Assembly: GCA_020628865.1 (NCBI GenBank)
Contig: JAHDEJ010000025.1
Location: 1 to 48,209 of the forward strand
Direction: 5' to 3'
Source: Acidimicrobiales bacterium
GTDB taxonomy: Bacteria; Actinomycetota; Acidimicrobiia; Acidimicrobiales; SHLQ01
DNA: 48,209 bases
The notes under the pieces were generated by a model, which saw nothing but the letters and a program-made list of their open reading frames with translations, was not told where the DNA came from and searched no databases. How positions within the stretch are numbered: position 1 is the stretch's first letter; every line of letters starts with the position of its first letter. Shown here piece after piece: positions 1 to 48,209 of the stretch. Made by a program: the position numbers and the translations under genes.

Positions 1-727
1 TGGTGAGGCCGAGATCCTTCATGCAGAGGTCGAGCGTGAAGCTGGGGTCGTAGTGTCCGGCGAAAATTGACGGCGCGTCGTGGCGGGCGACGAAGCTGTC
101 GCCGACCGAGTCCTTGATGGCGTCCCAGAGGACGTCGAGCTCGACGCCGTTGGCCATGCCGAGTGCGAACCCTTCGCCGATGGATGCGGCGGCGATGAAC
201 CAGAGCTGGTTGGTGACGAGCTTGGTGACGTTGCCGGTGCCAAGCGGCCCGCACTTGATGGCCCGGCCGAGGTTTTCGAGCACGGGGCACACGCGGTTGA
301 GGTCTTCCGGAGTGCCGCCGGCGAACAGGGTGAGCTTGCCGTTGCGGGCGCCGTCGACGGCGCCGGTGACGGGCGAGTCGACCACGGTGACGCCCTCGGG
401 GGTTTGCCCGGCGAGTTCGATGACGAACTCCTTCCGGTTGGTGGTGAGGTCGACCCAGATGTTGCCGGCGGAGAGTTCGGCGAGGGCGCCGCCGTCGACC
501 ATGACGGCCTGCACGTGATCGGGCCGGGGCAGCGAGGTCATGAGCAGGTCAGCCTTGCGAGCAGCGTCGTTGGCGTCGGCGGCCCGATGGCAGCCGGCCT
601 CGACCACCGCGTCGAGGGCGGCGTCGTTGATGTCGAAGGCGTGGACTTCGTAGCCGGCGGCGGCGAGGCGCTTGGCCATCGGGCCGCCCATGTTGCCGAG
701 GCCGATGAAGCCGATGGTGTCTGTCAC
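1..727 (-). CDS. 3-hydroxyisobutyrate dehydrogenase family protein (3' part cut off by the window)
   Basis: NAD(P)-dependent beta-hydroxyacid dehydrogenase. The GTG start at 727 has an AGGAGA box just upstream (732-737), and the 242 visible codons run off the left edge. The N-terminus has the Rossmann motif GFIGLGNMGGPMAK. A central DSPVTGAVDGARNGKL matches the family's substrate-binding DxPVSGG signature, and GTGNVTKLVTNQ carries the conserved catalytic lysine. Members oxidise 3-hydroxyisobutyrate, tartronate semialdehyde or related acids; the substrate cannot be fixed from sequence. It is divergent from the LysR gene across a repeat-filled gap, so that regulator is a candidate controller. 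Family call is firm, substrate unknown. Confidence 0.9.
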   Translation of the reverse strand, partial: MTDTIGFIGLGNMGGPMAKRLAAAGYEVHAFDINDAALDAVVEAGCHRAADANDAARKADLLMTSLPRPDHVQAVMVDGGALAELSAGNIWVDLTTNRKEFVIELAGQTPEGVTVVDSPVTGAVDGARNGKLTLFAGGTPEDLNRVCPVLENLGRAIKCGPLGTGNVTKLVTNQLWFIAAASIGEGFALGMANGVELDVLWDAIKDSVGDSFVARHDAPSIFAGHYDPSFTLDLCMKDLGLT

Positions 728-870
728 GAAGTCTCCTGGTGCGAGCGGCCCTCAGCGAGCCGGGGTGCGCCACGGCGGCGCAGGCTTGGCGACAGAGTAA
801 AGATCAATCCCCGTAGGGGTCAATCGTTCGATTTCGGCATGATTGCATTACTTCATCTCATCCTTCACCA

Positions 871-988
871 TGGTGCCTGGCACCTTTCCCCACGGATGGT
901 GCCAGGCACCATTGACCGTCGATGGCGCCAGGCACGATTGACCGTCGATGGTGCCAGGCACGATTGACGGTCGATGGTGCCAGGCACC
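871..988. repeat. 26-bp tandem array built on the GGTGCCAGGCACC palindrome
   Basis: The gap between the dehydrogenase and the LysR gene holds a lone GGTGCCTGGCACC (872-884) and then 3.6 tandem units of 26 bp from 895 to 988. Each unit is a 16-bp GATGGTGCCAGGCACC-type core plus a 10-bp ATTGACCGTC spacer. Units start at 895, 921, 947 and 973. Units 2 and 3 differ from the core at one or two bases, and the last spacer has one change. The 13-bp core is a perfect palindrome around its central base and recurs at 19.4 and 21.4 kb. A dispersed REP-like element is the likeliest explanation; operator function is possible. Confidence 0.85.
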
Positions 989-1014
989 GTTTGGGCTGGA
1001 GCTGATGGAGGACT

Positions 1015-1905
1015 GTGGACGCTGGAGTGAGTGATCGGAACTTGCGGGCGTTTGTGGAAGCGGCGCGCTTCGGCAGCCTCACTCGAGCTGCGCAGCAGCT
1101 CGGGCTCGGCCAGCCCGCCGTGAGCCATGCGATCTCTCGGCTCGAAGCAGGAATGGGCGTGCGCCTGCTCGAACGCTCACGCAGCGGTGTGGTGCCTACG
1201 CCGATCGGCGCCGAACTCCTCGGCACCGTCGAAGACGCCTACCGATCGATCGACGCCGCCGTCCGCTGGGCCATGACCCCGCAGAACGAGGGCGACGTCG
1301 GCATCTCCGTGTCCACCTCGCTTGCCAGCTGGTGGCTGCTCCCCCGACTCCCGGAGTTCAAGCGCAACCATCCCGAGGTCTCGCTCCGGCTGGTCACCGC
1401 CGACGCCGACGAATCCGTCGACCCCGACTCGGTCGACCTCTGGATCCCGCTCGGCCCGGTCAACCGCCCCGATCTCGTCGCCACGCCACTCTGCGACGAA
1501 GCGCTCGTTCCCGTGGCTGCGCCCGACATCGCCCGCCGTTACCCGCGCCCACGAAGCCCAGGCGATCTCCTCGACGCCCCCCTCCTCCACCTCGAGGAGC
1601 GATACGTCCCCCGCTACGACTGGGCGCGCTGGTTCGCACACCATGACGTGACCGCCCCCGCTCGGCTTCCGGGTGACCGATCGAACGACTACAGCCTCGT
1701 CCTCCAGGCTGCGCTCGACGGCCAGGGCGTGGCCCTCGGCTGGGTGCACATCGTCGCCGACCTGATCGACGACGGACGACTCGTTGCGCTGGCGCCACCG
1801 GTCGTGACGGAGCAGCCGTTCACGATTCTCCATCACGCCAGCCGCCCGCTGTCGCCGGGAGCCGATGCGCTCCGGCAGTGGCTGATCACGTCCATGGCAG
1901 ACTGA
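1015..1905 (+). CDS. LysR-family transcriptional regulator (GcvA-like)
   Basis: Transcription factor of about 296 residues. An N-terminal winged helix-turn-helix (LRAFVEAARFGSLTRAAQQL, then QPAVSHAISRLE) is followed by a type-2 periplasmic-binding-fold effector domain starting near residue 90 (ISVSTSLASWWLLPRLPEF). Length and architecture are standard. The start is uncertain: GTG 1015 lies only 3 nt after GGAGG (1007-1011), while the in-frame GTG 1027 would have a spacing of 15. The target is unknown; the divergent dehydrogenase at 1-727 is the natural candidate. The next gene begins 4 nt after the stop and may be co-translated. Confidence 0.92.
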   Translation: MDAGVSDRNLRAFVEAARFGSLTRAAQQLGLGQPAVSHAISRLEAGMGVRLLERSRSGVVPTPIGAELLGTVEDAYRSIDAAVRWAMTPQNEGDVGISVSTSLASWWLLPRLPEFKRNHPEVSLRLVTADADESVDPDSVDLWIPLGPVNRPDLVATPLCDEALVPVAAPDIARRYPRPRSPGDLLDAPLLHLEERYVPRYDWARWFAHHDVTAPARLPGDRSNDYSLVLQAALDGQGVALGWVHIVADLIDDGRLVALAPPVVTEQPFTILHHASRPLSPGADALRQWLITSMAD

Positions 1906-1909
1906 GCCA

Positions 1910-3523
1910 ATGGCACCGAAACCCAGCCGCACGACGAAGAAGGCACGAGAGCTGCTGCTTGGCCATTCGATCGAGGTGGCCGTGCCGGCGGAACGGCTCG
2001 ACGACGAGACGGACGACGCCAAGCCAAGCCTGCTCGAACGGGCGCGGCAGACGGCTGCGAATGGCACCGAACGGGACGTCATCCTCGCCTTCGATGATCA
2101 CGGCGTGTTCATCCTTGCCACGAAGTCCTCGAACCCCGGGCTTCCGGCTTCGCTGCTCCGAGACGTTGTGGCTGCACCCGAACTCGTCGACGACACCGAT
2201 CGTGGTCTCACCGTGCGCCTCGATGGCGAAGATCATCGAATCGGCCCGATCCACGCCGGATCCGTTCGGGCGTTTCTGAATGTGGGACCTGAAGAGGCGC
2301 TGCCGGAACCCGCGGAGCCTGCCGCTGTGTCGCCCATCGAGGCGGACGAGCCGCGGATCGAAGCCGAGCGCAACGAGCCAGAGCCACCCGACGCCCCAAC
2401 AGACGATGTGGGCGATGCCGAAACAGGCATCGACGAAGCCACGGATGTGGAGATCGACGACCCCGAGCCCACCAACCCAGACGACGCTCCGCCTGCCAAC
2501 GCAGACGCTGACCCCCTCACACCGGAGCCGATTCCGATCCTCGACGACTTCGCACCGTCGCCGGTCCAGGACGCCGCCCCGTCGGAGGATGCGAAAACAG
2601 AACGCCTGCCCGACAGTGACGGGCCGAAGGTTCCCACCAACAAGACCACGACCCGCGCACAGCAGGCTGCGCCGGCTGCCGGCATTCTCTACGCCGTGCC
2701 GGCGAGGGCCGAGCAGCCCGTGCTCCAAGCCGGCGAGACCCAGGCCACCAGCGGAGCGAAGAAGGCCCTGCGAACATTGCTTGGGTACGTGCCACTGATC
2801 GGTATCGGCCTCGCCGGGACTCGACAGCGGGATCCGCATGATGTCGTGCTCGCCTTCGACGCCGACGGCACCCGGGTGTTCACGACGAGCGCCCGGAACC
2901 CGGCGGTTCCGAGGGAAGAGGTGGTGCGGATCGCCAACGCCGACGCCACGCCGGAGCTCGTGTCCGGGAGCCGGTCCGGCCTCGTCGTCTCGGTCGCCCA
3001 CATGACCTTCACCGTCGGTCCGATCTACGCCGACGGGTTGCGGGCGTTCCTCGCACTCGACGACCGAACTGCCGACATGGCGCCCGTCCGCAACGCATGG
3101 ACAGCGGTTGCGCAGGAGTTCGAGAACCAGTTCCGGATCCCGGCGGACTTGAACTTTCCGATCGAGAACCGCTCGCGCTCGACGGTCCAGTGCCAACGGC
3201 TCCTCCCGAATCAATGGGTCGCGCTCGCGGTGCCCGGACGTGCGGCACCACGCCCCGACTCCGACGACCCGAAGGGCAACTTCGTGATCGCCTTCACCGA
3301 CGAGGGCCCGTGGCTGCTCGAAGCGAGCGGCGGCAACCCGGCGCTCCCCCGTGTGCCGATCGGCCTGATCGACGATGCCTCGCCCATCAGTTTCGGCCCG
3401 CACGAACGGGAGGGAGGCGTGCTCGCCTTCAACGGACGAGCCTTCCTCATCCCCATCGCCTATGCCGACAGTGTCCGCCACCTCATCGTCGAGATGTCTC
3501 AGACCGACGCTGGGCAAGGTTGA
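1910..3523 (+). CDS. Uncharacterised protein with three copies of one ~75-residue domain
   Basis: Soluble 537-residue protein of unknown function, no signal peptide or membrane segment. Three segments share one pattern, beginning near residues 56, 311 and 457: DVILAFDDHGVFIL, DVVLAFDADGTRVF and NFVIAFTDEGPWLL. Each continues with an N-P-(G/A)-(L/V)-P motif, an Arg/Pro-led helix, a Gly-rich beta stretch and an ending like GPIHAGSVRAFL or IPIAYADSVRHL. Copies 1 and 2 are separated by a disordered acidic, proline-rich linker (about 127-236). The ATG lies 4 nt after the LysR stop. The antisense frame is also open but lacks this pattern. A binding or scaffolding role is a guess. Confidence 0.8.
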   Translation: MAPKPSRTTKKARELLLGHSIEVAVPAERLDDETDDAKPSLLERARQTAANGTERDVILAFDDHGVFILATKSSNPGLPASLLRDVVAAPELVDDTDRGLTVRLDGEDHRIGPIHAGSVRAFLNVGPEEALPEPAEPAAVSPIEADEPRIEAERNEPEPPDAPTDDVGDAETGIDEATDVEIDDPEPTNPDDAPPANADADPLTPEPIPILDDFAPSPVQDAAPSEDAKTERLPDSDGPKVPTNKTTTRAQQAAPAAGILYAVPARAEQPVLQAGETQATSGAKKALRTLLGYVPLIGIGLAGTRQRDPHDVVLAFDADGTRVFTTSARNPAVPREEVVRIANADATPELVSGSRSGLVVSVAHMTFTVGPIYADGLRAFLALDDRTADMAPVRNAWTAVAQEFENQFRIPADLNFPIENRSRSTVQCQRLLPNQWVALAVPGRAAPRPDSDDPKGNFVIAFTDEGPWLLEASGGNPALPRVPIGLIDDASPISFGPHEREGGVLAFNGRAFLIPIAYADSVRHLIVEMSQTDAGQG

Positions 3524-3561
3524 TCGTCAGGCTCGGAGGCAGTCATGCGAGACTCGTGCGT

Positions 3562-4644
3562 GTGACCGATCGAATCGCCAACTCCTCGACCTCCACCAGC
3601 AACGCCGAGCAACGGATGCCCGTGGTGACCGTTGCCGGGGATGCGACCGCACGCGGGCGCCAACACGGCGAAGCCCTGCGGGAGTTCATCGCCGACTGCA
3701 TCACGATCTACGACGAGACCTTCAAACTCCCCGATGCCGAGGTCGCCCAGCGCGCCGGCCACTTCGAAGCCGTGACCCGGTCGTGGAATCCAACGCTTGC
3801 GGCCGAGATCGATGCGATCGCCGAGGGCTCCGGGCATCCGCACCACTGGATCTGGGCGCTCAACGCCCGCAGCGAGATCATGTCGTACACCGGGGTCGAG
3901 GCGTCCGAGTGCACTTCGGTCTGGTCGCCGACGACGAACATTCTCGCGCAGAACTGGGACTGGATGGCCAGCCTCGAGCCGATCACGTTCGTGCTCGACG
4001 CAACACATGAGGACGGCCACCGCGTCGTCACCGTCACAGAGCCGGGAATCGTCGGCAAGGTCGGAATGTCGAGTGCAGGCACCGCCGTAGGTCTCAACTT
4101 TCTTCTCTCGCCCGAGCCACTCGATGGTGTGCCCGTCCACGTGCTCCTGCGAGCGCTGCTCGACGCTCGGTCGAACGACGATGTCGAGCGGCTCTTGGAA
4201 ACCGTCGGCACCGGCCGCTCGGCCCACGTCTTCCTCGCCGATGCGTCAGGCCGCGGTTCGAGCATCGAGTACACGGGTACGGAGATGTGGCGACGAGACT
4301 CGAGAACCGACCCACTGCTACACACGAACCACTTCGTCAACGGCGGCGCCGCTTGTGCACGGTTGCCCCAGGGCGCCAACGCCGACAACAGCGAGGCCCG
4401 CTTCGACCGCTCGGAGGAGTTCGTCGCCGAACACGGGGTGGACAGCGAATCGACCGTGCGGAGCCTGCTCGACGATCGGGGCAATGAGGAGTTCCCGATC
4501 TGTCGGCCGTGGGCGGAATCACCAACCCTCCCGGGCGTCGACACCGGCACGGTCTGCGCCATCGTGATGCGCCTTGCCGACAGCGAGATCGACATCCGCC
4601 TCGGCCCGGACCCAGCGGGTTCCTGGCAGATGCACCGCGTGTAG
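3562..4644 (+). CDS. C45-family acyltransferase/peptidase (acyl-CoA:6-APA acyltransferase-like)
   Basis: Ntn-hydrolase-fold protein of about 360 residues in the AAT family (PF03417), which hydrolyses or transfers acyl-amide groups after self-cleavage to expose an N-terminal cysteine. Visible features are the N-terminal ATARGRQHGEALREFI helix, the candidate nucleophile Cys117 in ASECTSV, the NWDW motif shortly after it, and downstream SSAGTAVGLNF and LLHTNHFV. The residue before Cys is Glu rather than the Gly of isopenicillin N acyltransferase, so self-processing may differ. GTG 3562 is chosen because the preceding frame overlaps the previous gene; GTG 3556 and ATG 3616 are alternatives. Substrate unknown. 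Confidence 0.85.
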   Translation: MTDRIANSSTSTSNAEQRMPVVTVAGDATARGRQHGEALREFIADCITIYDETFKLPDAEVAQRAGHFEAVTRSWNPTLAAEIDAIAEGSGHPHHWIWALNARSEIMSYTGVEASECTSVWSPTTNILAQNWDWMASLEPITFVLDATHEDGHRVVTVTEPGIVGKVGMSSAGTAVGLNFLLSPEPLDGVPVHVLLRALLDARSNDDVERLLETVGTGRSAHVFLADASGRGSSIEYTGTEMWRRDSRTDPLLHTNHFVNGGAACARLPQGANADNSEARFDRSEEFVAEHGVDSESTVRSLLDDRGNEEFPICRPWAESPTLPGVDTGTVCAIVMRLADSEIDIRLGPDPAGSWQMHRV

Positions 4645-4856
4645 CGAGGGCGTTCGGCCAACATCGCCATCACAAGGGCGGAGCGCTCGACCTCAGCGGA
4701 GGGGCCTTCCCAAAGTGATCGCCACCACAAGTAAAGCCAATCGACAAGATGCACGAGACCGGTCCCGACTCCTAGGCCGTGTTGACACAACAACTCTCGG
4801 ACTACCTTGTTCGAGTGGCGAAGCGGCGGCCGCTGCTCTGAGCGGAGGCTTCAGGA
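4645..4856. promoter_or_regulatory. 212-bp gap with a candidate promoter for the methyltransferase gene
   Basis: No gene is visible here. TTGACA at 4782-4787 matches the -35 consensus and lies inside a short inverted repeat TGTTG-ACA-CAACA (4780-4792). Downstream TACCTT (4803-4808) is only a weak -10 at 15-nt spacing. A clear Shine-Dalgarno GGAGG (4844-4848) sits 8 nt before the ATG at 4857. The stretch is less GC-rich than its surroundings. The operator idea is weak. Confidence 0.35.
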
Positions 4857-5615
4857 ATGAACGAGTACCTCGATCCGGCCTTCGTGGCGGACTACGCCGC
4901 CTTCTGGGCGCCACACTTGCGGAATCTGACCTCGCTTCTCGCAGACAGCCTCAGCGGCCAAGTAGCCCCGCAGGACACGATTGTCGACCTTGGCGCCGGC
5001 ACCGGTGGTCTCACGAGCCAGCTCCTTGAGCTGGGCCCGGCGCGGGTCATTGCCATCGAGCCTTCACCACTGATGTCGGACAGAATCGCTCCGGAAAGCG
5101 CTCTTACTGTCCTCAATCGCAACGCCCAAGATCTGATTGCGGAACTCGTCGATTCCGCCGAGCACGTGACGGCAGCGTTCTTGTTCCAGGAACAGAGCGA
5201 GCTCGAGATGCGCGGCACCCTCGACAACGCCGCTCGACTGCTGAAGCCCGAAGGGCAGCTGCACGTATTGGCTTGGGGGGAGAGTCAGATGATTGCCCCT
5301 GGAGCTCACGAAGAAGCTCTTTGGGATTGCCTGGACGAGCTCGGACTAGGCGATGAGGAGGGTGAGACCATGGCAGAACTAGCGCCGAATGCGCTCGCAC
5401 AGGTTGCTACCGACTCTGGCTTTCGACCAAAGGTCACCGAGCACATCGAGACGCTCGAGATTCCCCGCCACCACTTCCTTCGCTACCAGGCGCGTTTGAA
5501 CGCTCCGCATGGCGGACCCACCTTGGACGAGCTCGTTTTGATACTCGATGCGCGGCTGCCTGCTGAGCCCGCTCGCATTGAGTGCGCCGTGTCTCGCCTC
5601 AGCGGTCGGTTGTAG
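4857..5615 (+). CDS. Class I SAM-dependent methyltransferase
   Basis: 252-residue protein with the Rossmann SAM-binding motif I DLGAGTGGLT near residue 43, an acidic motif II ending (VIAIEPS), and the motif around LLKPEGQLHVLAWGE typical of UbiE/type-11 methyltransferases. Substrate unknown. The ATG is well supported by GGAGG 8 nt upstream. Codon use is visibly less GC-biased at third positions than in flanking genes (for example CTTGAG, GAAGAAGCTCTTTGG), which hints at more recent acquisition. It is followed 9 bp later by the end of the convergent ABC permease gene, so it is probably transcribed alone. Confidence 0.88.
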   Translation: MNEYLDPAFVADYAAFWAPHLRNLTSLLADSLSGQVAPQDTIVDLGAGTGGLTSQLLELGPARVIAIEPSPLMSDRIAPESALTVLNRNAQDLIAELVDSAEHVTAAFLFQEQSELEMRGTLDNAARLLKPEGQLHVLAWGESQMIAPGAHEEALWDCLDELGLGDEEGETMAELAPNALAQVATDSGFRPKVTEHIETLEIPRHHFLRYQARLNAPHGGPTLDELVLILDARLPAEPARIECAVSRLSGRL

Positions 5616-5624
5616 ACGCTCGCC

Positions 5625-6785
5625 TCACAGCTCGGCCATGCTGCGGTTGCGGAAGGCCTCTCGCCAGGTGACCCGCGTGCCGCTGCGCAGGAGTGAGTAG
5701 CGGTAGATGGCACCGGCGAGACGAACCATGACCACGATCGAGACGGCGAGGATCGCCAGCGAGAGTGCGACCTGCCAGGCCGGCATGTCGGTCATCGCCA
5801 TGCGATACGGCAGCAGCACCGGCGAGGTGAACGGCACGAACGACCCGATGGTGACGGCCGGGTTCTCGGGGAACGAGAAGCTGGTGGCGCCGATGAAGTA
5901 GCCGGCGATGAGCGGCAGCATCACGGGGAGCTGGGCGCTCTGGGCGTCCTCGATGCGGCTGACCATCGAGCCGACGGCGGCGAAGGCCGTTGCGTAGAAG
6001 CCGAACCCGAGGATGAACGTGATGATCAGCACAGGCACCGATCCCCAGACGCCGCTCGGGATCTCCACCTCGTCCACGATCGAGAGGGCAACGACCAGCC
6101 CGAGGACGAAGATGAGCATCTGGGCAAAGGCGAGGAGCCCGAGTCCGAGCAGCTTGCCCGAGAGCAGCGTCGACGGCCGCACGTGGGAGAGCAGGACCTC
6201 GATGACCTTGGACGACTTCTCCTCGATGACGCCCATCATCATGAACGAGCCCCAGGTTTGGATGAGGATGAAGGTGGCCGCGCCGGCCACACCAGCGGCC
6301 GCGATCCGGACGAGGAACTGGTCGTCGCCCCCGTCGAGCCGGACCTCTTCGATGTCCACCTGGGCGAAGAGGCCGCCAACGTCAGCAGGCGTGATGCCCA
6401 GGGCTGCGGCCCGCTCACCGAACGCCACCTGCTGGGCGACGTCCCGGATGTAGCCGTCGAGCGTCTGGTCGGGCAGGCCCTCCCAGGTGAGCGTCGAGCC
6501 GGAGAAGAGCACATCGATATCGCCTTCCTCCAGCGCGAGCTCGCCGTCGTCGGACGTGATGGTGGTCGGGTCGAGGTCGTCGTTGCCGACCTCGAGCGCG
6601 GCGGCGAACGCGATGCCGTCGCCCTCGAGTCCGATGATGACCTCTCGGGCCTCGTCGTCGCCACCGAGCACGCTGAGGAGGACGGCGACGGCGATCACGC
6701 CGACGAAGAGGATGCCGGTGATGGACAGAAAGCCCTTCGACCTGCCGCGGGTGACGAGTTCACGTTTCGCGATGGTCCAGATCAT
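5625..6785 (-). CDS. ABC-2 type transporter permease (NatB-like)
   Basis: 386-residue integral membrane subunit of an exporter. It has one N-terminal transmembrane segment (FLSITGILFVGVIAVAVLL), a large extracytoplasmic domain of about 130 residues, and five or so C-terminal segments, with EEKSSKVIEVLLSHVRPSTL before the second helix, the typical ABC-2 permease/NatB signature. The ATG overlaps the ATPase stop by 4 bp (ATGA), so the two are one operon and one complex. The cargo (Na+, drug or peptide) cannot be read from sequence. Confidence 0.9.
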   Translation of the reverse strand: MIWTIAKRELVTRGRSKGFLSITGILFVGVIAVAVLLSVLGGDDEAREVIIGLEGDGIAFAAALEVGNDDLDPTTITSDDGELALEEGDIDVLFSGSTLTWEGLPDQTLDGYIRDVAQQVAFGERAAALGITPADVGGLFAQVDIEEVRLDGGDDQFLVRIAAAGVAGAATFILIQTWGSFMMMGVIEEKSSKVIEVLLSHVRPSTLLSGKLLGLGLLAFAQMLIFVLGLVVALSIVDEVEIPSGVWGSVPVLIITFILGFGFYATAFAAVGSMVSRIEDAQSAQLPVMLPLIAGYFIGATSFSFPENPAVTIGSFVPFTSPVLLPYRMAMTDMPAWQVALSLAILAVSIVVMVRLAGAIYRYSLLRSGTRVTWREAFRNRSMAEL

Positions 6786-7723
6786 GACGGCACCTCCGTT
6801 TCGCTCCGGGCACCGGCGGCGTCCACCAACTGGACGAACACCTCGTCGAGGCCGGGAGGTTCGACTCCGACTTCAGCGACGACTCCAGCCGCTGCGGCGT
6901 GGGCGATGTTGGCGCCAACGTCGGCGGTTGCGGCGAGCTCGACCTCGGCGTGTGTGGGGCTCTGTTCGAGCACGGTGCCTTCGAGGGGTGCCCAGCCGTC
7001 CACCGCATCGACCCAACGGACGTGGAGTCGACGTGTGGGCGACGCGGATCGCAGGTCGCTGATGGCGCCGGCGGCGATGCGCCGGCCGTCGGCGACGATG
7101 ACGACCTGCTCGCACAGGCCTTCGACCAGGTCGAGCTGGTGGGAGGAGAACAGCACGGCGGCGCCCTGCTCCGCCCGTTCGGAAATGATGGCTCGCATCG
7201 TCTCGGCGGCGACCGGGTCGAGGCCGGCAAACGGCTCGTCGAGGATGAGGAGGTCCGGATCGTGCACGAGCGAAACGGCGAGCTGCACCCGCTGCTGGTT
7301 GCCGCCCGACAGTTCTTGCACGAGCGCGTCGGCTCGTTCGGTCAGGCCGACGCGCTCGATCCAGTGGTCGGCTCGGGCGCCGGCGTCCGTTGCGGAGAGT
7401 CCGGCGAGCTGGCCGAAGTAGACGATCTGCTCGCGCACCTTCATGCGGGCGTACAGCCCACGTTCCTGGGGCATGTAGCCGGTGCGGGTGCGAACCGAGT
7501 CGTCCACTGGTGCGCCGCCCCAGCGGATCGTGCCGGCGTCGGGGCGCACCATGCCGACGATCGACCGCATCGTCGTCGTCTTGCCCGCGCCGTTCGGGCC
7601 GAGGAAGCCGATGAGCGCGCCTCGGGGCAGATCAAGGTCGATGCCGTCGACCGCCTGCACATCGCCATACCGTTTCGACAAGCCGCTGATCTGCAGCCCG
7701 TCGTGAGATGAGTTTCCGTCCAT
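6782..7723 (-). CDS. ABC transporter ATP-binding protein (NatA-like)
   Basis: 313-residue ATPase partner of the downstream permease. Walker A GPNGAGKTTT, Q-loop region GYMPQERGLY, ABC signature LSGGNQQR, Walker B LLILDEPFAGLDP and the switch histidine in LFSSHQLD are all present, so it should be active. After residue 220 is a C-terminal extension of the DUF4162 type found in NatA/CcmA-like exporters. The ATG at 7723 is followed by a divergent non-coding stretch; the ATPase is the first gene of a two-gene operon. Confidence 0.93.
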   Translation of the reverse strand: MDGNSSHDGLQISGLSKRYGDVQAVDGIDLDLPRGALIGFLGPNGAGKTTTMRSIVGMVRPDAGTIRWGGAPVDDSVRTRTGYMPQERGLYARMKVREQIVYFGQLAGLSATDAGARADHWIERVGLTERADALVQELSGGNQQRVQLAVSLVHDPDLLILDEPFAGLDPVAAETMRAIISERAEQGAAVLFSSHQLDLVEGLCEQVVIVADGRRIAAGAISDLRSASPTRRLHVRWVDAVDGWAPLEGTVLEQSPTHAEVELAATADVGANIAHAAAAGVVAEVGVEPPGLDEVFVQLVDAAGARSETEVPS

Positions 7724-7815
7724 GCAACGAACCTATGGCCCAGACGGGTCGTGCGTCATCGCCCGATCGATGGGTTCGGGCCCTCCCTCTCAGGGAGGAG
7801 GCTCGCTGAACGGCA

Positions 7816-8019
7816 TCAGCGGGATCGGGATTCGGCCCAGCGTTCCACCGCTGGCTTCAACCACAAGCTCGGCCGCCCCCGCCCGAGCCGCACGATCGGA
7901 CGCGGCATGTCCGGATAGCGACGCTGATACAGGCTGACGCTGTTCGCATGTGAAAGGCCGAGCAGCTCGGCGACGCCGCGGGCGTCGGTCAGATCGTCGG
8001 TGTTGACCATTGGTGCCAT
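7816..8019 (-). CDS. Small AlpA/MerR-like helix-turn-helix DNA-binding protein
   Basis: 67-residue protein with the pattern of a short excisionase/AlpA-type HTH: TDARGVAELLGLSHANSVS (helix-turn-helix), then YQRRYPDMPRPIV and GRPSLWLKPAVERWAESR, the usual wing in which a residue is set in the final helix. The ATG at 8019 is preferred; ATG 8010 is possible. The open frame continues upstream to 8229 but would run through the map gene and its promoter, so the longer version is rejected. It is divergent from the methionine aminopeptidase gene and the shared gap has a doubled motif it could bind. Confidence 0.75.
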   Translation of the reverse strand: MAPMVNTDDLTDARGVAELLGLSHANSVSLYQRRYPDMPRPIVRLGRGRPSLWLKPAVERWAESRSR

Positions 8020-8033
8020 GGGGCAATCGTAGC

Positions 8034-8076
8034 TGTCTCCACCCGTTGACAGTTCCGGTGTCTCCACCTGTAGACT
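8034..8076. promoter_or_regulatory. Divergent promoter region with two TGTCTCCACC repeats
   Basis: Two near-identical 13-mers, TGTCTCCACCCGT (8034-8046) and TGTCTCCACCTGT (8059-8071), are spaced 25 bp apart between the small HTH gene and map. A perfect -35 TTGACA (8046-8051) lies between them, and TAGACT (8071-8076) is a fair -10 seven nt before the map ATG. A dimeric regulator bound at both repeats would cover the promoter. The repeats are visible; regulation is inferred. Confidence 0.55.
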
Positions 8077-8083
8077 CCATGCC

Positions 8084-9052
8084 ATGCAGCGGCTCCGATC
8101 AAACAGTCCCTGCTGGTGCGGGAGCGGCGGAAAGTTCAAGCGCTGCCATGGCGACCGCCGCCAGCTGCAACGGCGACCCGTCCCTCTTGGCGAGGTCAGT
8201 CCACACCGGTCGGTCCCCGACCACATCACTCGTCCCGACTACGCCGTCAACGGGCAGGTCACGACGCCAAGGACAGCCCAGATCCACGACGCCGAATCAC
8301 TTCGCCGCCTTCGCACGGCATGTCGAGTGGCCGCAGAGATCCTGAAACTCACCGGCGCTGCGGTCGCTCCGGGCGTGACGACCGACGAACTCGACGCAAT
8401 CGCCCATGCGGCGTACATCGACCGAAACGCCTACCCGAGCGACCTCGGCTACAACGGGTTCCGCAAGTCGATCTGCACCTCGGTCAACGGCGTCATCTGC
8501 CACGGGATCCCCGACAGCCGAGCACTCGAACCCGGCGACATCATCAACATCGACGTGACCGCCTACATCGACGGCATGCACGGGGACACCTCGGCAACCT
8601 TTGCCGTCGGCACGATCGACGAACCCACCCGGGCGCTCGTCGAGGCGACCCGTGCGGCAACGCTCGCCGGGATCGCTGCGGTCCGGCCGGGCGAATCGAT
8701 GCAACGCATCGGTCGAGCGGTCGAGGAGGTCGCCCATGCGCACGGCTTCTCCGTGGTCCGCGAATACGGCGGGCATGGAATCGGCGCCACCTTCCACGCC
8801 GAACCCCACGTGTACCACCACGTCGAACGAACCGACGGCGCGACGGCACTGCCCAACATGAGCTTCACCGTCGAACCGATGCTGCTCTCGGGTGGCCCAG
8901 CGTTCACCCAGGCCGACGACGGCTGGACCGAGCACACGGACGACGCAATGCCCTCAGCCCAGTTCGAACACACCGTGGTCGTGACCGGCGACGGCGCCGA
9001 AATCCTCACGGTCACAGCCGACGGGACGAGTGCCGTCGACAGCGCCGCCTGA
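8084..9052 (+). CDS. map: Type I methionine aminopeptidase with N-terminal SEC-C zinc motif
   Basis: Removes the initiator methionine from nascent proteins; cytoplasmic dinuclear metalloenzyme. The first 25 residues carry a SEC-C motif (Cys10, Cys12, Cys21, His22 in CWCGSGGKFKRCHG) thought to bind zinc and help ribosome contact. The catalytic domain holds all five metal ligands: two Asp in NIDVTAYIDGMHGDTS, His in GGHGIGATFH, Glu in FTVEPM and Glu in QFEHTVVVT. Substrate-pocket YNGFRKSICTSVN is standard. There is no Shine-Dalgarno; the -10-like TAGACT 7 nt upstream suggests a leaderless mRNA. Other map copies probably exist elsewhere in the genome. Confidence 0.95.
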   Translation: MQRLRSNSPCWCGSGGKFKRCHGDRRQLQRRPVPLGEVSPHRSVPDHITRPDYAVNGQVTTPRTAQIHDAESLRRLRTACRVAAEILKLTGAAVAPGVTTDELDAIAHAAYIDRNAYPSDLGYNGFRKSICTSVNGVICHGIPDSRALEPGDIINIDVTAYIDGMHGDTSATFAVGTIDEPTRALVEATRAATLAGIAAVRPGESMQRIGRAVEEVAHAHGFSVVREYGGHGIGATFHAEPHVYHHVERTDGATALPNMSFTVEPMLLSGGPAFTQADDGWTEHTDDAMPSAQFEHTVVVTGDGAEILTVTADGTSAVDSAA

Positions 9053-9084
9053 GACGGACAGACCGTGGGCGAAGACAGCCGGGA

Positions 9085-9747
9085 TCAGCGGAGCGCCGAC
9101 GCGAGGAACTCGGTCGTCTGACGCCAGGCGACGGCCGCCGCCTCACCGTCGTAGCCGGGTCGTCCGGTCTCGGCGAAGCCGTCGACGGTTCCCTCGTGAT
9201 GTTCGAAGCGGAAATCTCGCTTGGCCATCTGCAGGCTCAGTCCGAGGTCAGCGACCTCCAGATCGGAGACGTTCTCGTCCGTCTCCGCCCAGTGGCAGAG
9301 GTAGCTCGCGTTCGAGCCGTTCATCGGGATCGACTGCGCCCCGTAGTAGGTGACGACCGTGCTCACCTCGTCCGTGAACCGGGCCGACAGCCACAGCGCC
9401 CAGGAGGCACCGGGGCCGTAGCCCAGCACGCCGATCGGTGCGGACGGATCAGCGGAGGCCCGCCGAAGGATGCTGACACTCGACTGAATGAGCGATGCGA
9501 CGACGTTCATGTCGGTTTCGGCGAGCGCGGCGAACGCCGCGTCGGCGTCCTCGTGGGTTGCGCCGTCGAGCAGGTCCGGCGCAAGGACGGTGAAGCCGGC
9601 GTCGGAGAGCTCGTTCGCGGTGTCCTTGGCCGCCCGGTTCAGGCCCCAGAACGAATGCAGCAGGAGAACGCCCGGGCCGGGCCCCTCGCTCGGCGAGATG
9701 AAGTAGCCGGTTCCCGACGGTGGCGGCGTACGTCCCTGGTCAGCCAT
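9085..9747 (-). CDS. Dienelactone hydrolase-fold protein lacking the usual catalytic residues
   Basis: 220-residue alpha/beta hydrolase of the DLH family (PF01738), shown by SEGPGPGVLLLHSFWGLN, the cap helix and the C-terminal GRPGYDGEAA. The nucleophile elbow, GxCxGG in active enzymes, reads GYGPGAS, with Gly111 where Cys (or Ser) should be. The His of GHxF is replaced by Asp189 (GTVDGF), and the supporting Glu near residue 32 is Ser. Only Asp157 seems kept. It therefore looks like a non-hydrolytic relative, perhaps a ligand binder. The start at 9747 overlaps the end of the DUF1737 gene by 8 bp, so the two are co-transcribed. Confidence 0.85.
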   Translation of the reverse strand: MADQGRTPPPSGTGYFISPSEGPGPGVLLLHSFWGLNRAAKDTANELSDAGFTVLAPDLLDGATHEDADAAFAALAETDMNVVASLIQSSVSILRRASADPSAPIGVLGYGPGASWALWLSARFTDEVSTVVTYYGAQSIPMNGSNASYLCHWAETDENVSDLEVADLGLSLQMAKRDFRFEHHEGTVDGFAETGRPGYDGEAAAVAWRQTTEFLASALR

Positions 9748-9937
9748 CGGCGTCCGGCAGCACCACGGCCTGAGCCACGTAGGTCGTCGTGCCATCCCAC
9801 GTGAGCGCCGGCGAACCGTGCAGCACGTAGCCCTCTTCCAACGCCTGGGAAACCCGCTCGCAGAAGGCGGCGGTGTCTGGCCCGGTGAGCAGGCGATATC
9901 GCAGTCGGCCCTCGCCCTGCACTGTGTCCTGAGTCAT
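9740..9937 (-). CDS. DUF1737 domain protein
   Basis: 65-residue cytoplasmic protein matching DUF1737 (PF08410): LRYRLLTGPDTAAFCERVSQ, then LEEGYVLHGSPALTWDG and a final YVAQAVVLP. The family is of unknown function and is usually a single short beta-alpha-beta unit. It is the first gene of a two-gene operon with the DLH-fold protein, whose start it overlaps. It is divergent from the rhodanese gene across 84 bp. Confidence 0.85.
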   Translation of the reverse strand: MTQDTVQGEGRLRYRLLTGPDTAAFCERVSQALEEGYVLHGSPALTWDGTTTYVAQAVVLPDADG

Positions 9938-10021
9938 GACCTCAACCTATCTGCAGCCTCGCCAGCTCCCCAGACCCGCCAATAGACTCGACCTCCAGCC
10001 CACCGTCGATCGGAGCTCACC

Positions 10022-10417
10022 ATGACCTACGCCGGAGATCTCACCCCCGCCGAGGCACACGACATGCTCATGGCCGATCCGAGCGCCGTGCTCGTCGACG
10101 TCCGGACCGCCGCCGAGTGGACCTTCGTGGGCCGGCCAGTCGTGGATGCTGCCCGGTTCGTCGAATGGACGAGCTGGCCGACGGGAGCCCCGAACCCCGC
10201 GTTCGTCGCTGACGCCGGCAACGGCCTCGACTCCGACACACCGATCATTCTGCTGTGCCGCTCGGGCGTGCGGTCGGTCGCCGCCGCCCATGCGCTGACC
10301 GCCGCCGGCCACTCCGCCGTCTACAACGTGCTCGAGGGCTTCGAAGGCGACCACGACGCCGACGACCACCGGACCGGTGGATGGAAGGGAGCAGGCCTTC
10401 CATGGACACAACGATGA
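10022..10417 (+). CDS. Rhodanese-like domain protein
   Basis: 131-residue single-domain sulfurtransferase. Features are VLVDVRTAAEWTFVG, the CH2A-type motif, and the active-site loop LLCRSGVRS with the persulfide-carrying cysteine. It ends in the usual GWKGAGLPW. Rhodanese genes sit next to metZ in many actinobacteria (for example the mycobacterial pair), and here they overlap, so it probably supplies or relays sulfide for homocysteine formation. The stop overlaps the start region of metZ (ATGA at 10414-10417). Confidence 0.92.
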   Translation: MTYAGDLTPAEAHDMLMADPSAVLVDVRTAAEWTFVGRPVVDAARFVEWTSWPTGAPNPAFVADAGNGLDSDTPIILLCRSGVRSVAAAHALTAAGHSAVYNVLEGFEGDHDADDHRTGGWKGAGLPWTQR

Positions 10418-11604
10418 ACCCGGACGAGCAAGACCCGACCGCCGAATCCACGATCCTCATTCGCGGCGGCCTGACCCGAACCGCGTTCGACGAGACGGCC
10501 GAGGCCATCTTCCCGACCTCCGGCTACGTCTACGGAACCGCCGCCGAGGCAGAGGCGGCGTTCAAGGGCGAGACCGAACGCTTCATCTACAGCAGATACG
10601 GCAACCCGACCGTCGCCATGTTCGAGGAACGACTCCGGCTCCTCGAAGGCGCAGAAGCCTGTATGGCGACCGCATCGGGCATGTCGGCGATCTTCGCTTC
10701 GCTCGCATGCCTCGTGAAGGCGGGAGATCGGGTCGTCGCATCGCGGGCACTGTTCGGCTCGTGCAGCGTGATCGTCACCGAGATCCTGCCCCGGCTCGGC
10801 GTCGAGACGGAGCTCGTCGACGGGACCGACCCCGACGCATGGGAACGGGCCCTGTCGCGCCCCGTCGCCGCAACGTTCCTCGAGAGCCCCTCCAACCCCG
10901 GCCTGCAGATCATCGACCTCGCCCACGTTGCCGAGCTGACGCACGCCGCCGGTGGCCTGCTCATCGTCGACAACGTCTTCGCATCCCCAGTCCTGCAGAA
11001 GCCGCTGCGTTTCGGAGCGGACGTCGTCGTCTACTCCGCCACCAAACACATCGACGGGCAGGGACGGGTTCTGGGCGGCGCCGTGCTGTCGACCCAGCAG
11101 TACGTCGACGACCACCTGATGCCATTCCTTCGCCACACCGGCCCGAGCCTCTCGCCATTCAATGCGTGGACGCTCGTGAAGGGGATGGAGACGCTGCGCC
11201 TCCGCGTCGACGCATCGTCAGCCTCGGCGCATTCGATCGCTTCCAAGCTCGAGGGCCACCCGAAGCTCGCCTCCGTCCTCTACCCAGCGCTTCCGTCCCA
11301 CCCCCAACACGAGCTCGCCATGCGGCAGATGCAGTCCGGCGGCACCGTGCTCGCCGTCACCATCGACGGCGAGAAGGACGAGACGTTCCGCTTTCTGGAC
11401 GCGCTTCGGCTCTTCGACATCTCGAACAACCTCGGCGACTCGAAGAGCCTCGTCACCCACCCGGCGACCACAACACACCGCCGCATCGGACCGGAAGGCC
11501 GGGCCGCCGCTGGCATCGGCGAGTCGATGGTGCGCCTCTCCATCGGACTCGAGGATGCCGGGGAGCTGTTGGACGACCTGGTGCGCGCGCTCGACGCAGT
11601 CTGA
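10402..11604 (+). CDS. metZ: O-succinylhomoserine sulfhydrylase
   Basis: PLP enzyme of the Cys/Met metabolism family that makes homocysteine from an O-acylhomoserine and sulfide. Visible are the N-terminal region TAEAIFPTSGYVYGTAAEAE, RYGNPTVAMFEERL, the PLP-stacking region ATASGMSAIFASL, the aspartate in LIVDNVFASP and the Schiff-base lysine in VYSATKHIDGQGRVLGG. It ends with RLSIGLEDAGELLDDL. Length about 400 is typical. ATG 10402 follows a GAAGGGA box, but ATG 10414 overlaps the rhodanese stop as ATGA and could be the true start. MetB/MetY relatives are less likely given the neighbouring rhodanese. Confidence 0.9.
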   Translation: MDTTMNPDEQDPTAESTILIRGGLTRTAFDETAEAIFPTSGYVYGTAAEAEAAFKGETERFIYSRYGNPTVAMFEERLRLLEGAEACMATASGMSAIFASLACLVKAGDRVVASRALFGSCSVIVTEILPRLGVETELVDGTDPDAWERALSRPVAATFLESPSNPGLQIIDLAHVAELTHAAGGLLIVDNVFASPVLQKPLRFGADVVVYSATKHIDGQGRVLGGAVLSTQQYVDDHLMPFLRHTGPSLSPFNAWTLVKGMETLRLRVDASSASAHSIASKLEGHPKLASVLYPALPSHPQHELAMRQMQSGGTVLAVTIDGEKDETFRFLDALRLFDISNNLGDSKSLVTHPATTTHRRIGPEGRAAAGIGESMVRLSIGLEDAGELLDDLVRALDAV

Positions 11605-11672
11605 GCCACATCGGTTTGTGAACGGCGATCGATGATCTGTGCAATCGGCCCGGTCCGATCTACGATCAGGAG

Positions 11673-12137
11673 ATGGCCGACAATCAGTTGACGCAAGCGA
11701 CGTACGACCGTCTCAAGGAAGAACACGACGATCTGACGACGCGGGGACGCATCGACATCGCCCGCAAGATCGAGGTTGCCCGAGAGCTCGGCGACCTCTC
11801 CGAGAACGGCGACTATCACGCCGCCAAAGAAGAGCAGGGCAAGATGGAGGGGCGCATCATGTTCCTCGCCAAGATGCTCGAGACGGCCGAGATCGTCGAA
11901 GGCGGCGGCACCGATGTGGTCGGCGCCGGCAGCGTCGTCGAACTGCGATACGAGGGCGACGACGACACCGAGAAGTACCTCGTCGGTTCGATCGAGGAAC
12001 GACGCGAGGGCCTCGACAACCTCTCCCCCGGGTCGCCACTCGGCGAGGCGCTGATGGGTGCGAGCGCCGGCGACACCGTCTCGTTCGAGACCCCGGCTGG
12101 AGGCTCGCTCAGCGTCGAGGTCGTGTCCGTCGAGTAG
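11673..12137 (+). CDS. greA: Transcription elongation factor GreA
   Basis: 154-residue factor that enters the RNA polymerase secondary channel and stimulates cleavage of backtracked RNA. The N-terminal coiled coil includes LKEEHDDLTTRGR and the acidic tip region ARELGDLSENGDYHAAKEEQ, whose Asp and Glu residues coordinate the polymerase magnesium. The C-terminal FKBP-like domain ends with SPLGEALMGASAGDTVSFET. A -10-like TACGAT (11661-11666) lies 6 nt before the ATG, so a leaderless mRNA is likely; the AGGAG directly abutting the ATG is too close to serve as a ribosome site. Confidence 0.97.
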   Translation: MADNQLTQATYDRLKEEHDDLTTRGRIDIARKIEVARELGDLSENGDYHAAKEEQGKMEGRIMFLAKMLETAEIVEGGGTDVVGAGSVVELRYEGDDDTEKYLVGSIEERREGLDNLSPGSPLGEALMGASAGDTVSFETPAGGSLSVEVVSVE

Positions 12138-12148
12138 CGGACGTTTCC

Positions 12149-13078
12149 ATGGCGCTCCCCCGCAGCATGTCCGCAGCACTGCCTGCCGGCGTTCCGGTCG
12201 AGATTCCGGGCCGGGGTTCCATGCGCGTGCACGACACCGGAGCCCAAGGGAGCCGACCACCGCTGCTGCTCCTCCACGGATGGAACATCGACGGTGCCAC
12301 GAACTGGGCGCACGCCGTTCCAGCGTTGGCGCGGGAGCACCGAGTCATCATCATCGACCACCACGGTCATGGTCACGGCGTTCGTCCTGGCTCAGCGTTT
12401 CGGCTCGAACACTGTGCGACCGACGCCCTACACGCCCTCGATCGGCTCGGTGTGGACCGCTTCGTCGCCGTCGGCTACTCGATGGGTGGCGCCGTCGCCC
12501 AACTGCTCGCCCACCGTTCACCCGACCGCTGCGTCGGGCTCGTCGCCATGGCGTCGGCGAACCGATGGGCGGACTCGCCCCGTGAGCGAGTCGAATTCCG
12601 GGCGCTGCGGGCTGGTGCCCGAGCCGCTCGCCGCACCCCGCCTCGCATGCTTCGGCCGGTCACGGATCGGATCATGAAGGTCGCCTGCGCCCGCTATCCG
12701 GACTGGGTGCTCGACGTCGTCCGGTCGGCTGACGCTGTCGCACTTCTCGAGGCGGGCGCCGAACTCGGCCGGTTCGACTCGAGCCCGTGGTCCACCCGTC
12801 TCCGACAGCCGGCCTCGGTGATCGTCACCGACGAGGACCGAGTCGTCCCCAAATGGCGGCAGGAACGACTGGCTGCGTCGTTGCCGGACGCCCACACCTT
12901 TCACATTGCGACGGACCACGACGTTCCGCTCGTCGACGACGCCCGATTCGGGACCATGGTGCGCACAGCCGTCGACTCGGTGATCACTAGAGTGGACGAG
13001 TGCTCAACCGCCGCCTCACGACGTCGCATACCCGAGGCTTCCGGACCGTCGCGGTCCTTCTCTTCCTCACACTCCTGA
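12149..13078 (+). CDS. Alpha/beta hydrolase
   Basis: 310-residue serine hydrolase-fold protein of unknown substrate. HGWNIDGATNW is the oxyanion region, GYSMGGAVAQ the nucleophile elbow with its serine, DEDRVVP the acid and the histidine is in ATDHDVP near the C-terminus. It begins 12 bp after greA. ATG 12149 is taken as start; ATG 12167 is possible. The last 79 bp overlap the next gene in another frame, an unusually long overlap, so the C-terminal Arg/Ser-rich tail (about 25 residues) may be a late extension after loss of an earlier stop. Confidence 0.85.
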   Translation: MALPRSMSAALPAGVPVEIPGRGSMRVHDTGAQGSRPPLLLLHGWNIDGATNWAHAVPALAREHRVIIIDHHGHGHGVRPGSAFRLEHCATDALHALDRLGVDRFVAVGYSMGGAVAQLLAHRSPDRCVGLVAMASANRWADSPRERVEFRALRAGARAARRTPPRMLRPVTDRIMKVACARYPDWVLDVVRSADAVALLEAGAELGRFDSSPWSTRLRQPASVIVTDEDRVVPKWRQERLAASLPDAHTFHIATDHDVPLVDDARFGTMVRTAVDSVITRVDECSTAASRRRIPEASGPSRSFSSSHS

Positions 13079-14208
13079 CGACTGCCTGCGCAGCGGTCGA
13101 GGGTGACGACATCGGTTCGCCGATCTTCAACGGCACCCTGCCCGACGGCACCCCGATCGAGCCACCGATCACGACGCTCCCGATCCCCGAGATCGACGCG
13201 ATCCGCGTCCCGTTCGATCACTTCTCCATCCAGAACGCCGTCAATGTCGCGCAACCCGGCGACCTGATCCTGATCGATCCTGGCGTCTACACCGAAGAGG
13301 TCACGATCACCACGCCAGACATCATCCTCCGTGGACGGGACCGCAACACCGTCTTCGTCGACGGGCTCCACAACGCAACCACCGGGCTCACCGTTCGAGC
13401 CGACGGTGTGGCGATCGAGAACATGACGATTCGGAACTTCACCCGCGACGCGGTGCAGGTTGGCGACGTCGCCGCACCCGTACCCCTCAACCGGTTCCGG
13501 GGGCTCCACCTCACCACCTCGAACACCGGCCGGGACGGCATCTCGGTCACCAATGCCACGAACGTGGAGATCCAGAACGTGTGGGGTTCGGGCCATGCCG
13601 GCGCCGGAATTTCCATCACCGATTGCACGGACTGCAACACCCTGGTCGAAACCACGCTCGTCGAATTCTCCGGGCGGGGCATGTCGGTCGTCGATGCTCG
13701 CAACGGCGTCAACATCATCCGGTCCACCGCCCGGAACAACCGCGCCGGAATCGTCGTCGAAGACGGACTGGGCACAACCGAGGGCGTCGTGGTCGCCGGG
13801 TCCGTCGTCCTCAGCAACGGCTTCTCGAACACGCCGTTGCTCGATCCCACCTGGGATCACGCCTTCGGGGTCGGCGTGCACGTGGGCGGAACGACCAACG
13901 TCTCGGTCCTGTCGAACCGGATCGCCACCAACACCAGGGTCGGCGTGCTCCTCGGCCGCAACACGACCGGTTCGAGCGGACTCCCGGCCGATTCCGACGT
14001 GGCCGGCAACACGCTCGAGGACAACCGTGAGGGCGACGTCGTCACCGACGCCGAGTGGGTAGGCACCGCCAGCGGCACCATCCCGTATCAGAACGGCCCG
14101 CTCCCTCCCGGCATCGAGGGTCTGCCGAACCCGGATTCCTCCGTCGGCGTTCCGGCGGGTCCCGTCGTCATCCCCGACCTGACCGCCGTCGTCGTACCCG
14201 ACGCCTGA
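13000..14208 (+). CDS. Parallel beta-helix lipoprotein (NosD/PbH1-like)
   Basis: 402-residue exported protein. A lipoprotein signal peptide ends at the lipobox LTTAC with Cys30. The body is a right-handed beta-helix: an entry motif FSIQNAVNVAQPGDLILIDPGVY, then repeated turns such as VAIENMTIRNF, NVEIQNVWGSGH, GVNIIRSTARNNRAGIVVEDG and NVSVLSNRIATN. Such folds bind or cut polysaccharides or act as surface adhesins; no catalytic set is visible. The GTG start lies 6 nt after TAGAGT (12988-12993), suggesting a leaderless transcript from inside the preceding gene. Confidence 0.88.
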   Translation: MLNRRLTTSHTRGFRTVAVLLFLTLLTTACAAVEGDDIGSPIFNGTLPDGTPIEPPITTLPIPEIDAIRVPFDHFSIQNAVNVAQPGDLILIDPGVYTEEVTITTPDIILRGRDRNTVFVDGLHNATTGLTVRADGVAIENMTIRNFTRDAVQVGDVAAPVPLNRFRGLHLTTSNTGRDGISVTNATNVEIQNVWGSGHAGAGISITDCTDCNTLVETTLVEFSGRGMSVVDARNGVNIIRSTARNNRAGIVVEDGLGTTEGVVVAGSVVLSNGFSNTPLLDPTWDHAFGVGVHVGGTTNVSVLSNRIATNTRVGVLLGRNTTGSSGLPADSDVAGNTLEDNREGDVVTDAEWVGTASGTIPYQNGPLPPGIEGLPNPDSSVGVPAGPVVIPDLTAVVVPDA

Positions 14209-14226
14209 TCGCAGCCGCCGACGCGC

Positions 14227-14982
14227 TCAGGCGCCGTCGGTATCAGCGTCCGGAGCCGGACCGTCGTTCGCCTGTCGGCGTGACCCTTCGAGCGTGAGCA
14301 TCATCACCAGCACGCCGACGGTGATCGCTCCGGCGAAGATCACCCACCACCATTGCAGGCCGCGCTGCTCCGAGGACCAGACGACCCGAAACTCCTCCGG
14401 CAGGTCGCCGTCGAAGCGCCACACGATGGTGCGCCCCTGGATGTCGTCGCCGTTGTGCTCCACGACCACCTCGGGGGCGATCACCCGGAACTGTGCGGTT
14501 TCCCACGCCGAATCGTCGGCGGAGAACTCCGAGGCTTGCGCAAAGAACTGCTCCGCCACCGACCCGGCCGTGGTGAACGTGGCCTCGGTCCGGTTCTCAT
14601 CGAGCTTCGTGATCGTGCCGCCGCTGACCAGCACCGTCTCCAGCTCGTCGAGCGTGCCCTCCCAGCGAGCGTCCAACCGACGGCGATCGAGGTCGCCGTC
14701 GTTCACGAGGCTGAGTCGATTGGGGTCGACCTCGAAGTCGAACGGAAGCTCGCCGGCTTCGGCGCCCCGCACCATGGCATCGATCTGGTCGCAGCCGTCG
14801 CCGCCCCACACCTCACGCTGGAGTGGGTCGGTGCACACCACGGTCGCTTCGGCCCGAAACTCCGCCCCACCGGCGTCGTCGAGGGTGACCTGTTCGATGT
14901 AGCCATCGCATGCCGTGAGCACCACGAGTACGAGAGCGAGGGGGACGAGTCGGAGCCGCAACATCGCCTCAGAGTGTTCCAT
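14227..14982 (-). CDS. LppM-like membrane-anchored lipoprotein
   Basis: About 251 residues. A lipoprotein signal (LVLVVLTAC, Cys25 if started at ATG 14982; ATG 14964 is an alternative) is followed by an exported beta-rich domain and a C-terminal transmembrane helix beginning GLQWWWVIFAGAITVG. This architecture, with an N-terminal lipid anchor and C-terminal helix around a domain ending in a TIVWRFDGDLPEEFRVV-type strand, resembles the LppM/DUF3153 group of actinobacteria; the match is by layout and is tentative. It is divergent from the riboswitch-controlled operon. Function unknown. Confidence 0.75.
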   Translation of the reverse strand: MEHSEAMLRLRLVPLALVLVVLTACDGYIEQVTLDDAGGAEFRAEATVVCTDPLQREVWGGDGCDQIDAMVRGAEAGELPFDFEVDPNRLSLVNDGDLDRRRLDARWEGTLDELETVLVSGGTITKLDENRTEATFTTAGSVAEQFFAQASEFSADDSAWETAQFRVIAPEVVVEHNGDDIQGRTIVWRFDGDLPEEFRVVWSSEQRGLQWWWVIFAGAITVGVLVMMLTLEGSRRQANDGPAPDADTDGA

Positions 14983-15078
14983 GCAGCGAATGACGATGCG
15001 GGGTCGGCTGGGCGTGGCCTTTGCCACCGTCGAACCGGTGCCCAACTGGACGTGCTGTTGCGATGCCGGACACCACGG

Positions 15079-15215
15079 GTACCATTCACCTGCTCAACGC
15101 GTTCCGAAGTTCGGTGAGATTCCGACGCTGTCCCGCAACGGTGATGCCCCTCGGGGATGAGTCCGGTCGAGTTCGCTGCGAGTGAACCATTTCAACCCTC
15201 GAGGAAGGGGCTGGT
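15079..15215 (+). promoter_or_regulatory. Cobalamin riboswitch
   Basis: The leader shows the conserved B12-riboswitch blocks in order: GGTGAGATTCCG (15113-15124), the hallmark GCTGTCCCGCAACGGT (15127-15142), a variable hairpin GCCCCTCGGGG, and GAGTCCGG (15159-15166). TTCAC at 15084-15088 and GTGAA at 15182-15186 could close the aptamer. The edges are approximate. It lies about 50 nt before a substrate-binding lipoprotein gene and should shut down the importer and the cobO-cobU genes when adenosylcobalamin is plentiful. The expression platform before the ATG at 15262 is not clear. Confidence 0.9.
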
Positions 15216-15261
15216 TCGGATTCAGGAACTCCCTGTGCCGAAGCAGTCACAGGTACCAACA

Positions 15262-16308
15262 ATGAAGTTCCGTTCCCTGCTGGCGATGCTGATCGCCCTG
15301 GCACTTTTCGCTGCCGCATGTGGCGACGACACGACCGCTCCGACCGTCACCGGCGACGCTGCCGAGGAGACCGAGGCCGAAGAGGCCATGGAAGACGATG
15401 ACGCCATGGCCGACGAGGCGATGGAAGAAGAAGAGCACGACGATTCCGATGCCATGGAAGAAGACGCCATGGAAGAGGACGAGGCCATGGAGGACGACGC
15501 CGCAATGGAGGAGGACGAGGCCATGGCCGACGTCCCGATGGCCATCGTGTCGCTCTCGCCGACCGCAACCGAGATGCTCTTCGCCGTCGGCGCCGGCGAC
15601 CAGGTCGTCGCCGTGGATGCGTTCTCGAACTTCCCCGAAGGCGCTCCGGTCACCGACCTGTCCGGTTGGGAGCCCAACATCGAAGCCATCTCGGCCTTCG
15701 AGCCCGATCTGGTCGTGTCCTCCGGTCCGATCGAAGGACTCGATGCAATCGGCATCGAGAACCTCGTGCTGCCCGCGGCCGTCGACTTCAACGACGTCTA
15801 CACGCAGATCGAGCAGGTCGGCGCGGCGACCGGCCACATCGCCGAAGCCGCCGAGCTCGTCGCCAACATGCAGGCCGACATCGAAGCCACGCTTGCCGCG
15901 CTGCCCGAGCGCGATGCGGCCCTCAGCTTCTTCCACGAGATCGACGCCACCTACTACAGCTCCACGTCGTCGACCTTCATCGGTCAGGTGTACACGCTCT
16001 TCGGTCTCGAGAACATCGCCGACATCGCCGATCCCGATGGCGAGGCCTTCGGCTTCCCGCAGCTGACCGAGGAATTCATCCTCACCGAGGATCCCGACAT
16101 CATCTTCCTCGCCGACACCGTCTACGGCGGCGTGACCGCAGAGAGCGCCTCGGCCCGCCCGGGCTGGGATCAGCTGAGCGCCGTGCAGAACGGCAACGTC
16201 ATCGAACTCAACGACGACATCGTCGGTCGCTGGGGTCCGCGCATCGTCGAGGCTGTCCAGGCCATCGGCGAAGCCGTCGCCAACGTCGAGGCTGTGCCTG
16301 CGGGCTGA
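15262..16308 (+). CDS. btuF: Cobalamin/corrinoid ABC transporter substrate-binding lipoprotein
   Basis: 349-codon lipoprotein with signal MKFRSLLAMLIALALFAAAC (Cys20). Residues 32-90 are a very acidic, methionine-rich low-complexity linker made of AMEED-type repeats. After it comes a helical-backbone binding fold (PF01497): VSLSPTATEMLFAVGAGDQVVAVD, then LSGWEPNIEAISAFEPDLVVSS, as in BtuF/FepB-type proteins. The riboswitch and the downstream cobO-cobU genes point to vitamin B12 or its precursors as ligand. ATG 15262 is chosen because it starts the signal peptide; the frame opens earlier, inside the riboswitch. Confidence 0.9.
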   Translation: MKFRSLLAMLIALALFAAACGDDTTAPTVTGDAAEETEAEEAMEDDDAMADEAMEEEEHDDSDAMEEDAMEEDEAMEDDAAMEEDEAMADVPMAIVSLSPTATEMLFAVGAGDQVVAVDAFSNFPEGAPVTDLSGWEPNIEAISAFEPDLVVSSGPIEGLDAIGIENLVLPAAVDFNDVYTQIEQVGAATGHIAEAAELVANMQADIEATLAALPERDAALSFFHEIDATYYSSTSSTFIGQVYTLFGLENIADIADPDGEAFGFPQLTEEFILTEDPDIIFLADTVYGGVTAESASARPGWDQLSAVQNGNVIELNDDIVGRWGPRIVEAVQAIGEAVANVEAVPAG

Positions 16309-16349
16309 GGCTCCGGCACCGAGCTTCTCGAACGAAAAGCAACGGACGA

Positions 16350-17387
16350 ATGACGCTCCGCCCCGCCGCCGCCAGGATCACCTGGTTGGTCGGCGGGGCG
16401 TTGCTCGTTCTGGGCGCTTGTGTCCTTGCGCTCGTCGTCGGCCCGACCGACATTCCCCGTGGCGGCGTGCTCCGCGAGTCGGTCGACCGGCTGACGCCGT
16501 TCGCCGTCGACAGCGGACTCTCGACCACCCAGGAGTCGATCGTCTGGAACCTTCGCCTCCCCCGGGTCGCGCTTGGACTGCTGGTAGGCGCATCGCTCGC
16601 GACCGCTGGCGCCACCTACCAGGGTGTCTTCCGCAACCCGCTCGCCGACCCGTACCTGCTCGGCGTGGCCGCTGGCGGCGGCCTCGGTGCCACGATTGCG
16701 TTCATCAACCGATGGGGCGATGCCCAGGGCGCGTTCGACGGCGTGCAGATCGCCGCCTTTGCCGGGGCGCTCTCGTCGGTCGCCATCACCTGGGTGGTCG
16801 GCGTTCTGGGCGACCGCAGCCGGTCCCCAACCTCGCTGATCCTGGCCGGCGTGGCCGTCGCCTCGTTCTTCACGGCGATGCAGACCTTTCTGCAGCAGCG
16901 CAATGCGGAGGACATCCGCCAGATCTACACGTGGTTCCTCGGCGGCCTGACCACCAGCGGGTGGGACGAGACGCTGCAGCTGCTTCCCGTCGCCATCGTC
17001 TGTGTCCTCGTTCTCGCCTTCTCCGGACGGACGCTCGACGTGCTCGCCGTCGGCGACGAAGAGGCCTCGATGCTCGGCCTTTCCGTGGGGCGGAGCCGCG
17101 TGGTCCTCGTGGTCGTCGCCTCGCTACTGACCGCGTCGGCGGTGGCGGTCAGCGGATTGATCGCGTTCGTCGGGCTGATCGTGCCCCATACGGTTCGCCT
17201 GTTGTTCGGCTCGAGCTTCCGAGCGATCGTACCGATGTCGATCCTCGTCGGCGCTGGCTTCCTCGTCCTGTGCGACCTCGCCGCCCGCACCGTCCTCTCC
17301 CCCGCCGAACTCCCGATCGGTGTGGTCACTGCGTTCTTCGGGGCGCCATTCTTCGTGGTGATCCTCAGGACGGCGGTGCTCCGATGA
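16350..17387 (+). CDS. btuC: Cobalamin ABC transporter permease (FecCD family)
   Basis: 345-residue membrane protein of about ten helices, PF01032. Signature regions are IVWNLRLPRVALGLLVGASL, GATYQGVFRNPLADPYLLGV, the cytoplasmic coupling segment GDEEASMLGLSVGRSR, and VSGLIAFVGLIVPHTVRLLF. It forms the channel fed by the lipoprotein upstream. The ATG at 16350 lies 41 bp after the preceding stop; its end overlaps the ATPase start by 4 bp. Siderophore permeases share the family, but the context argues for corrinoids. Confidence 0.93.
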   Translation: MTLRPAAARITWLVGGALLVLGACVLALVVGPTDIPRGGVLRESVDRLTPFAVDSGLSTTQESIVWNLRLPRVALGLLVGASLATAGATYQGVFRNPLADPYLLGVAAGGGLGATIAFINRWGDAQGAFDGVQIAAFAGALSSVAITWVVGVLGDRSRSPTSLILAGVAVASFFTAMQTFLQQRNAEDIRQIYTWFLGGLTTSGWDETLQLLPVAIVCVLVLAFSGRTLDVLAVGDEEASMLGLSVGRSRVVLVVVASLLTASAVAVSGLIAFVGLIVPHTVRLLFGSSFRAIVPMSILVGAGFLVLCDLAARTVLSPAELPIGVVTAFFGAPFFVVILRTAVLR

Positions 17388-18208
17388 CCGCGATCACGGC
17401 GACCGACATCGTGGTCAAGGTGAAGGGCACCACCCTCTTGCACGGGGTCGACCTCGAGGTGCGCTCGGGTGAGTGGTTGTCGATCATCGGCCCCAACGGC
17501 GCCGGGAAGTCGACGCTACTTCGTGCGATCGGCGGCGCGATCAAGTCGACCGGCAGCCTTCGCATCGGTGACGACGAGCTCGGTTCGTTGTCGGGTCGGG
17601 AGCGGGCCCAACGGGTTGCCTGGGTCCCGCAATCGCCAGTCGTTCCGCCTGGCATGAAGGTGCTCGACTACGTGCTCCTCGGCCGCACCGCTCATCTCCA
17701 CCCACTCGCCTCGGAAGGGTCAGGCGACGTCGACGTCGTCGAATCGATCCTCACCGACCTCGATCTGCATCCGCTCGCTCACCGTCACGTGAGCACGTTG
17801 TCGGGCGGCGAACGCCAGCGGACGGTCATCGCCCGGGCGCTCGCCCAGCAGACGACGATCCTCCTGCTCGACGAACCCACCACGGCGCTCGACCTCGGCC
17901 ACCAGCAGGAGGTTCTGTCGCTGCTGTGGAACCGGCACCAACAGTGCGGCCTGACGATCGTGTCGACGATGCACGATCTGACCCTCGCCGGCTCGTTCGC
18001 CGACCGGCTCGTGCTGCTCGCCGCCGGCCGGGTCGCCGCCGAAGGTTCCGCAGTCGATGTGCTCACCGAGCCCAACATCGAAACCCACTACGGTGCGCAG
18101 GTCAGCGTGCGCCGCGAAGGCGACACCGTGCTCGTCCTCCCCCGAATCGAACCGCCGAACAGTTCTGAATCCACGAAGCCAGATCCCAACGAGGAGAATT
18201 TGCGATGA
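17384..18208 (+). CDS. btuD: Cobalamin ABC transporter ATP-binding protein
   Basis: 275-codon ATPase with Walker A GPNGAGKST, Q-loop WVPQSPVVPPGM, signature LSGGERQR, Walker B ILLLDEPTTALD and switch His in TMHDLTLA, all intact. It is of the FecE/BtuD type and pairs with the permease just upstream, which it overlaps by ATGA. The last 4 bp overlap cobO, so importer and salvage enzymes share one mRNA under the riboswitch. Confidence 0.93.
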   Translation: MTAITATDIVVKVKGTTLLHGVDLEVRSGEWLSIIGPNGAGKSTLLRAIGGAIKSTGSLRIGDDELGSLSGRERAQRVAWVPQSPVVPPGMKVLDYVLLGRTAHLHPLASEGSGDVDVVESILTDLDLHPLAHRHVSTLSGGERQRTVIARALAQQTTILLLDEPTTALDLGHQQEVLSLLWNRHQQCGLTIVSTMHDLTLAGSFADRLVLLAAGRVAAEGSAVDVLTEPNIETHYGAQVSVRREGDTVLVLPRIEPPNSSESTKPDPNEENLR

Positions 18209-18780
18209 GCGAGAACAGCACCGAACCGCTGATGGAGAACCCGGCCGCCGAGAAGTCCGGTCGAGCCGAGTCGATCGTCCTCGTCAACACCGGCGACGGC
18301 AAGGGCAAGTCCAGCGCCGCGTTCGGCGTCATGATCCGCGGCATCGCCCGCGGGTGGGACGTTGCCGTCGTGCAGTTCGTGAAGAGCGGCAACTGGAACG
18401 TCGGTGAAGAGAAGATCGGCCGTCAGCTCGGCGTCGACTGGTTCAACGAAGGCGAAGGGTTCACCTGGAACTCCGAAGACCTCGAGCACGACAAGGCCGT
18501 CGCTCGCAAGGGCTGGGCCCAGGCGCAATCACTGATCGAAGCGAACGAGCACCAGCTGATCGTCCTCGACGAGCTCACGTACCTGATCAACTGGGGATGG
18601 ATCGATCCCGAACCCGTCTACGAGGCGATCCGCAATCGTCCGCCAAAGGTCAACATCGTGGTGACCGGCCGGGACGCCCCCCAGGAGCTCATCGACGTCG
18701 CCGACACCGTCAGCGAAGTTCGCAAGGTCAAGCACGCCTTCGACGAGGGCATCCTGGCGAAGAAGGGCATCGACTACTGA
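18205..18780 (+). CDS. cobO: Cob(I)yrinic acid a,c-diamide adenosyltransferase
   Basis: 191-residue ATP:corrinoid adenosyltransferase of the CobA/CobO/BtuR type that transfers the adenosyl group of ATP to Co(I) corrinoids. The P-loop is GDGKGKSSAAFG, followed by VVQFVKSGNWNVGEE, the WNSEDLEHD segment, and LIVLDELTYLINWGWI. It ends in a conserved KHAFDEGILAKKGIDY-like tail. Together with the importer upstream this suggests adenosylation of imported corrinoid. The ATG overlaps btuD by 4 bp and its stop shares one base with the cobU start. Confidence 0.95.
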   Translation: MSENSTEPLMENPAAEKSGRAESIVLVNTGDGKGKSSAAFGVMIRGIARGWDVAVVQFVKSGNWNVGEEKIGRQLGVDWFNEGEGFTWNSEDLEHDKAVARKGWAQAQSLIEANEHQLIVLDELTYLINWGWIDPEPVYEAIRNRPPKVNIVVTGRDAPQELIDVADTVSEVRKVKHAFDEGILAKKGIDY

Positions 18781-19325
18781 TGCGGCTCGGTCGGGGATTC
18801 TCGTTGCTGATCGGCGGAGCGCGCAGCGGCAAGAGCGATGCCGCGGTACGGCTCGGGCTGGCGTGGCCGGGCGATGTCGTCTTCGTCGCCACGGCGAGTG
18901 CCGGCGACGCCGACATGGAACGGCGGATCGCCCGCCATCAGGACGAGCGCCCGAGCGACTGGGCGCTGGTCGAAGCGCCGCTCTGCTCGGCGAACGACGT
19001 CGACATTCCCGACGGCGACGCGCTCCTGATCATCGACTGCGTCACAATGCTCGTGGCCAACCTCATGTTTGCGCAGCGCGACGAATCGGAAATCGACGCC
19101 CACATGGTCGTGTTGGCCGATGCGCTTGCATCTCGGACCAGCGGACCGAGCCTCGTGATCACGAACGAGGTGGGGCTCGGCGTCCATCCCGAAACCGAGA
19201 TGGGCCGTGAGTACCGGGACATTCTCGGCCGATCGAATCGACGACTCGCAGAGCGCTCGGAGTCGAGCCTCTTCATCACGGCCGGCCGCGTGCTACCGCT
19301 CCAGGAGCTCGAGTTCGACTGGTGA
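18780..19325 (+). CDS. cobU: Adenosylcobinamide kinase / adenosylcobinamide-phosphate guanylyltransferase
   Basis: 181-residue bifunctional enzyme that phosphorylates adenosylcobinamide and attaches GMP, giving GDP-cobinamide. P-loop LIGGARSGKSDAA is followed by VFVATASAGDADMERRI, and RHQDERP contains the histidine that becomes guanylylated in characterised CobU. VITNEVGLGVHPETEMGREYRD is the family's C-terminal signature. Start and stop are coupled to cobO (TGATG). It is the last gene of the riboswitch operon; a palindromic repeat pair follows the stop. Confidence 0.95.
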   Translation: MRLGRGFSLLIGGARSGKSDAAVRLGLAWPGDVVFVATASAGDADMERRIARHQDERPSDWALVEAPLCSANDVDIPDGDALLIIDCVTMLVANLMFAQRDESEIDAHMVVLADALASRTSGPSLVITNEVGLGVHPETEMGREYRDILGRSNRRLAERSESSLFITAGRVLPLQELEFDW

Positions 19326-19373
19326 CCGGCCCGCCGGCCAACCGGCGGACTGAACGACGTAGGTGAACGACGT

Positions 19374-19414
19374 AGGTGCCTGGCACCTAAACCCTCGTTA
19401 GGTGCCAGGCACCT
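19374..19414. repeat. Facing pair of AGGTGCCTGGCACCT palindromes after cobU
   Basis: AGGTGCCTGGCACCT (19374-19388) and its exact reverse complement AGGTGCCAGGCACCT (19400-19414) are separated by 11 nt. Together they can form a 15-bp stem, and each half is itself a palindrome. They lie between convergent cobU and the hydrolase gene, so one use could be a bidirectional terminator, although no T-run follows. The right copy forms the last codons and part of the stop of the hydrolase gene. A 13-nt direct repeat (GAACGACGTAGGT type) precedes the pair at 19352-19377. Confidence 0.85.
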
Positions 19415-20360
19415 CGGTCCCGACGTGGTCGAGGATCAGCTGCGCGATGGCGTTGTGTTCCTCCCAGTGCACCATGTGGCCGGCGTCCGGAAAGAGCTCC
19501 AGCGATGCGCTCGGGATACCTTCGGCCAGCTCGTCGATCTGATGGGGTCGGATCAGTTGGTCGCGGCCGGCACCGATCACCAGTGTCGGTGCGGTGATGA
19601 TGCCCAGCTGGTCGACCACGTCGTGATCCTTGAGCGCGATGGTGGCAGCGGCCCGCACGGGTTCCGGACAGGCGCGGAACATGTCGATCGCCTCGTCGAC
19701 CATGTGAAGACTCGGTGCACGGCCGAAGACGCCGAGCCCGGCGCCCACTCGCAGCCGCTCATCGGCCGGCACGATTGACTGCGGGATGTGGACCCTGCCG
19801 AGCGACAGCCCGAACTGATGCCGGGCGGTTTCGAGCGACGCAGCGGTTGCGACGAGTACGAGACGATCGACCCGGGCGGCGAACGCGTCCGGGTGGTGGA
19901 TGGCGTACGTCATGGCGGTCATTCCGCCCATCGAGTGGCCGACCAGCGCTGCGGCGTGCACGTCGAGCTCGTCCATGACGTGTGCGAGGTCGGCGGCGAG
20001 CTGGGTCGAGCCGTAGCCGGCGGTGCCGGGCGTGGATTCGCCGTGGCCTCGCTGGTCGACGGCGAGCACGCGGTAGCCGGCGGCGACGAGGGTCGGTGCG
20101 ATCGGGCCCCAGTCGTTCTTCGATGCGGTGAGTCCGTGGACGAGGACGATGGTCGGGCCTTCGCCGATGGTGGCGGTCATGATCTCGGCGCCATCGGGCA
20201 GGCGGACGGTTCGACGGTCGCCGGCGGGGAAGCGGACGGGCTGGCCGTTCAGCGGGTCGGGGTTGTCTCGCCATCTGCGGACGATCGCCCGTCCGGCGAG
20301 GCCGCCGGCCGCCAACAGCCCGAGTCCGACCGCCGGAAGGGCGACACGCTTCTGCACCAT
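19398..20360 (-). CDS. Alpha/beta hydrolase with N-terminal membrane anchor
   Basis: 320-residue hydrolase. An N-terminal hydrophobic segment (ALPAVGLGLLAAGGLAGRAIV) may anchor or export it. Then come TIVLVHGLTASKNDWGP (oxyanion region), VDQRGHGES, the nucleophile elbow GHSMGGM, the acid in GAGRDQLI, and the His in DAGHMVHWEEHN. These are intact, so it should be an active esterase, haloperoxidase-like enzyme or lactonase; the substrate is unknown. The final residues VPGT and the stop come from the palindromic repeat at 19400-19414, so the C-terminus has probably been rewritten by insertion of that element. Confidence 0.9.
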   Translation of the reverse strand: MVQKRVALPAVGLGLLAAGGLAGRAIVRRWRDNPDPLNGQPVRFPAGDRRTVRLPDGAEIMTATIGEGPTIVLVHGLTASKNDWGPIAPTLVAAGYRVLAVDQRGHGESTPGTAGYGSTQLAADLAHVMDELDVHAAALVGHSMGGMTAMTYAIHHPDAFAARVDRLVLVATAASLETARHQFGLSLGRVHIPQSIVPADERLRVGAGLGVFGRAPSLHMVDEAIDMFRACPEPVRAAATIALKDHDVVDQLGIITAPTLVIGAGRDQLIRPHQIDELAEGIPSASLELFPDAGHMVHWEEHNAIAQLILDHVGTEVPGT

Positions 20361-20422
20361 TCCCCCAGTCTGTCAGCAGCGCCTCAACATCCACTCCACC
20401 CCACCCTCCGCGCTCACCCCCT

Positions 20423-20472
20423 CACAACTGGGGGCAGCCCCCACTTGTAGTGGCGTGCGCGCGATGAGTGGG
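20423..20472. repeat. GGGGGCAGCCCCC repeat, copy 1
   Basis: The core TGGGGGCAGCCCCCA is a perfect palindrome; with one mismatch the dyad extends to ACAAC...CTTGT. A tail of GTAGTGGCGTGCGCGCGATGAGTGG follows. The palindrome and the tail recur, in the same order, at 20562-20614. It lies in the 254-bp non-coding gap downstream of nothing and upstream of the hydrolase start, so transcription-termination use is unlikely. A REP-like element is inferred. Confidence 0.75.
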
Positions 20473-20561
20473 GATCTGAACGGCTGGCGGTTGAGATTTC
20501 AACGAAGTCCCCGCGGCCTCGGACATTCGTCGGCCCGGTCCTGTCACTCGACGTGCGCAGA

Positions 20562-20614
20562 CCACCACACATGGGGGCTGCCCCCAGTTGTGGTGCGGTG
20601 CGCGCGGTGGGTGG
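20562..20614. repeat. GGGGGCTGCCCCC repeat, copy 2
   Basis: The core TGGGGGCTGCCCCCAGTTGTG (20572-20592) is the exact 21-bp reverse complement of the head of copy 1. The tail GGTGCGCGCGGTGGGTGG repeats the copy-1 tail in direct orientation with small changes. The element ends directly at the stop codon (TAA on the minus strand, 20615-20617) of the PhnD-like gene, so it could act in mRNA 3' end protection for that gene. Confidence 0.75.
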
Positions 20615-21307
20615 TTAGTCGAGCATGACCTTGTGGGCGGAGCCGTCGCTGGGGAGCCAGTCGGGGGCTGCGTCGAGCGCGTCCGCCACTACGGCGCGGA
20701 GGCCGTCGGGCATCGTGGCCACGACCGACAGCGGCGGTGCCGGCCAATCCCGCGTCTCGTCGATGACCACCAGACCGGCCCGATCGTCGTCGCTCGCCGC
20801 GTTCCAGATCGAACTGTCGATCGCTGCCACGTCGGCCATCCCCGACCGCACCAACGCCATCGAGTGGACGTGCCCGCCCGACAGCACGTGCGTCGGGTGC
20901 TCCTCGGCAGTGTGACCGTGCTCGGCGACGTGCAGCTCCCACGCCCGCCAACCCGACCACGAGCCGTACTCGTTCACGGCGAGGCGGGCGGCCATCGCCT
21001 GGTCGATGGAGCGAATGGTGGACGCCTGCCGCACCACAACGACCGATCGGTAGACCGGTTCCCGCTCACCCGGAAACAGCGGCACACCGACGACCTGCAG
21101 CGGTGCGCCGTCCTGCTGCATCTTCACGGTGAGCAGGCCGCACGCAAAGACGAGATCCATCCGTCCGGCCCTGGCGGCCGACTCCCGCTCGTCGGCCGGG
21201 AGCTCGTTGTCGAATGCCACCTCGACCCCGCGGCTGCGCAGCGCATCGAGCAGCCGCCGCAGGATCGGCACCGTGTTGTCACCCAGAAGCGTCGTCGCCT
21301 GCAGCAT
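20615..21307 (-). CDS. PhnD-like substrate-binding protein without a signal peptide
   Basis: About 230 residues resembling the phosphate/phosphonate periplasmic-binding family (PF12974): RMDLVFACGLLTVKMQ, then VYRSVVVVRQASTIRSIDQA, LAVNEYGSWSGW, HVLSGGHVHSMALVRSGMADVAAIDSS and the usual PPLSVVATMPDGLR end. There is no signal peptide or lipobox, so it probably stays in the cytoplasm as a stand-alone sensor or enzyme-like binder. ATG 21307 (MLQATTLLGDN) is chosen; the frame opens 45 bp earlier but that part is encoded by the palindromic repeat. No transporter genes adjoin. Confidence 0.85.
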   Translation of the reverse strand: MLQATTLLGDNTVPILRRLLDALRSRGVEVAFDNELPADERESAARAGRMDLVFACGLLTVKMQQDGAPLQVVGVPLFPGEREPVYRSVVVVRQASTIRSIDQAMAARLAVNEYGSWSGWRAWELHVAEHGHTAEEHPTHVLSGGHVHSMALVRSGMADVAAIDSSIWNAASDDDRAGLVVIDETRDWPAPPLSVVATMPDGLRAVVADALDAAPDWLPSDGSAHKVMLD

Positions 21308-21331
21308 CCGATCAGCCTGCCACCCAAAGGA

Positions 21332-21393
21332 GCCTGGCACCTTTTGCGGCAAAAGCTGCCAGGCCCCTTCGGGGCCGGAAGGTGCCAGGCACC
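21332..21393. repeat. Cluster of three hairpins including GGTGCCAGGCACC
   Basis: Three inverted repeats in 62 bp. First, a 14-bp stem with one mismatch, GCCTGGCACCTTTT against AAAAGCTGCCAGGC (21332-21345 and 21351-21364). Second, GGCCCC-TTC-GGGGCC (21362-21376). Third, the palindrome GGTGCCAGGCACC (21381-21393). The first two together read like a compact terminator for the unknown gene upstream on the minus strand (stop at 21404). The third is identical to the core found at 0.9 and 19.4 kb. Confidence 0.8.
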
Positions 21394-21403
21394 ATGGCGG
21401 TGG

Positions 21404-22090
21404 TCACCGGGGGTCGTTGGTGGCGAGGTCGGTACTGGCGAACGCTCCGGCTTGGAAGCCGCCGGGCAGTTCACGCACGGCCTGCCACTGCGGGGTGCTC
21501 GCGTAGTCCCAGTAGCCCGTCGACTCGATGCGGATCGTCTCCGAACCGGGCACGCCTTCGAGCAGGCAACCCTTGTGGATTCGCACGCTGTTGTAGACCA
21601 GCGGCGCCACCTCGTCCACGGCCTTCTTGTGGACGGCAGCGCCCCGCCACGTCTCCCGGTCGGCGGGGTCGGTGTGGATCACGAGGTTGGCCCAGTAGTT
21701 GTCGATCAGCTCCATCGAGCTGTAACCGAGCATGCCAGGGTGATTGGCGAGCTCGGCGAGGAGGCCGTCCTCGGCCTGGTCGAGTGGGGTCTTGTCGGCA
21801 TCGGCGATGCGATCGCTGAAGAACCCGACCACGTGCACGGTGACCGGTTCGACGATGCGGTCGGGGTCGCACACGATCGTGCGCCGCTTCAGGTCGTGGA
21901 CCATCCACTCGATTCGTTCGTGGGCGGTGAGCGTTCGTTGCCCCATTGCGGCGAGCCGAACGAGCGAGCGAATGTCCTGAAGCAGGTAGTTCATCAGCGC
22001 GAGGTCGCGGGGGTAATGGCTGGGGCAAGCACACGGATGCGCGTCGGGCCCCTCGTCCGGTTCGAGCTCGATGATGGTCGCTTCGGGCAT
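21404..22090 (-). CDS. Conserved-looking protein of unknown function
   Basis: 228 residues, soluble, no signal peptide. I do not recognise the family. Visible are a His/Cys cluster near the N-terminus (HPCACPSHYPRD), a helical stretch MNYLLQDIRSLVRLAAMG, and an alternating strand-helix core with TVHVVGFFSDRIAD, PGMLGYSSMELIDNYWANLVIHTD and TIRIESTGYWDY that could be a ferredoxin-like/dimeric barrel half. Codon use is like the neighbours, so it is a real gene. The Cys cluster might bind metal. It precedes the PhnD-like gene on the same strand, separated by the hairpin cluster. It is divergent from the IclR gene. Confidence 0.75.
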   Translation of the reverse strand: MPEATIIELEPDEGPDAHPCACPSHYPRDLALMNYLLQDIRSLVRLAAMGQRTLTAHERIEWMVHDLKRRTIVCDPDRIVEPVTVHVVGFFSDRIADADKTPLDQAEDGLLAELANHPGMLGYSSMELIDNYWANLVIHTDPADRETWRGAAVHKKAVDEVAPLVYNSVRIHKGCLLEGVPGSETIRIESTGYWDYASTPQWQAVRELPGGFQAGAFASTDLATNDPR

Positions 22091-22131
22091 GGCGAGCAGT
22101 GTGCCGCGGTCACCCCGCTTCTGCCAACTGG

Positions 22132-22157
22132 TAGCATTGCATTTCAGCTAGTGAAAT
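22132..22157. promoter_or_regulatory. Promoter and candidate IclR operator
   Basis: TAGCAT (22132-22137) is a fair -10 box for the IclR gene, followed at once by a perfect inverted repeat ATTTCA-N5-TGAAAT (22141-22157). The dyad would overlap the transcription start and lies 11 bp before the GTG. IclR-family proteins often repress themselves and a divergent gene through such short AT-rich palindromes, so the site may control both this gene and the unknown gene at 21404. Binding is inferred. Confidence 0.5.
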
Positions 22158-22168
22158 AGTAGGGACTC

Positions 22169-22864
22169 GTGAACGCACCGAACACCGGGCCACAACGCAG
22201 CGGCGATCTTCACGTGTCGCGCTCCGCCACACGTGCACTCGACCTCGTCGACATCGTCGTGACGGCGGGCTCGATCAGCCTGACCGAGGCGGCCGAGCAG
22301 AGCGACATCCCGACCAGCACCACGCTGCGCCACCTGCGAGCGTTGATGAGCAAGGGATGGCTCACCCGTGACGCGGCGGGCAACTTCTCGGTCGGCCCGA
22401 CCTTCCTGCGCCTCGGCATCAACGCCTTCCGAGAAGGCCCATGGGCACGCCTCACCGCTGCCGCACTCCCCCACCTCCACACGCTCGCCGAGACCACCCA
22501 GGAGTCGGCGTACCTTGCGGTTCGCGACGGATCCGAGGCCGTCTACCTCTCCACGGTCGAGAGCCCGCGGGCGATCCGCCACGCCGGTTGGGTCGGTCGC
22601 AGCGTGCCGCTCGATGGGACCGCTGTCGGCGACGCTCTGCTTGCGCCGCTGGCCTTTGGGAGCATCCCCGTCTTTCGCAACGTCGGCGCCGTCGAGGACG
22701 ATGTCACAGCACTGTGCGTCCCGGTCGCCGACCAGGGCGCCGTCACCGGAGCGTTCTCACTCCTCGGCCCAACGGAGCGAATGACCGCCGAAACCGACGT
22801 GCCCATGGCAGCCGCACTCCGGGCAGCCTCGGCGGCGTTGACCGAGGACCTCTCCGGCACCTGA
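22169..22864 (+). CDS. IclR-family transcriptional regulator
   Basis: 231-residue regulator. A winged HTH (ATRALDLVDIVVTAG, SLTEAAEQSDIPTSTTLRHL, GWLTRDAAGNFSVG) precedes a GAF-like effector domain (LPHLHTLAETTQESAYLAVRD, VYLSTVESPRAIR, VPLDGTAVGDALLA). The effector domain is a little short compared with the usual 250-residue family. It is divergent from the unknown gene at 21404 and 42 bp upstream of cobT, so it could read into cobT. Ligand unknown. Confidence 0.92.
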   Translation: MNAPNTGPQRSGDLHVSRSATRALDLVDIVVTAGSISLTEAAEQSDIPTSTTLRHLRALMSKGWLTRDAAGNFSVGPTFLRLGINAFREGPWARLTAAALPHLHTLAETTQESAYLAVRDGSEAVYLSTVESPRAIRHAGWVGRSVPLDGTAVGDALLAPLAFGSIPVFRNVGAVEDDVTALCVPVADQGAVTGAFSLLGPTERMTAETDVPMAAALRAASAALTEDLSGT

Positions 22865-22906
22865 CCAAGACACAGCCCGCCGGGACGGGCCGGTAACCTT
22901 CGGCTG

Positions 22907-23923
22907 ATGCCTACCCAGCCGATCTCCACCGAGGCCCTCCGAGACGAGTTTGCCGACGCACCGTCTGCAGACGCAGACGCACGCACCGCGGCTGAAGCCC
23001 GGGCGGCCGAGATCCTCCGACCGGCCGGAGCGATGGCGCGGCTGGATGAGGTCGCCATCCACATGGCGGCCTGGCAACGAAGCGCGTCGCCGTCGGTCGA
23101 GCGGCCCGCAGCCGTGATCTTCGCCGCCGACCACGGCGTGGCCGCCGACGGGGTCAGCGCCTATCCGACCGAGGTCACAGGCGCAATGCTCGCTGCATTC
23201 CAGGCGAAGAAGGCGAGCGTGTCTGCGCTGGCCGAAGTTGCCGGCGCAACCGTGACGGCAATCGACGTCGGCGTGGGGAACCCGACCGGCAACCTCCGCA
23301 TCGAGACCGCCCTGAACCCGGAGCGGTTCGCCGCCGCGTTCGCCGCCGGCCGGGCCGCGGTCTCCGAGCTCGACACCGACCTGCTGATTCTCGGCGAGAT
23401 GGGCATCGGCAACACGACGGCTGCCGCAGCGGTCACTGCTGCGGTGCTGGGCGGCGACCATGCGCCCTACGTCGGGCGCGGCACCGGACTGGATGACGAG
23501 GCGCTGGCCGCCAAGGCCGCTGTCGTCGGTGAGGCCCTGCAGCGGATCGAGGGGACGCAGGACCCGATGCAGATCCTCGCCGAGGTTGGCGGCGCCGAAC
23601 TCGTCGCCATCGCCGGGGCCCTGACCGAAGCCCGGATCCGATCGATCCCCGTCTTGCTCGACGGCTACATCGCCAGCGCACCGGCCGTTGCCCTGCACGC
23701 AGTCACCCCCGACGCCGTGGCCAACGCGCTCGCCGGCCACGCCTCCGCGGAACCCGGGCATGCCCGTGTGCTCGACGCACTCGACCTCGTTCCCCTCCTC
23801 ACGCTCGACCTCCGATTGGGCGAGGCCTCCGGCGCCATGGCCGCAGTACCGCTCGTCAAGATGGCGTGCAAGCTGCTGACCGACGTGCCGACGTTCCCCG
23901 AGTGGTTCGGCCCGGAGAGCTGA
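22907..23923 (+). CDS. cobT: Nicotinate-nucleotide--dimethylbenzimidazole phosphoribosyltransferase
   Basis: 338-residue enzyme that makes alpha-ribazole phosphate for the cobalamin lower ligand. Family features are LARLDEVA-like start, VIFAADHGVAADGVSAYPTE, LLILGEMGIGNTTAAAAV, VGRGTGLDDEAL, IPVLLDGYIASAPA, and the C-terminal LRLGEASGAMAAVPLVK, whose Glu is the catalytic base of CobT. The start has no Shine-Dalgarno; TAACCT (22894-22899) 7 nt upstream suggests its own leaderless promoter. It is separated by 4 bp from cobS. Confidence 0.96.
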   Translation: MPTQPISTEALRDEFADAPSADADARTAAEARAAEILRPAGAMARLDEVAIHMAAWQRSASPSVERPAAVIFAADHGVAADGVSAYPTEVTGAMLAAFQAKKASVSALAEVAGATVTAIDVGVGNPTGNLRIETALNPERFAAAFAAGRAAVSELDTDLLILGEMGIGNTTAAAAVTAAVLGGDHAPYVGRGTGLDDEALAAKAAVVGEALQRIEGTQDPMQILAEVGGAELVAIAGALTEARIRSIPVLLDGYIASAPAVALHAVTPDAVANALAGHASAEPGHARVLDALDLVPLLTLDLRLGEASGAMAAVPLVKMACKLLTDVPTFPEWFGPES

Positions 23924-23927
23924 CCGG

Positions 23928-24671
23928 ATGAACTTCCAGCTTCGCAGCTTGTGGGTGGCCATCGGGTTCCTGACCCGTATTCCCGTCGGCGATCCGAGTC
24001 GTGGCGGAACCAAGCCGGTTCGCATGGCTGCGGCGGTGCCGTGGTTCCCGGTCGTCGGACTCTTCCTGGGTGTTGTTCATGGCCTCTTCTGGCGTGGACT
24101 CCACGAGATGACCACCCCACTCCTCGCGGCGGTGTTGTCGGTTGCTGCGCTGGCATTGCTGACCGGCGCGTTTCACCACGATGGCCTGGCCGACATCGCC
24201 GATGCCTTCGGCGGGGGCTGGACCGTCGAACAGCGGATGGAGATTCTGAAGGACTCGAGACTGGGAACGTATGGCACGACGGCGTTGATTCTCGCCTTCG
24301 GCACCGAGGTGGCTGCGCTTGCCTCACTGGACGCCGTCGCCGGAGGCCAGGCACTTCTCGCGGCCCACGTCCTCGGCCGCGGCATGGCTGTCGCCGTGAT
24401 GCTGGTCGCGCCGATCGGCGGTGATGGGCTCGGTGCGTCCTACATGACGGAACTTCGTCGATTCACCGGCTCGGTGGCTGTCGTCTTTGCGCTCGCGATT
24501 GCGATCGCCGCCCTCGGGTCGACGGCGATGATCGCACTTCCGCTTGCGGCCGTCGCGGCGGGCCTCGTGACGCTCCTCGCCATCCGGAAGATCGGCGGTG
24601 TCACCGGCGACGTGCTCGGCGCCATCCACGTGATGGCGTTCCTCGCCGTGTTGGTCGCCGCCACGGTCTGA
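23928..24671 (+). CDS. cobS: Adenosylcobinamide-GDP ribazoletransferase (cobalamin synthase)
   Basis: 247-residue integral membrane enzyme that joins GDP-cobinamide with alpha-ribazole (phosphate). The N-terminal signature LRSLWVAIGFLTRIPV and the acidic cluster HHDGLADIADAFGGGWT, which binds magnesium, are typical. Several hydrophobic helices follow (LLAAVLSVAALALLTGA, GSVAVVFALAIAIAALG, VMAFLAVLVAATV). Translational coupling to cobT (4-bp gap) gives a compact late-assembly operon. With cobO and cobU it completes nucleotide-loop assembly, but no early corrin ring genes appear in the window. Confidence 0.95.
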   Translation: MNFQLRSLWVAIGFLTRIPVGDPSRGGTKPVRMAAAVPWFPVVGLFLGVVHGLFWRGLHEMTTPLLAAVLSVAALALLTGAFHHDGLADIADAFGGGWTVEQRMEILKDSRLGTYGTTALILAFGTEVAALASLDAVAGGQALLAAHVLGRGMAVAVMLVAPIGGDGLGASYMTELRRFTGSVAVVFALAIAIAALGSTAMIALPLAAVAAGLVTLLAIRKIGGVTGDVLGAIHVMAFLAVLVAATV

Positions 24672-24731
24672 CGGCTCCCCACACAATTCCTGCCGATCGG
24701 CGGGTACCGCCCCCGCATCATGGACAGTACG

Positions 24732-24744
24732 GTCCGAATCGGAC
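24732..24744. promoter_or_regulatory. Short palindrome before the acyl-CoA synthetase gene
   Basis: GTCCGA-A-TCGGAC is a perfect 13-bp dyad, 22 bp upstream of the ATG at 24767 and before its Shine-Dalgarno (CAGGGGGA). It could be an operator. It is isolated in the window and its 6-bp arms are short enough to arise by chance. Confidence 0.35.
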
Positions 24745-24766
24745 ATCGACGTTCAGGGGGAATCTG

Positions 24767-26386
24767 ATGCCGAACATGACCAGCTGGGCCGAGACGCGAG
24801 CGAACTTCACGCTCAAGATCCCGGATCGCTTCAACTTCACGGGAGACGTCATGTTCGCCCGTGCGGCTGAGACCCCGGACAAGGTGGGGCTGATCGCGAT
24901 CGAACCGGATGGTGTCACGATCAACCGCTACACCTTCAGCGAGCTCGCCGACCTCTCGAATCGGACCGCCCATCTGCTGCGCGAACACGGCGTGGGCATG
25001 GGTGACAAGGTGTTCGTGCAGGTGCCCCGAATCGTCGAGTTCTACGCGGCGCTTCTGGGATGTTTCCAGATCGGAGCCGTCCCGATGCCGGGCACGACCC
25101 AGCTGATGGGCAAGGACCAGCAGTATCGGATTCAGCGCTCCGAGGCGATCGCCGTGATCTGCGACGAGGACGCGGCCGAGCGATTCGATGCCGTCCGCTC
25201 GGAGTGCACCAGCGTGCAAGCCGCCTTCATCGTCGGCGACGAGCGGGAAGGTTGGATCGGCTTCAATCAGGGCCTGCAATCCATGCCGGCCGAACCGGCC
25301 GAGGTTGCCGACACAACCCCGAACGACCCGCTCCTGCTCTACTTCACCTCCGGCACGACGGGCGGGCCGAAGATGGTGCAGCACGTCGGCATGTACGCGC
25401 TGGGCCACGAGATCACGGCCCGCTTCTGGCACGACCTCACGCCGGACGACATCCACTGGACGGTCTCCGACACCGGTTGGGCGAAAGCTGCGTGGGGCAA
25501 GTTGTTCGGCCAGTGGATAGTCGGATCGTGCATCGTGATGTGGAACATCATCGGCAAGCCGGACTTCGACCGGATGTTGAAGCTGCTCCCCGAACTCGGC
25601 GTCACGTCCTTCTGTGCTCCCCCGACGCTCTACCGGGCGTTCGCCCAGATGGACCTCGCGTCCTACGACTGGTCCACACTTCGCCACTGCACGAGCGCGG
25701 GTGAGCCGCTCAACCCGGAGGTCATCGAGACCTGGACCGCGGCCACCGGCACGACCCCGTATGACGGTTACGGGCAGACCGAGACCGTCGTCCTCGTTGC
25801 CAACTACCCATCCGAGCCGGTGAAGCCGGGATCGATGGGCCTTCCCGCGCCGGGCATGGTGGTCGACGTCGTGGACGAGGATGGCAACATCTGCGCCGAC
25901 GGCGAAGAGGGCAACATCTGTGTGTCGACCGAACCTCGACCCATCGGCTTGTTCGACGGCTATTGGCTGGACGACGAACGCACTGCCGAGGTCTTCCATC
26001 ACGGCTGGTACTACACCGGCGACCGGGCCTACCGCGACGAGGACGGCTACCTGTGGTTCGTCGGCCGGGCCGACGACGTGATCCTCTCGGCCGCGTACCG
26101 GATCGGCCCGTTCGAGGTCGAGTCCTCACTCATCGAGCATCCGGCCGTGGCCGAGACCGCCGTCGTCGGCAAGCCGGATCCGGATCGGGGCAACATCGTG
26201 AAGGCCTGGGTGATCCTCGCCCCCGGATACGAGCCCAGCGACGAGTTGACCGCCGAGATCCAGGAGCACGTGAAGACCACCACGGCGCCCTACAAGTACC
26301 CGCGCGAGATCGAGTACGTCACGGAGCTCCCAAAGACCATCTCGGGCAAGATTCGCCGCATCGAGCTCCGAGAGCGCGACACCTGA
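24767..26386 (+). CDS. Acyl-CoA synthetase, MACS (medium-chain/benzoate) type
   Basis: 539-residue adenylate-forming ligase that activates a carboxylic acid with ATP and CoA. Motifs are the P-loop YFTSGTTGGPK, the A5 motif YGQTET, the A7/A8 region YYTGDRAYRDEDGYLWFVGR, the hinge DDVILSAAYRIGP, and the catalytic lysine in KTISGKIRRIEL. The A3 motif and the segment DIHWTVSDTGWAKAAWGKLF are characteristic of medium-chain and aromatic acyl-CoA synthetases. The ATG has a strong AGGGGGA box. It is convergent with the TetR operon. The exact acid is unknown. Confidence 0.92.
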   Translation: MPNMTSWAETRANFTLKIPDRFNFTGDVMFARAAETPDKVGLIAIEPDGVTINRYTFSELADLSNRTAHLLREHGVGMGDKVFVQVPRIVEFYAALLGCFQIGAVPMPGTTQLMGKDQQYRIQRSEAIAVICDEDAAERFDAVRSECTSVQAAFIVGDEREGWIGFNQGLQSMPAEPAEVADTTPNDPLLLYFTSGTTGGPKMVQHVGMYALGHEITARFWHDLTPDDIHWTVSDTGWAKAAWGKLFGQWIVGSCIVMWNIIGKPDFDRMLKLLPELGVTSFCAPPTLYRAFAQMDLASYDWSTLRHCTSAGEPLNPEVIETWTAATGTTPYDGYGQTETVVLVANYPSEPVKPGSMGLPAPGMVVDVVDEDGNICADGEEGNICVSTEPRPIGLFDGYWLDDERTAEVFHHGWYYTGDRAYRDEDGYLWFVGRADDVILSAAYRIGPFEVESSLIEHPAVAETAVVGKPDPDRGNIVKAWVILAPGYEPSDELTAEIQEHVKTTTAPYKYPREIEYVTELPKTISGKIRRIELRERDT

Positions 26387-26420
26387 TGCGGCGGGGATGG
26401 AGCCTGCGGGAGAAGAACCG

Positions 26421-27002
26421 CTAGCGATCACTCCCATCGTCCGATGGGAGTTCCTCGATCACGCGATCGACGGTGGCGGCGAGCAACGAATCGTCCGCCA
26501 CGCCGGCGAGTTGGATGATGCGGAAATGGATCGGGGCGACCAGCGCCTCGATCCGCGCAGCCGCGTCGTCGACGGGCGCGCATTCGCCCCGCTCGGCGGC
26601 TCGATCGATCAACTCGCTGGCGAGCTCGAAGCGTTCCGCCCAATAGCGACGGCGGAGCTCGTCGAGCGGCCCTCCGCCGCTGGCTTGCATGAGCGCCCGC
26701 CCGAGAGGATCGGTCAGCGCGGCTCGCACCATCCGCACGAGTGCGTCGAGGTCGCCGCGAAGTGTGCCGGTGTCGGGCATCGGTATTCCGGCGGCGGCGT
26801 TGTGGAGGACCGCTGCGAGGACGAGTTCCTCGGCGGAGTCGTACCTCCGATAGATCGTGGTCTTGTTCACGCCCGCACGCTCGGCAACATCGTCGATGCG
26901 GATTTGGAACGTGCCCTGTTCTGCGACGACACCGAGCGTGGCCTCGATGATCGCCGCGTCGACGGCCTGGCCTCGACGATGGGACGGTTGCGTTGCTGTC
27001 AC
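26421..27002 (-). CDS. TetR-family transcriptional regulator
   Basis: 193-residue regulator. The N-terminal HTH is clear: AAIIEATLGVVAEQGTFQIR, IDDVAERAGVNKTTIYRRYDSAEELVLAAV. The rest is the helical ligand domain. GTG 27002 overlaps the stop of the SRPBCC gene as GTGA, so the two are one operon. Two matching inverted repeats in the upstream gap are its likely binding sites, controlling its own operon and the divergent acyl-CoA synthetase at 27633, a common arrangement for TetR sensors of acyl-CoA or lipophilic ligands. Confidence 0.93.
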   Translation of the reverse strand: MTATQPSHRRGQAVDAAIIEATLGVVAEQGTFQIRIDDVAERAGVNKTTIYRRYDSAEELVLAAVLHNAAAGIPMPDTGTLRGDLDALVRMVRAALTDPLGRALMQASGGGPLDELRRRYWAERFELASELIDRAAERGECAPVDDAAARIEALVAPIHFRIIQLAGVADDSLLAATVDRVIEELPSDDGSDR

Positions 27003-27451
27003 GAGGAGCAGTCCGCCAGTCGGCCTTCGACCCGGTCGGCCAATGCCTGGTTGAAGTCTCGGAAGCCGATCTCGGTGTCTCGCAGGATGCGGCCGAACAG
27101 GGGCACCAACAGGCCGCGGAACTCCTCGCCGTGGTGGAGGCGGGTGCGCCCGCCGTCGAGCGGCTCGAGCCGGAAGTCGTGGGTGCCGTCGAAGAGCCCG
27201 CGCACGAGCAACTTCCCCTGCCAACGGAGGCGGCGCCCGGGGTCGGCGTCGAGGACGACCGGCCGGAAGACCACGCCTTCGGAACCGTCGTCCTTGCGGG
27301 CGGCGACACGAAGGGTCGCACCAACGGTGGCTTCGCCCTCGATGGCGGCGAAGAACGGGTTCCAGCTTGCGTGACTGGGGAAGTCGACGAGCACGTTCCA
27401 AACCTGGTCCGGACTGGCGTCGATGTCGATGGTGGTGTCGATGGTGCGCAT
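26999..27451 (-). CDS. SRPBCC / polyketide cyclase-like protein
   Basis: 150-residue START/Bet v1-fold protein (PF10604 type). The pattern is IDIDASPDQVWNVLVDFPSHASWNPF, then ATVGATLRVAARK, GRRLRWQGKLLVRGLFDGTHDF and RTRLHHGEEFRGLL, ending in a C-terminal helix. The fold holds a deep hydrophobic cavity for lipids or polyketides. A good AAGGAGG ribosome site precedes the ATG. It is first in the operon with the TetR gene. Confidence 0.9.
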   Translation of the reverse strand: MRTIDTTIDIDASPDQVWNVLVDFPSHASWNPFFAAIEGEATVGATLRVAARKDDGSEGVVFRPVVLDADPGRRLRWQGKLLVRGLFDGTHDFRLEPLDGGRTRLHHGEEFRGLLVPLFGRILRDTEIGFRDFNQALADRVEGRLADCSS

Positions 27452-27478
27452 GGTGCCTCCTTGGGGCTGAAGATGTAT

Positions 27479-27538
27479 CGCAACTTGCCGTTGCGTTAAG
27501 GATGGCAGGTCAGGGGAACTATTGCAACCTCGAGTTGC
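27479..27538. promoter_or_regulatory. Two matching TetR-type operators, CGCAAC-N5-GTTGCG
   Basis: Site 1 is CGCAAC-TTGCC-GTTGCG (27479-27495); site 2 is GCAAC-CTCGA-GTTGC (27524-27538), again followed by GTTA. Both share the half-site and the N5 spacing, with centres 44 bp apart. On the minus strand, site 1 lies between a plausible -35 (TTAACG) and -10 (TACATC) of the SRPBCC-TetR operon. Site 2 is upstream of the divergent synthetase gene. Binding by the neighbouring TetR protein is inferred from position and symmetry. Confidence 0.65.
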
Positions 27539-27632
27539 GTTAGGCGGATGGCGTGCCGGGAAACCCCTGCGCTACCGTTCGTTCACGGCTGGAGGGGACC
27601 GGCCGGTTGCAAACCACAAGGGGGATCGCGGC

Positions 27633-29168
27633 ATGAAGGTCGCACTGACGATCAACGACTTTCTCGACCGGGCGCTTGCCGTCTATCCAGATCGGGTGGC
27701 CGTCGTCGACGAACCCGATCAGCCCGCCGACCCGATGCCCACCATCACGTACGCAGAGATGGCGGACATCCGCCGGCAAATGGGCGTGGCCATGGACAAG
27801 ATGGGCATCCCTATGGGCGGACGGGTCGCCATGGTGTCGCACAACTCCGCCCGACTCCTCACCAGCTTCTTCGGCGTCAGCGGCAACGGGCGCATCTTCG
27901 TGCCCATCAACTTCCGACTCAGCGCCGACGAGGTTCGCTACATCGTCGAACACTGCGGTGCCGAAGCGCTCCTGATCGACCCCGAGCTTGCCGATGCCCT
28001 GGCCGACATCGAGTGCGAGCGGAAGTGGATTCTCGGCGAAGCGTCCGACGCAGCATGGCTCGGCCACGACGGCGAGCCCGAACCGTGGGAACCGGACGAG
28101 GACGCCACTGCATCCATCAACTACACCTCGGGCACCACCGCCCGGCCGAAGGGTGTCGAACAGACCCATCGAGCCCGCTGGACGAACGCCGTCACGTTCG
28201 GCTGGCACACCACGATCACCGACCGCGACGTCTACCTCCACACGCTGCCCATGTTCCACTGCGACGGGTGGGGCATGCTCTACACGGTCTGCGCGATGGG
28301 CGTGAAGCACGTGGTGCTCCGCAAGGTCGACGGTGCCGAGATCCTCCGGCGGGTCGACGAGCACGGCGTGACGATCATGTGCGGCGCACCGGCCGTCGTC
28401 GCGGCCGTACTCGATGCCGCGAAGGATTGGGACGGCGAGATCCCGGGCCGCGACAAGGTGCGCATCGTCGTCGCCGGCGCTCCCCCGCCCACCGCCACGA
28501 TCGAACGGGTCGAGACGGAACTCGGCTGGGAGTTCATCCAGCTGTACGGACTCACCGAGACCGCTCCACTGCTCACCATCAACCGGTGCCGCCCCGAATG
28601 GGATGATCTCTCCCCCGCCGAACGTGCCCAGAAGCTCGGCCGCCAGGGAACCCCCGCCGTCGGCGTCGAGATGAAGGTCTCCCAATCGGGGGAGTTCCTC
28701 GCCCGCAGCAACAACGTGCTCAAGAGCTACTGGGACAACCCGGATGCCACGAATCAGGCGCTCGAAGGCGGCTGGTTCCACACCGGCGATGGCGGCATCA
28801 AGGAGGACGACGGCTACTACATGATCCAGGACCGCAAGAAGGACGTCATCATCTCCGGCGGCGAGAATGTCAGCTCAATCGAGGTGGAGGATTGTGTGTT
28901 CGGGCATCCTGCCGTGACCGAGGTGGCCGTCATCGGGGTTCCGCACGAGAAGTGGGGCGAGACGGTGAAGGCCCTCGTGGTGGTCGAACCGGGGTCGGAC
29001 GTGACCGAGCAGGAGATCATCGACCACTGCCGGGAGAAGATCGCCCATTACAAGTGCCCGACGTCGGTCGAGTTCCGCGACGAACTCGCCCGTACCGCCA
29101 CCGGCAAGCTGCAGAAATTCAAACTCCGCGCCCCCTACTGGGACGGCATGGAGAAGGCCGTCAATTGA
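27633..29168 (+). CDS. Long-chain/fatty acyl-CoA synthetase (FadD-like)
   Basis: 511-residue adenylate-forming ligase. Motifs are INYTSGTTARPKGVEQTH (P-loop), LPMFHCDGWGMLYTVCAMG (linker region), LYGLTETAPLLTINR, WFHTGDGGIKEDDGYYMIQD, KDVIISGGENVSSIEVE, and the catalytic lysine in ARTATGKLQKFKLR. The last region matches the FadD/propionate-type group. The ATG at 27633 has a weak AAGGGGGA box. It follows a 181-bp gap with the paired operators, and overlaps the enoyl-CoA hydratase start, so activation and hydration steps are co-expressed. Confidence 0.93.
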   Translation: MKVALTINDFLDRALAVYPDRVAVVDEPDQPADPMPTITYAEMADIRRQMGVAMDKMGIPMGGRVAMVSHNSARLLTSFFGVSGNGRIFVPINFRLSADEVRYIVEHCGAEALLIDPELADALADIECERKWILGEASDAAWLGHDGEPEPWEPDEDATASINYTSGTTARPKGVEQTHRARWTNAVTFGWHTTITDRDVYLHTLPMFHCDGWGMLYTVCAMGVKHVVLRKVDGAEILRRVDEHGVTIMCGAPAVVAAVLDAAKDWDGEIPGRDKVRIVVAGAPPPTATIERVETELGWEFIQLYGLTETAPLLTINRCRPEWDDLSPAERAQKLGRQGTPAVGVEMKVSQSGEFLARSNNVLKSYWDNPDATNQALEGGWFHTGDGGIKEDDGYYMIQDRKKDVIISGGENVSSIEVEDCVFGHPAVTEVAVIGVPHEKWGETVKALVVVEPGSDVTEQEIIDHCREKIAHYKCPTSVEFRDELARTATGKLQKFKLRAPYWDGMEKAVN

Positions 29169-30088
29169 GCGCACTCGATCCACCGCCGCAGCAGATCAGC
29201 TACGAGGTCGAGGACCGGATCGCCACGATCACCCTCGACCGTCCCGACAAGATGAATGCGTTCACCAACCGCATGGTGCACGAGATGCTCGCCGTGTTCG
29301 ACGAGATCGACAGCGACGACAACGTGCGGGCGGTCATCGTGACCGGCGCCGGCCGGGCCTTCTGCGCCGGGGCCGACATGTCGGTCGGTGGGGCCGACAC
29401 CTTCGACAAGACGGCAAAGGACACGGCGGCCGACGGCAAGCAGGCCGGGCAGAACACCGACCTTCGCAACCGCGATGGCGGCGGCATCGTCACGCTTCGC
29501 ATCTTCAACTGCTTGAAGCCGGTGATCGCTGCGATCAACGGCGCAGCGGTGGGCGTGGGTGCCACCATGACGCTGCCGATGGACATCCGGCTCGCATCGA
29601 CCGAGTCGAAACTGGGCTTCGTGTTCTCGCAGCGGGGCATCGTGCCCGAGGCCGCATCAAGCTGGTTCCTGCCAAAGGTGGTCGGCCTGAGTCAGGCGCT
29701 CGAGTGGACGATGACCGGGCGCGTCTTCGGCGCAGAGGAGGCACTCGCCGGCGGCTTGGTGCGCAGCCTGCACGAGCCCGACGATCTCCTCCCGGCAGCC
29801 CGGGAGCTGGCGACCGAGATCGCATCGTCCACGTCCGCCATCTCGGTGGCGATGTCACGGCAGATGCTCTGGCGGATACCCAGCGCCCCGCACCCGATGG
29901 CCGCACACCGGGTCGACTCTGCCGCGGTGCCACAGATGGGTGCCGCCGCCGACGCCAAGGAAGGCATCGCGTCCTTCTTCGAGAAGCGGCCGGCCGAGTT
30001 CACGCAGGGCCCGTCGACCGACATGCCCGAGGTGTACCCCTGGTTCGAGAACCCAACGTTCAGCGGCGGCGACAACCCGGCAGACTGA
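29165..30088 (+). CDS. Enoyl-CoA hydratase/isomerase family protein
   Basis: 307-residue crotonase-fold enzyme acting on acyl-CoA thioesters. IATITLDRPDKMNAFTNRMVHEML, VIVTGAGRAFCAGADMSVGG and KPVIAAINGAAVGVGATM form the CoA pocket and oxyanion hole. KLGFVFSQRGIVPEAASSWFL carries the glutamate found in active hydratases; the long insert after residue 70 is family-typical. The TTG start overlaps the TGA of the synthetase (TTGA), so translation is coupled. Hydratase activity is likely, isomerase is possible. Confidence 0.92.
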   Translation: MSALDPPPQQISYEVEDRIATITLDRPDKMNAFTNRMVHEMLAVFDEIDSDDNVRAVIVTGAGRAFCAGADMSVGGADTFDKTAKDTAADGKQAGQNTDLRNRDGGGIVTLRIFNCLKPVIAAINGAAVGVGATMTLPMDIRLASTESKLGFVFSQRGIVPEAASSWFLPKVVGLSQALEWTMTGRVFGAEEALAGGLVRSLHEPDDLLPAARELATEIASSTSAISVAMSRQMLWRIPSAPHPMAAHRVDSAAVPQMGAAADAKEGIASFFEKRPAEFTQGPSTDMPEVYPWFENPTFSGGDNPAD

Positions 30089-30176
30089 GGCCAGACGGTC
30101 TCCGCCGCGGGAACACCGAGCGGGCAGAGTGGGTTCTTCGCCGGACGCCGTGAACATCAGGAGGCATCACGACCAC

Positions 30177-30914
30177 ATGATCGGACTCATCACCGGATCC
30201 GGCTTCTACGACCTTCCCGATGTGGTCGACGGCTCCGTCACGACGATCGACACGCCCTACGGACAAGTCGAGCTCACAACCGGCAGGTGGGCCGACGTAC
30301 CCGTCGCATTCCTCCCCCGGCACGGCTCCGGGCATTCGATTCCGCCCCACGCAATCAACTACCGAGCCAACATCAAGGCGCTCGAGACGGCCGGAGCGAC
30401 CTCGATCCTGGCCACCGCCGTGAGCGGAGGCATCGACCCGTCGATGGCGCCGGGCGACTTCGTCGCCATTCACGACGTCATCAACTTCACCTCCGGACGT
30501 GCAGACACGTTCTTCGACGGCGCCGAAGGGATCGTCGTGCACAAGGACATGTCGGCTGCCTACGACCCGGACCTACGCCGGGTGCTCGCCGCCGCGGCAG
30601 CCGCCGAGGGCATCGAGCTCACCGACGGCGGCGTCTACTGCGCCACCAACGGGCCCCGGTTCGAGACCCCAGCCGAGATTGCGATGATGGGACGGCTCGG
30701 CGGCGACCTCGTGGGGATGACCGGCTACCCGGAGGTCGTGCTCGCCAACGAGCTCGACATCCCCTACGCCTCGATCGGCGTCATCGCGAACGCCGCTGCG
30801 GGACTCGGCCAGGAAACACTCACGGCCGACGATGTGATGCTGGTCGTCGAGCAGTGTGCAGAACCCCTCCACCGCCTCCTTGGCCGGGCCGTGGCGATGA
30901 TTGGAGCCCGATGA
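30177..30914 (+). CDS. Methylthioinosine/methylthioadenosine phosphorylase family
   Basis: 245-residue purine-nucleoside phosphorylase of the PNP/MTAP-2 type, which splits a nucleoside with phosphate. Features are the phosphate-site TGSGFYDL, LPRHGSGHSIPPHAINYRAN, and the base-binding ATNGPRFETPAEI and GMTGYPEVVLANEL. AGGAGG (30159-30164) lies 12 nt upstream. Its stop overlaps the next ATG by 4 bp (ATGA). Together with the adjacent amidohydrolase it should process methylthioadenosine by deamination followed by phosphorolysis, which argues for methylthioinosine specificity. Confidence 0.88.
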   Translation: MIGLITGSGFYDLPDVVDGSVTTIDTPYGQVELTTGRWADVPVAFLPRHGSGHSIPPHAINYRANIKALETAGATSILATAVSGGIDPSMAPGDFVAIHDVINFTSGRADTFFDGAEGIVVHKDMSAAYDPDLRRVLAAAAAAEGIELTDGGVYCATNGPRFETPAEIAMMGRLGGDLVGMTGYPEVVLANELDIPYASIGVIANAAAGLGQETLTADDVMLVVEQCAEPLHRLLGRAVAMIGAR

Positions 30915-32212
30915 CAACCCGACGACTCATCGCCGACTTCGTCCTGCCCATGGATGGCTCCGCAGAGCTCATCGCCGGCGGCGCGGTCGACATCGATCGG
31001 GATGGCCGAATCGTGGCCGTCGGCCCGGAGGCCGAGCTGGCCCCATTCGATGGCACCACGGACCGCATCGGCGGACTCCTCATGCCCGGCCTGGTGAACG
31101 CACATGCCCACACCCCAATGACGCTCCTTCGCTCCGCCGGAGACGGATTGCCCTTGCAGGCGTGGCTGCAAGACGTCGCCTGGCCCCGGGAAGGCCGCCT
31201 CACGGCGGAGGATGTGGGTGCCGGGATGGCGCTCGGTTCGGCGGAGATGCTGCTCGCCGGCGTGACGACCAGCTGCGAGATGTACTTCCAGGACGACGCC
31301 ATGGTCGATGCCGTCCGCTCGACCGGGGGGCGGCTCGTGATGACGCCCGGCGTCTTGTCGTTCATGTGCCCCAACGGGGACCCGGGTCCACGCATCGCCG
31401 AGCTCACCGCAGTCCATGCAGCCCATCACGACCCGGCGGGCCGAGTGACCGTCGGCTTCGCTCCGCACTCGATCTACGACCTCACGCCTCAGCAGGTCGC
31501 CGCTGTCGCCGCCCAGGCCAGGGCGCTCGACACGTTCGTGCACATGCATCTCGAAGAAACCGAGACCGAGCGCCGTCTGATCATCGAGAAGAACGGGGCG
31601 ACCGCCACGCAACTGTTGGCCGACCACGGCGTACTGGAAGGCCGGCTTCTGGCTGCGCACGGCGTCTGGCTGAGCGACGAGGACCGCAGCATTCTCGGAG
31701 CCGCCGACGTGGCCGTCGCCCACTGCCCCGCCTCGAACCTGAAACTCGGCTCGGGCATCGCCGCAGTCACGGCAATGCAGGCCGAGGGCATCACGGTGGC
31801 GCTCGGAACCGACGGGCCGGCGTCGAACGACAGCCTCAACTTGTGGGAAGCCGTGAAGCTGGCCCCACTCCTTGCCCGCGGCGCAAACCACGATCCATCC
31901 CTCATTCCCGCCGCCTCGGCACTGGACATGGCAACACGCCGAGCCGGGGAAGCCGTAGGGCTCGGCAACGTCGGCCGACTGGCTCCCGGAACCTGGGCCG
32001 ACGTGGTCCGCATCGACCTGGACCATCCGGGCTTCGTTCCGGGGCTCGAAGAGGACCTGCTGACGAACCTGGTCTTCGCTGCGGGCGCGTCGGCGGTGAC
32101 CGACGTGTGGGTGGCCGGCGAACGGGTGGTGACCGACCGGACGCTCGTCCGAGTGGATCTCGACGAACTCGTCGCGGATGCCCGGGCACGCGGACGTCGG
32201 CTTGCGGCATGA
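30911..32212 (+). CDS. mtaD: MTA/SAH deaminase-type amidohydrolase
   Basis: 433-residue metal-dependent amidohydrolase. The metal-binding motif HAHTP is in GLVNAHAHTPMTLLRS; further ligands are in VGFAPHSIYD, HMHLEETETER, AAHGVWLSDED, and the aspartate in LGTDGPASND. The PGLVNAHAHT plus LPLQAWL pattern is that of 5'-methylthioadenosine/S-adenosylhomocysteine deaminases. A related enzyme in futalosine menaquinone biosynthesis (aminofutalosine deaminase) is the main alternative, but the coupled phosphorylase favours MTA salvage. Gene pair is translationally coupled. Confidence 0.85.
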   Translation: MTTRRLIADFVLPMDGSAELIAGGAVDIDRDGRIVAVGPEAELAPFDGTTDRIGGLLMPGLVNAHAHTPMTLLRSAGDGLPLQAWLQDVAWPREGRLTAEDVGAGMALGSAEMLLAGVTTSCEMYFQDDAMVDAVRSTGGRLVMTPGVLSFMCPNGDPGPRIAELTAVHAAHHDPAGRVTVGFAPHSIYDLTPQQVAAVAAQARALDTFVHMHLEETETERRLIIEKNGATATQLLADHGVLEGRLLAAHGVWLSDEDRSILGAADVAVAHCPASNLKLGSGIAAVTAMQAEGITVALGTDGPASNDSLNLWEAVKLAPLLARGANHDPSLIPAASALDMATRRAGEAVGLGNVGRLAPGTWADVVRIDLDHPGFVPGLEEDLLTNLVFAAGASAVTDVWVAGERVVTDRTLVRVDLDELVADARARGRRLAA

Positions 32213-32245
32213 TCGGATGACCGGGAACCCAAGGAGCAACCACGC

Positions 32246-32497
32246 ATGTGCCGAAACATCACGACCCTTCGAGGTCTCGAACCGTCCGCAACCGATACCG
32301 AGATCGAGGCGGCCGCTCGCCAGTACGTGCGAAAGGTGACCGGCGTGCAGAAGACGTCCGCCGCCACCGAGGATGCGTTCGAACGGGCGGTGGCCATCAT
32401 CGCTGAAGCGACGGGCCGCGTGCTCGAGGAGCTGCCGCCGCGCAAGGTTCCGCCGAAGACCGAACCACCGTTGCGCCGCATCGCGGCCCGAACCTGA
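32246..32497 (+). CDS. DUF2277 family protein
   Basis: 83-residue protein that matches DUF2277 (PF10041): the invariant N-terminus MCRNITTLRG, then PSATDTEIEAAARQYVRKVTG, and a final helix. Family function is unknown; the conserved Met-Cys-Arg-Asn end is striking. It follows the deaminase by 33 bp on the same strand, with an AAGGAG site (32232-32237) before the ATG. Confidence 0.93.
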   Translation: MCRNITTLRGLEPSATDTEIEAAARQYVRKVTGVQKTSAATEDAFERAVAIIAEATGRVLEELPPRKVPPKTEPPLRRIAART

Positions 32498-32527
32498 TCC
32501 GGGCGTGTCCGCTACGGTCTGGTCACG

Positions 32528-33037
32528 ATGACCGACCTGCCCGACGTTGCCGCCAGAATTCTGAGTGTCCCAGCGGTCCTCGAGACCCTGCTGACGCCGA
32601 TCGACCCGATCGCACTCTCGACCCGCCCGGAGCCGGGCGAGTGGTCGCCCCTCGAGGTGATCGGGCACCTCATCGACTGCGATTCGAGCGCCTTCCGGGA
32701 CCGCATCAGCGGCATCATCGAAGGTGAGCCCACGATCGCTGCGTTCGACGAGTGGGTCGCCATCAACGAGCGCGACTTCAATGCGGTGCCCCTCGACCAA
32801 CTGCTTGACGAGCTCCGGGCAGAACGAGCGCAGTCTGCCGAGTTCCTGCTCGGGCTGGCCCCGGCGGATCTCACCAAGTCGTCGACCTTCGGTGACGGAC
32901 GCCAATTCGAGGCAAACGACTTCGTCCAGGAATGGTCGTTCCACGATCAGGATCACCTCCAGCAGATCCTCGAGGCCGTCAAGATGACCTACCTGCCCAA
33001 CATGACGGCAACCATGCAAGCCGCACTCACCCGCTGA
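32528..33037 (+). CDS. DinB/YfiT-like four-helix protein
   Basis: 169-residue DinB_2 type protein (PF12867), a four-helix bundle that binds a metal through three His. Candidates are the His in EVIGHLIDCD and the His pair in WSFHDQDHLQQI; RPEPGEWSPLEVI is the usual WS motif. In actinobacteria such proteins include mycothiol-dependent transferases. A TACGGT box (32513-32518) lies 9 nt before the ATG and no clear Shine-Dalgarno is seen. Confidence 0.88.
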   Translation: MTDLPDVAARILSVPAVLETLLTPIDPIALSTRPEPGEWSPLEVIGHLIDCDSSAFRDRISGIIEGEPTIAAFDEWVAINERDFNAVPLDQLLDELRAERAQSAEFLLGLAPADLTKSSTFGDGRQFEANDFVQEWSFHDQDHLQQILEAVKMTYLPNMTATMQAALTR

Positions 33038-33105
33038 CCCACGACTCTTCAGCTCCCGGCGGCCTGGGCCGTCGCTGGCGGGAATCGTGTGGGACGCTCG
33101 ACGAC

Positions 33106-33804
33106 ATGCCCGTCGACGACCTGCGTCCGCTGCTCCGCCCCGGAGGCGTGCTGCTGCTCGGCGAGAACCCCGGGACCGTCGAAGCGCCGGCCCTCGTCGC
33201 AGCATTGGCCGAAGCCGCACTCGAGACGAATCCGGAAGTCATCGTGGGGCTCGAACTGCCCCTGACGGAGCCAGTCGACGGCAGCCAACACGGTGCGTTC
33301 TTCGATCGACCCGACGAGCTCCGAGACGGCCGCTCGAGCCAGGCGATGTCGGCGCTCGTTCACCGTCTGGCCGAGCTCGGCGGCGCCCGGCCTGTGGCCC
33401 TCGACGGTCCGTGGGTGGCACCCGGCGCACCGATACCCCTGGAGCACGTCGGCCTGTTGAATCAGCCGCGGGACGCGGTGATGGCCGGACGCCTCCTGGC
33501 GGAGATCGACCTCGTGCCGAAGGCGCCGACCATCGTCCTGGCCGGGAGCATGCACACCCGGATCGACCACACGAGCCAGACCCTCGGCGGGCTGATCTCG
33601 CCCTGGTTCCCTCGCATGGTGGCGCTCCTCCTGTTGGCCACGTCGGGTTCGGCATGGACGCTCACCGCAGACGGCGGCGGACCGCGGGAGTTGCCCGCAG
33701 ACGCCGGGCTTGAGCCCGGCGCACACTGGGCGCCACAGCCCGGTGGCGACGGCCACCATGGCTACGTCAACCTGGGGGCCGTCACGGCGTCCCCGCCCAC
33801 CTGA
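33106..33804 (+). CDS. Possible EreA/ChaN-superfamily protein (degenerate)
   Basis: 232-residue soluble protein. GVLLLGENPGTVEAPALVAA and EVIVGLELPLTEPVDG resemble the GExHGTxExP...ExP motifs of the erythromycin esterase/ChaN/TIKI superfamily, and an Arg is in the later segment (RSSQAMSALVHRLAELGG) with a final VLAGSMHTRID. However the first conserved His is replaced by Pro (GENPGT). So it may be a degraded or divergent hydrolase. The start ATG 33106 follows a 68-bp gap. The C-terminal 60 residues are Gly-rich and less structured. The call is tentative. Confidence 0.55.
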   Translation: MPVDDLRPLLRPGGVLLLGENPGTVEAPALVAALAEAALETNPEVIVGLELPLTEPVDGSQHGAFFDRPDELRDGRSSQAMSALVHRLAELGGARPVALDGPWVAPGAPIPLEHVGLLNQPRDAVMAGRLLAEIDLVPKAPTIVLAGSMHTRIDHTSQTLGGLISPWFPRMVALLLLATSGSAWTLTADGGGPRELPADAGLEPGAHWAPQPGGDGHHGYVNLGAVTASPPT

Positions 33805-33823
33805 CCGTTCTACACTCGCGGCC

Positions 33824-34816
33824 ATGCAGCCTGTCCGATTCGGCCGAACCGGCCTCCGCGTCTCTCCCCTCTGCCTCGGCACGATGACCTTCGGGGTCCA
33901 GGCTGATGAGGCGACGTCCCATCAGATCCTCGACACCGCCTTCGATGCCGGGGTCACGTTCATCGACACCGCCGACATGTATCCGCTCGGGCACGACGGC
34001 GACCTGGCCGGTCGCACCGAGGAGATCATCGGCCGATGGCTCCACAACCGTCGGGACGACGTCGTACTCGCCACGAAGTTCTTCTTCCCGATGGGCCCGA
34101 ACCCGTGGAACCGCGGCGGCGGTCGCCGGCACATTCTCGAGGCGGTCGAGGCGTCGTTGCGTCGCCTGCAGACCGACCACATCGATCTGTACCAGATCCA
34201 CTCGTGGGATCCCCATGCACCGATCGACGAGACGTTGACCACACTCGACGACCTCGTTCGCTCGGGCAAGGTCGGTTACATCGGCTGCTCCAATCACGCG
34301 GCCTGGCAGCTGTCCCGGACGATCGGCCGCAGCGAGACGCTCGGCATCGTGCGCTACGAATCGGTCCAGCCCCGCTACAACTTGCTGTTCCGCAACATCG
34401 AGCGGGACATCCTGCCTGCTGCCGTACACGACGATCTTGCGGTCATCCCGTACAACCCGTTGGCCGGCGGCATGCTCACTGGCAAGCACCGGGGCGCGGC
34501 GGCGCCGGAACAGGGCGGTCGGTTCGACCTCGGCGGCGCGGGCGAGATGTACCGCGGCCGCTATTGGGCCGACGACAAGTTCGCTGCGGTCGAGCAGCTC
34601 CATGAGGTGGCGGACGACGTTGGCGTGCCGCTGACCACCCTTGCGGTTGCCTGGGTCATGGCGAACCCGCACGTGACCTCGCCGATCATCGGCGCAAGCC
34701 GGCCGGAGCAACTTGCCGACTCCCTGGCTGCGGTGGACGTGGCGCTCGACGACGACGTGATGAACCGTCTCGACGAACTCACTCGGGGGTACCGGGTCGT
34801 GGACGTCGATCGCTGA
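33824..34816 (+). CDS. Aldo/keto reductase
   Basis: 330-residue NADPH-dependent oxidoreductase, (beta/alpha)8 barrel. The tetrad is visible: Asp and Tyr in FIDTADMYPLG, Lys in VLATKFFF, and His in YQIHSWDP. NADP-binding IIGASRPEQL and the L-loop GYIGCSNHAAWQL match the AKR family. A leaderless start is likely: TACACT (33811-33816) lies 7 nt before ATG. Substrate unknown. Confidence 0.95.
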   Translation: MQPVRFGRTGLRVSPLCLGTMTFGVQADEATSHQILDTAFDAGVTFIDTADMYPLGHDGDLAGRTEEIIGRWLHNRRDDVVLATKFFFPMGPNPWNRGGGRRHILEAVEASLRRLQTDHIDLYQIHSWDPHAPIDETLTTLDDLVRSGKVGYIGCSNHAAWQLSRTIGRSETLGIVRYESVQPRYNLLFRNIERDILPAAVHDDLAVIPYNPLAGGMLTGKHRGAAAPEQGGRFDLGGAGEMYRGRYWADDKFAAVEQLHEVADDVGVPLTTLAVAWVMANPHVTSPIIGASRPEQLADSLAAVDVALDDDVMNRLDELTRGYRVVDVDR

Positions 34817-34822
34817 CGCCGC

Positions 34823-35737
34823 TCAGCGGTGCAGCCGCACCGTTTCCCGGATCCAGGAACGAAGCGCACGGAAGCCCGCATCACGCTGGAGGGCAGCCGG
34901 CCAGACCAGGTGATAGCCGACGTCTTCGCGTTCGAGCGCCGGGCCGACCTCCACGAGCAAGCCCCGCTCGACGAGCTCACCGCGCAGCCAGCGCCACGTG
35001 AGGATGACGCCGTTGCCGCTGATGGCGAGCGGGACGACGCTGCCGTACGTGGGGTAGAGCACCTGGTCGATGTCGGGGGCGTCGACCCCGTGCCAGGCGA
35101 ACCAGCTCGTCCAGTTGGCCCACGTTCGGCCGGTCTGGTCGAACTCGACGAGGTCAGCGTGCAGCAACGCCTCCGCCGGGGACGACGCGTCGAGCCCAAG
35201 CGCTTCGGCCCGCTCCGGAGAGGTGGCGGGCACGACGGCCTCGGGCACCAGGAGCTCCGACCGCTGCCCGAGCACCCGTCCCGACCCGAAGCGGATGCTC
35301 ACATCGTGGTCGATCGAGACGAGTTCGTCGTCGTGGTCGTAGATCACGACGCGCAGCCGGGTTGGGGCAAGCTGGCTGCGGACTTCGGAGAGGCGTGGAG
35401 AGAACCAGCTCTCGGCGACGGCAGGCTGCATGGCCACGGTCAGCTCCCCGACGCCGGAACGCAGCTCGGCGATGCCGCGCTCGATCTCTCCGAAGCCGGC
35501 GTCGACGGCGGCATGCAGGGCCGCACCGTCCGAGGTCGCGATCGGGCGGTTGGATGACCGGTCGAAGAGGCGCGTTGCCAACTGGTCTTCGAGTTGGGCG
35601 ATGTGCTTCGACACGGCCGGTTGGGAGATGCCGAGCTCGGCGGCGGCAGCCGTGAACGAGCCGAGGCGGGCGACTGCCTCGAACACGGCGAGCCGTTGGA
35701 GCCGGGGTACGTGGGCCGTCAGTTCGCGCATGAACAC
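34823..35737 (-). CDS. LysR-family transcriptional regulator
   Basis: 304-residue regulator: HTH RLQRLAVFEAVARLGSFTAA, ELGISQPAVSKHIAQLEDQL, then an effector domain (VGELTVAMQPAVAESWFSPRL, SIRFGSGRVLG) typical of the GcvA group. It is divergent from the TauD/TfdA-like dioxygenase. A TTATG-GATT-CATAA dyad lies 4 bp before its own start, so it probably autoregulates and controls the dioxygenase. It converges with the aldo/keto reductase, 6 bp away. Confidence 0.93.
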   Translation of the reverse strand: MFMRELTAHVPRLQRLAVFEAVARLGSFTAAAAELGISQPAVSKHIAQLEDQLATRLFDRSSNRPIATSDGAALHAAVDAGFGEIERGIAELRSGVGELTVAMQPAVAESWFSPRLSEVRSQLAPTRLRVVIYDHDDELVSIDHDVSIRFGSGRVLGQRSELLVPEAVVPATSPERAEALGLDASSPAEALLHADLVEFDQTGRTWANWTSWFAWHGVDAPDIDQVLYPTYGSVVPLAISGNGVILTWRWLRGELVERGLLVEVGPALEREDVGYHLVWPAALQRDAGFRALRSWIRETVRLHR

Positions 35738-35740
35738 AGA

Positions 35741-35754
35741 TTATGGATTCATAA
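35741..35754. promoter_or_regulatory. LysR-type operator TTATG-N4-CATAA
   Basis: Perfect 5-bp inverted repeat in the 65-bp gap between the LysR gene and the dioxygenase. The T-N-A dyad with AT-rich arms fits the LysR operator style. It is the only such dyad in the gap and stands out in a GC-rich region. Confidence 0.55.
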
Positions 35755-35791
35755 CCAATTTCCCTCTGGTCGCTGTCCCGAGAATCGGTAC

Positions 35792-35809
35792 GGTGCATCC
35801 GCATGCACC
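35792..35809 (+). promoter_or_regulatory. Hairpin that hides the TauD-like start codon
   Basis: GGTGCAT-CCGC-ATGCACC is a perfect 7-bp stem with a 4-nt loop. The right arm begins exactly at the ATG (35803). Any ribosome site would be masked, and no purine-rich Shine-Dalgarno precedes. If the mRNA has a leader the stem would lower initiation; if it is leaderless the left arm would be absent. The structure is visible, the role is inferred. Confidence 0.45.
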
Positions 35810-36657
35810 TGCACTGCACCCGACTTTCCACCGCCCTCGGCGCCGAGCTCAACGGCCTCGACCCGAACGCCCCGATTTCCACCGAGTTGGCAGATGCGCT
35901 GCATGCATCCCTGCTCGAACACCACGTCCTCTTCCTCCCCGACCTCGACCTCTCCCCGACTCGCATGGCCGAGCTCGGCCACGCCCTGGGCACGCTCGGC
36001 GTGCGCCATCACAGCTACACCACGCACCCGGAGAGCGCCGACGTCACCGTGCTCGAGTGGGGTGGCGACAAGGTCCCGGACGCGGCCGAATGGCACGCCG
36101 ACATGACCTACCGGGCCACTCCCCCGTTCGCGTCGATTCTCAAGGCCATCGTCCTGCCCCCGGTCGGCGGCGACACGCTGTGGGCGTCGATGTTCTCCGT
36201 GCACGATGCACTCCCGCCGGGCCTGCGACGCGACCTCGAAACGCTCGACGCCTGCCACGACATGGGCTCCTTCCGCACCGAGGCGTGGGAGCGGGCCGGA
36301 AACACGGGGATCGACGAAGCGATGACCAGCGCGGGGAGTGCCGTACATCCGATGATCGCCCACCACCCGGTCACCGGGCGACCGTACCTGAATGTGAGCG
36401 AGTCCTTCACCCGCTTCATCATCGGCCTGTCCGCACCGGAGAGCGCCCGCCTCCTCACCCAGCTGTTTGATCTCACCAACCGACCCGAGCACCATGTTCG
36501 CCTCCGCTGGCAGGAGAACACCATCGCCATCTGGGACAACCGGGGAACCCAGCACTACGCCGTCGCCGACTACCTGCCGCACCGGCGGGTCATGCATCGG
36601 GTCGCGGTGGCGGCCGATCGCCGAGCGCCGACGGAGGCACACGCCACGCTCGTGTGA
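35803..36657 (+). CDS. TauD/TfdA-family alpha-ketoglutarate-dependent dioxygenase
   Basis: 284-residue Fe(II)/2-oxoglutarate oxygenase. The iron motif is WHADMTY (His-x-Asp), the distal His is in GTQHYAVADY, and the 2-oxoglutarate-binding Arg is in MHRVAVAADR. The start region is CTRLSTALGAELNGLD, typical for taurine or alkyl-sulfonate/aryloxyacetate dioxygenases. Substrate unknown. It is divergent from a LysR gene, a usual arrangement for inducible catabolic enzymes. Confidence 0.92.
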   Translation: MHLHCTRLSTALGAELNGLDPNAPISTELADALHASLLEHHVLFLPDLDLSPTRMAELGHALGTLGVRHHSYTTHPESADVTVLEWGGDKVPDAAEWHADMTYRATPPFASILKAIVLPPVGGDTLWASMFSVHDALPPGLRRDLETLDACHDMGSFRTEAWERAGNTGIDEAMTSAGSAVHPMIAHHPVTGRPYLNVSESFTRFIIGLSAPESARLLTQLFDLTNRPEHHVRLRWQENTIAIWDNRGTQHYAVADYLPHRRVMHRVAVAADRRAPTEAHATLV

Positions 36658-36678
36658 CCCGCCTGCAAAGATGGGCGG

Positions 36679-37380
36679 ATGTTGAGTGTTGCAACCATCT
36701 GGCGCTATCCGGTCAAGTCCCTTCAAGGCGAACGCCTGAACGCGGCCACAGCGACAGCGGAGGGGGTCGAGGGCGATCGGTCCTTCGGCATTCGCGACGT
36801 CGAGACCGGCCTGATCCTGACCGCCCGCCGCCAACCCGAGCTGTTGTTCGCATCGGCGGCGTGGTCGGCCGGCGCGGTGATGATCACGCTGCCCGACGGC
36901 CGCACCACCGACTCGGATGGCGATCTCTCGAATTGGCTGGGCCGTCCGGTCGAGCTCACTGCAGCGGGTTCCGCCGGGACCTACGAGAACCCGATGGACA
37001 TCGAGAACGAGGCCGACTGGGTCCAGTGGTCCGGCCCGGACAGCAGCTTCCACGACAGCGGCCGCGATCAGATCTCTCTGGTGAGCCGGACCACGCTCCG
37101 AGACTGGGACGAACGTCGATTCCGCCAGAACCTGATTCTCGAGGGCGATGGCGAGGACGAACTCGTCGGCTCGACGATCTCGATCGGCGGCGCTGAACTC
37201 CACGTGACGAAGCTGGTGGATCGCTGTGTGATGGTCACGCGGCCGCAGCCCGGCGACATCGAACGAGACCTCAGCGTCCTGAAAACCATCAACAAGGAAC
37301 GCAACAACTGTCTTGGCGTGGCGACGGTCGTCACCACGGCGGGACCCATCAGCGTGGGTGATTCTCTCCAAATCGCATGA
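36679..37380 (+). CDS. MOSC domain protein
   Basis: 233-residue protein with an N-terminal MOSC_N beta-barrel (IWRYPVKSLQGERLNAATA, GDRSFGIRD) and a MOSC domain of the molybdenum cofactor sulfurase type (RFRQNLILEGDG, and the presumed sulfur-carrying Cys in LVDRCVMVTRPQPG). It probably handles sulfur on molybdenum cofactor or reduces N-hydroxylated compounds. The stop codon lies inside a 19-bp palindrome. Confidence 0.92.
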   Translation: MLSVATIWRYPVKSLQGERLNAATATAEGVEGDRSFGIRDVETGLILTARRQPELLFASAAWSAGAVMITLPDGRTTDSDGDLSNWLGRPVELTAAGSAGTYENPMDIENEADWVQWSGPDSSFHDSGRDQISLVSRTTLRDWDERRFRQNLILEGDGEDELVGSTISIGGAELHVTKLVDRCVMVTRPQPGDIERDLSVLKTINKERNNCLGVATVVTTAGPISVGDSLQIA

Positions 37381-37396
37381 ACACCTGAGGTGTTCA
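37378..37396. promoter_or_regulatory. 19-bp perfect palindrome at the MOSC stop codon
   Basis: TGAACACCT-G-AGGTGTTCA is perfect over 9-bp arms and includes the MOSC stop TGA. It is 66 bp upstream of the next gene's GTG. The T-run needed for a terminator is missing, so an operator for the exported glycosidase gene is as likely as an mRNA 3' hairpin. Confidence 0.6.
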
Positions 37397-37462
37397 CCTC
37401 AACTCTGCCCCCCTCGCTCCGACCACTGCCCGTGAGGAAGTCCGGTCGGTGGAGTCTGAGGA

Positions 37463-38851
37463 GTGAAGCGCGTGGGTCGATCAGGTCAGCTGGCAGCACT
37501 TCTCGCACTCGCGGCGTTGATCGGCAGCGTGTTTGCGATCACGGGGAGTGACGACCTGCAGCCGGACGTCGCCGGCACCGTCGAAACGTCGTCATTCCAG
37601 CGAGCCGAACGGCTGCTGACCGGACCTCCGGCCAGTGCCCCGTCGACGGGCCGTGTTCTTTCCGAGCCTGTGCCCACCGTCGAGGCGTCGGCGACGGGGA
37701 TCGAGCGCCCGCCGGCGAGCGCGTCGGTCGACGGCGCGGCCGTCGAGCAGGTCGCGGAGACGACCGAGCCGCTACCGCCGATCGAACCCACGACCCCAGA
37801 GCCGTCGTCAACCGGGTCGGCGTTCGACTCCTCCGCCGAGACGCCTCCGCTGCCCGCGATTGCGTCGATCGCAACCGCGTCGCATGTGGCCGAGTCTGCG
37901 AGGACACGAATTCCCGTCTACGACACGGCGTGGCAGATGCTCGTTCGCGGTACTCCCGAGCAGGCGGACAACTATTTCGAGGCGCTGCGAGCCAACGGAT
38001 TCACCGGCGCCTGGGCCGGCGTCATTCACCACGCGCCGGCCACCTACAACGGCCCGTTCGCAGGCGGCGAGTCCGTGGGCGCTCTCGATGAGAACGGTGA
38101 ACTGCGATTGACCCGCGAGTACATCCTTCACGTTCGAGAGATGCTCGACGCAGCCGCTCGTCACGACATGCGAGTGGGTCTCGTGCCAGCCTGGCAGAAC
38201 CTGTATCTGCCCGGCGGCGGCGCCGACGCCGGCGTCGCGTCGAGCAACGAGGTCAGGGGCACGATCACCGAGGACAACGCCCGGGCATACGGCCGCCACA
38301 TCGTCGAGGCGTTCGGCTGGCATCCGGCCGTGAGCATGTGGGTGTTCGGCGGCGATGCCGGCACGAACAACACGGAGGCCAACAAGGCCGTGTGGCGGGA
38401 GATGGCCGCAGGGGTCCGCGAGGCGGGTTCTCGACTGTCGATCACGTATCACACGCCGACGAGCGAATTCGATCAGCTGAACTACGCCGGCGAGCCGTGG
38501 CTCGACTTCATCGCACCCGAGACCGGCCACGGACAGGACGCCGCCGAGACCGAGTCGGAGCTCCGCACCGCCAAGGCGGTCTATGGCCTGCCGGTGTGGT
38601 CGGGCGAGTCCCGCTATCACCACATCGATTTCGGCTGGGTGCCCGAGGCGTACCGTCGTCCGGGTACCGCCGAGATGGAGGCGGATGCTCAGGCTGCGGC
38701 TGCAGCCGGCGTTTCCGGGTATGTGTACGGCGATGCCGGGCGCTGGACGTGGTGTGCCGGGTTCGGCGATGCGTCGCCGTGCGACGCGAACGATGTTGCG
38801 TCGTCGTTCGGCGAGGCGGAACGCGCCGTGATCGACGTCTTCCGGAACTGA
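37463..38851 (+). CDS. Exported DUF4038/apiosidase-like glycoside hydrolase
   Basis: 462 residues. A signal or membrane anchor (LAALLALAALIGSVFAI) is followed by a Pro/Thr/Ala/Glu-rich linker to about residue 140 and a TIM-barrel domain of the GH140/DUF4038 type: FTGAWAGVIHHAP, HDMRVGLVPAWQNLYLPG, YGRHIVEAFGWHPAVSMWVF followed by GGD298, and YGLPVWSGESRYHH with Glu382. Asp298 and Glu382 sit where the acid/base and nucleophile are expected. Acts outside the membrane on a plant- or bacterial-type polysaccharide, possibly wall-derived. GTG start with weak GAGGA. Confidence 0.75.
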   Translation: MKRVGRSGQLAALLALAALIGSVFAITGSDDLQPDVAGTVETSSFQRAERLLTGPPASAPSTGRVLSEPVPTVEASATGIERPPASASVDGAAVEQVAETTEPLPPIEPTTPEPSSTGSAFDSSAETPPLPAIASIATASHVAESARTRIPVYDTAWQMLVRGTPEQADNYFEALRANGFTGAWAGVIHHAPATYNGPFAGGESVGALDENGELRLTREYILHVREMLDAAARHDMRVGLVPAWQNLYLPGGGADAGVASSNEVRGTITEDNARAYGRHIVEAFGWHPAVSMWVFGGDAGTNNTEANKAVWREMAAGVREAGSRLSITYHTPTSEFDQLNYAGEPWLDFIAPETGHGQDAAETESELRTAKAVYGLPVWSGESRYHHIDFGWVPEAYRRPGTAEMEADAQAAAAAGVSGYVYGDAGRWTWCAGFGDASPCDANDVASSFGEAERAVIDVFRN

Positions 38852-38852
38852 C

Positions 38853-40619
38853 TCAGCTGTCGGTGGCCGGAGGCACGAGCGAACAGTAGAAGGCCGGGTT
38901 CTCGCTCGACATCGAAACGTGTTGCGACTCGGCCGCTCCCGCCGAGAAGCTCGTGTTCAGGGTGCGGCGAGCGCTGTCGCAGTTCGCCGCATCGGTGGCG
39001 ACGCCGAAGTCGTCCCCCGGGCACAGCGATGCCGAGATCTCCGAAGCCGGGATGGAGCGGCGACCGTCGTAGGCCTCGGCCCGGCGTCCGCCGAAGTGCT
39101 CGACCTGGGCGAGCCGGCGATTGTCGGCCACGAGGTCCCAGCTGCACTCGGCCAGGCGGGACACGCAGTTGCTGTGGATCTGGTCCATGAGCGACGGGTT
39201 CCAGGCGCCGAACCAGTCACCGTGCAAGGTCGAGCCGTTGGCGGCGCGGGTGCCGTCGGGGCGGACATCGGAGGACAGCCACCACTGATCGGTCTGGCCG
39301 TCGTGGTTGTTCGGCGCCCAGGCAATGAAGTACTCGATGGCGGTGATGTAGACCGAGCCGGCCGGGCAGCTGTCGGTGAAGTAGCCGCGGGTCGGGTACG
39401 ACATCTGGCCGGTGTTGTTGCCGGAGTTCAGGCCGATGGTCCCGGACACGCACTGCGGGAACTTGATGTGGGCGAGCAGCGTGGCCGTGTTCGAGCAACG
39501 CGGAATCGTGTTCTGACGCTGCTGGATCGGGCGGTTGAGGTTCTGGCCCTGCGCACCCGTCTCCTGGCATGCCCATTCGATGTGCGGGTTGGTGCTGGCG
39601 TTGCCGGCGATCATGCCGAGCCCTTCCGGCGGCTTCTGCACGTGCTCGAACGCCCGGTCGTGCGACTTGTAGTACACCTCGATGCGGCTCGGGATACGTG
39701 CGTTTCCGCTGGCGTCGAACACTGCCGGCACCCAATAGCCCGTCCGGTTGCCCTCGAGGCCGTTGCACGTGCTCGACCCCGAATCTCGCAACGACTGGTA
39801 GGTGCTGTTGGCGGAGGCCTCGCTGTTCCCGAAGAACATGTGCAAGTGGGCGGCGCCGGGTTGACCGGGCGCAACGAGTGGGTCGTCGTAGGCGAAGTGG
39901 GAGAACGAACACTGTGTGCGGAACTGGCCGAGGTGCTTGTTTGCCGTGACCGAGCCGAGCCCGATCGAGCGATCGGACGGTTCGGTGAACTGCTGCCAGT
40001 CGATCTGGGACGCCGGGGTGTCGACGAACTGGGTCCGAGCGTCGAGGCTGGTGTTTCGGATGGGCCAATCCGTGAATCCGTTGATGGTGACTGCGTCGGC
40101 GGACTTCGTCGGGGGTGCGGCCGTCGTCGGTGCCGGCGTGGCGGCCGGCGCTGCCGTCGTGGGGGCGCCGGTGGTGGGCGCTGCCGTTGCTGGCGCTGCG
40201 GTCGTTGGCGTGTTTCCGGGTACGGCTGCGCCGCCGACCTGGGAGTCTTGACGCGGCGCAGCAGTTGTTGGTGCGGGCGTGGCGGCCGGTGCTGCCGTGG
40301 TGGGAGCGACGGTGGTGGCCGGGGCTGCAGCGTCCTCGGTCGAGGCAATCGCGGCGGGGGCATCCGCTGCGCCGGCTGAAGCAGATGCCGACGGCGCAAG
40401 GTCCGTGTCGATGCCGTTGGGCTCCTGGGCCGACCGGCCCGAGGCGGTCTGGGGCTCCTGGGCAGAGCGGCCGGGTGCGGGCGCATTCAGGTCACGGCCG
40501 ACCTGGTCCACCGAGACGAGGTCGGCGCCGTCGGGACGCAGAAGGACGGCCAAAACGATCCCGAGCAGGAGCGCGATGGCTCCGATTCCGAGCCCGATGA
40601 TGGTGTTGCCCCGCTTCAC
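38853..40619 (-). CDS. Exported DUF1996 domain protein with Ala/Thr/Pro linker
   Basis: 588 residues. The N-terminal transmembrane segment is ITIGLGIGAIALLLGIVL-like near residues 7-26. Residues about 45-175 are a low-complexity Ala-Thr-Pro linker with a twice-used ATPAPTTAAP block. The C-terminal domain matches DUF1996 (PF09362): CSFSHFAYDDPLVAPGQPG, AAHLHMFFGNSEA, STYQSLRDSGSSTCNG, NRTGYWVPAVFD, VYYKSHD and IEWACQETG, with many cysteines. The domain is found in secreted fungal and bacterial proteins of unknown role. The GTG start at 40619 is after a long gap. It converges with the glycosidase, 1 bp away. Confidence 0.88.
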   Translation of the reverse strand: MKRGNTIIGLGIGAIALLLGIVLAVLLRPDGADLVSVDQVGRDLNAPAPGRSAQEPQTASGRSAQEPNGIDTDLAPSASASAGAADAPAAIASTEDAAAPATTVAPTTAAPAATPAPTTAAPRQDSQVGGAAVPGNTPTTAAPATAAPTTGAPTTAAPAATPAPTTAAPPTKSADAVTINGFTDWPIRNTSLDARTQFVDTPASQIDWQQFTEPSDRSIGLGSVTANKHLGQFRTQCSFSHFAYDDPLVAPGQPGAAHLHMFFGNSEASANSTYQSLRDSGSSTCNGLEGNRTGYWVPAVFDASGNARIPSRIEVYYKSHDRAFEHVQKPPEGLGMIAGNASTNPHIEWACQETGAQGQNLNRPIQQRQNTIPRCSNTATLLAHIKFPQCVSGTIGLNSGNNTGQMSYPTRGYFTDSCPAGSVYITAIEYFIAWAPNNHDGQTDQWWLSSDVRPDGTRAANGSTLHGDWFGAWNPSLMDQIHSNCVSRLAECSWDLVADNRRLAQVEHFGGRRAEAYDGRRSIPASEISASLCPGDDFGVATDAANCDSARRTLNTSFSAGAAESQHVSMSSENPAFYCSLVPPATDS

Positions 40620-40682
40620 GTTACGAACGTCGCCTTTCCGTAATCAAATCGCAATATACGCACCATAGGTTGTCTACGGCGC

Positions 40683-40706
40683 AATGTCACATCGCCTTGT
40701 GACATT
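40683..40706. promoter_or_regulatory. 9-bp inverted repeat in the divergent gap before leuC
   Basis: AATGTCACA-TCGCCT-TGTGACATT (40683-40691 and 40698-40706) lies in the 288-bp gap between DUF1996 and leuC. Since the gap is divergent, an operator is likelier than a terminator, though TTTTCT follows. No other gene is visible in the gap; a TAGGCT -10-like hexamer (40866-40871) lies about 40 nt before leuC. Confidence 0.5.
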
Positions 40707-40907
40707 TTCTCACTGCTCGCTGCGATGGAACCACTCGGAGCGTTCACGTTCGTGCTTCCACGCGCGAGACGCGCGATCCGGCTCGCAACCGGATTCATGC
40801 GACCGATCCCCACCGCTCCCCGTGACAAGGCCGGCCCGGCATGTGGCCGCGGCAGCGCGAATCGTTAGGCTTCACCCCCGACGAAGTTCCGGACAAGGGA
40901 AGCGCAC

Positions 40908-42311
40908 ATGGACGCAAAGAAGACCCTCAGCGAGAAGGTGTGGGCCGATCACGTGGTGAAGGCCGAGGACGGCCAGCCCGACCTGTTGTACATCGACCTC
41001 CACCTCGTCCACGAGGTCACCTCGCCGCAGGCCTTCGACGGGCTCCGCCAGACCGGTCGCACCGTCCGCCGTCCCGAGCTGACGATCAGCACCGAGGACC
41101 ACAACGTTCCGACCGAAGACATCGACAAGCCGATCGCCGACGAGATCTCGGCCAAGCAGGTCGACACGCTGCGCCGGAACACCGCCGAATTCGGCATCAC
41201 CCATTACCCCATGGGCGACATCAACCAGGGCATCGTCCATGTCATCGGACCGGAACAGGGCATGACCCAACCGGGCATGACCATCGTCTGCGGCGACAGC
41301 CATACCAGCACCCACGGCGCATTCGGTGCGCTCGCCTTCGGCATCGGCACCAGCGAGGTCGAACACGTCCTGGCGACCCAGACACTCCTCCAGCCGGCCC
41401 AGGAGACCATGGCGATCACCATCGACGGTGAACTCCCCACCGGTTCCACCGCCAAGGACGTCGTGCTCGCCGTCCTCGCTGCATGCGACACCGGCGGCGG
41501 CATCGGCGCCATCGCCGAGTTCCGCGGCTCCGTCATCGAAGCGCTCTCGATGGAGGGCCGGATGACCGTGTGCAACATGTCGATCGAGTTCGGCGCCAAG
41601 GCCGGCATGATCGCCCCGGACGACACCACCTTCGCCTACCTCGAAGGTCGCCCCCACGCACCGAAGGGTGCCGACTGGGAAGCTGCGCTCGATGCGTGGC
41701 GCCAGCTCCGCACCGACGAAGGTGCCAGCTTCGACCGCGAAGTCGTCATCGACGGCGCCGGAATCACCCCGCACGTCACGTGGGGGACCAACCCCGGCCA
41801 GGTCATCAAGCTGGCCGACAACGTGCCATCGCCCGACATGTTCGAGGATCCGGTCGCCCGCGACGCCGCCGGCCGGGCGCTCGAATACATGGGACTCACC
41901 GCCGGCACGCCGATGCGCGACGTTCCCGTCGACACGGTGTTCATCGGCAGCTGCACCAACAGCCGCATCGAAGATCTCCGGGCCGCAGCCGAGGTCGCCA
42001 AGGGCCGCAAGGTCAAGGACGGCATGCGCACCCTCGTCGTTCCCGGCTCGGGCCACGTGAAGGCCCAGGCCGAGCAGGAAGGCCTCGACAAGATCTTCGT
42101 CGACGCCGGCTTCGACTGGCGTGAACCCGGCTGCTCCATGTGCCTGGCCATGAACCCCGACAAGCTCACCGAGGGCGAACGCTCCGCCAGCACGAGCAAC
42201 CGCAACTTCGAAGGCCGCCAGGGTCGCGGCGGGCGCACGCACCTCGTCTCACCCGCCGTCGCCGCCGCCACCGCCATTGCCGGCACGTTCGCATCACCGG
42301 AGGACCTCTAA
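40908..42311 (+). CDS. leuC: 3-isopropylmalate dehydratase large subunit
   Basis: 467-residue aconitase-family subunit for leucine synthesis. The three cluster cysteines are in [16 protein letters not shown] and in [13 protein letters not shown]; substrate motifs include [20 protein letters not shown] and TRNGRRR-like [19 protein letters not shown]. Length is typical. ATG 40908 follows a GGGAAG box (40897-40902). The stop TAA shares its last A with the leuD ATG, coupling the subunits. Confidence 0.97.
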
Positions 42312-42904
42312 TGGAGCCAGTGCACATCGTTCAAGGCACGGCTGTGCCGCTCGACCGTTCCGACGTCGACACCGATCAGATCATCCCGTCGGACTGGCTC
42401 AAGCGGGTCGAACGCACGGGCTTCGAGAAGGGCCTCTTCAGCGAATGGCGTGACGACCCCGACTTCGTCATGAACCAGGAGCAGTACGCGGGCGCCAACA
42501 TTCTCCTCGGTGGACCGAACTTCGGTACCGGCTCCAGCCGCGAGCACGCCGTCTGGGCCATCCAGCAGTACGGGTTCGCCGCCGTGGTCTCGTCGCGCTT
42601 CGGCCCGATCTTCCGGAACAACTCGTCCAAGAACGGCCTCGTGGCTGTCGAGGTGAGCCCCGAGGTGTCCGACCAACTCATGCGTGCCGTCGAGACCGAC
42701 CCGACGATGGAGCTCATCATCGATGTCGAGCGACGCACACTCGAAGCTCCCGCCCTCGACCTCGAGGTCGGCTTCGAGCTGAGCGACTCGGTCCAGCACC
42801 GTTTTCTGAATGGCTTGGACGACATCGGCATCACCATGCAGGCCGGCGACGACATCTCCGCATTCGAGGCCGAGCGCCCCGGATTCAAGCCCGTCACCCG
42901 CTGA
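42311..42904 (+). CDS. leuD: 3-isopropylmalate dehydratase small subunit
   Basis: 197-residue partner of LeuC, converting 2-isopropylmalate to 3-isopropylmalate. The sequences DRSDVDTDQIIPSDWLKR, NFGTGSSREHAVWAIQ and RFGPIFRNNSSKNGLV are the swivel-domain signature. TAATG overlap with leuC ensures equal synthesis. No leuB or leuA is in the window. Confidence 0.97.
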   Translation: MEPVHIVQGTAVPLDRSDVDTDQIIPSDWLKRVERTGFEKGLFSEWRDDPDFVMNQEQYAGANILLGGPNFGTGSSREHAVWAIQQYGFAAVVSSRFGPIFRNNSSKNGLVAVEVSPEVSDQLMRAVETDPTMELIIDVERRTLEAPALDLEVGFELSDSVQHRFLNGLDDIGITMQAGDDISAFEAERPGFKPVTR

Positions 42905-42997
42905 CCGGCGCGACCGCCGCTCGGTGACCACCGATTCGACCGCAATTGGTCCGATCGGCCGATCAGCAATGCTCCACCACCCGTCGAAGTTCCGTAG

Positions 42998-44224
42998 ATG
43001 GGTCTGTTCACGAAGAAGAAGGCTGTCCTCAACGGACGCGACGATTTCGACCGCGTTGTCCGCGCGTTCCTCACCGAGTTCTCGCCTCCCGGTTCGGTGG
43101 TGGAAGAGCTTCGCGACGAGGACGCGCTGCGCGTCGGACACGCGGTCACGAATCTGACGAACCTCCGTCGCCGGTGGACGGAACTGGAGGCCGACGATCG
43201 ACTCCCCTGGCTCGCCGGATCTGTGCGCGAGTTTCTCGGCCAGGCCGTCGGTTCAGCGGCGCGGACGCCGGTCGATCCAAGCCGCCTCCGCGCCATCATT
43301 CGGTCCCGGGCGATGATGGAGGCCAGTTCGATCAGGTTCACATCGGACGGCGACGGGTTCCGCGACACGTCCTCCATACCCGTGAAGCCCCTCGCCGGCG
43401 ATCTGTGCTGGATCCTCGCCGAGGACTCCGAACACACGTTGAGCGTGATCAACGATGGTCGACTCAACGAACTTGGCATGACCTTCGAGGACACGCTTGC
43501 GCAAGCGTTTCACAACCTGTCGGCCACACCCGTCGAGGCGTGGAGCGGACTGGATGGTCGGGTCTTCAGCCCGATCGGCGACGACTACGTCGTGTCCCGA
43601 GCATTCCTTCCAGGTGGGATGGATGCCCTGCCCCTCGAGGGTGACCTCGTGGCGTTCGCAACGAATCGCCGCAGCTGCGTGATCGCGGCTGCAGCTGACG
43701 CCGACGGCGTGCGGATGGCAGCTGAGTACTGTCAGACGCTGGTGAACTCGGCCGATCAGGTGAGCTTTGAGCCGATCATCGGTCGCCCGGGCCATTGGAA
43801 CTCGCTGGTCCTTCCGGCCGATCATCCGGCACACACGGCAGTGACCTCGCTGACGACCTTCGATCGCTTGGGATCGCATCAGGTGCAGCATGAGGCGTTG
43901 AGCCGACAGCTCGGCGACTCGCTGTTCGTCGCCCAGTACAAGGCGTTGCAAACGCCGAGCGGACGCGCCGTGTCCTACTGCACCTGGAGTGTGGACGTGC
44001 CCACACTGCTGCCCGAAACCGACCTCACGGCGTTCTACGTCCACGATGGAGTCAACGAACCAACCTCGTTCATGGTGCCGAGTGCGGTCATGGTCCGGAT
44101 CGTCGGTCACCTCCTCGAGCCCACCAGCCATCACCCGGTTCGATGGCGAGCGCTCGTCTCACCCAGTGAGGCCGAGATCGAAGCCCTTCGAGCCGAACAG
44201 ATCGATCCCACCCGATACGACTGA
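42998..44224 (+). CDS. DUF1444 (YtpQ)-like protein
   Basis: 408 residues, soluble. A central portion, VKPLAGDLCWILAEDSEHT, LNELGMTFEDTLAQAFHNL, then the VSRAFLPGG and LVAFATNRRSCVIAA strands, follows the YtpQ/DUF1444 pattern of helix-containing beta proteins of unknown function. The C-terminal third (FYVHDGVNEPTSFMVPSAVM) is not recognised. No signal peptide. The start ATG 42998 has no strong Shine-Dalgarno. The match is moderate. Confidence 0.65.
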   Translation: MGLFTKKKAVLNGRDDFDRVVRAFLTEFSPPGSVVEELRDEDALRVGHAVTNLTNLRRRWTELEADDRLPWLAGSVREFLGQAVGSAARTPVDPSRLRAIIRSRAMMEASSIRFTSDGDGFRDTSSIPVKPLAGDLCWILAEDSEHTLSVINDGRLNELGMTFEDTLAQAFHNLSATPVEAWSGLDGRVFSPIGDDYVVSRAFLPGGMDALPLEGDLVAFATNRRSCVIAAAADADGVRMAAEYCQTLVNSADQVSFEPIIGRPGHWNSLVLPADHPAHTAVTSLTTFDRLGSHQVQHEALSRQLGDSLFVAQYKALQTPSGRAVSYCTWSVDVPTLLPETDLTAFYVHDGVNEPTSFMVPSAVMVRIVGHLLEPTSHHPVRWRALVSPSEAEIEALRAEQIDPTRYD

Positions 44225-44322
44225 CGAGAATTTCTTTCACGCTCGGGAACCAGACCGATCCTTCAGCCGTAGAACCTGTGTCCGATTGGTTCAACTACAC
44301 GACTTTGAAGGGTGGGTACCCA

Positions 44323-46692
44323 ATGTTGTTCCCCCGTAGATTCCTCACCGCCGGCATGGCACTCGGCCTCGTGGCCACCGCCTGCGGCAACGACCTTGCA
44401 CAACCGGCCGAGACCGGTTCCGGCTCCACCGGAAGTGGCGCCACGCAGACCGTCACGGTCGATTCGGGCGAGATCGTCCTTGCGTCCGGCCTCGCCACGT
44501 TCGACAACTGCGACGCCCTGCTGACCCACCTGCGCACTGAAGGGGCCGAGCGTGTCGGCGCGTACGGCTTCAACGACGGTGGCTGGTGGGGCCCGGTCGA
44601 GCGTGTGTTTCTCGACGGCGAAATGGCCATGGAAGACGACGCCATGGAGGAGTCCGCCGACGTCGCTGCCGCCGACACCGCGACGGTTGCCCAGGCCTCC
44701 ACCGCGGAGGGCGCCGTCGGCGGCGTCGAAGGGGTCGACTTCTCCGGCACGAACAACCAGGAGGCCGGCGTCGACGAGCCGGACATCGTCAAGACCGACG
44801 GCTCGCGCATCGTCACGCTCACCAACGGCGTCCTGACCCTGATCGACGCCAACGACGGCGACCCGGTCGTCCGAGGCTCGCTCAACGTCGGCTACGAGGC
44901 GAGCGAGATGCTCATCTCCGGCGACCGCATCCTCCTCCTCGGTATGACGTGGGGCGAAGGCATCGGCTACCCCGAACCGTTCATCGTCGACGACGTCGCC
45001 GTGGACGCAAGCACGGACGCCGAGGCCGAGCTCGTCGAGGACCGTGTGGCCGACGTCGCCATCGAGCCCGGCTACTTCGGACCCCGGGTTCGCATCATCG
45101 AAGTGAACGTCTCGAATGCAGACGCACCGACCAGCGCCAACGAGCTGCTCCTGGACGGCAACTACCTCAGCGCCCGGATGGTCGACGGGAAGGCCCGGAT
45201 CGCCATCCAGTCCAACCCGACGCAGCTGCCGTTCGTCTACCCGCAGAACCAGAACGGCGAGGAGCGGGCGGCCGAGACGAACCGGGCGATCGTCGCCGAG
45301 ACCGAGCTCGCCGACTGGATTCCCAACTACACGCTGCTGCGCGACGGCGAGGCCACGACCGGCCAGCTGAGCGAGTGCACCAACGTGCACGCACCGGACG
45401 AGTTCGCCGGCTTCGGCGCCCTCTCCGTCGTCACCGTCGACATGGCCGAGTCGCTCGCCGCTCCCGACGCGGCCGCAGTGCTCGCCGGCGGCCAGACCGT
45501 CTACTCCTCCGCCGAGACCATGTGGCTCGGCACGAACCAGTGGGTTGATTGGAACGCCCTCTCCGACGAGGAGCGCATCGCCCACGAACAGTCGTACACC
45601 ACGCAGCTTCATGGGTTCTCGATCACGGGCGACCGGGCCGACTACCTCGCCTCGGGCGCCGTGCGGGGTCACATGCTCAACCAGTTCGCCATGAGCGAAC
45701 ACGATGGCATCCTCCGGGTCGCCACGACCGACGGTCCGCTGTGGGGCGCCAACGACGGCACCGAGAGCTTCGTCACCACGTTCGAGGTCGACGGCACGGA
45801 GCTCCGTCAACTCGGTCAGGTCGGCGACCTCGGCCATCCGGGCGAGCGCATCTTCAGCGTCCGGTTCGTCGGCGACGTTGCGTACATCGTCACCTTCCGC
45901 CAGACCGACCCGTTCTACACGGTCGATCTGAGTGACCCGGCCAACCCGACCGTGCTGGGTGAGTTGAAGATCACGGGCTACTCCGGCCAGCTGCACCCGC
46001 TTGGCCCGGACCATGTGCTCGGCATCGGCCAGGAGGCGACCGAAGACGGCCGCACCACCGGTGCCAAGGTGACCCTGTTCGACGTCAGTGATCTGTCCAA
46101 CCCGATCGACCTGGACACCTGGACCCTCCCGAACACGTGGACCGACGCCGAGTGGGACCACAAGGCGTTCCTGTGGTGGGCACCGGAGAACCTCGCCGTG
46201 CTGCCGATCAGCAACTGGCAGGAGCAGTTCTGGGGCGCCATCGCCTTCCGGATCGACCTCGATGCCGGCACGATCAGCGAAGCCGGACGCCTGAGCCACG
46301 AGCCGGACACATCCAACGCCGTCGGCACCACCGATTGCAACGTGCTGGACGAAGCCGAGCGCTCGTCGCTCGCCGCGGAGATCGGCGAGGAAAACGAACT
46401 GTTCTGGATGCTCACCGAGGAGTCGGAGTGGATCGACGGCCAGGGCGGACAGATTCAGCTCTGCGGCGACGACGAGCGGGGAGCCACCGGCCTCTACTGC
46501 GAACGTTGGGACTGGTTCGAAACGAGCCTCGATGGCGTCGTCGAGATCTGCTGGCCCGAAGGACCCCAGGGCGACCCGATCGTGCGGACGCTCGTGACCG
46601 GGGGCGACACGCTCTGGTCGCTCAGCTGGAGCCGGCTCCAGGCCAACAACCTGCAGTCATTCGAAGCCGGACCGTTCGTCGAGCTCGGCTGA
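44323..46692 (+). CDS. Beta-propeller domain lipoprotein
   Basis: 789-residue exported lipoprotein. Signal MLFPRRFLTAGMALGLVATA then Cys21; ATG 44323 is preferred over GTG 44278 because it begins the signal and has AAGGG (44308-44312). A short acidic stretch (MAMEDDAMEESADVAAAD, residues about 100-120) is followed by FSGTNNQEAGVDEPDIVKTDG, the start signature of PF09826 beta-propellers. Later blades include HDGILRVATTDGPLWG and GHPGERIFSVRFVGDVAYIV. Family members sit on the outer face, function unknown. An intact terminator follows the stop. Confidence 0.92.
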   Translation: MLFPRRFLTAGMALGLVATACGNDLAQPAETGSGSTGSGATQTVTVDSGEIVLASGLATFDNCDALLTHLRTEGAERVGAYGFNDGGWWGPVERVFLDGEMAMEDDAMEESADVAAADTATVAQASTAEGAVGGVEGVDFSGTNNQEAGVDEPDIVKTDGSRIVTLTNGVLTLIDANDGDPVVRGSLNVGYEASEMLISGDRILLLGMTWGEGIGYPEPFIVDDVAVDASTDAEAELVEDRVADVAIEPGYFGPRVRIIEVNVSNADAPTSANELLLDGNYLSARMVDGKARIAIQSNPTQLPFVYPQNQNGEERAAETNRAIVAETELADWIPNYTLLRDGEATTGQLSECTNVHAPDEFAGFGALSVVTVDMAESLAAPDAAAVLAGGQTVYSSAETMWLGTNQWVDWNALSDEERIAHEQSYTTQLHGFSITGDRADYLASGAVRGHMLNQFAMSEHDGILRVATTDGPLWGANDGTESFVTTFEVDGTELRQLGQVGDLGHPGERIFSVRFVGDVAYIVTFRQTDPFYTVDLSDPANPTVLGELKITGYSGQLHPLGPDHVLGIGQEATEDGRTTGAKVTLFDVSDLSNPIDLDTWTLPNTWTDAEWDHKAFLWWAPENLAVLPISNWQEQFWGAIAFRIDLDAGTISEAGRLSHEPDTSNAVGTTDCNVLDEAERSSLAAEIGEENELFWMLTEESEWIDGQGGQIQLCGDDERGATGLYCERWDWFETSLDGVVEICWPEGPQGDPIVRTLVTGGDTLWSLSWSRLQANNLQSFEAGPFVELG

Positions 46693-46706
46693 CGCCAAAA
46701 ACGTCG

Positions 46707-46747
46707 CTGCCCCGGCATCCGTTCGGATGTCGGGGCAGTTTGGGTTT
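46707..46747. terminator. Strong bidirectional intrinsic terminator
   Basis: CTGCCCCGGCATCCG (46707-46721) pairs with CGGATGTCGGGGCAG (46724-46738) over 15 bp with one G-T wobble. It is followed by TTTGGGTTTT on the plus strand and preceded by CAAAAAC, read as GTTTTTG on the minus strand. It separates the convergent lipoprotein and hypothetical genes and serves both. Confidence 0.88.
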
Positions 46748-46765
46748 TCGTGTGCGTCGGGCGTG

Positions 46766-47188
46766 TCAGGCGACGCGGTCGGCAACCCGCGGCCGGGGGC
46801 CGGCCGTTTCTGGGATCGGCGGTGGGCCGAGCCGTCGCGGTGTTGCGGGTTCGGTCACCAGGTCGATGTAGGGCTCAGGGGTCGATGTGCGCTGGGCACG
46901 AAGCGCGCGGGCACGAGCGGCTCGATCAGACATCCCCTCGTCTGACCATGCGGCGGGATTCTCCCAAAGGATGCGCATCACCGAGGTCACGAGTGTGTTG
47001 GACCAGGCGTCGAGCGGCTCGCCGGCGGGACCCTCGATTCGGGTCGCAAGTGCAGGGTGCAATGAAACGGCCACATCGGCTCCTTCGTCCACGACCTCCG
47101 CAGAGTGGTGTCTAGCAGCCTCTGGCCACGTGGAGCGATCTGTGGTCAGATTTTCGAGTAGTGCCGCAATTTCTTCGAGTCGATCCAT
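46766..47188 (-). CDS. Hypothetical protein
   Basis: 140-residue soluble protein that I do not recognise. It begins MDRLEEIAALLENLTTDRST, an amphipathic helix, and includes ADVAVSLHPALATRIEGP and LVTSVMRILWENPAAWSD; the C-terminal third is Pro/Arg-rich and likely disordered. Codon use looks normal for the window and its end abuts the terminator at 46707-46738. Could be a regulator of the divergent region; unsupported. Confidence 0.55.
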   Translation of the reverse strand: MDRLEEIAALLENLTTDRSTWPEAARHHSAEVVDEGADVAVSLHPALATRIEGPAGEPLDAWSNTLVTSVMRILWENPAAWSDEGMSDRAARARALRAQRTSTPEPYIDLVTEPATPRRLGPPPIPETAGPRPRVADRVA

Positions 47189-47282
47189 CTCGTCTGTCGC
47201 TTTCTGTCCGCCCGCACGTCCAGTTCACCACAGTGCGTGACCTCTTGCCATCAGGTCGTTCGACTCAGTTGTTCCCCCCCGT

Positions 47283-48209
47283 TCACCCAGGCGCATCGAG
47301 GCCGAAGATGAACGATTCCTCGGCGGCGAGCACCGTTCGAATCGTCTCGGCCATCCGGAATCCATGGCCTTCGCCATCGAAGAGGTGGTAGGTCACCTCG
47401 ATTCCCTTGGCCTCGAGTGCGGCCACGATCGCCTCGGCCTGGTTCGGCGGCACGATCATGTCTTCGGTCCCCTGCAGCACCAGCATCGGTGCGGCGATGC
47501 CGTCGATGTGTGTCAGCGGCGATCGTTCGGTGTAAATGGCGGCCGCCTCCGGCCACGGACCAACGAGGCGATCGAGGTACCGGGCTTCGAACTTGTGGGT
47601 GTCGGCGGCCAGCGCGGCGAGGTCTCCGACGCCGTAGCGGCTGATGCCGCCGCTGAAGACGTCGTGGTGGGCGAGGGCGTTGAGCACCGTGAGACCGCCG
47701 GCGCTGCCGCCGGCGATCACCATGCGATTCGGGTCGACGCGGCCGGTGTCTGCCAGATGCTGCGCCGCCGCCACACAATCCTCGACATCGAGCACCCCCC
47801 AGCCGTCGTGCAGCGCGTGGCGGAACGTCCGGCCGTAGAGCGTGGAGCCCCTGTAGTCGACATCCGCCACCGCCACGCCCCGGCTGGTCCAGAACCGGAC
47901 GGTGAGGTTCAGCATTCGCCGGGCTGCACCGGTCGGCCCACCGTGCACCATGACGAGCAGCGGCGGCGGCTCCGTGGACGAGTGGTCCGGGTTCGCGGGT
48001 GCGTAGAACAGCGTGTGCGCTTCGGCGTCACCGACCGGAAAGGTGAGGTGTTCCGGATCCGGGAACCAATCGTTGCTGAGGCCGAGGTCGCGCGGTTGGG
48101 AAATGCGGGTCGCCGTGGTGCCATCGTGCACCCAGACGGCGGACTCCTCGTGAAAGCTCGACGCCACGTAGGCCACACCGTCACCATGCGCTCGCAGGCT
48201 GCCGACCGC
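47283..48209 (-). CDS. S9 prolyl oligopeptidase-family hydrolase (5' end outside window)
   Basis: 309 codons, open to the right edge, with the C-terminal alpha/beta hydrolase domain of an acylaminoacyl/dipeptidyl peptidase. PPLLVMVHGGPTGAARRMLN, SRGVAVADVDYRGSTLYGR, VIAGGSAGGLTVLNAL (nucleophile Ser), LVLQGTEDMIVPPNQAEA (Asp) and LFDGEGHGFR (His) are intact. The preceding residues (HDGTTATRISQPRDLG) look like the tail of the beta-propeller domain. Cuts short peptides or acyl-amino acids; localisation unknown. Confidence 0.92.
   Translation of the reverse strand, partial: AVGSLRAHGDGVAYVASSFHEESAVWVHDGTTATRISQPRDLGLSNDWFPDPEHLTFPVGDAEAHTLFYAPANPDHSSTEPPPLLVMVHGGPTGAARRMLNLTVRFWTSRGVAVADVDYRGSTLYGRTFRHALHDGWGVLDVEDCVAAAQHLADTGRVDPNRMVIAGGSAGGLTVLNALAHHDVFSGGISRYGVGDLAALAADTHKFEARYLDRLVGPWPEAAAIYTERSPLTHIDGIAAPMLVLQGTEDMIVPPNQAEAIVAALEAKGIEVTYHLFDGEGHGFRMAETIRTVLAAEESFIFGLDAPG

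Follow-up and report, generated by a model that had tools for sequence, protein, structure and literature searches.

Alpha/beta hydrolases without catalytic function are already known, the NDRG proteins being an example, and in the chemistry of the dienelactone hydrolase (DLH) family the acyl-enzyme cannot form once the nucleophile is missing. A Cys nucleophile is described as the mark of DLH in a passage of PMC8533429, and the DLH positions 36, 123 and 202 are also given in part of PMC7034887. The domain DUF1737 appears in print in a CIII-like stretch and in the NanS-p esterases of Stx phages (passages of PMC1838920 and PMC10462455); NanS-p combines DUF1737 with an esterase domain in a single fusion protein (PMC10462455). 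It is also found in an expression table of PMC10653896. The DUF1737 passages of these three papers (PMC1838920, PMC10462455, PMC10653896) make no mention of MetZ.

Here, we describe a DLH-family gene lying next to a stand-alone DUF1737 gene on contig JAHDEJ010000025.1 of an Acidimicrobiales bacterium; the whole stretch of 48,209 nt that was analysed is designated the window. Read on the minus strand from 9747 to 9085, the gene comprises 220 codons and a stop in an uninterrupted frame. The encoded protein matches the Pfam DLH profile PF01738 (E 5.5e-30; 105 bits, cut-off 21), and at E 1e-5 this profile matches all 74 members of the alignment, i.e. the window protein and 73 relatives. The genome of the window encodes four other full-length DLH-family proteins, all of which possess both Cys and His. 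A weaker match to the DLH profile (37.7 bits) is located at window positions 47340-47783 on the minus strand within a frame of 841 amino acids, and perhaps represents part of a larger alpha/beta-hydrolase. The features of the locus are as follows:

9085-9747, minus strand: gene of the putative DLH-fold pseudohydrolase, 220 amino acids (open frame, PF01738, AlphaFold2 model, match to 9bld_C)
9181-9183, minus strand: codon of D189, at the position of the triad His (alignment to DLH)
9223-9264, minus strand: codons 162-175 (helix 162-174), including the clade-specific G169-L170 (row comparison)
9277-9279, minus strand: codon of D157, the retained triad Asp (alignment; Asp throughout the sampled rows)
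9415-9417, minus strand: codon of G111, at the position of the catalytic nucleophile (alignment; Gly in all 11 members of the genus; strand-helix elbow)
9652-9654, minus strand: codon of S32, at the position of DLH Glu36 (alignment to DLH)
9740-9937, minus strand: DUF1737 gene, 65 amino acids, upstream of the putative pseudohydrolase gene (PF08410)
9938-10021, no strand: divergent intergenic region of 84 nt between the DUF1737-hydrolase pair and rhodanese-MetZ (ORF coordinates)
10022-10417, plus strand: rhodanese-like gene (PF00581, 44.1 bits, cut-off 22.2)
10396-11604, plus strand: MetZ, O-succinylhomoserine sulfhydrylase, start approximate (TIGR01325, NF005870)

The first-pass annotation had assigned the protein to the DLH fold by its fold markers, which is borne out by the PF01738 score and by structural comparison. 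An AlphaFold2 model calculated from the window protein and its 73 relatives has a mean pLDDT of 94.1 and a pTM of 0.90. When the model was compared with known structures by Foldseek and VIA-align, DLH structures ranked at the top, and chain C of 9bld superimposes with a Z-score of 29.6 and an rmsd of 1.9 over 213 residues at 26% identity. RIB26 from Tetrahymena doublet microtubules (PDB 8g2z, chain 3D), a case of the DLH fold within a structural assembly, also ranks in the top ten of the structural comparison. The predicted structure puts G111 precisely at the junction of strand 105-110 and helix 112-123, which corresponds to the nucleophile elbow, and D157 and D189 directly follow strands 148-156 and 179-188, respectively.

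Active-site residues were assigned from phmmer alignments to the Pseudomonas DLH chains 4u2c and 4u2g, which are C123S variants. In these alignments, G111 falls on residue 123 (Ser in both chains), S32 on Glu36, D189 on His202 and D157 on the triad Asp of DLH. In DLH, Glu36 acts on the Cys. The triad positions of the window protein thus read Gly-Asp-Asp instead of Ser-Asp-His. All positions that define the DLH active site had previously been read as changed; Gly111, Asp189 and Ser32 are correct by alignment, but the triad Asp is kept as D157. According to the alignment and the secondary structure of the model, there appears to be no Ser or Cys that could consistently substitute for G111.

Relatives were collected to follow these positions through the family. 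When 198 genomes of the order were searched, 47 close matches (E ≤1e-35) emerged, clearly set apart from a further 98 of lower significance (E 3e-25 to 6e-16); all 47 close and 20 of the 98 weaker matches were sampled for the tree. To these were added the 11 genomes of the genus to which the window belongs, the family of genome G071 (matches in 37 of 39 genomes) and 75 loci from named genomes (entitled, for example, uncultured Acidimicrobiales bacterium). The latter were obtained with the alignment as query; scanning the contigs of the named genomes with the single protein gave no match. The pattern of the 75-locus scan demands Ser at position 32, and relatives carrying another residue there come from the other genome search only. 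After dropping one locus with a broken frame (L216), one short match (L218) and duplicates, the tree contained 133 different proteins and was left unrooted. L216 (JAOSKI010000034.1, from a Microthrixaceae bin) breaks its frame near the nucleophile column, reflecting either an assembly error or real decay.

A branch with support of 100/100 divides the tree into 20 Cys-type rows on one side and 113 rows, including that of the window protein, on the other. The sampled weaker matches are ordinary Cys-type DLHs with Glu-Cys-Asp-His in 20/20. The 113 rows make up a Ser-type set, whose usual motif GFSMGAS ... D ... HWF provides Ser-Asp-His and whose hosts are Acidimicrobiia plus single bins of Chloroflexota, Gemmatimonadota and Rhodothermota. 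The triad Asp is present in all 113 of these rows and in the 20 sampled Cys-type rows. In place of Glu36, the 113 rows invariably carry Ser, Ala or Gly, as compared to Glu in 20/20 sampled Cys-type rows, and the position of the DLH Cys is Ser, or changed further, throughout the set. Because these differences are common to all 113 rows, the changes of Glu and Cys, as read from the alignment, are older traits of the Ser-type set. The nucleophile change had been annotated as Cys to Gly111: the Gly is indeed there, but relatives are of the Ser type and the event in the genus is Ser to Gly. Likewise, Ser32 was named correctly, but counting it as a loss does not hold, with Glu being absent from the entire set and its absence not peculiar to this gene.

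Within the genus, the nucleophile position is Gly in 11/11 members. Position 189 is Asp in seven, His in three and Ala in one of them, i.e. His is lost in 8/11. Of the six proteins closest to those of the genus, one has an intact triad, four are without Ser and two without His (one lacks both). Outside the 17-row clade of the window protein and a separate clade of seven rows with Gly at the nucleophile position, Ser-Asp-His is kept in 86 of 89 rows; the three exceptions have Ala for Ser (two rows) or Gln for His (one row). At least five changes of the intact triad are required on the tree. Since L016, a protein with intact triad, sits among the losers, we read the tree as four losses plus one regain; if no regain is allowed, the losses number about eight. 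By this reading, the triad is lost at least four times in the Ser-type set. Joining all 19 Gly rows in a single clade was rejected (p-AU 0.0014, for a group defined only once the tree was known). The seven-row Gly clade (L164, L180, L191, L196, L198, L204, L217) occurs in Acidimicrobiia and a Nitriliruptorales bin, and its steady Gly-Met-Gly-Gly elbow together with an HGF motif suggests another non-hydrolytic or altered DLH-like protein. A transporter-like ORF, judged by eye, adjoins at least five of its seven members. L048 and L103 (genomes G107 and G222) carry Ala at the nucleophile position and keep the His, representing another loss that occurred separately on the tree. For the Ser-type relatives and for the seven-row Gly clade, the clusters of neighbouring genes revealed no common partner that would explain function; many of these clusters are antisense ORFs in high-GC DNA.

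The frame is uninterrupted in all 11 genus genomes. The pair L009/L076 (95% identical) exhibits a dN of 0.029 and a dS of 0.386, i.e. a dN/dS of 0.075, and the 22 listed pairs within the genus range from 0.05 to 0.20, values that are rough since 21 of the 22 have a dS above 1. Seven pairs of relatives with intact triad gave 0.08-0.26; two of the nine comparison pairs, L048/L103 (0.12) and L016/L017 (0.17), were left out of this range as they contain lost-triad proteins. These ratios indicate that the gene is under purifying selection, so that catalytic residues are lost in a homologue kept by selection, the hallmark of a pseudoenzyme. The earlier designation as a pseudoenzyme is therefore supported, at the level of sequence, by Gly in 11/11 genus members, the apparent lack of a consistent Ser/Cys substitute and purifying selection.

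The clade of the window protein is also distinguished by residues outside of the active site. G169 and L170 are present in 17/17 of its rows and F179 and R180 in 16/17 and 15/17, respectively, and all four are found in 0/89 comparison rows. G190 (15/17 versus 0/89) is shared with the seven-row Gly clade. L016, which belongs to the 17-row clade, possesses G169-L170 in spite of its intact Ser-Asp-His, and for this reason these two residues alone do not mean that a protein is non-catalytic. The new surface may have preceded full loss of the triad.

The DUF1737 gene upstream of the hydrolase gene scores 73.8 bits with PF08410 (cut-off 24), covering profile positions 3-51 of 53, and its end overlaps the start of the hydrolase gene by 8 nt, confirming the overlap noted before. 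A sequence search of the PDB with the DUF1737 protein (E up to 10) listed 13 sequences, of which the top ones were repeat proteins matched over ~22 residues, with no single stretch passing alone. The window MetZ is an equivalog match to TIGR01325 with 570.7 bits (cut-off 510.05), and it scores 625.1 with NF005870 (cut-off 618). An Rfam search of positions 9000-12000 for a riboswitch yielded none at E up to 0.1. On the other side of the pair, a methionyl aminopeptidase of type I that carries a SEC-C motif at its N-terminus is encoded at 8084-9052 on the plus strand, convergent with the hydrolase gene; it was matched in one of 10 other genus loci (L131).

In all 11 genus genomes DUF1737 adjoins the hydrolase gene on the same strand, the matched edges lying between 12 nt of overlap and 96 nt apart and the hydrolases being 71-95% identical to that of the window. 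Upstream and in divergent orientation, a rhodanese gene is found in 9/11 and MetZ in 10/11 genomes including the window; L135 has neither beside the pair. Above the Pfam cut-off, the order sample (198 genomes) contained 13 DUF1737 loci, and the phylum sample (396 genomes) contributed nine further ones. MetZ is located in the 1.5-kb flanks of DUF1737 at 10/13 and 8/9 of these loci, respectively, or 18/22 together (L082-L094, L220-L228), and at 13 of the 17 loci outside the genus. There, three gene orders are encountered: DUF1737 may precede MetZ, follow it or be transcribed divergently from rhodanese-MetZ. A hydrolase of this kind is present in the 1.5-kb flanks at only one of these 13 MetZ-linked loci, L089, which is identical to the L055 locus. 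L055 derives from another family of the order, keeps the Ser, has Gln for His and is convergent to rhodanese-MetZ-DUF1737; among the 102 rows of the Ser-type set outside the genus, it is the only one with DUF1737 nearby. G077, a genome of the same family as the window, has MetZ, rhodanese and DUF1737, but the hydrolase is absent, and no orthologue was detected at E 1e-30 in the eight genomes of the family outside the genus. The hydrolase thus looks like a later addition to a DUF1737-MetZ locus. DUF1737 also matches 31 plasmid records. Six stretches of these were inspected, and in the five with annotation, which stem from other bacteria and have an incomplete gene table, no MetZ is listed within 2.5 kb. 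Because of these five stretches, the link between DUF1737 and MetZ is not universal, but it is strong in part of the Actinomycetota, and it suggests that stand-alone DUF1737 serves methionine synthesis in the sampled members of this phylum. The proposal of a two-component unit with DUF1737 consequently stands in part: the pair occurs in 11/11 genus genomes, but elsewhere in the phylum DUF1737 accompanies MetZ, not the hydrolase. We regard the DUF1737-hydrolase pair as an arrangement at the level of the genus that is embedded in a MetZ-linked locus, and a physical partnership as putative.

Taken together, we assign a probability of roughly 0.6 to the reading that the window protein is a non-hydrolytic binding protein, a value covering both of its steps jointly. 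That the protein does without esterase chemistry of the DLH kind is very probable from its residues, and granted this, it is likely that it acts by binding. The retention of His in 3/11 genus members and of Asp in all of them is a counterpoint to a non-hydrolytic protein. Hydrolysis might persist with a shifted nucleophile, for which S32 and S115 (both in 11/11 genus members) and S112 (in 6/11) would be available. We consider this highly improbable: S112 is Pro in the window protein and four others, S32 and S115 are equally present in relatives with Ser111 (57/67 and 67/67 other relatives, 65 of the same 67 retaining Ser111) and hence are no replacements, and only residue 111 is predicted to sit at the strand-helix turn. 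A pocket that still catalyses a non-nucleophilic reaction, using D157, D189 (or His) and H31/H152, deserves somewhat more attention. There is a precedent in the carboxylesterase-like cyclases of plants, which have reportedly lost esterase activity and gained a new reaction, and D157, H31 and H152 are each conserved in 11/11 genus members. Nevertheless, such a reaction is unlikely, as position 189 being D, H or A inside one genus is odd for a catalytic residue, and H31 and H152 are kept in 65/67 and 66/67 relatives, mostly with a triad, and are thus not new. Decay into a pseudogene, with which the loss of catalytic residues alone would fit, can hardly be reconciled with the open frame in 11/11 genomes and a dN/dS of 0.05-0.20, and we give it almost no weight.

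The favoured non-hydrolytic binding protein would have arisen when a DLH-family ancestor with Ser-Asp-His lost its nucleophile in the genus (Ser to Gly), and mostly the His as well, while the folded protein was retained for binding. The vacated pocket could hold a small acyl or ester compound as ligand; alternatively, a protein partner might be bound via the face formed by residues 162-182. The pseudohydrolase would then serve the sulfur-assimilation/methionine locus, with DUF1737 acting as the more direct accessory of MetZ. This service is proposed because the gene overlaps DUF1737 and lies divergent from rhodanese and MetZ; for a non-hydrolytic protein that binds, we hold a role tied to the MetZ locus to be a tentative proposition with slightly less than even odds. 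The protein may also bind something without any functional tie to DUF1737 or MetZ, the adjacency being an accident of one genus, which is a possible outcome, if a less favoured one. Adjacency to DUF1737 changes only twice on the tree among 113 rows, no DUF1737 was found near 14 of the 26 lost-triad rows, and no such hydrolase exists at 12/13 DUF1737-MetZ loci outside the genus. Lost triads are found in 12/12 DUF1737-adjacent rows as opposed to 14/101 non-adjacent ones, a comparison that comprises only two independent pairs on the tree and for which adjacency was scored with tblastn on flanks that differed in length and in some cases stopped at a contig end. An accident is argued against by the same-strand adjacency being maintained in 11/11 genus genomes despite hydrolase identities down to 71%, and by a second, separate lineage (L055, G071), in which rhodanese, MetZ and DUF1737 occur together with a His-less relative. 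A more specific version, which we put forward as a long shot, is that the dead esterase senses O-succinylhomoserine, the substrate of MetZ and itself an ester, without cutting it, and together with DUF1737 tunes MetZ or sulfur delivery by the rhodanese. If this were true, lone DUF1737 would generally assist MetZ in part of the Actinomycetota, and one genus would have supplemented it with a dead esterase as ligand-binding subunit.

For the gene itself, a real and conserved pseudohydrolase with a corrected history (Ser to Gly in the genus) is well supported as regards the probable loss of hydrolysis. It provides a densely sampled case of repeated triad loss within a section of a common family of bacterial hydrolases, including a genus that has fixed the nucleophile loss and in which selection still maintains the protein. 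The Pfam label "dienelactone hydrolase" would mislead for such genes. The association of stand-alone DUF1737 with MetZ, seen in several actinobacterial families, gives a concrete and testable clue to a domain whose function is unknown.

In the open-access literature, we found no paper on a DLH pseudoenzyme, on a serine-nucleophile or GXSXG DLH, or on a serine DLH of Acidimicrobiia; non-catalytic hydrolases are a known kind, and no report of the present variant was found in the literature searched. In comparison with NanS-p, the DUF1737 of the window stands alone, beside a putatively dead hydrolase of another family and next to MetZ. The seven-row Gly clade resembles the window protein in having Gly at the nucleophile position and Gly190 (within the HGF motif), but it keeps the His in 7/7, is without G169-L170 and had no DUF1737 in the flanks covered. 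To the Ser-type set, whose members are putative hydrolases, the window protein is 31-95% identical (alignment of 74), with S115, W119, Y135, H152, D157 and F191 being conserved; it differs by Gly for Ser111, Asp for His189 and Gly for W190, and G169-L170 are particular to its clade. Compared with dienelactone hydrolase proper (carboxymethylenebutenolidase; Pseudomonas 1din/1zi8, thermostable 9bld), it lacks the Cys nucleophile, Glu36 and the His, but shares the predicted fold, the length and the triad Asp.
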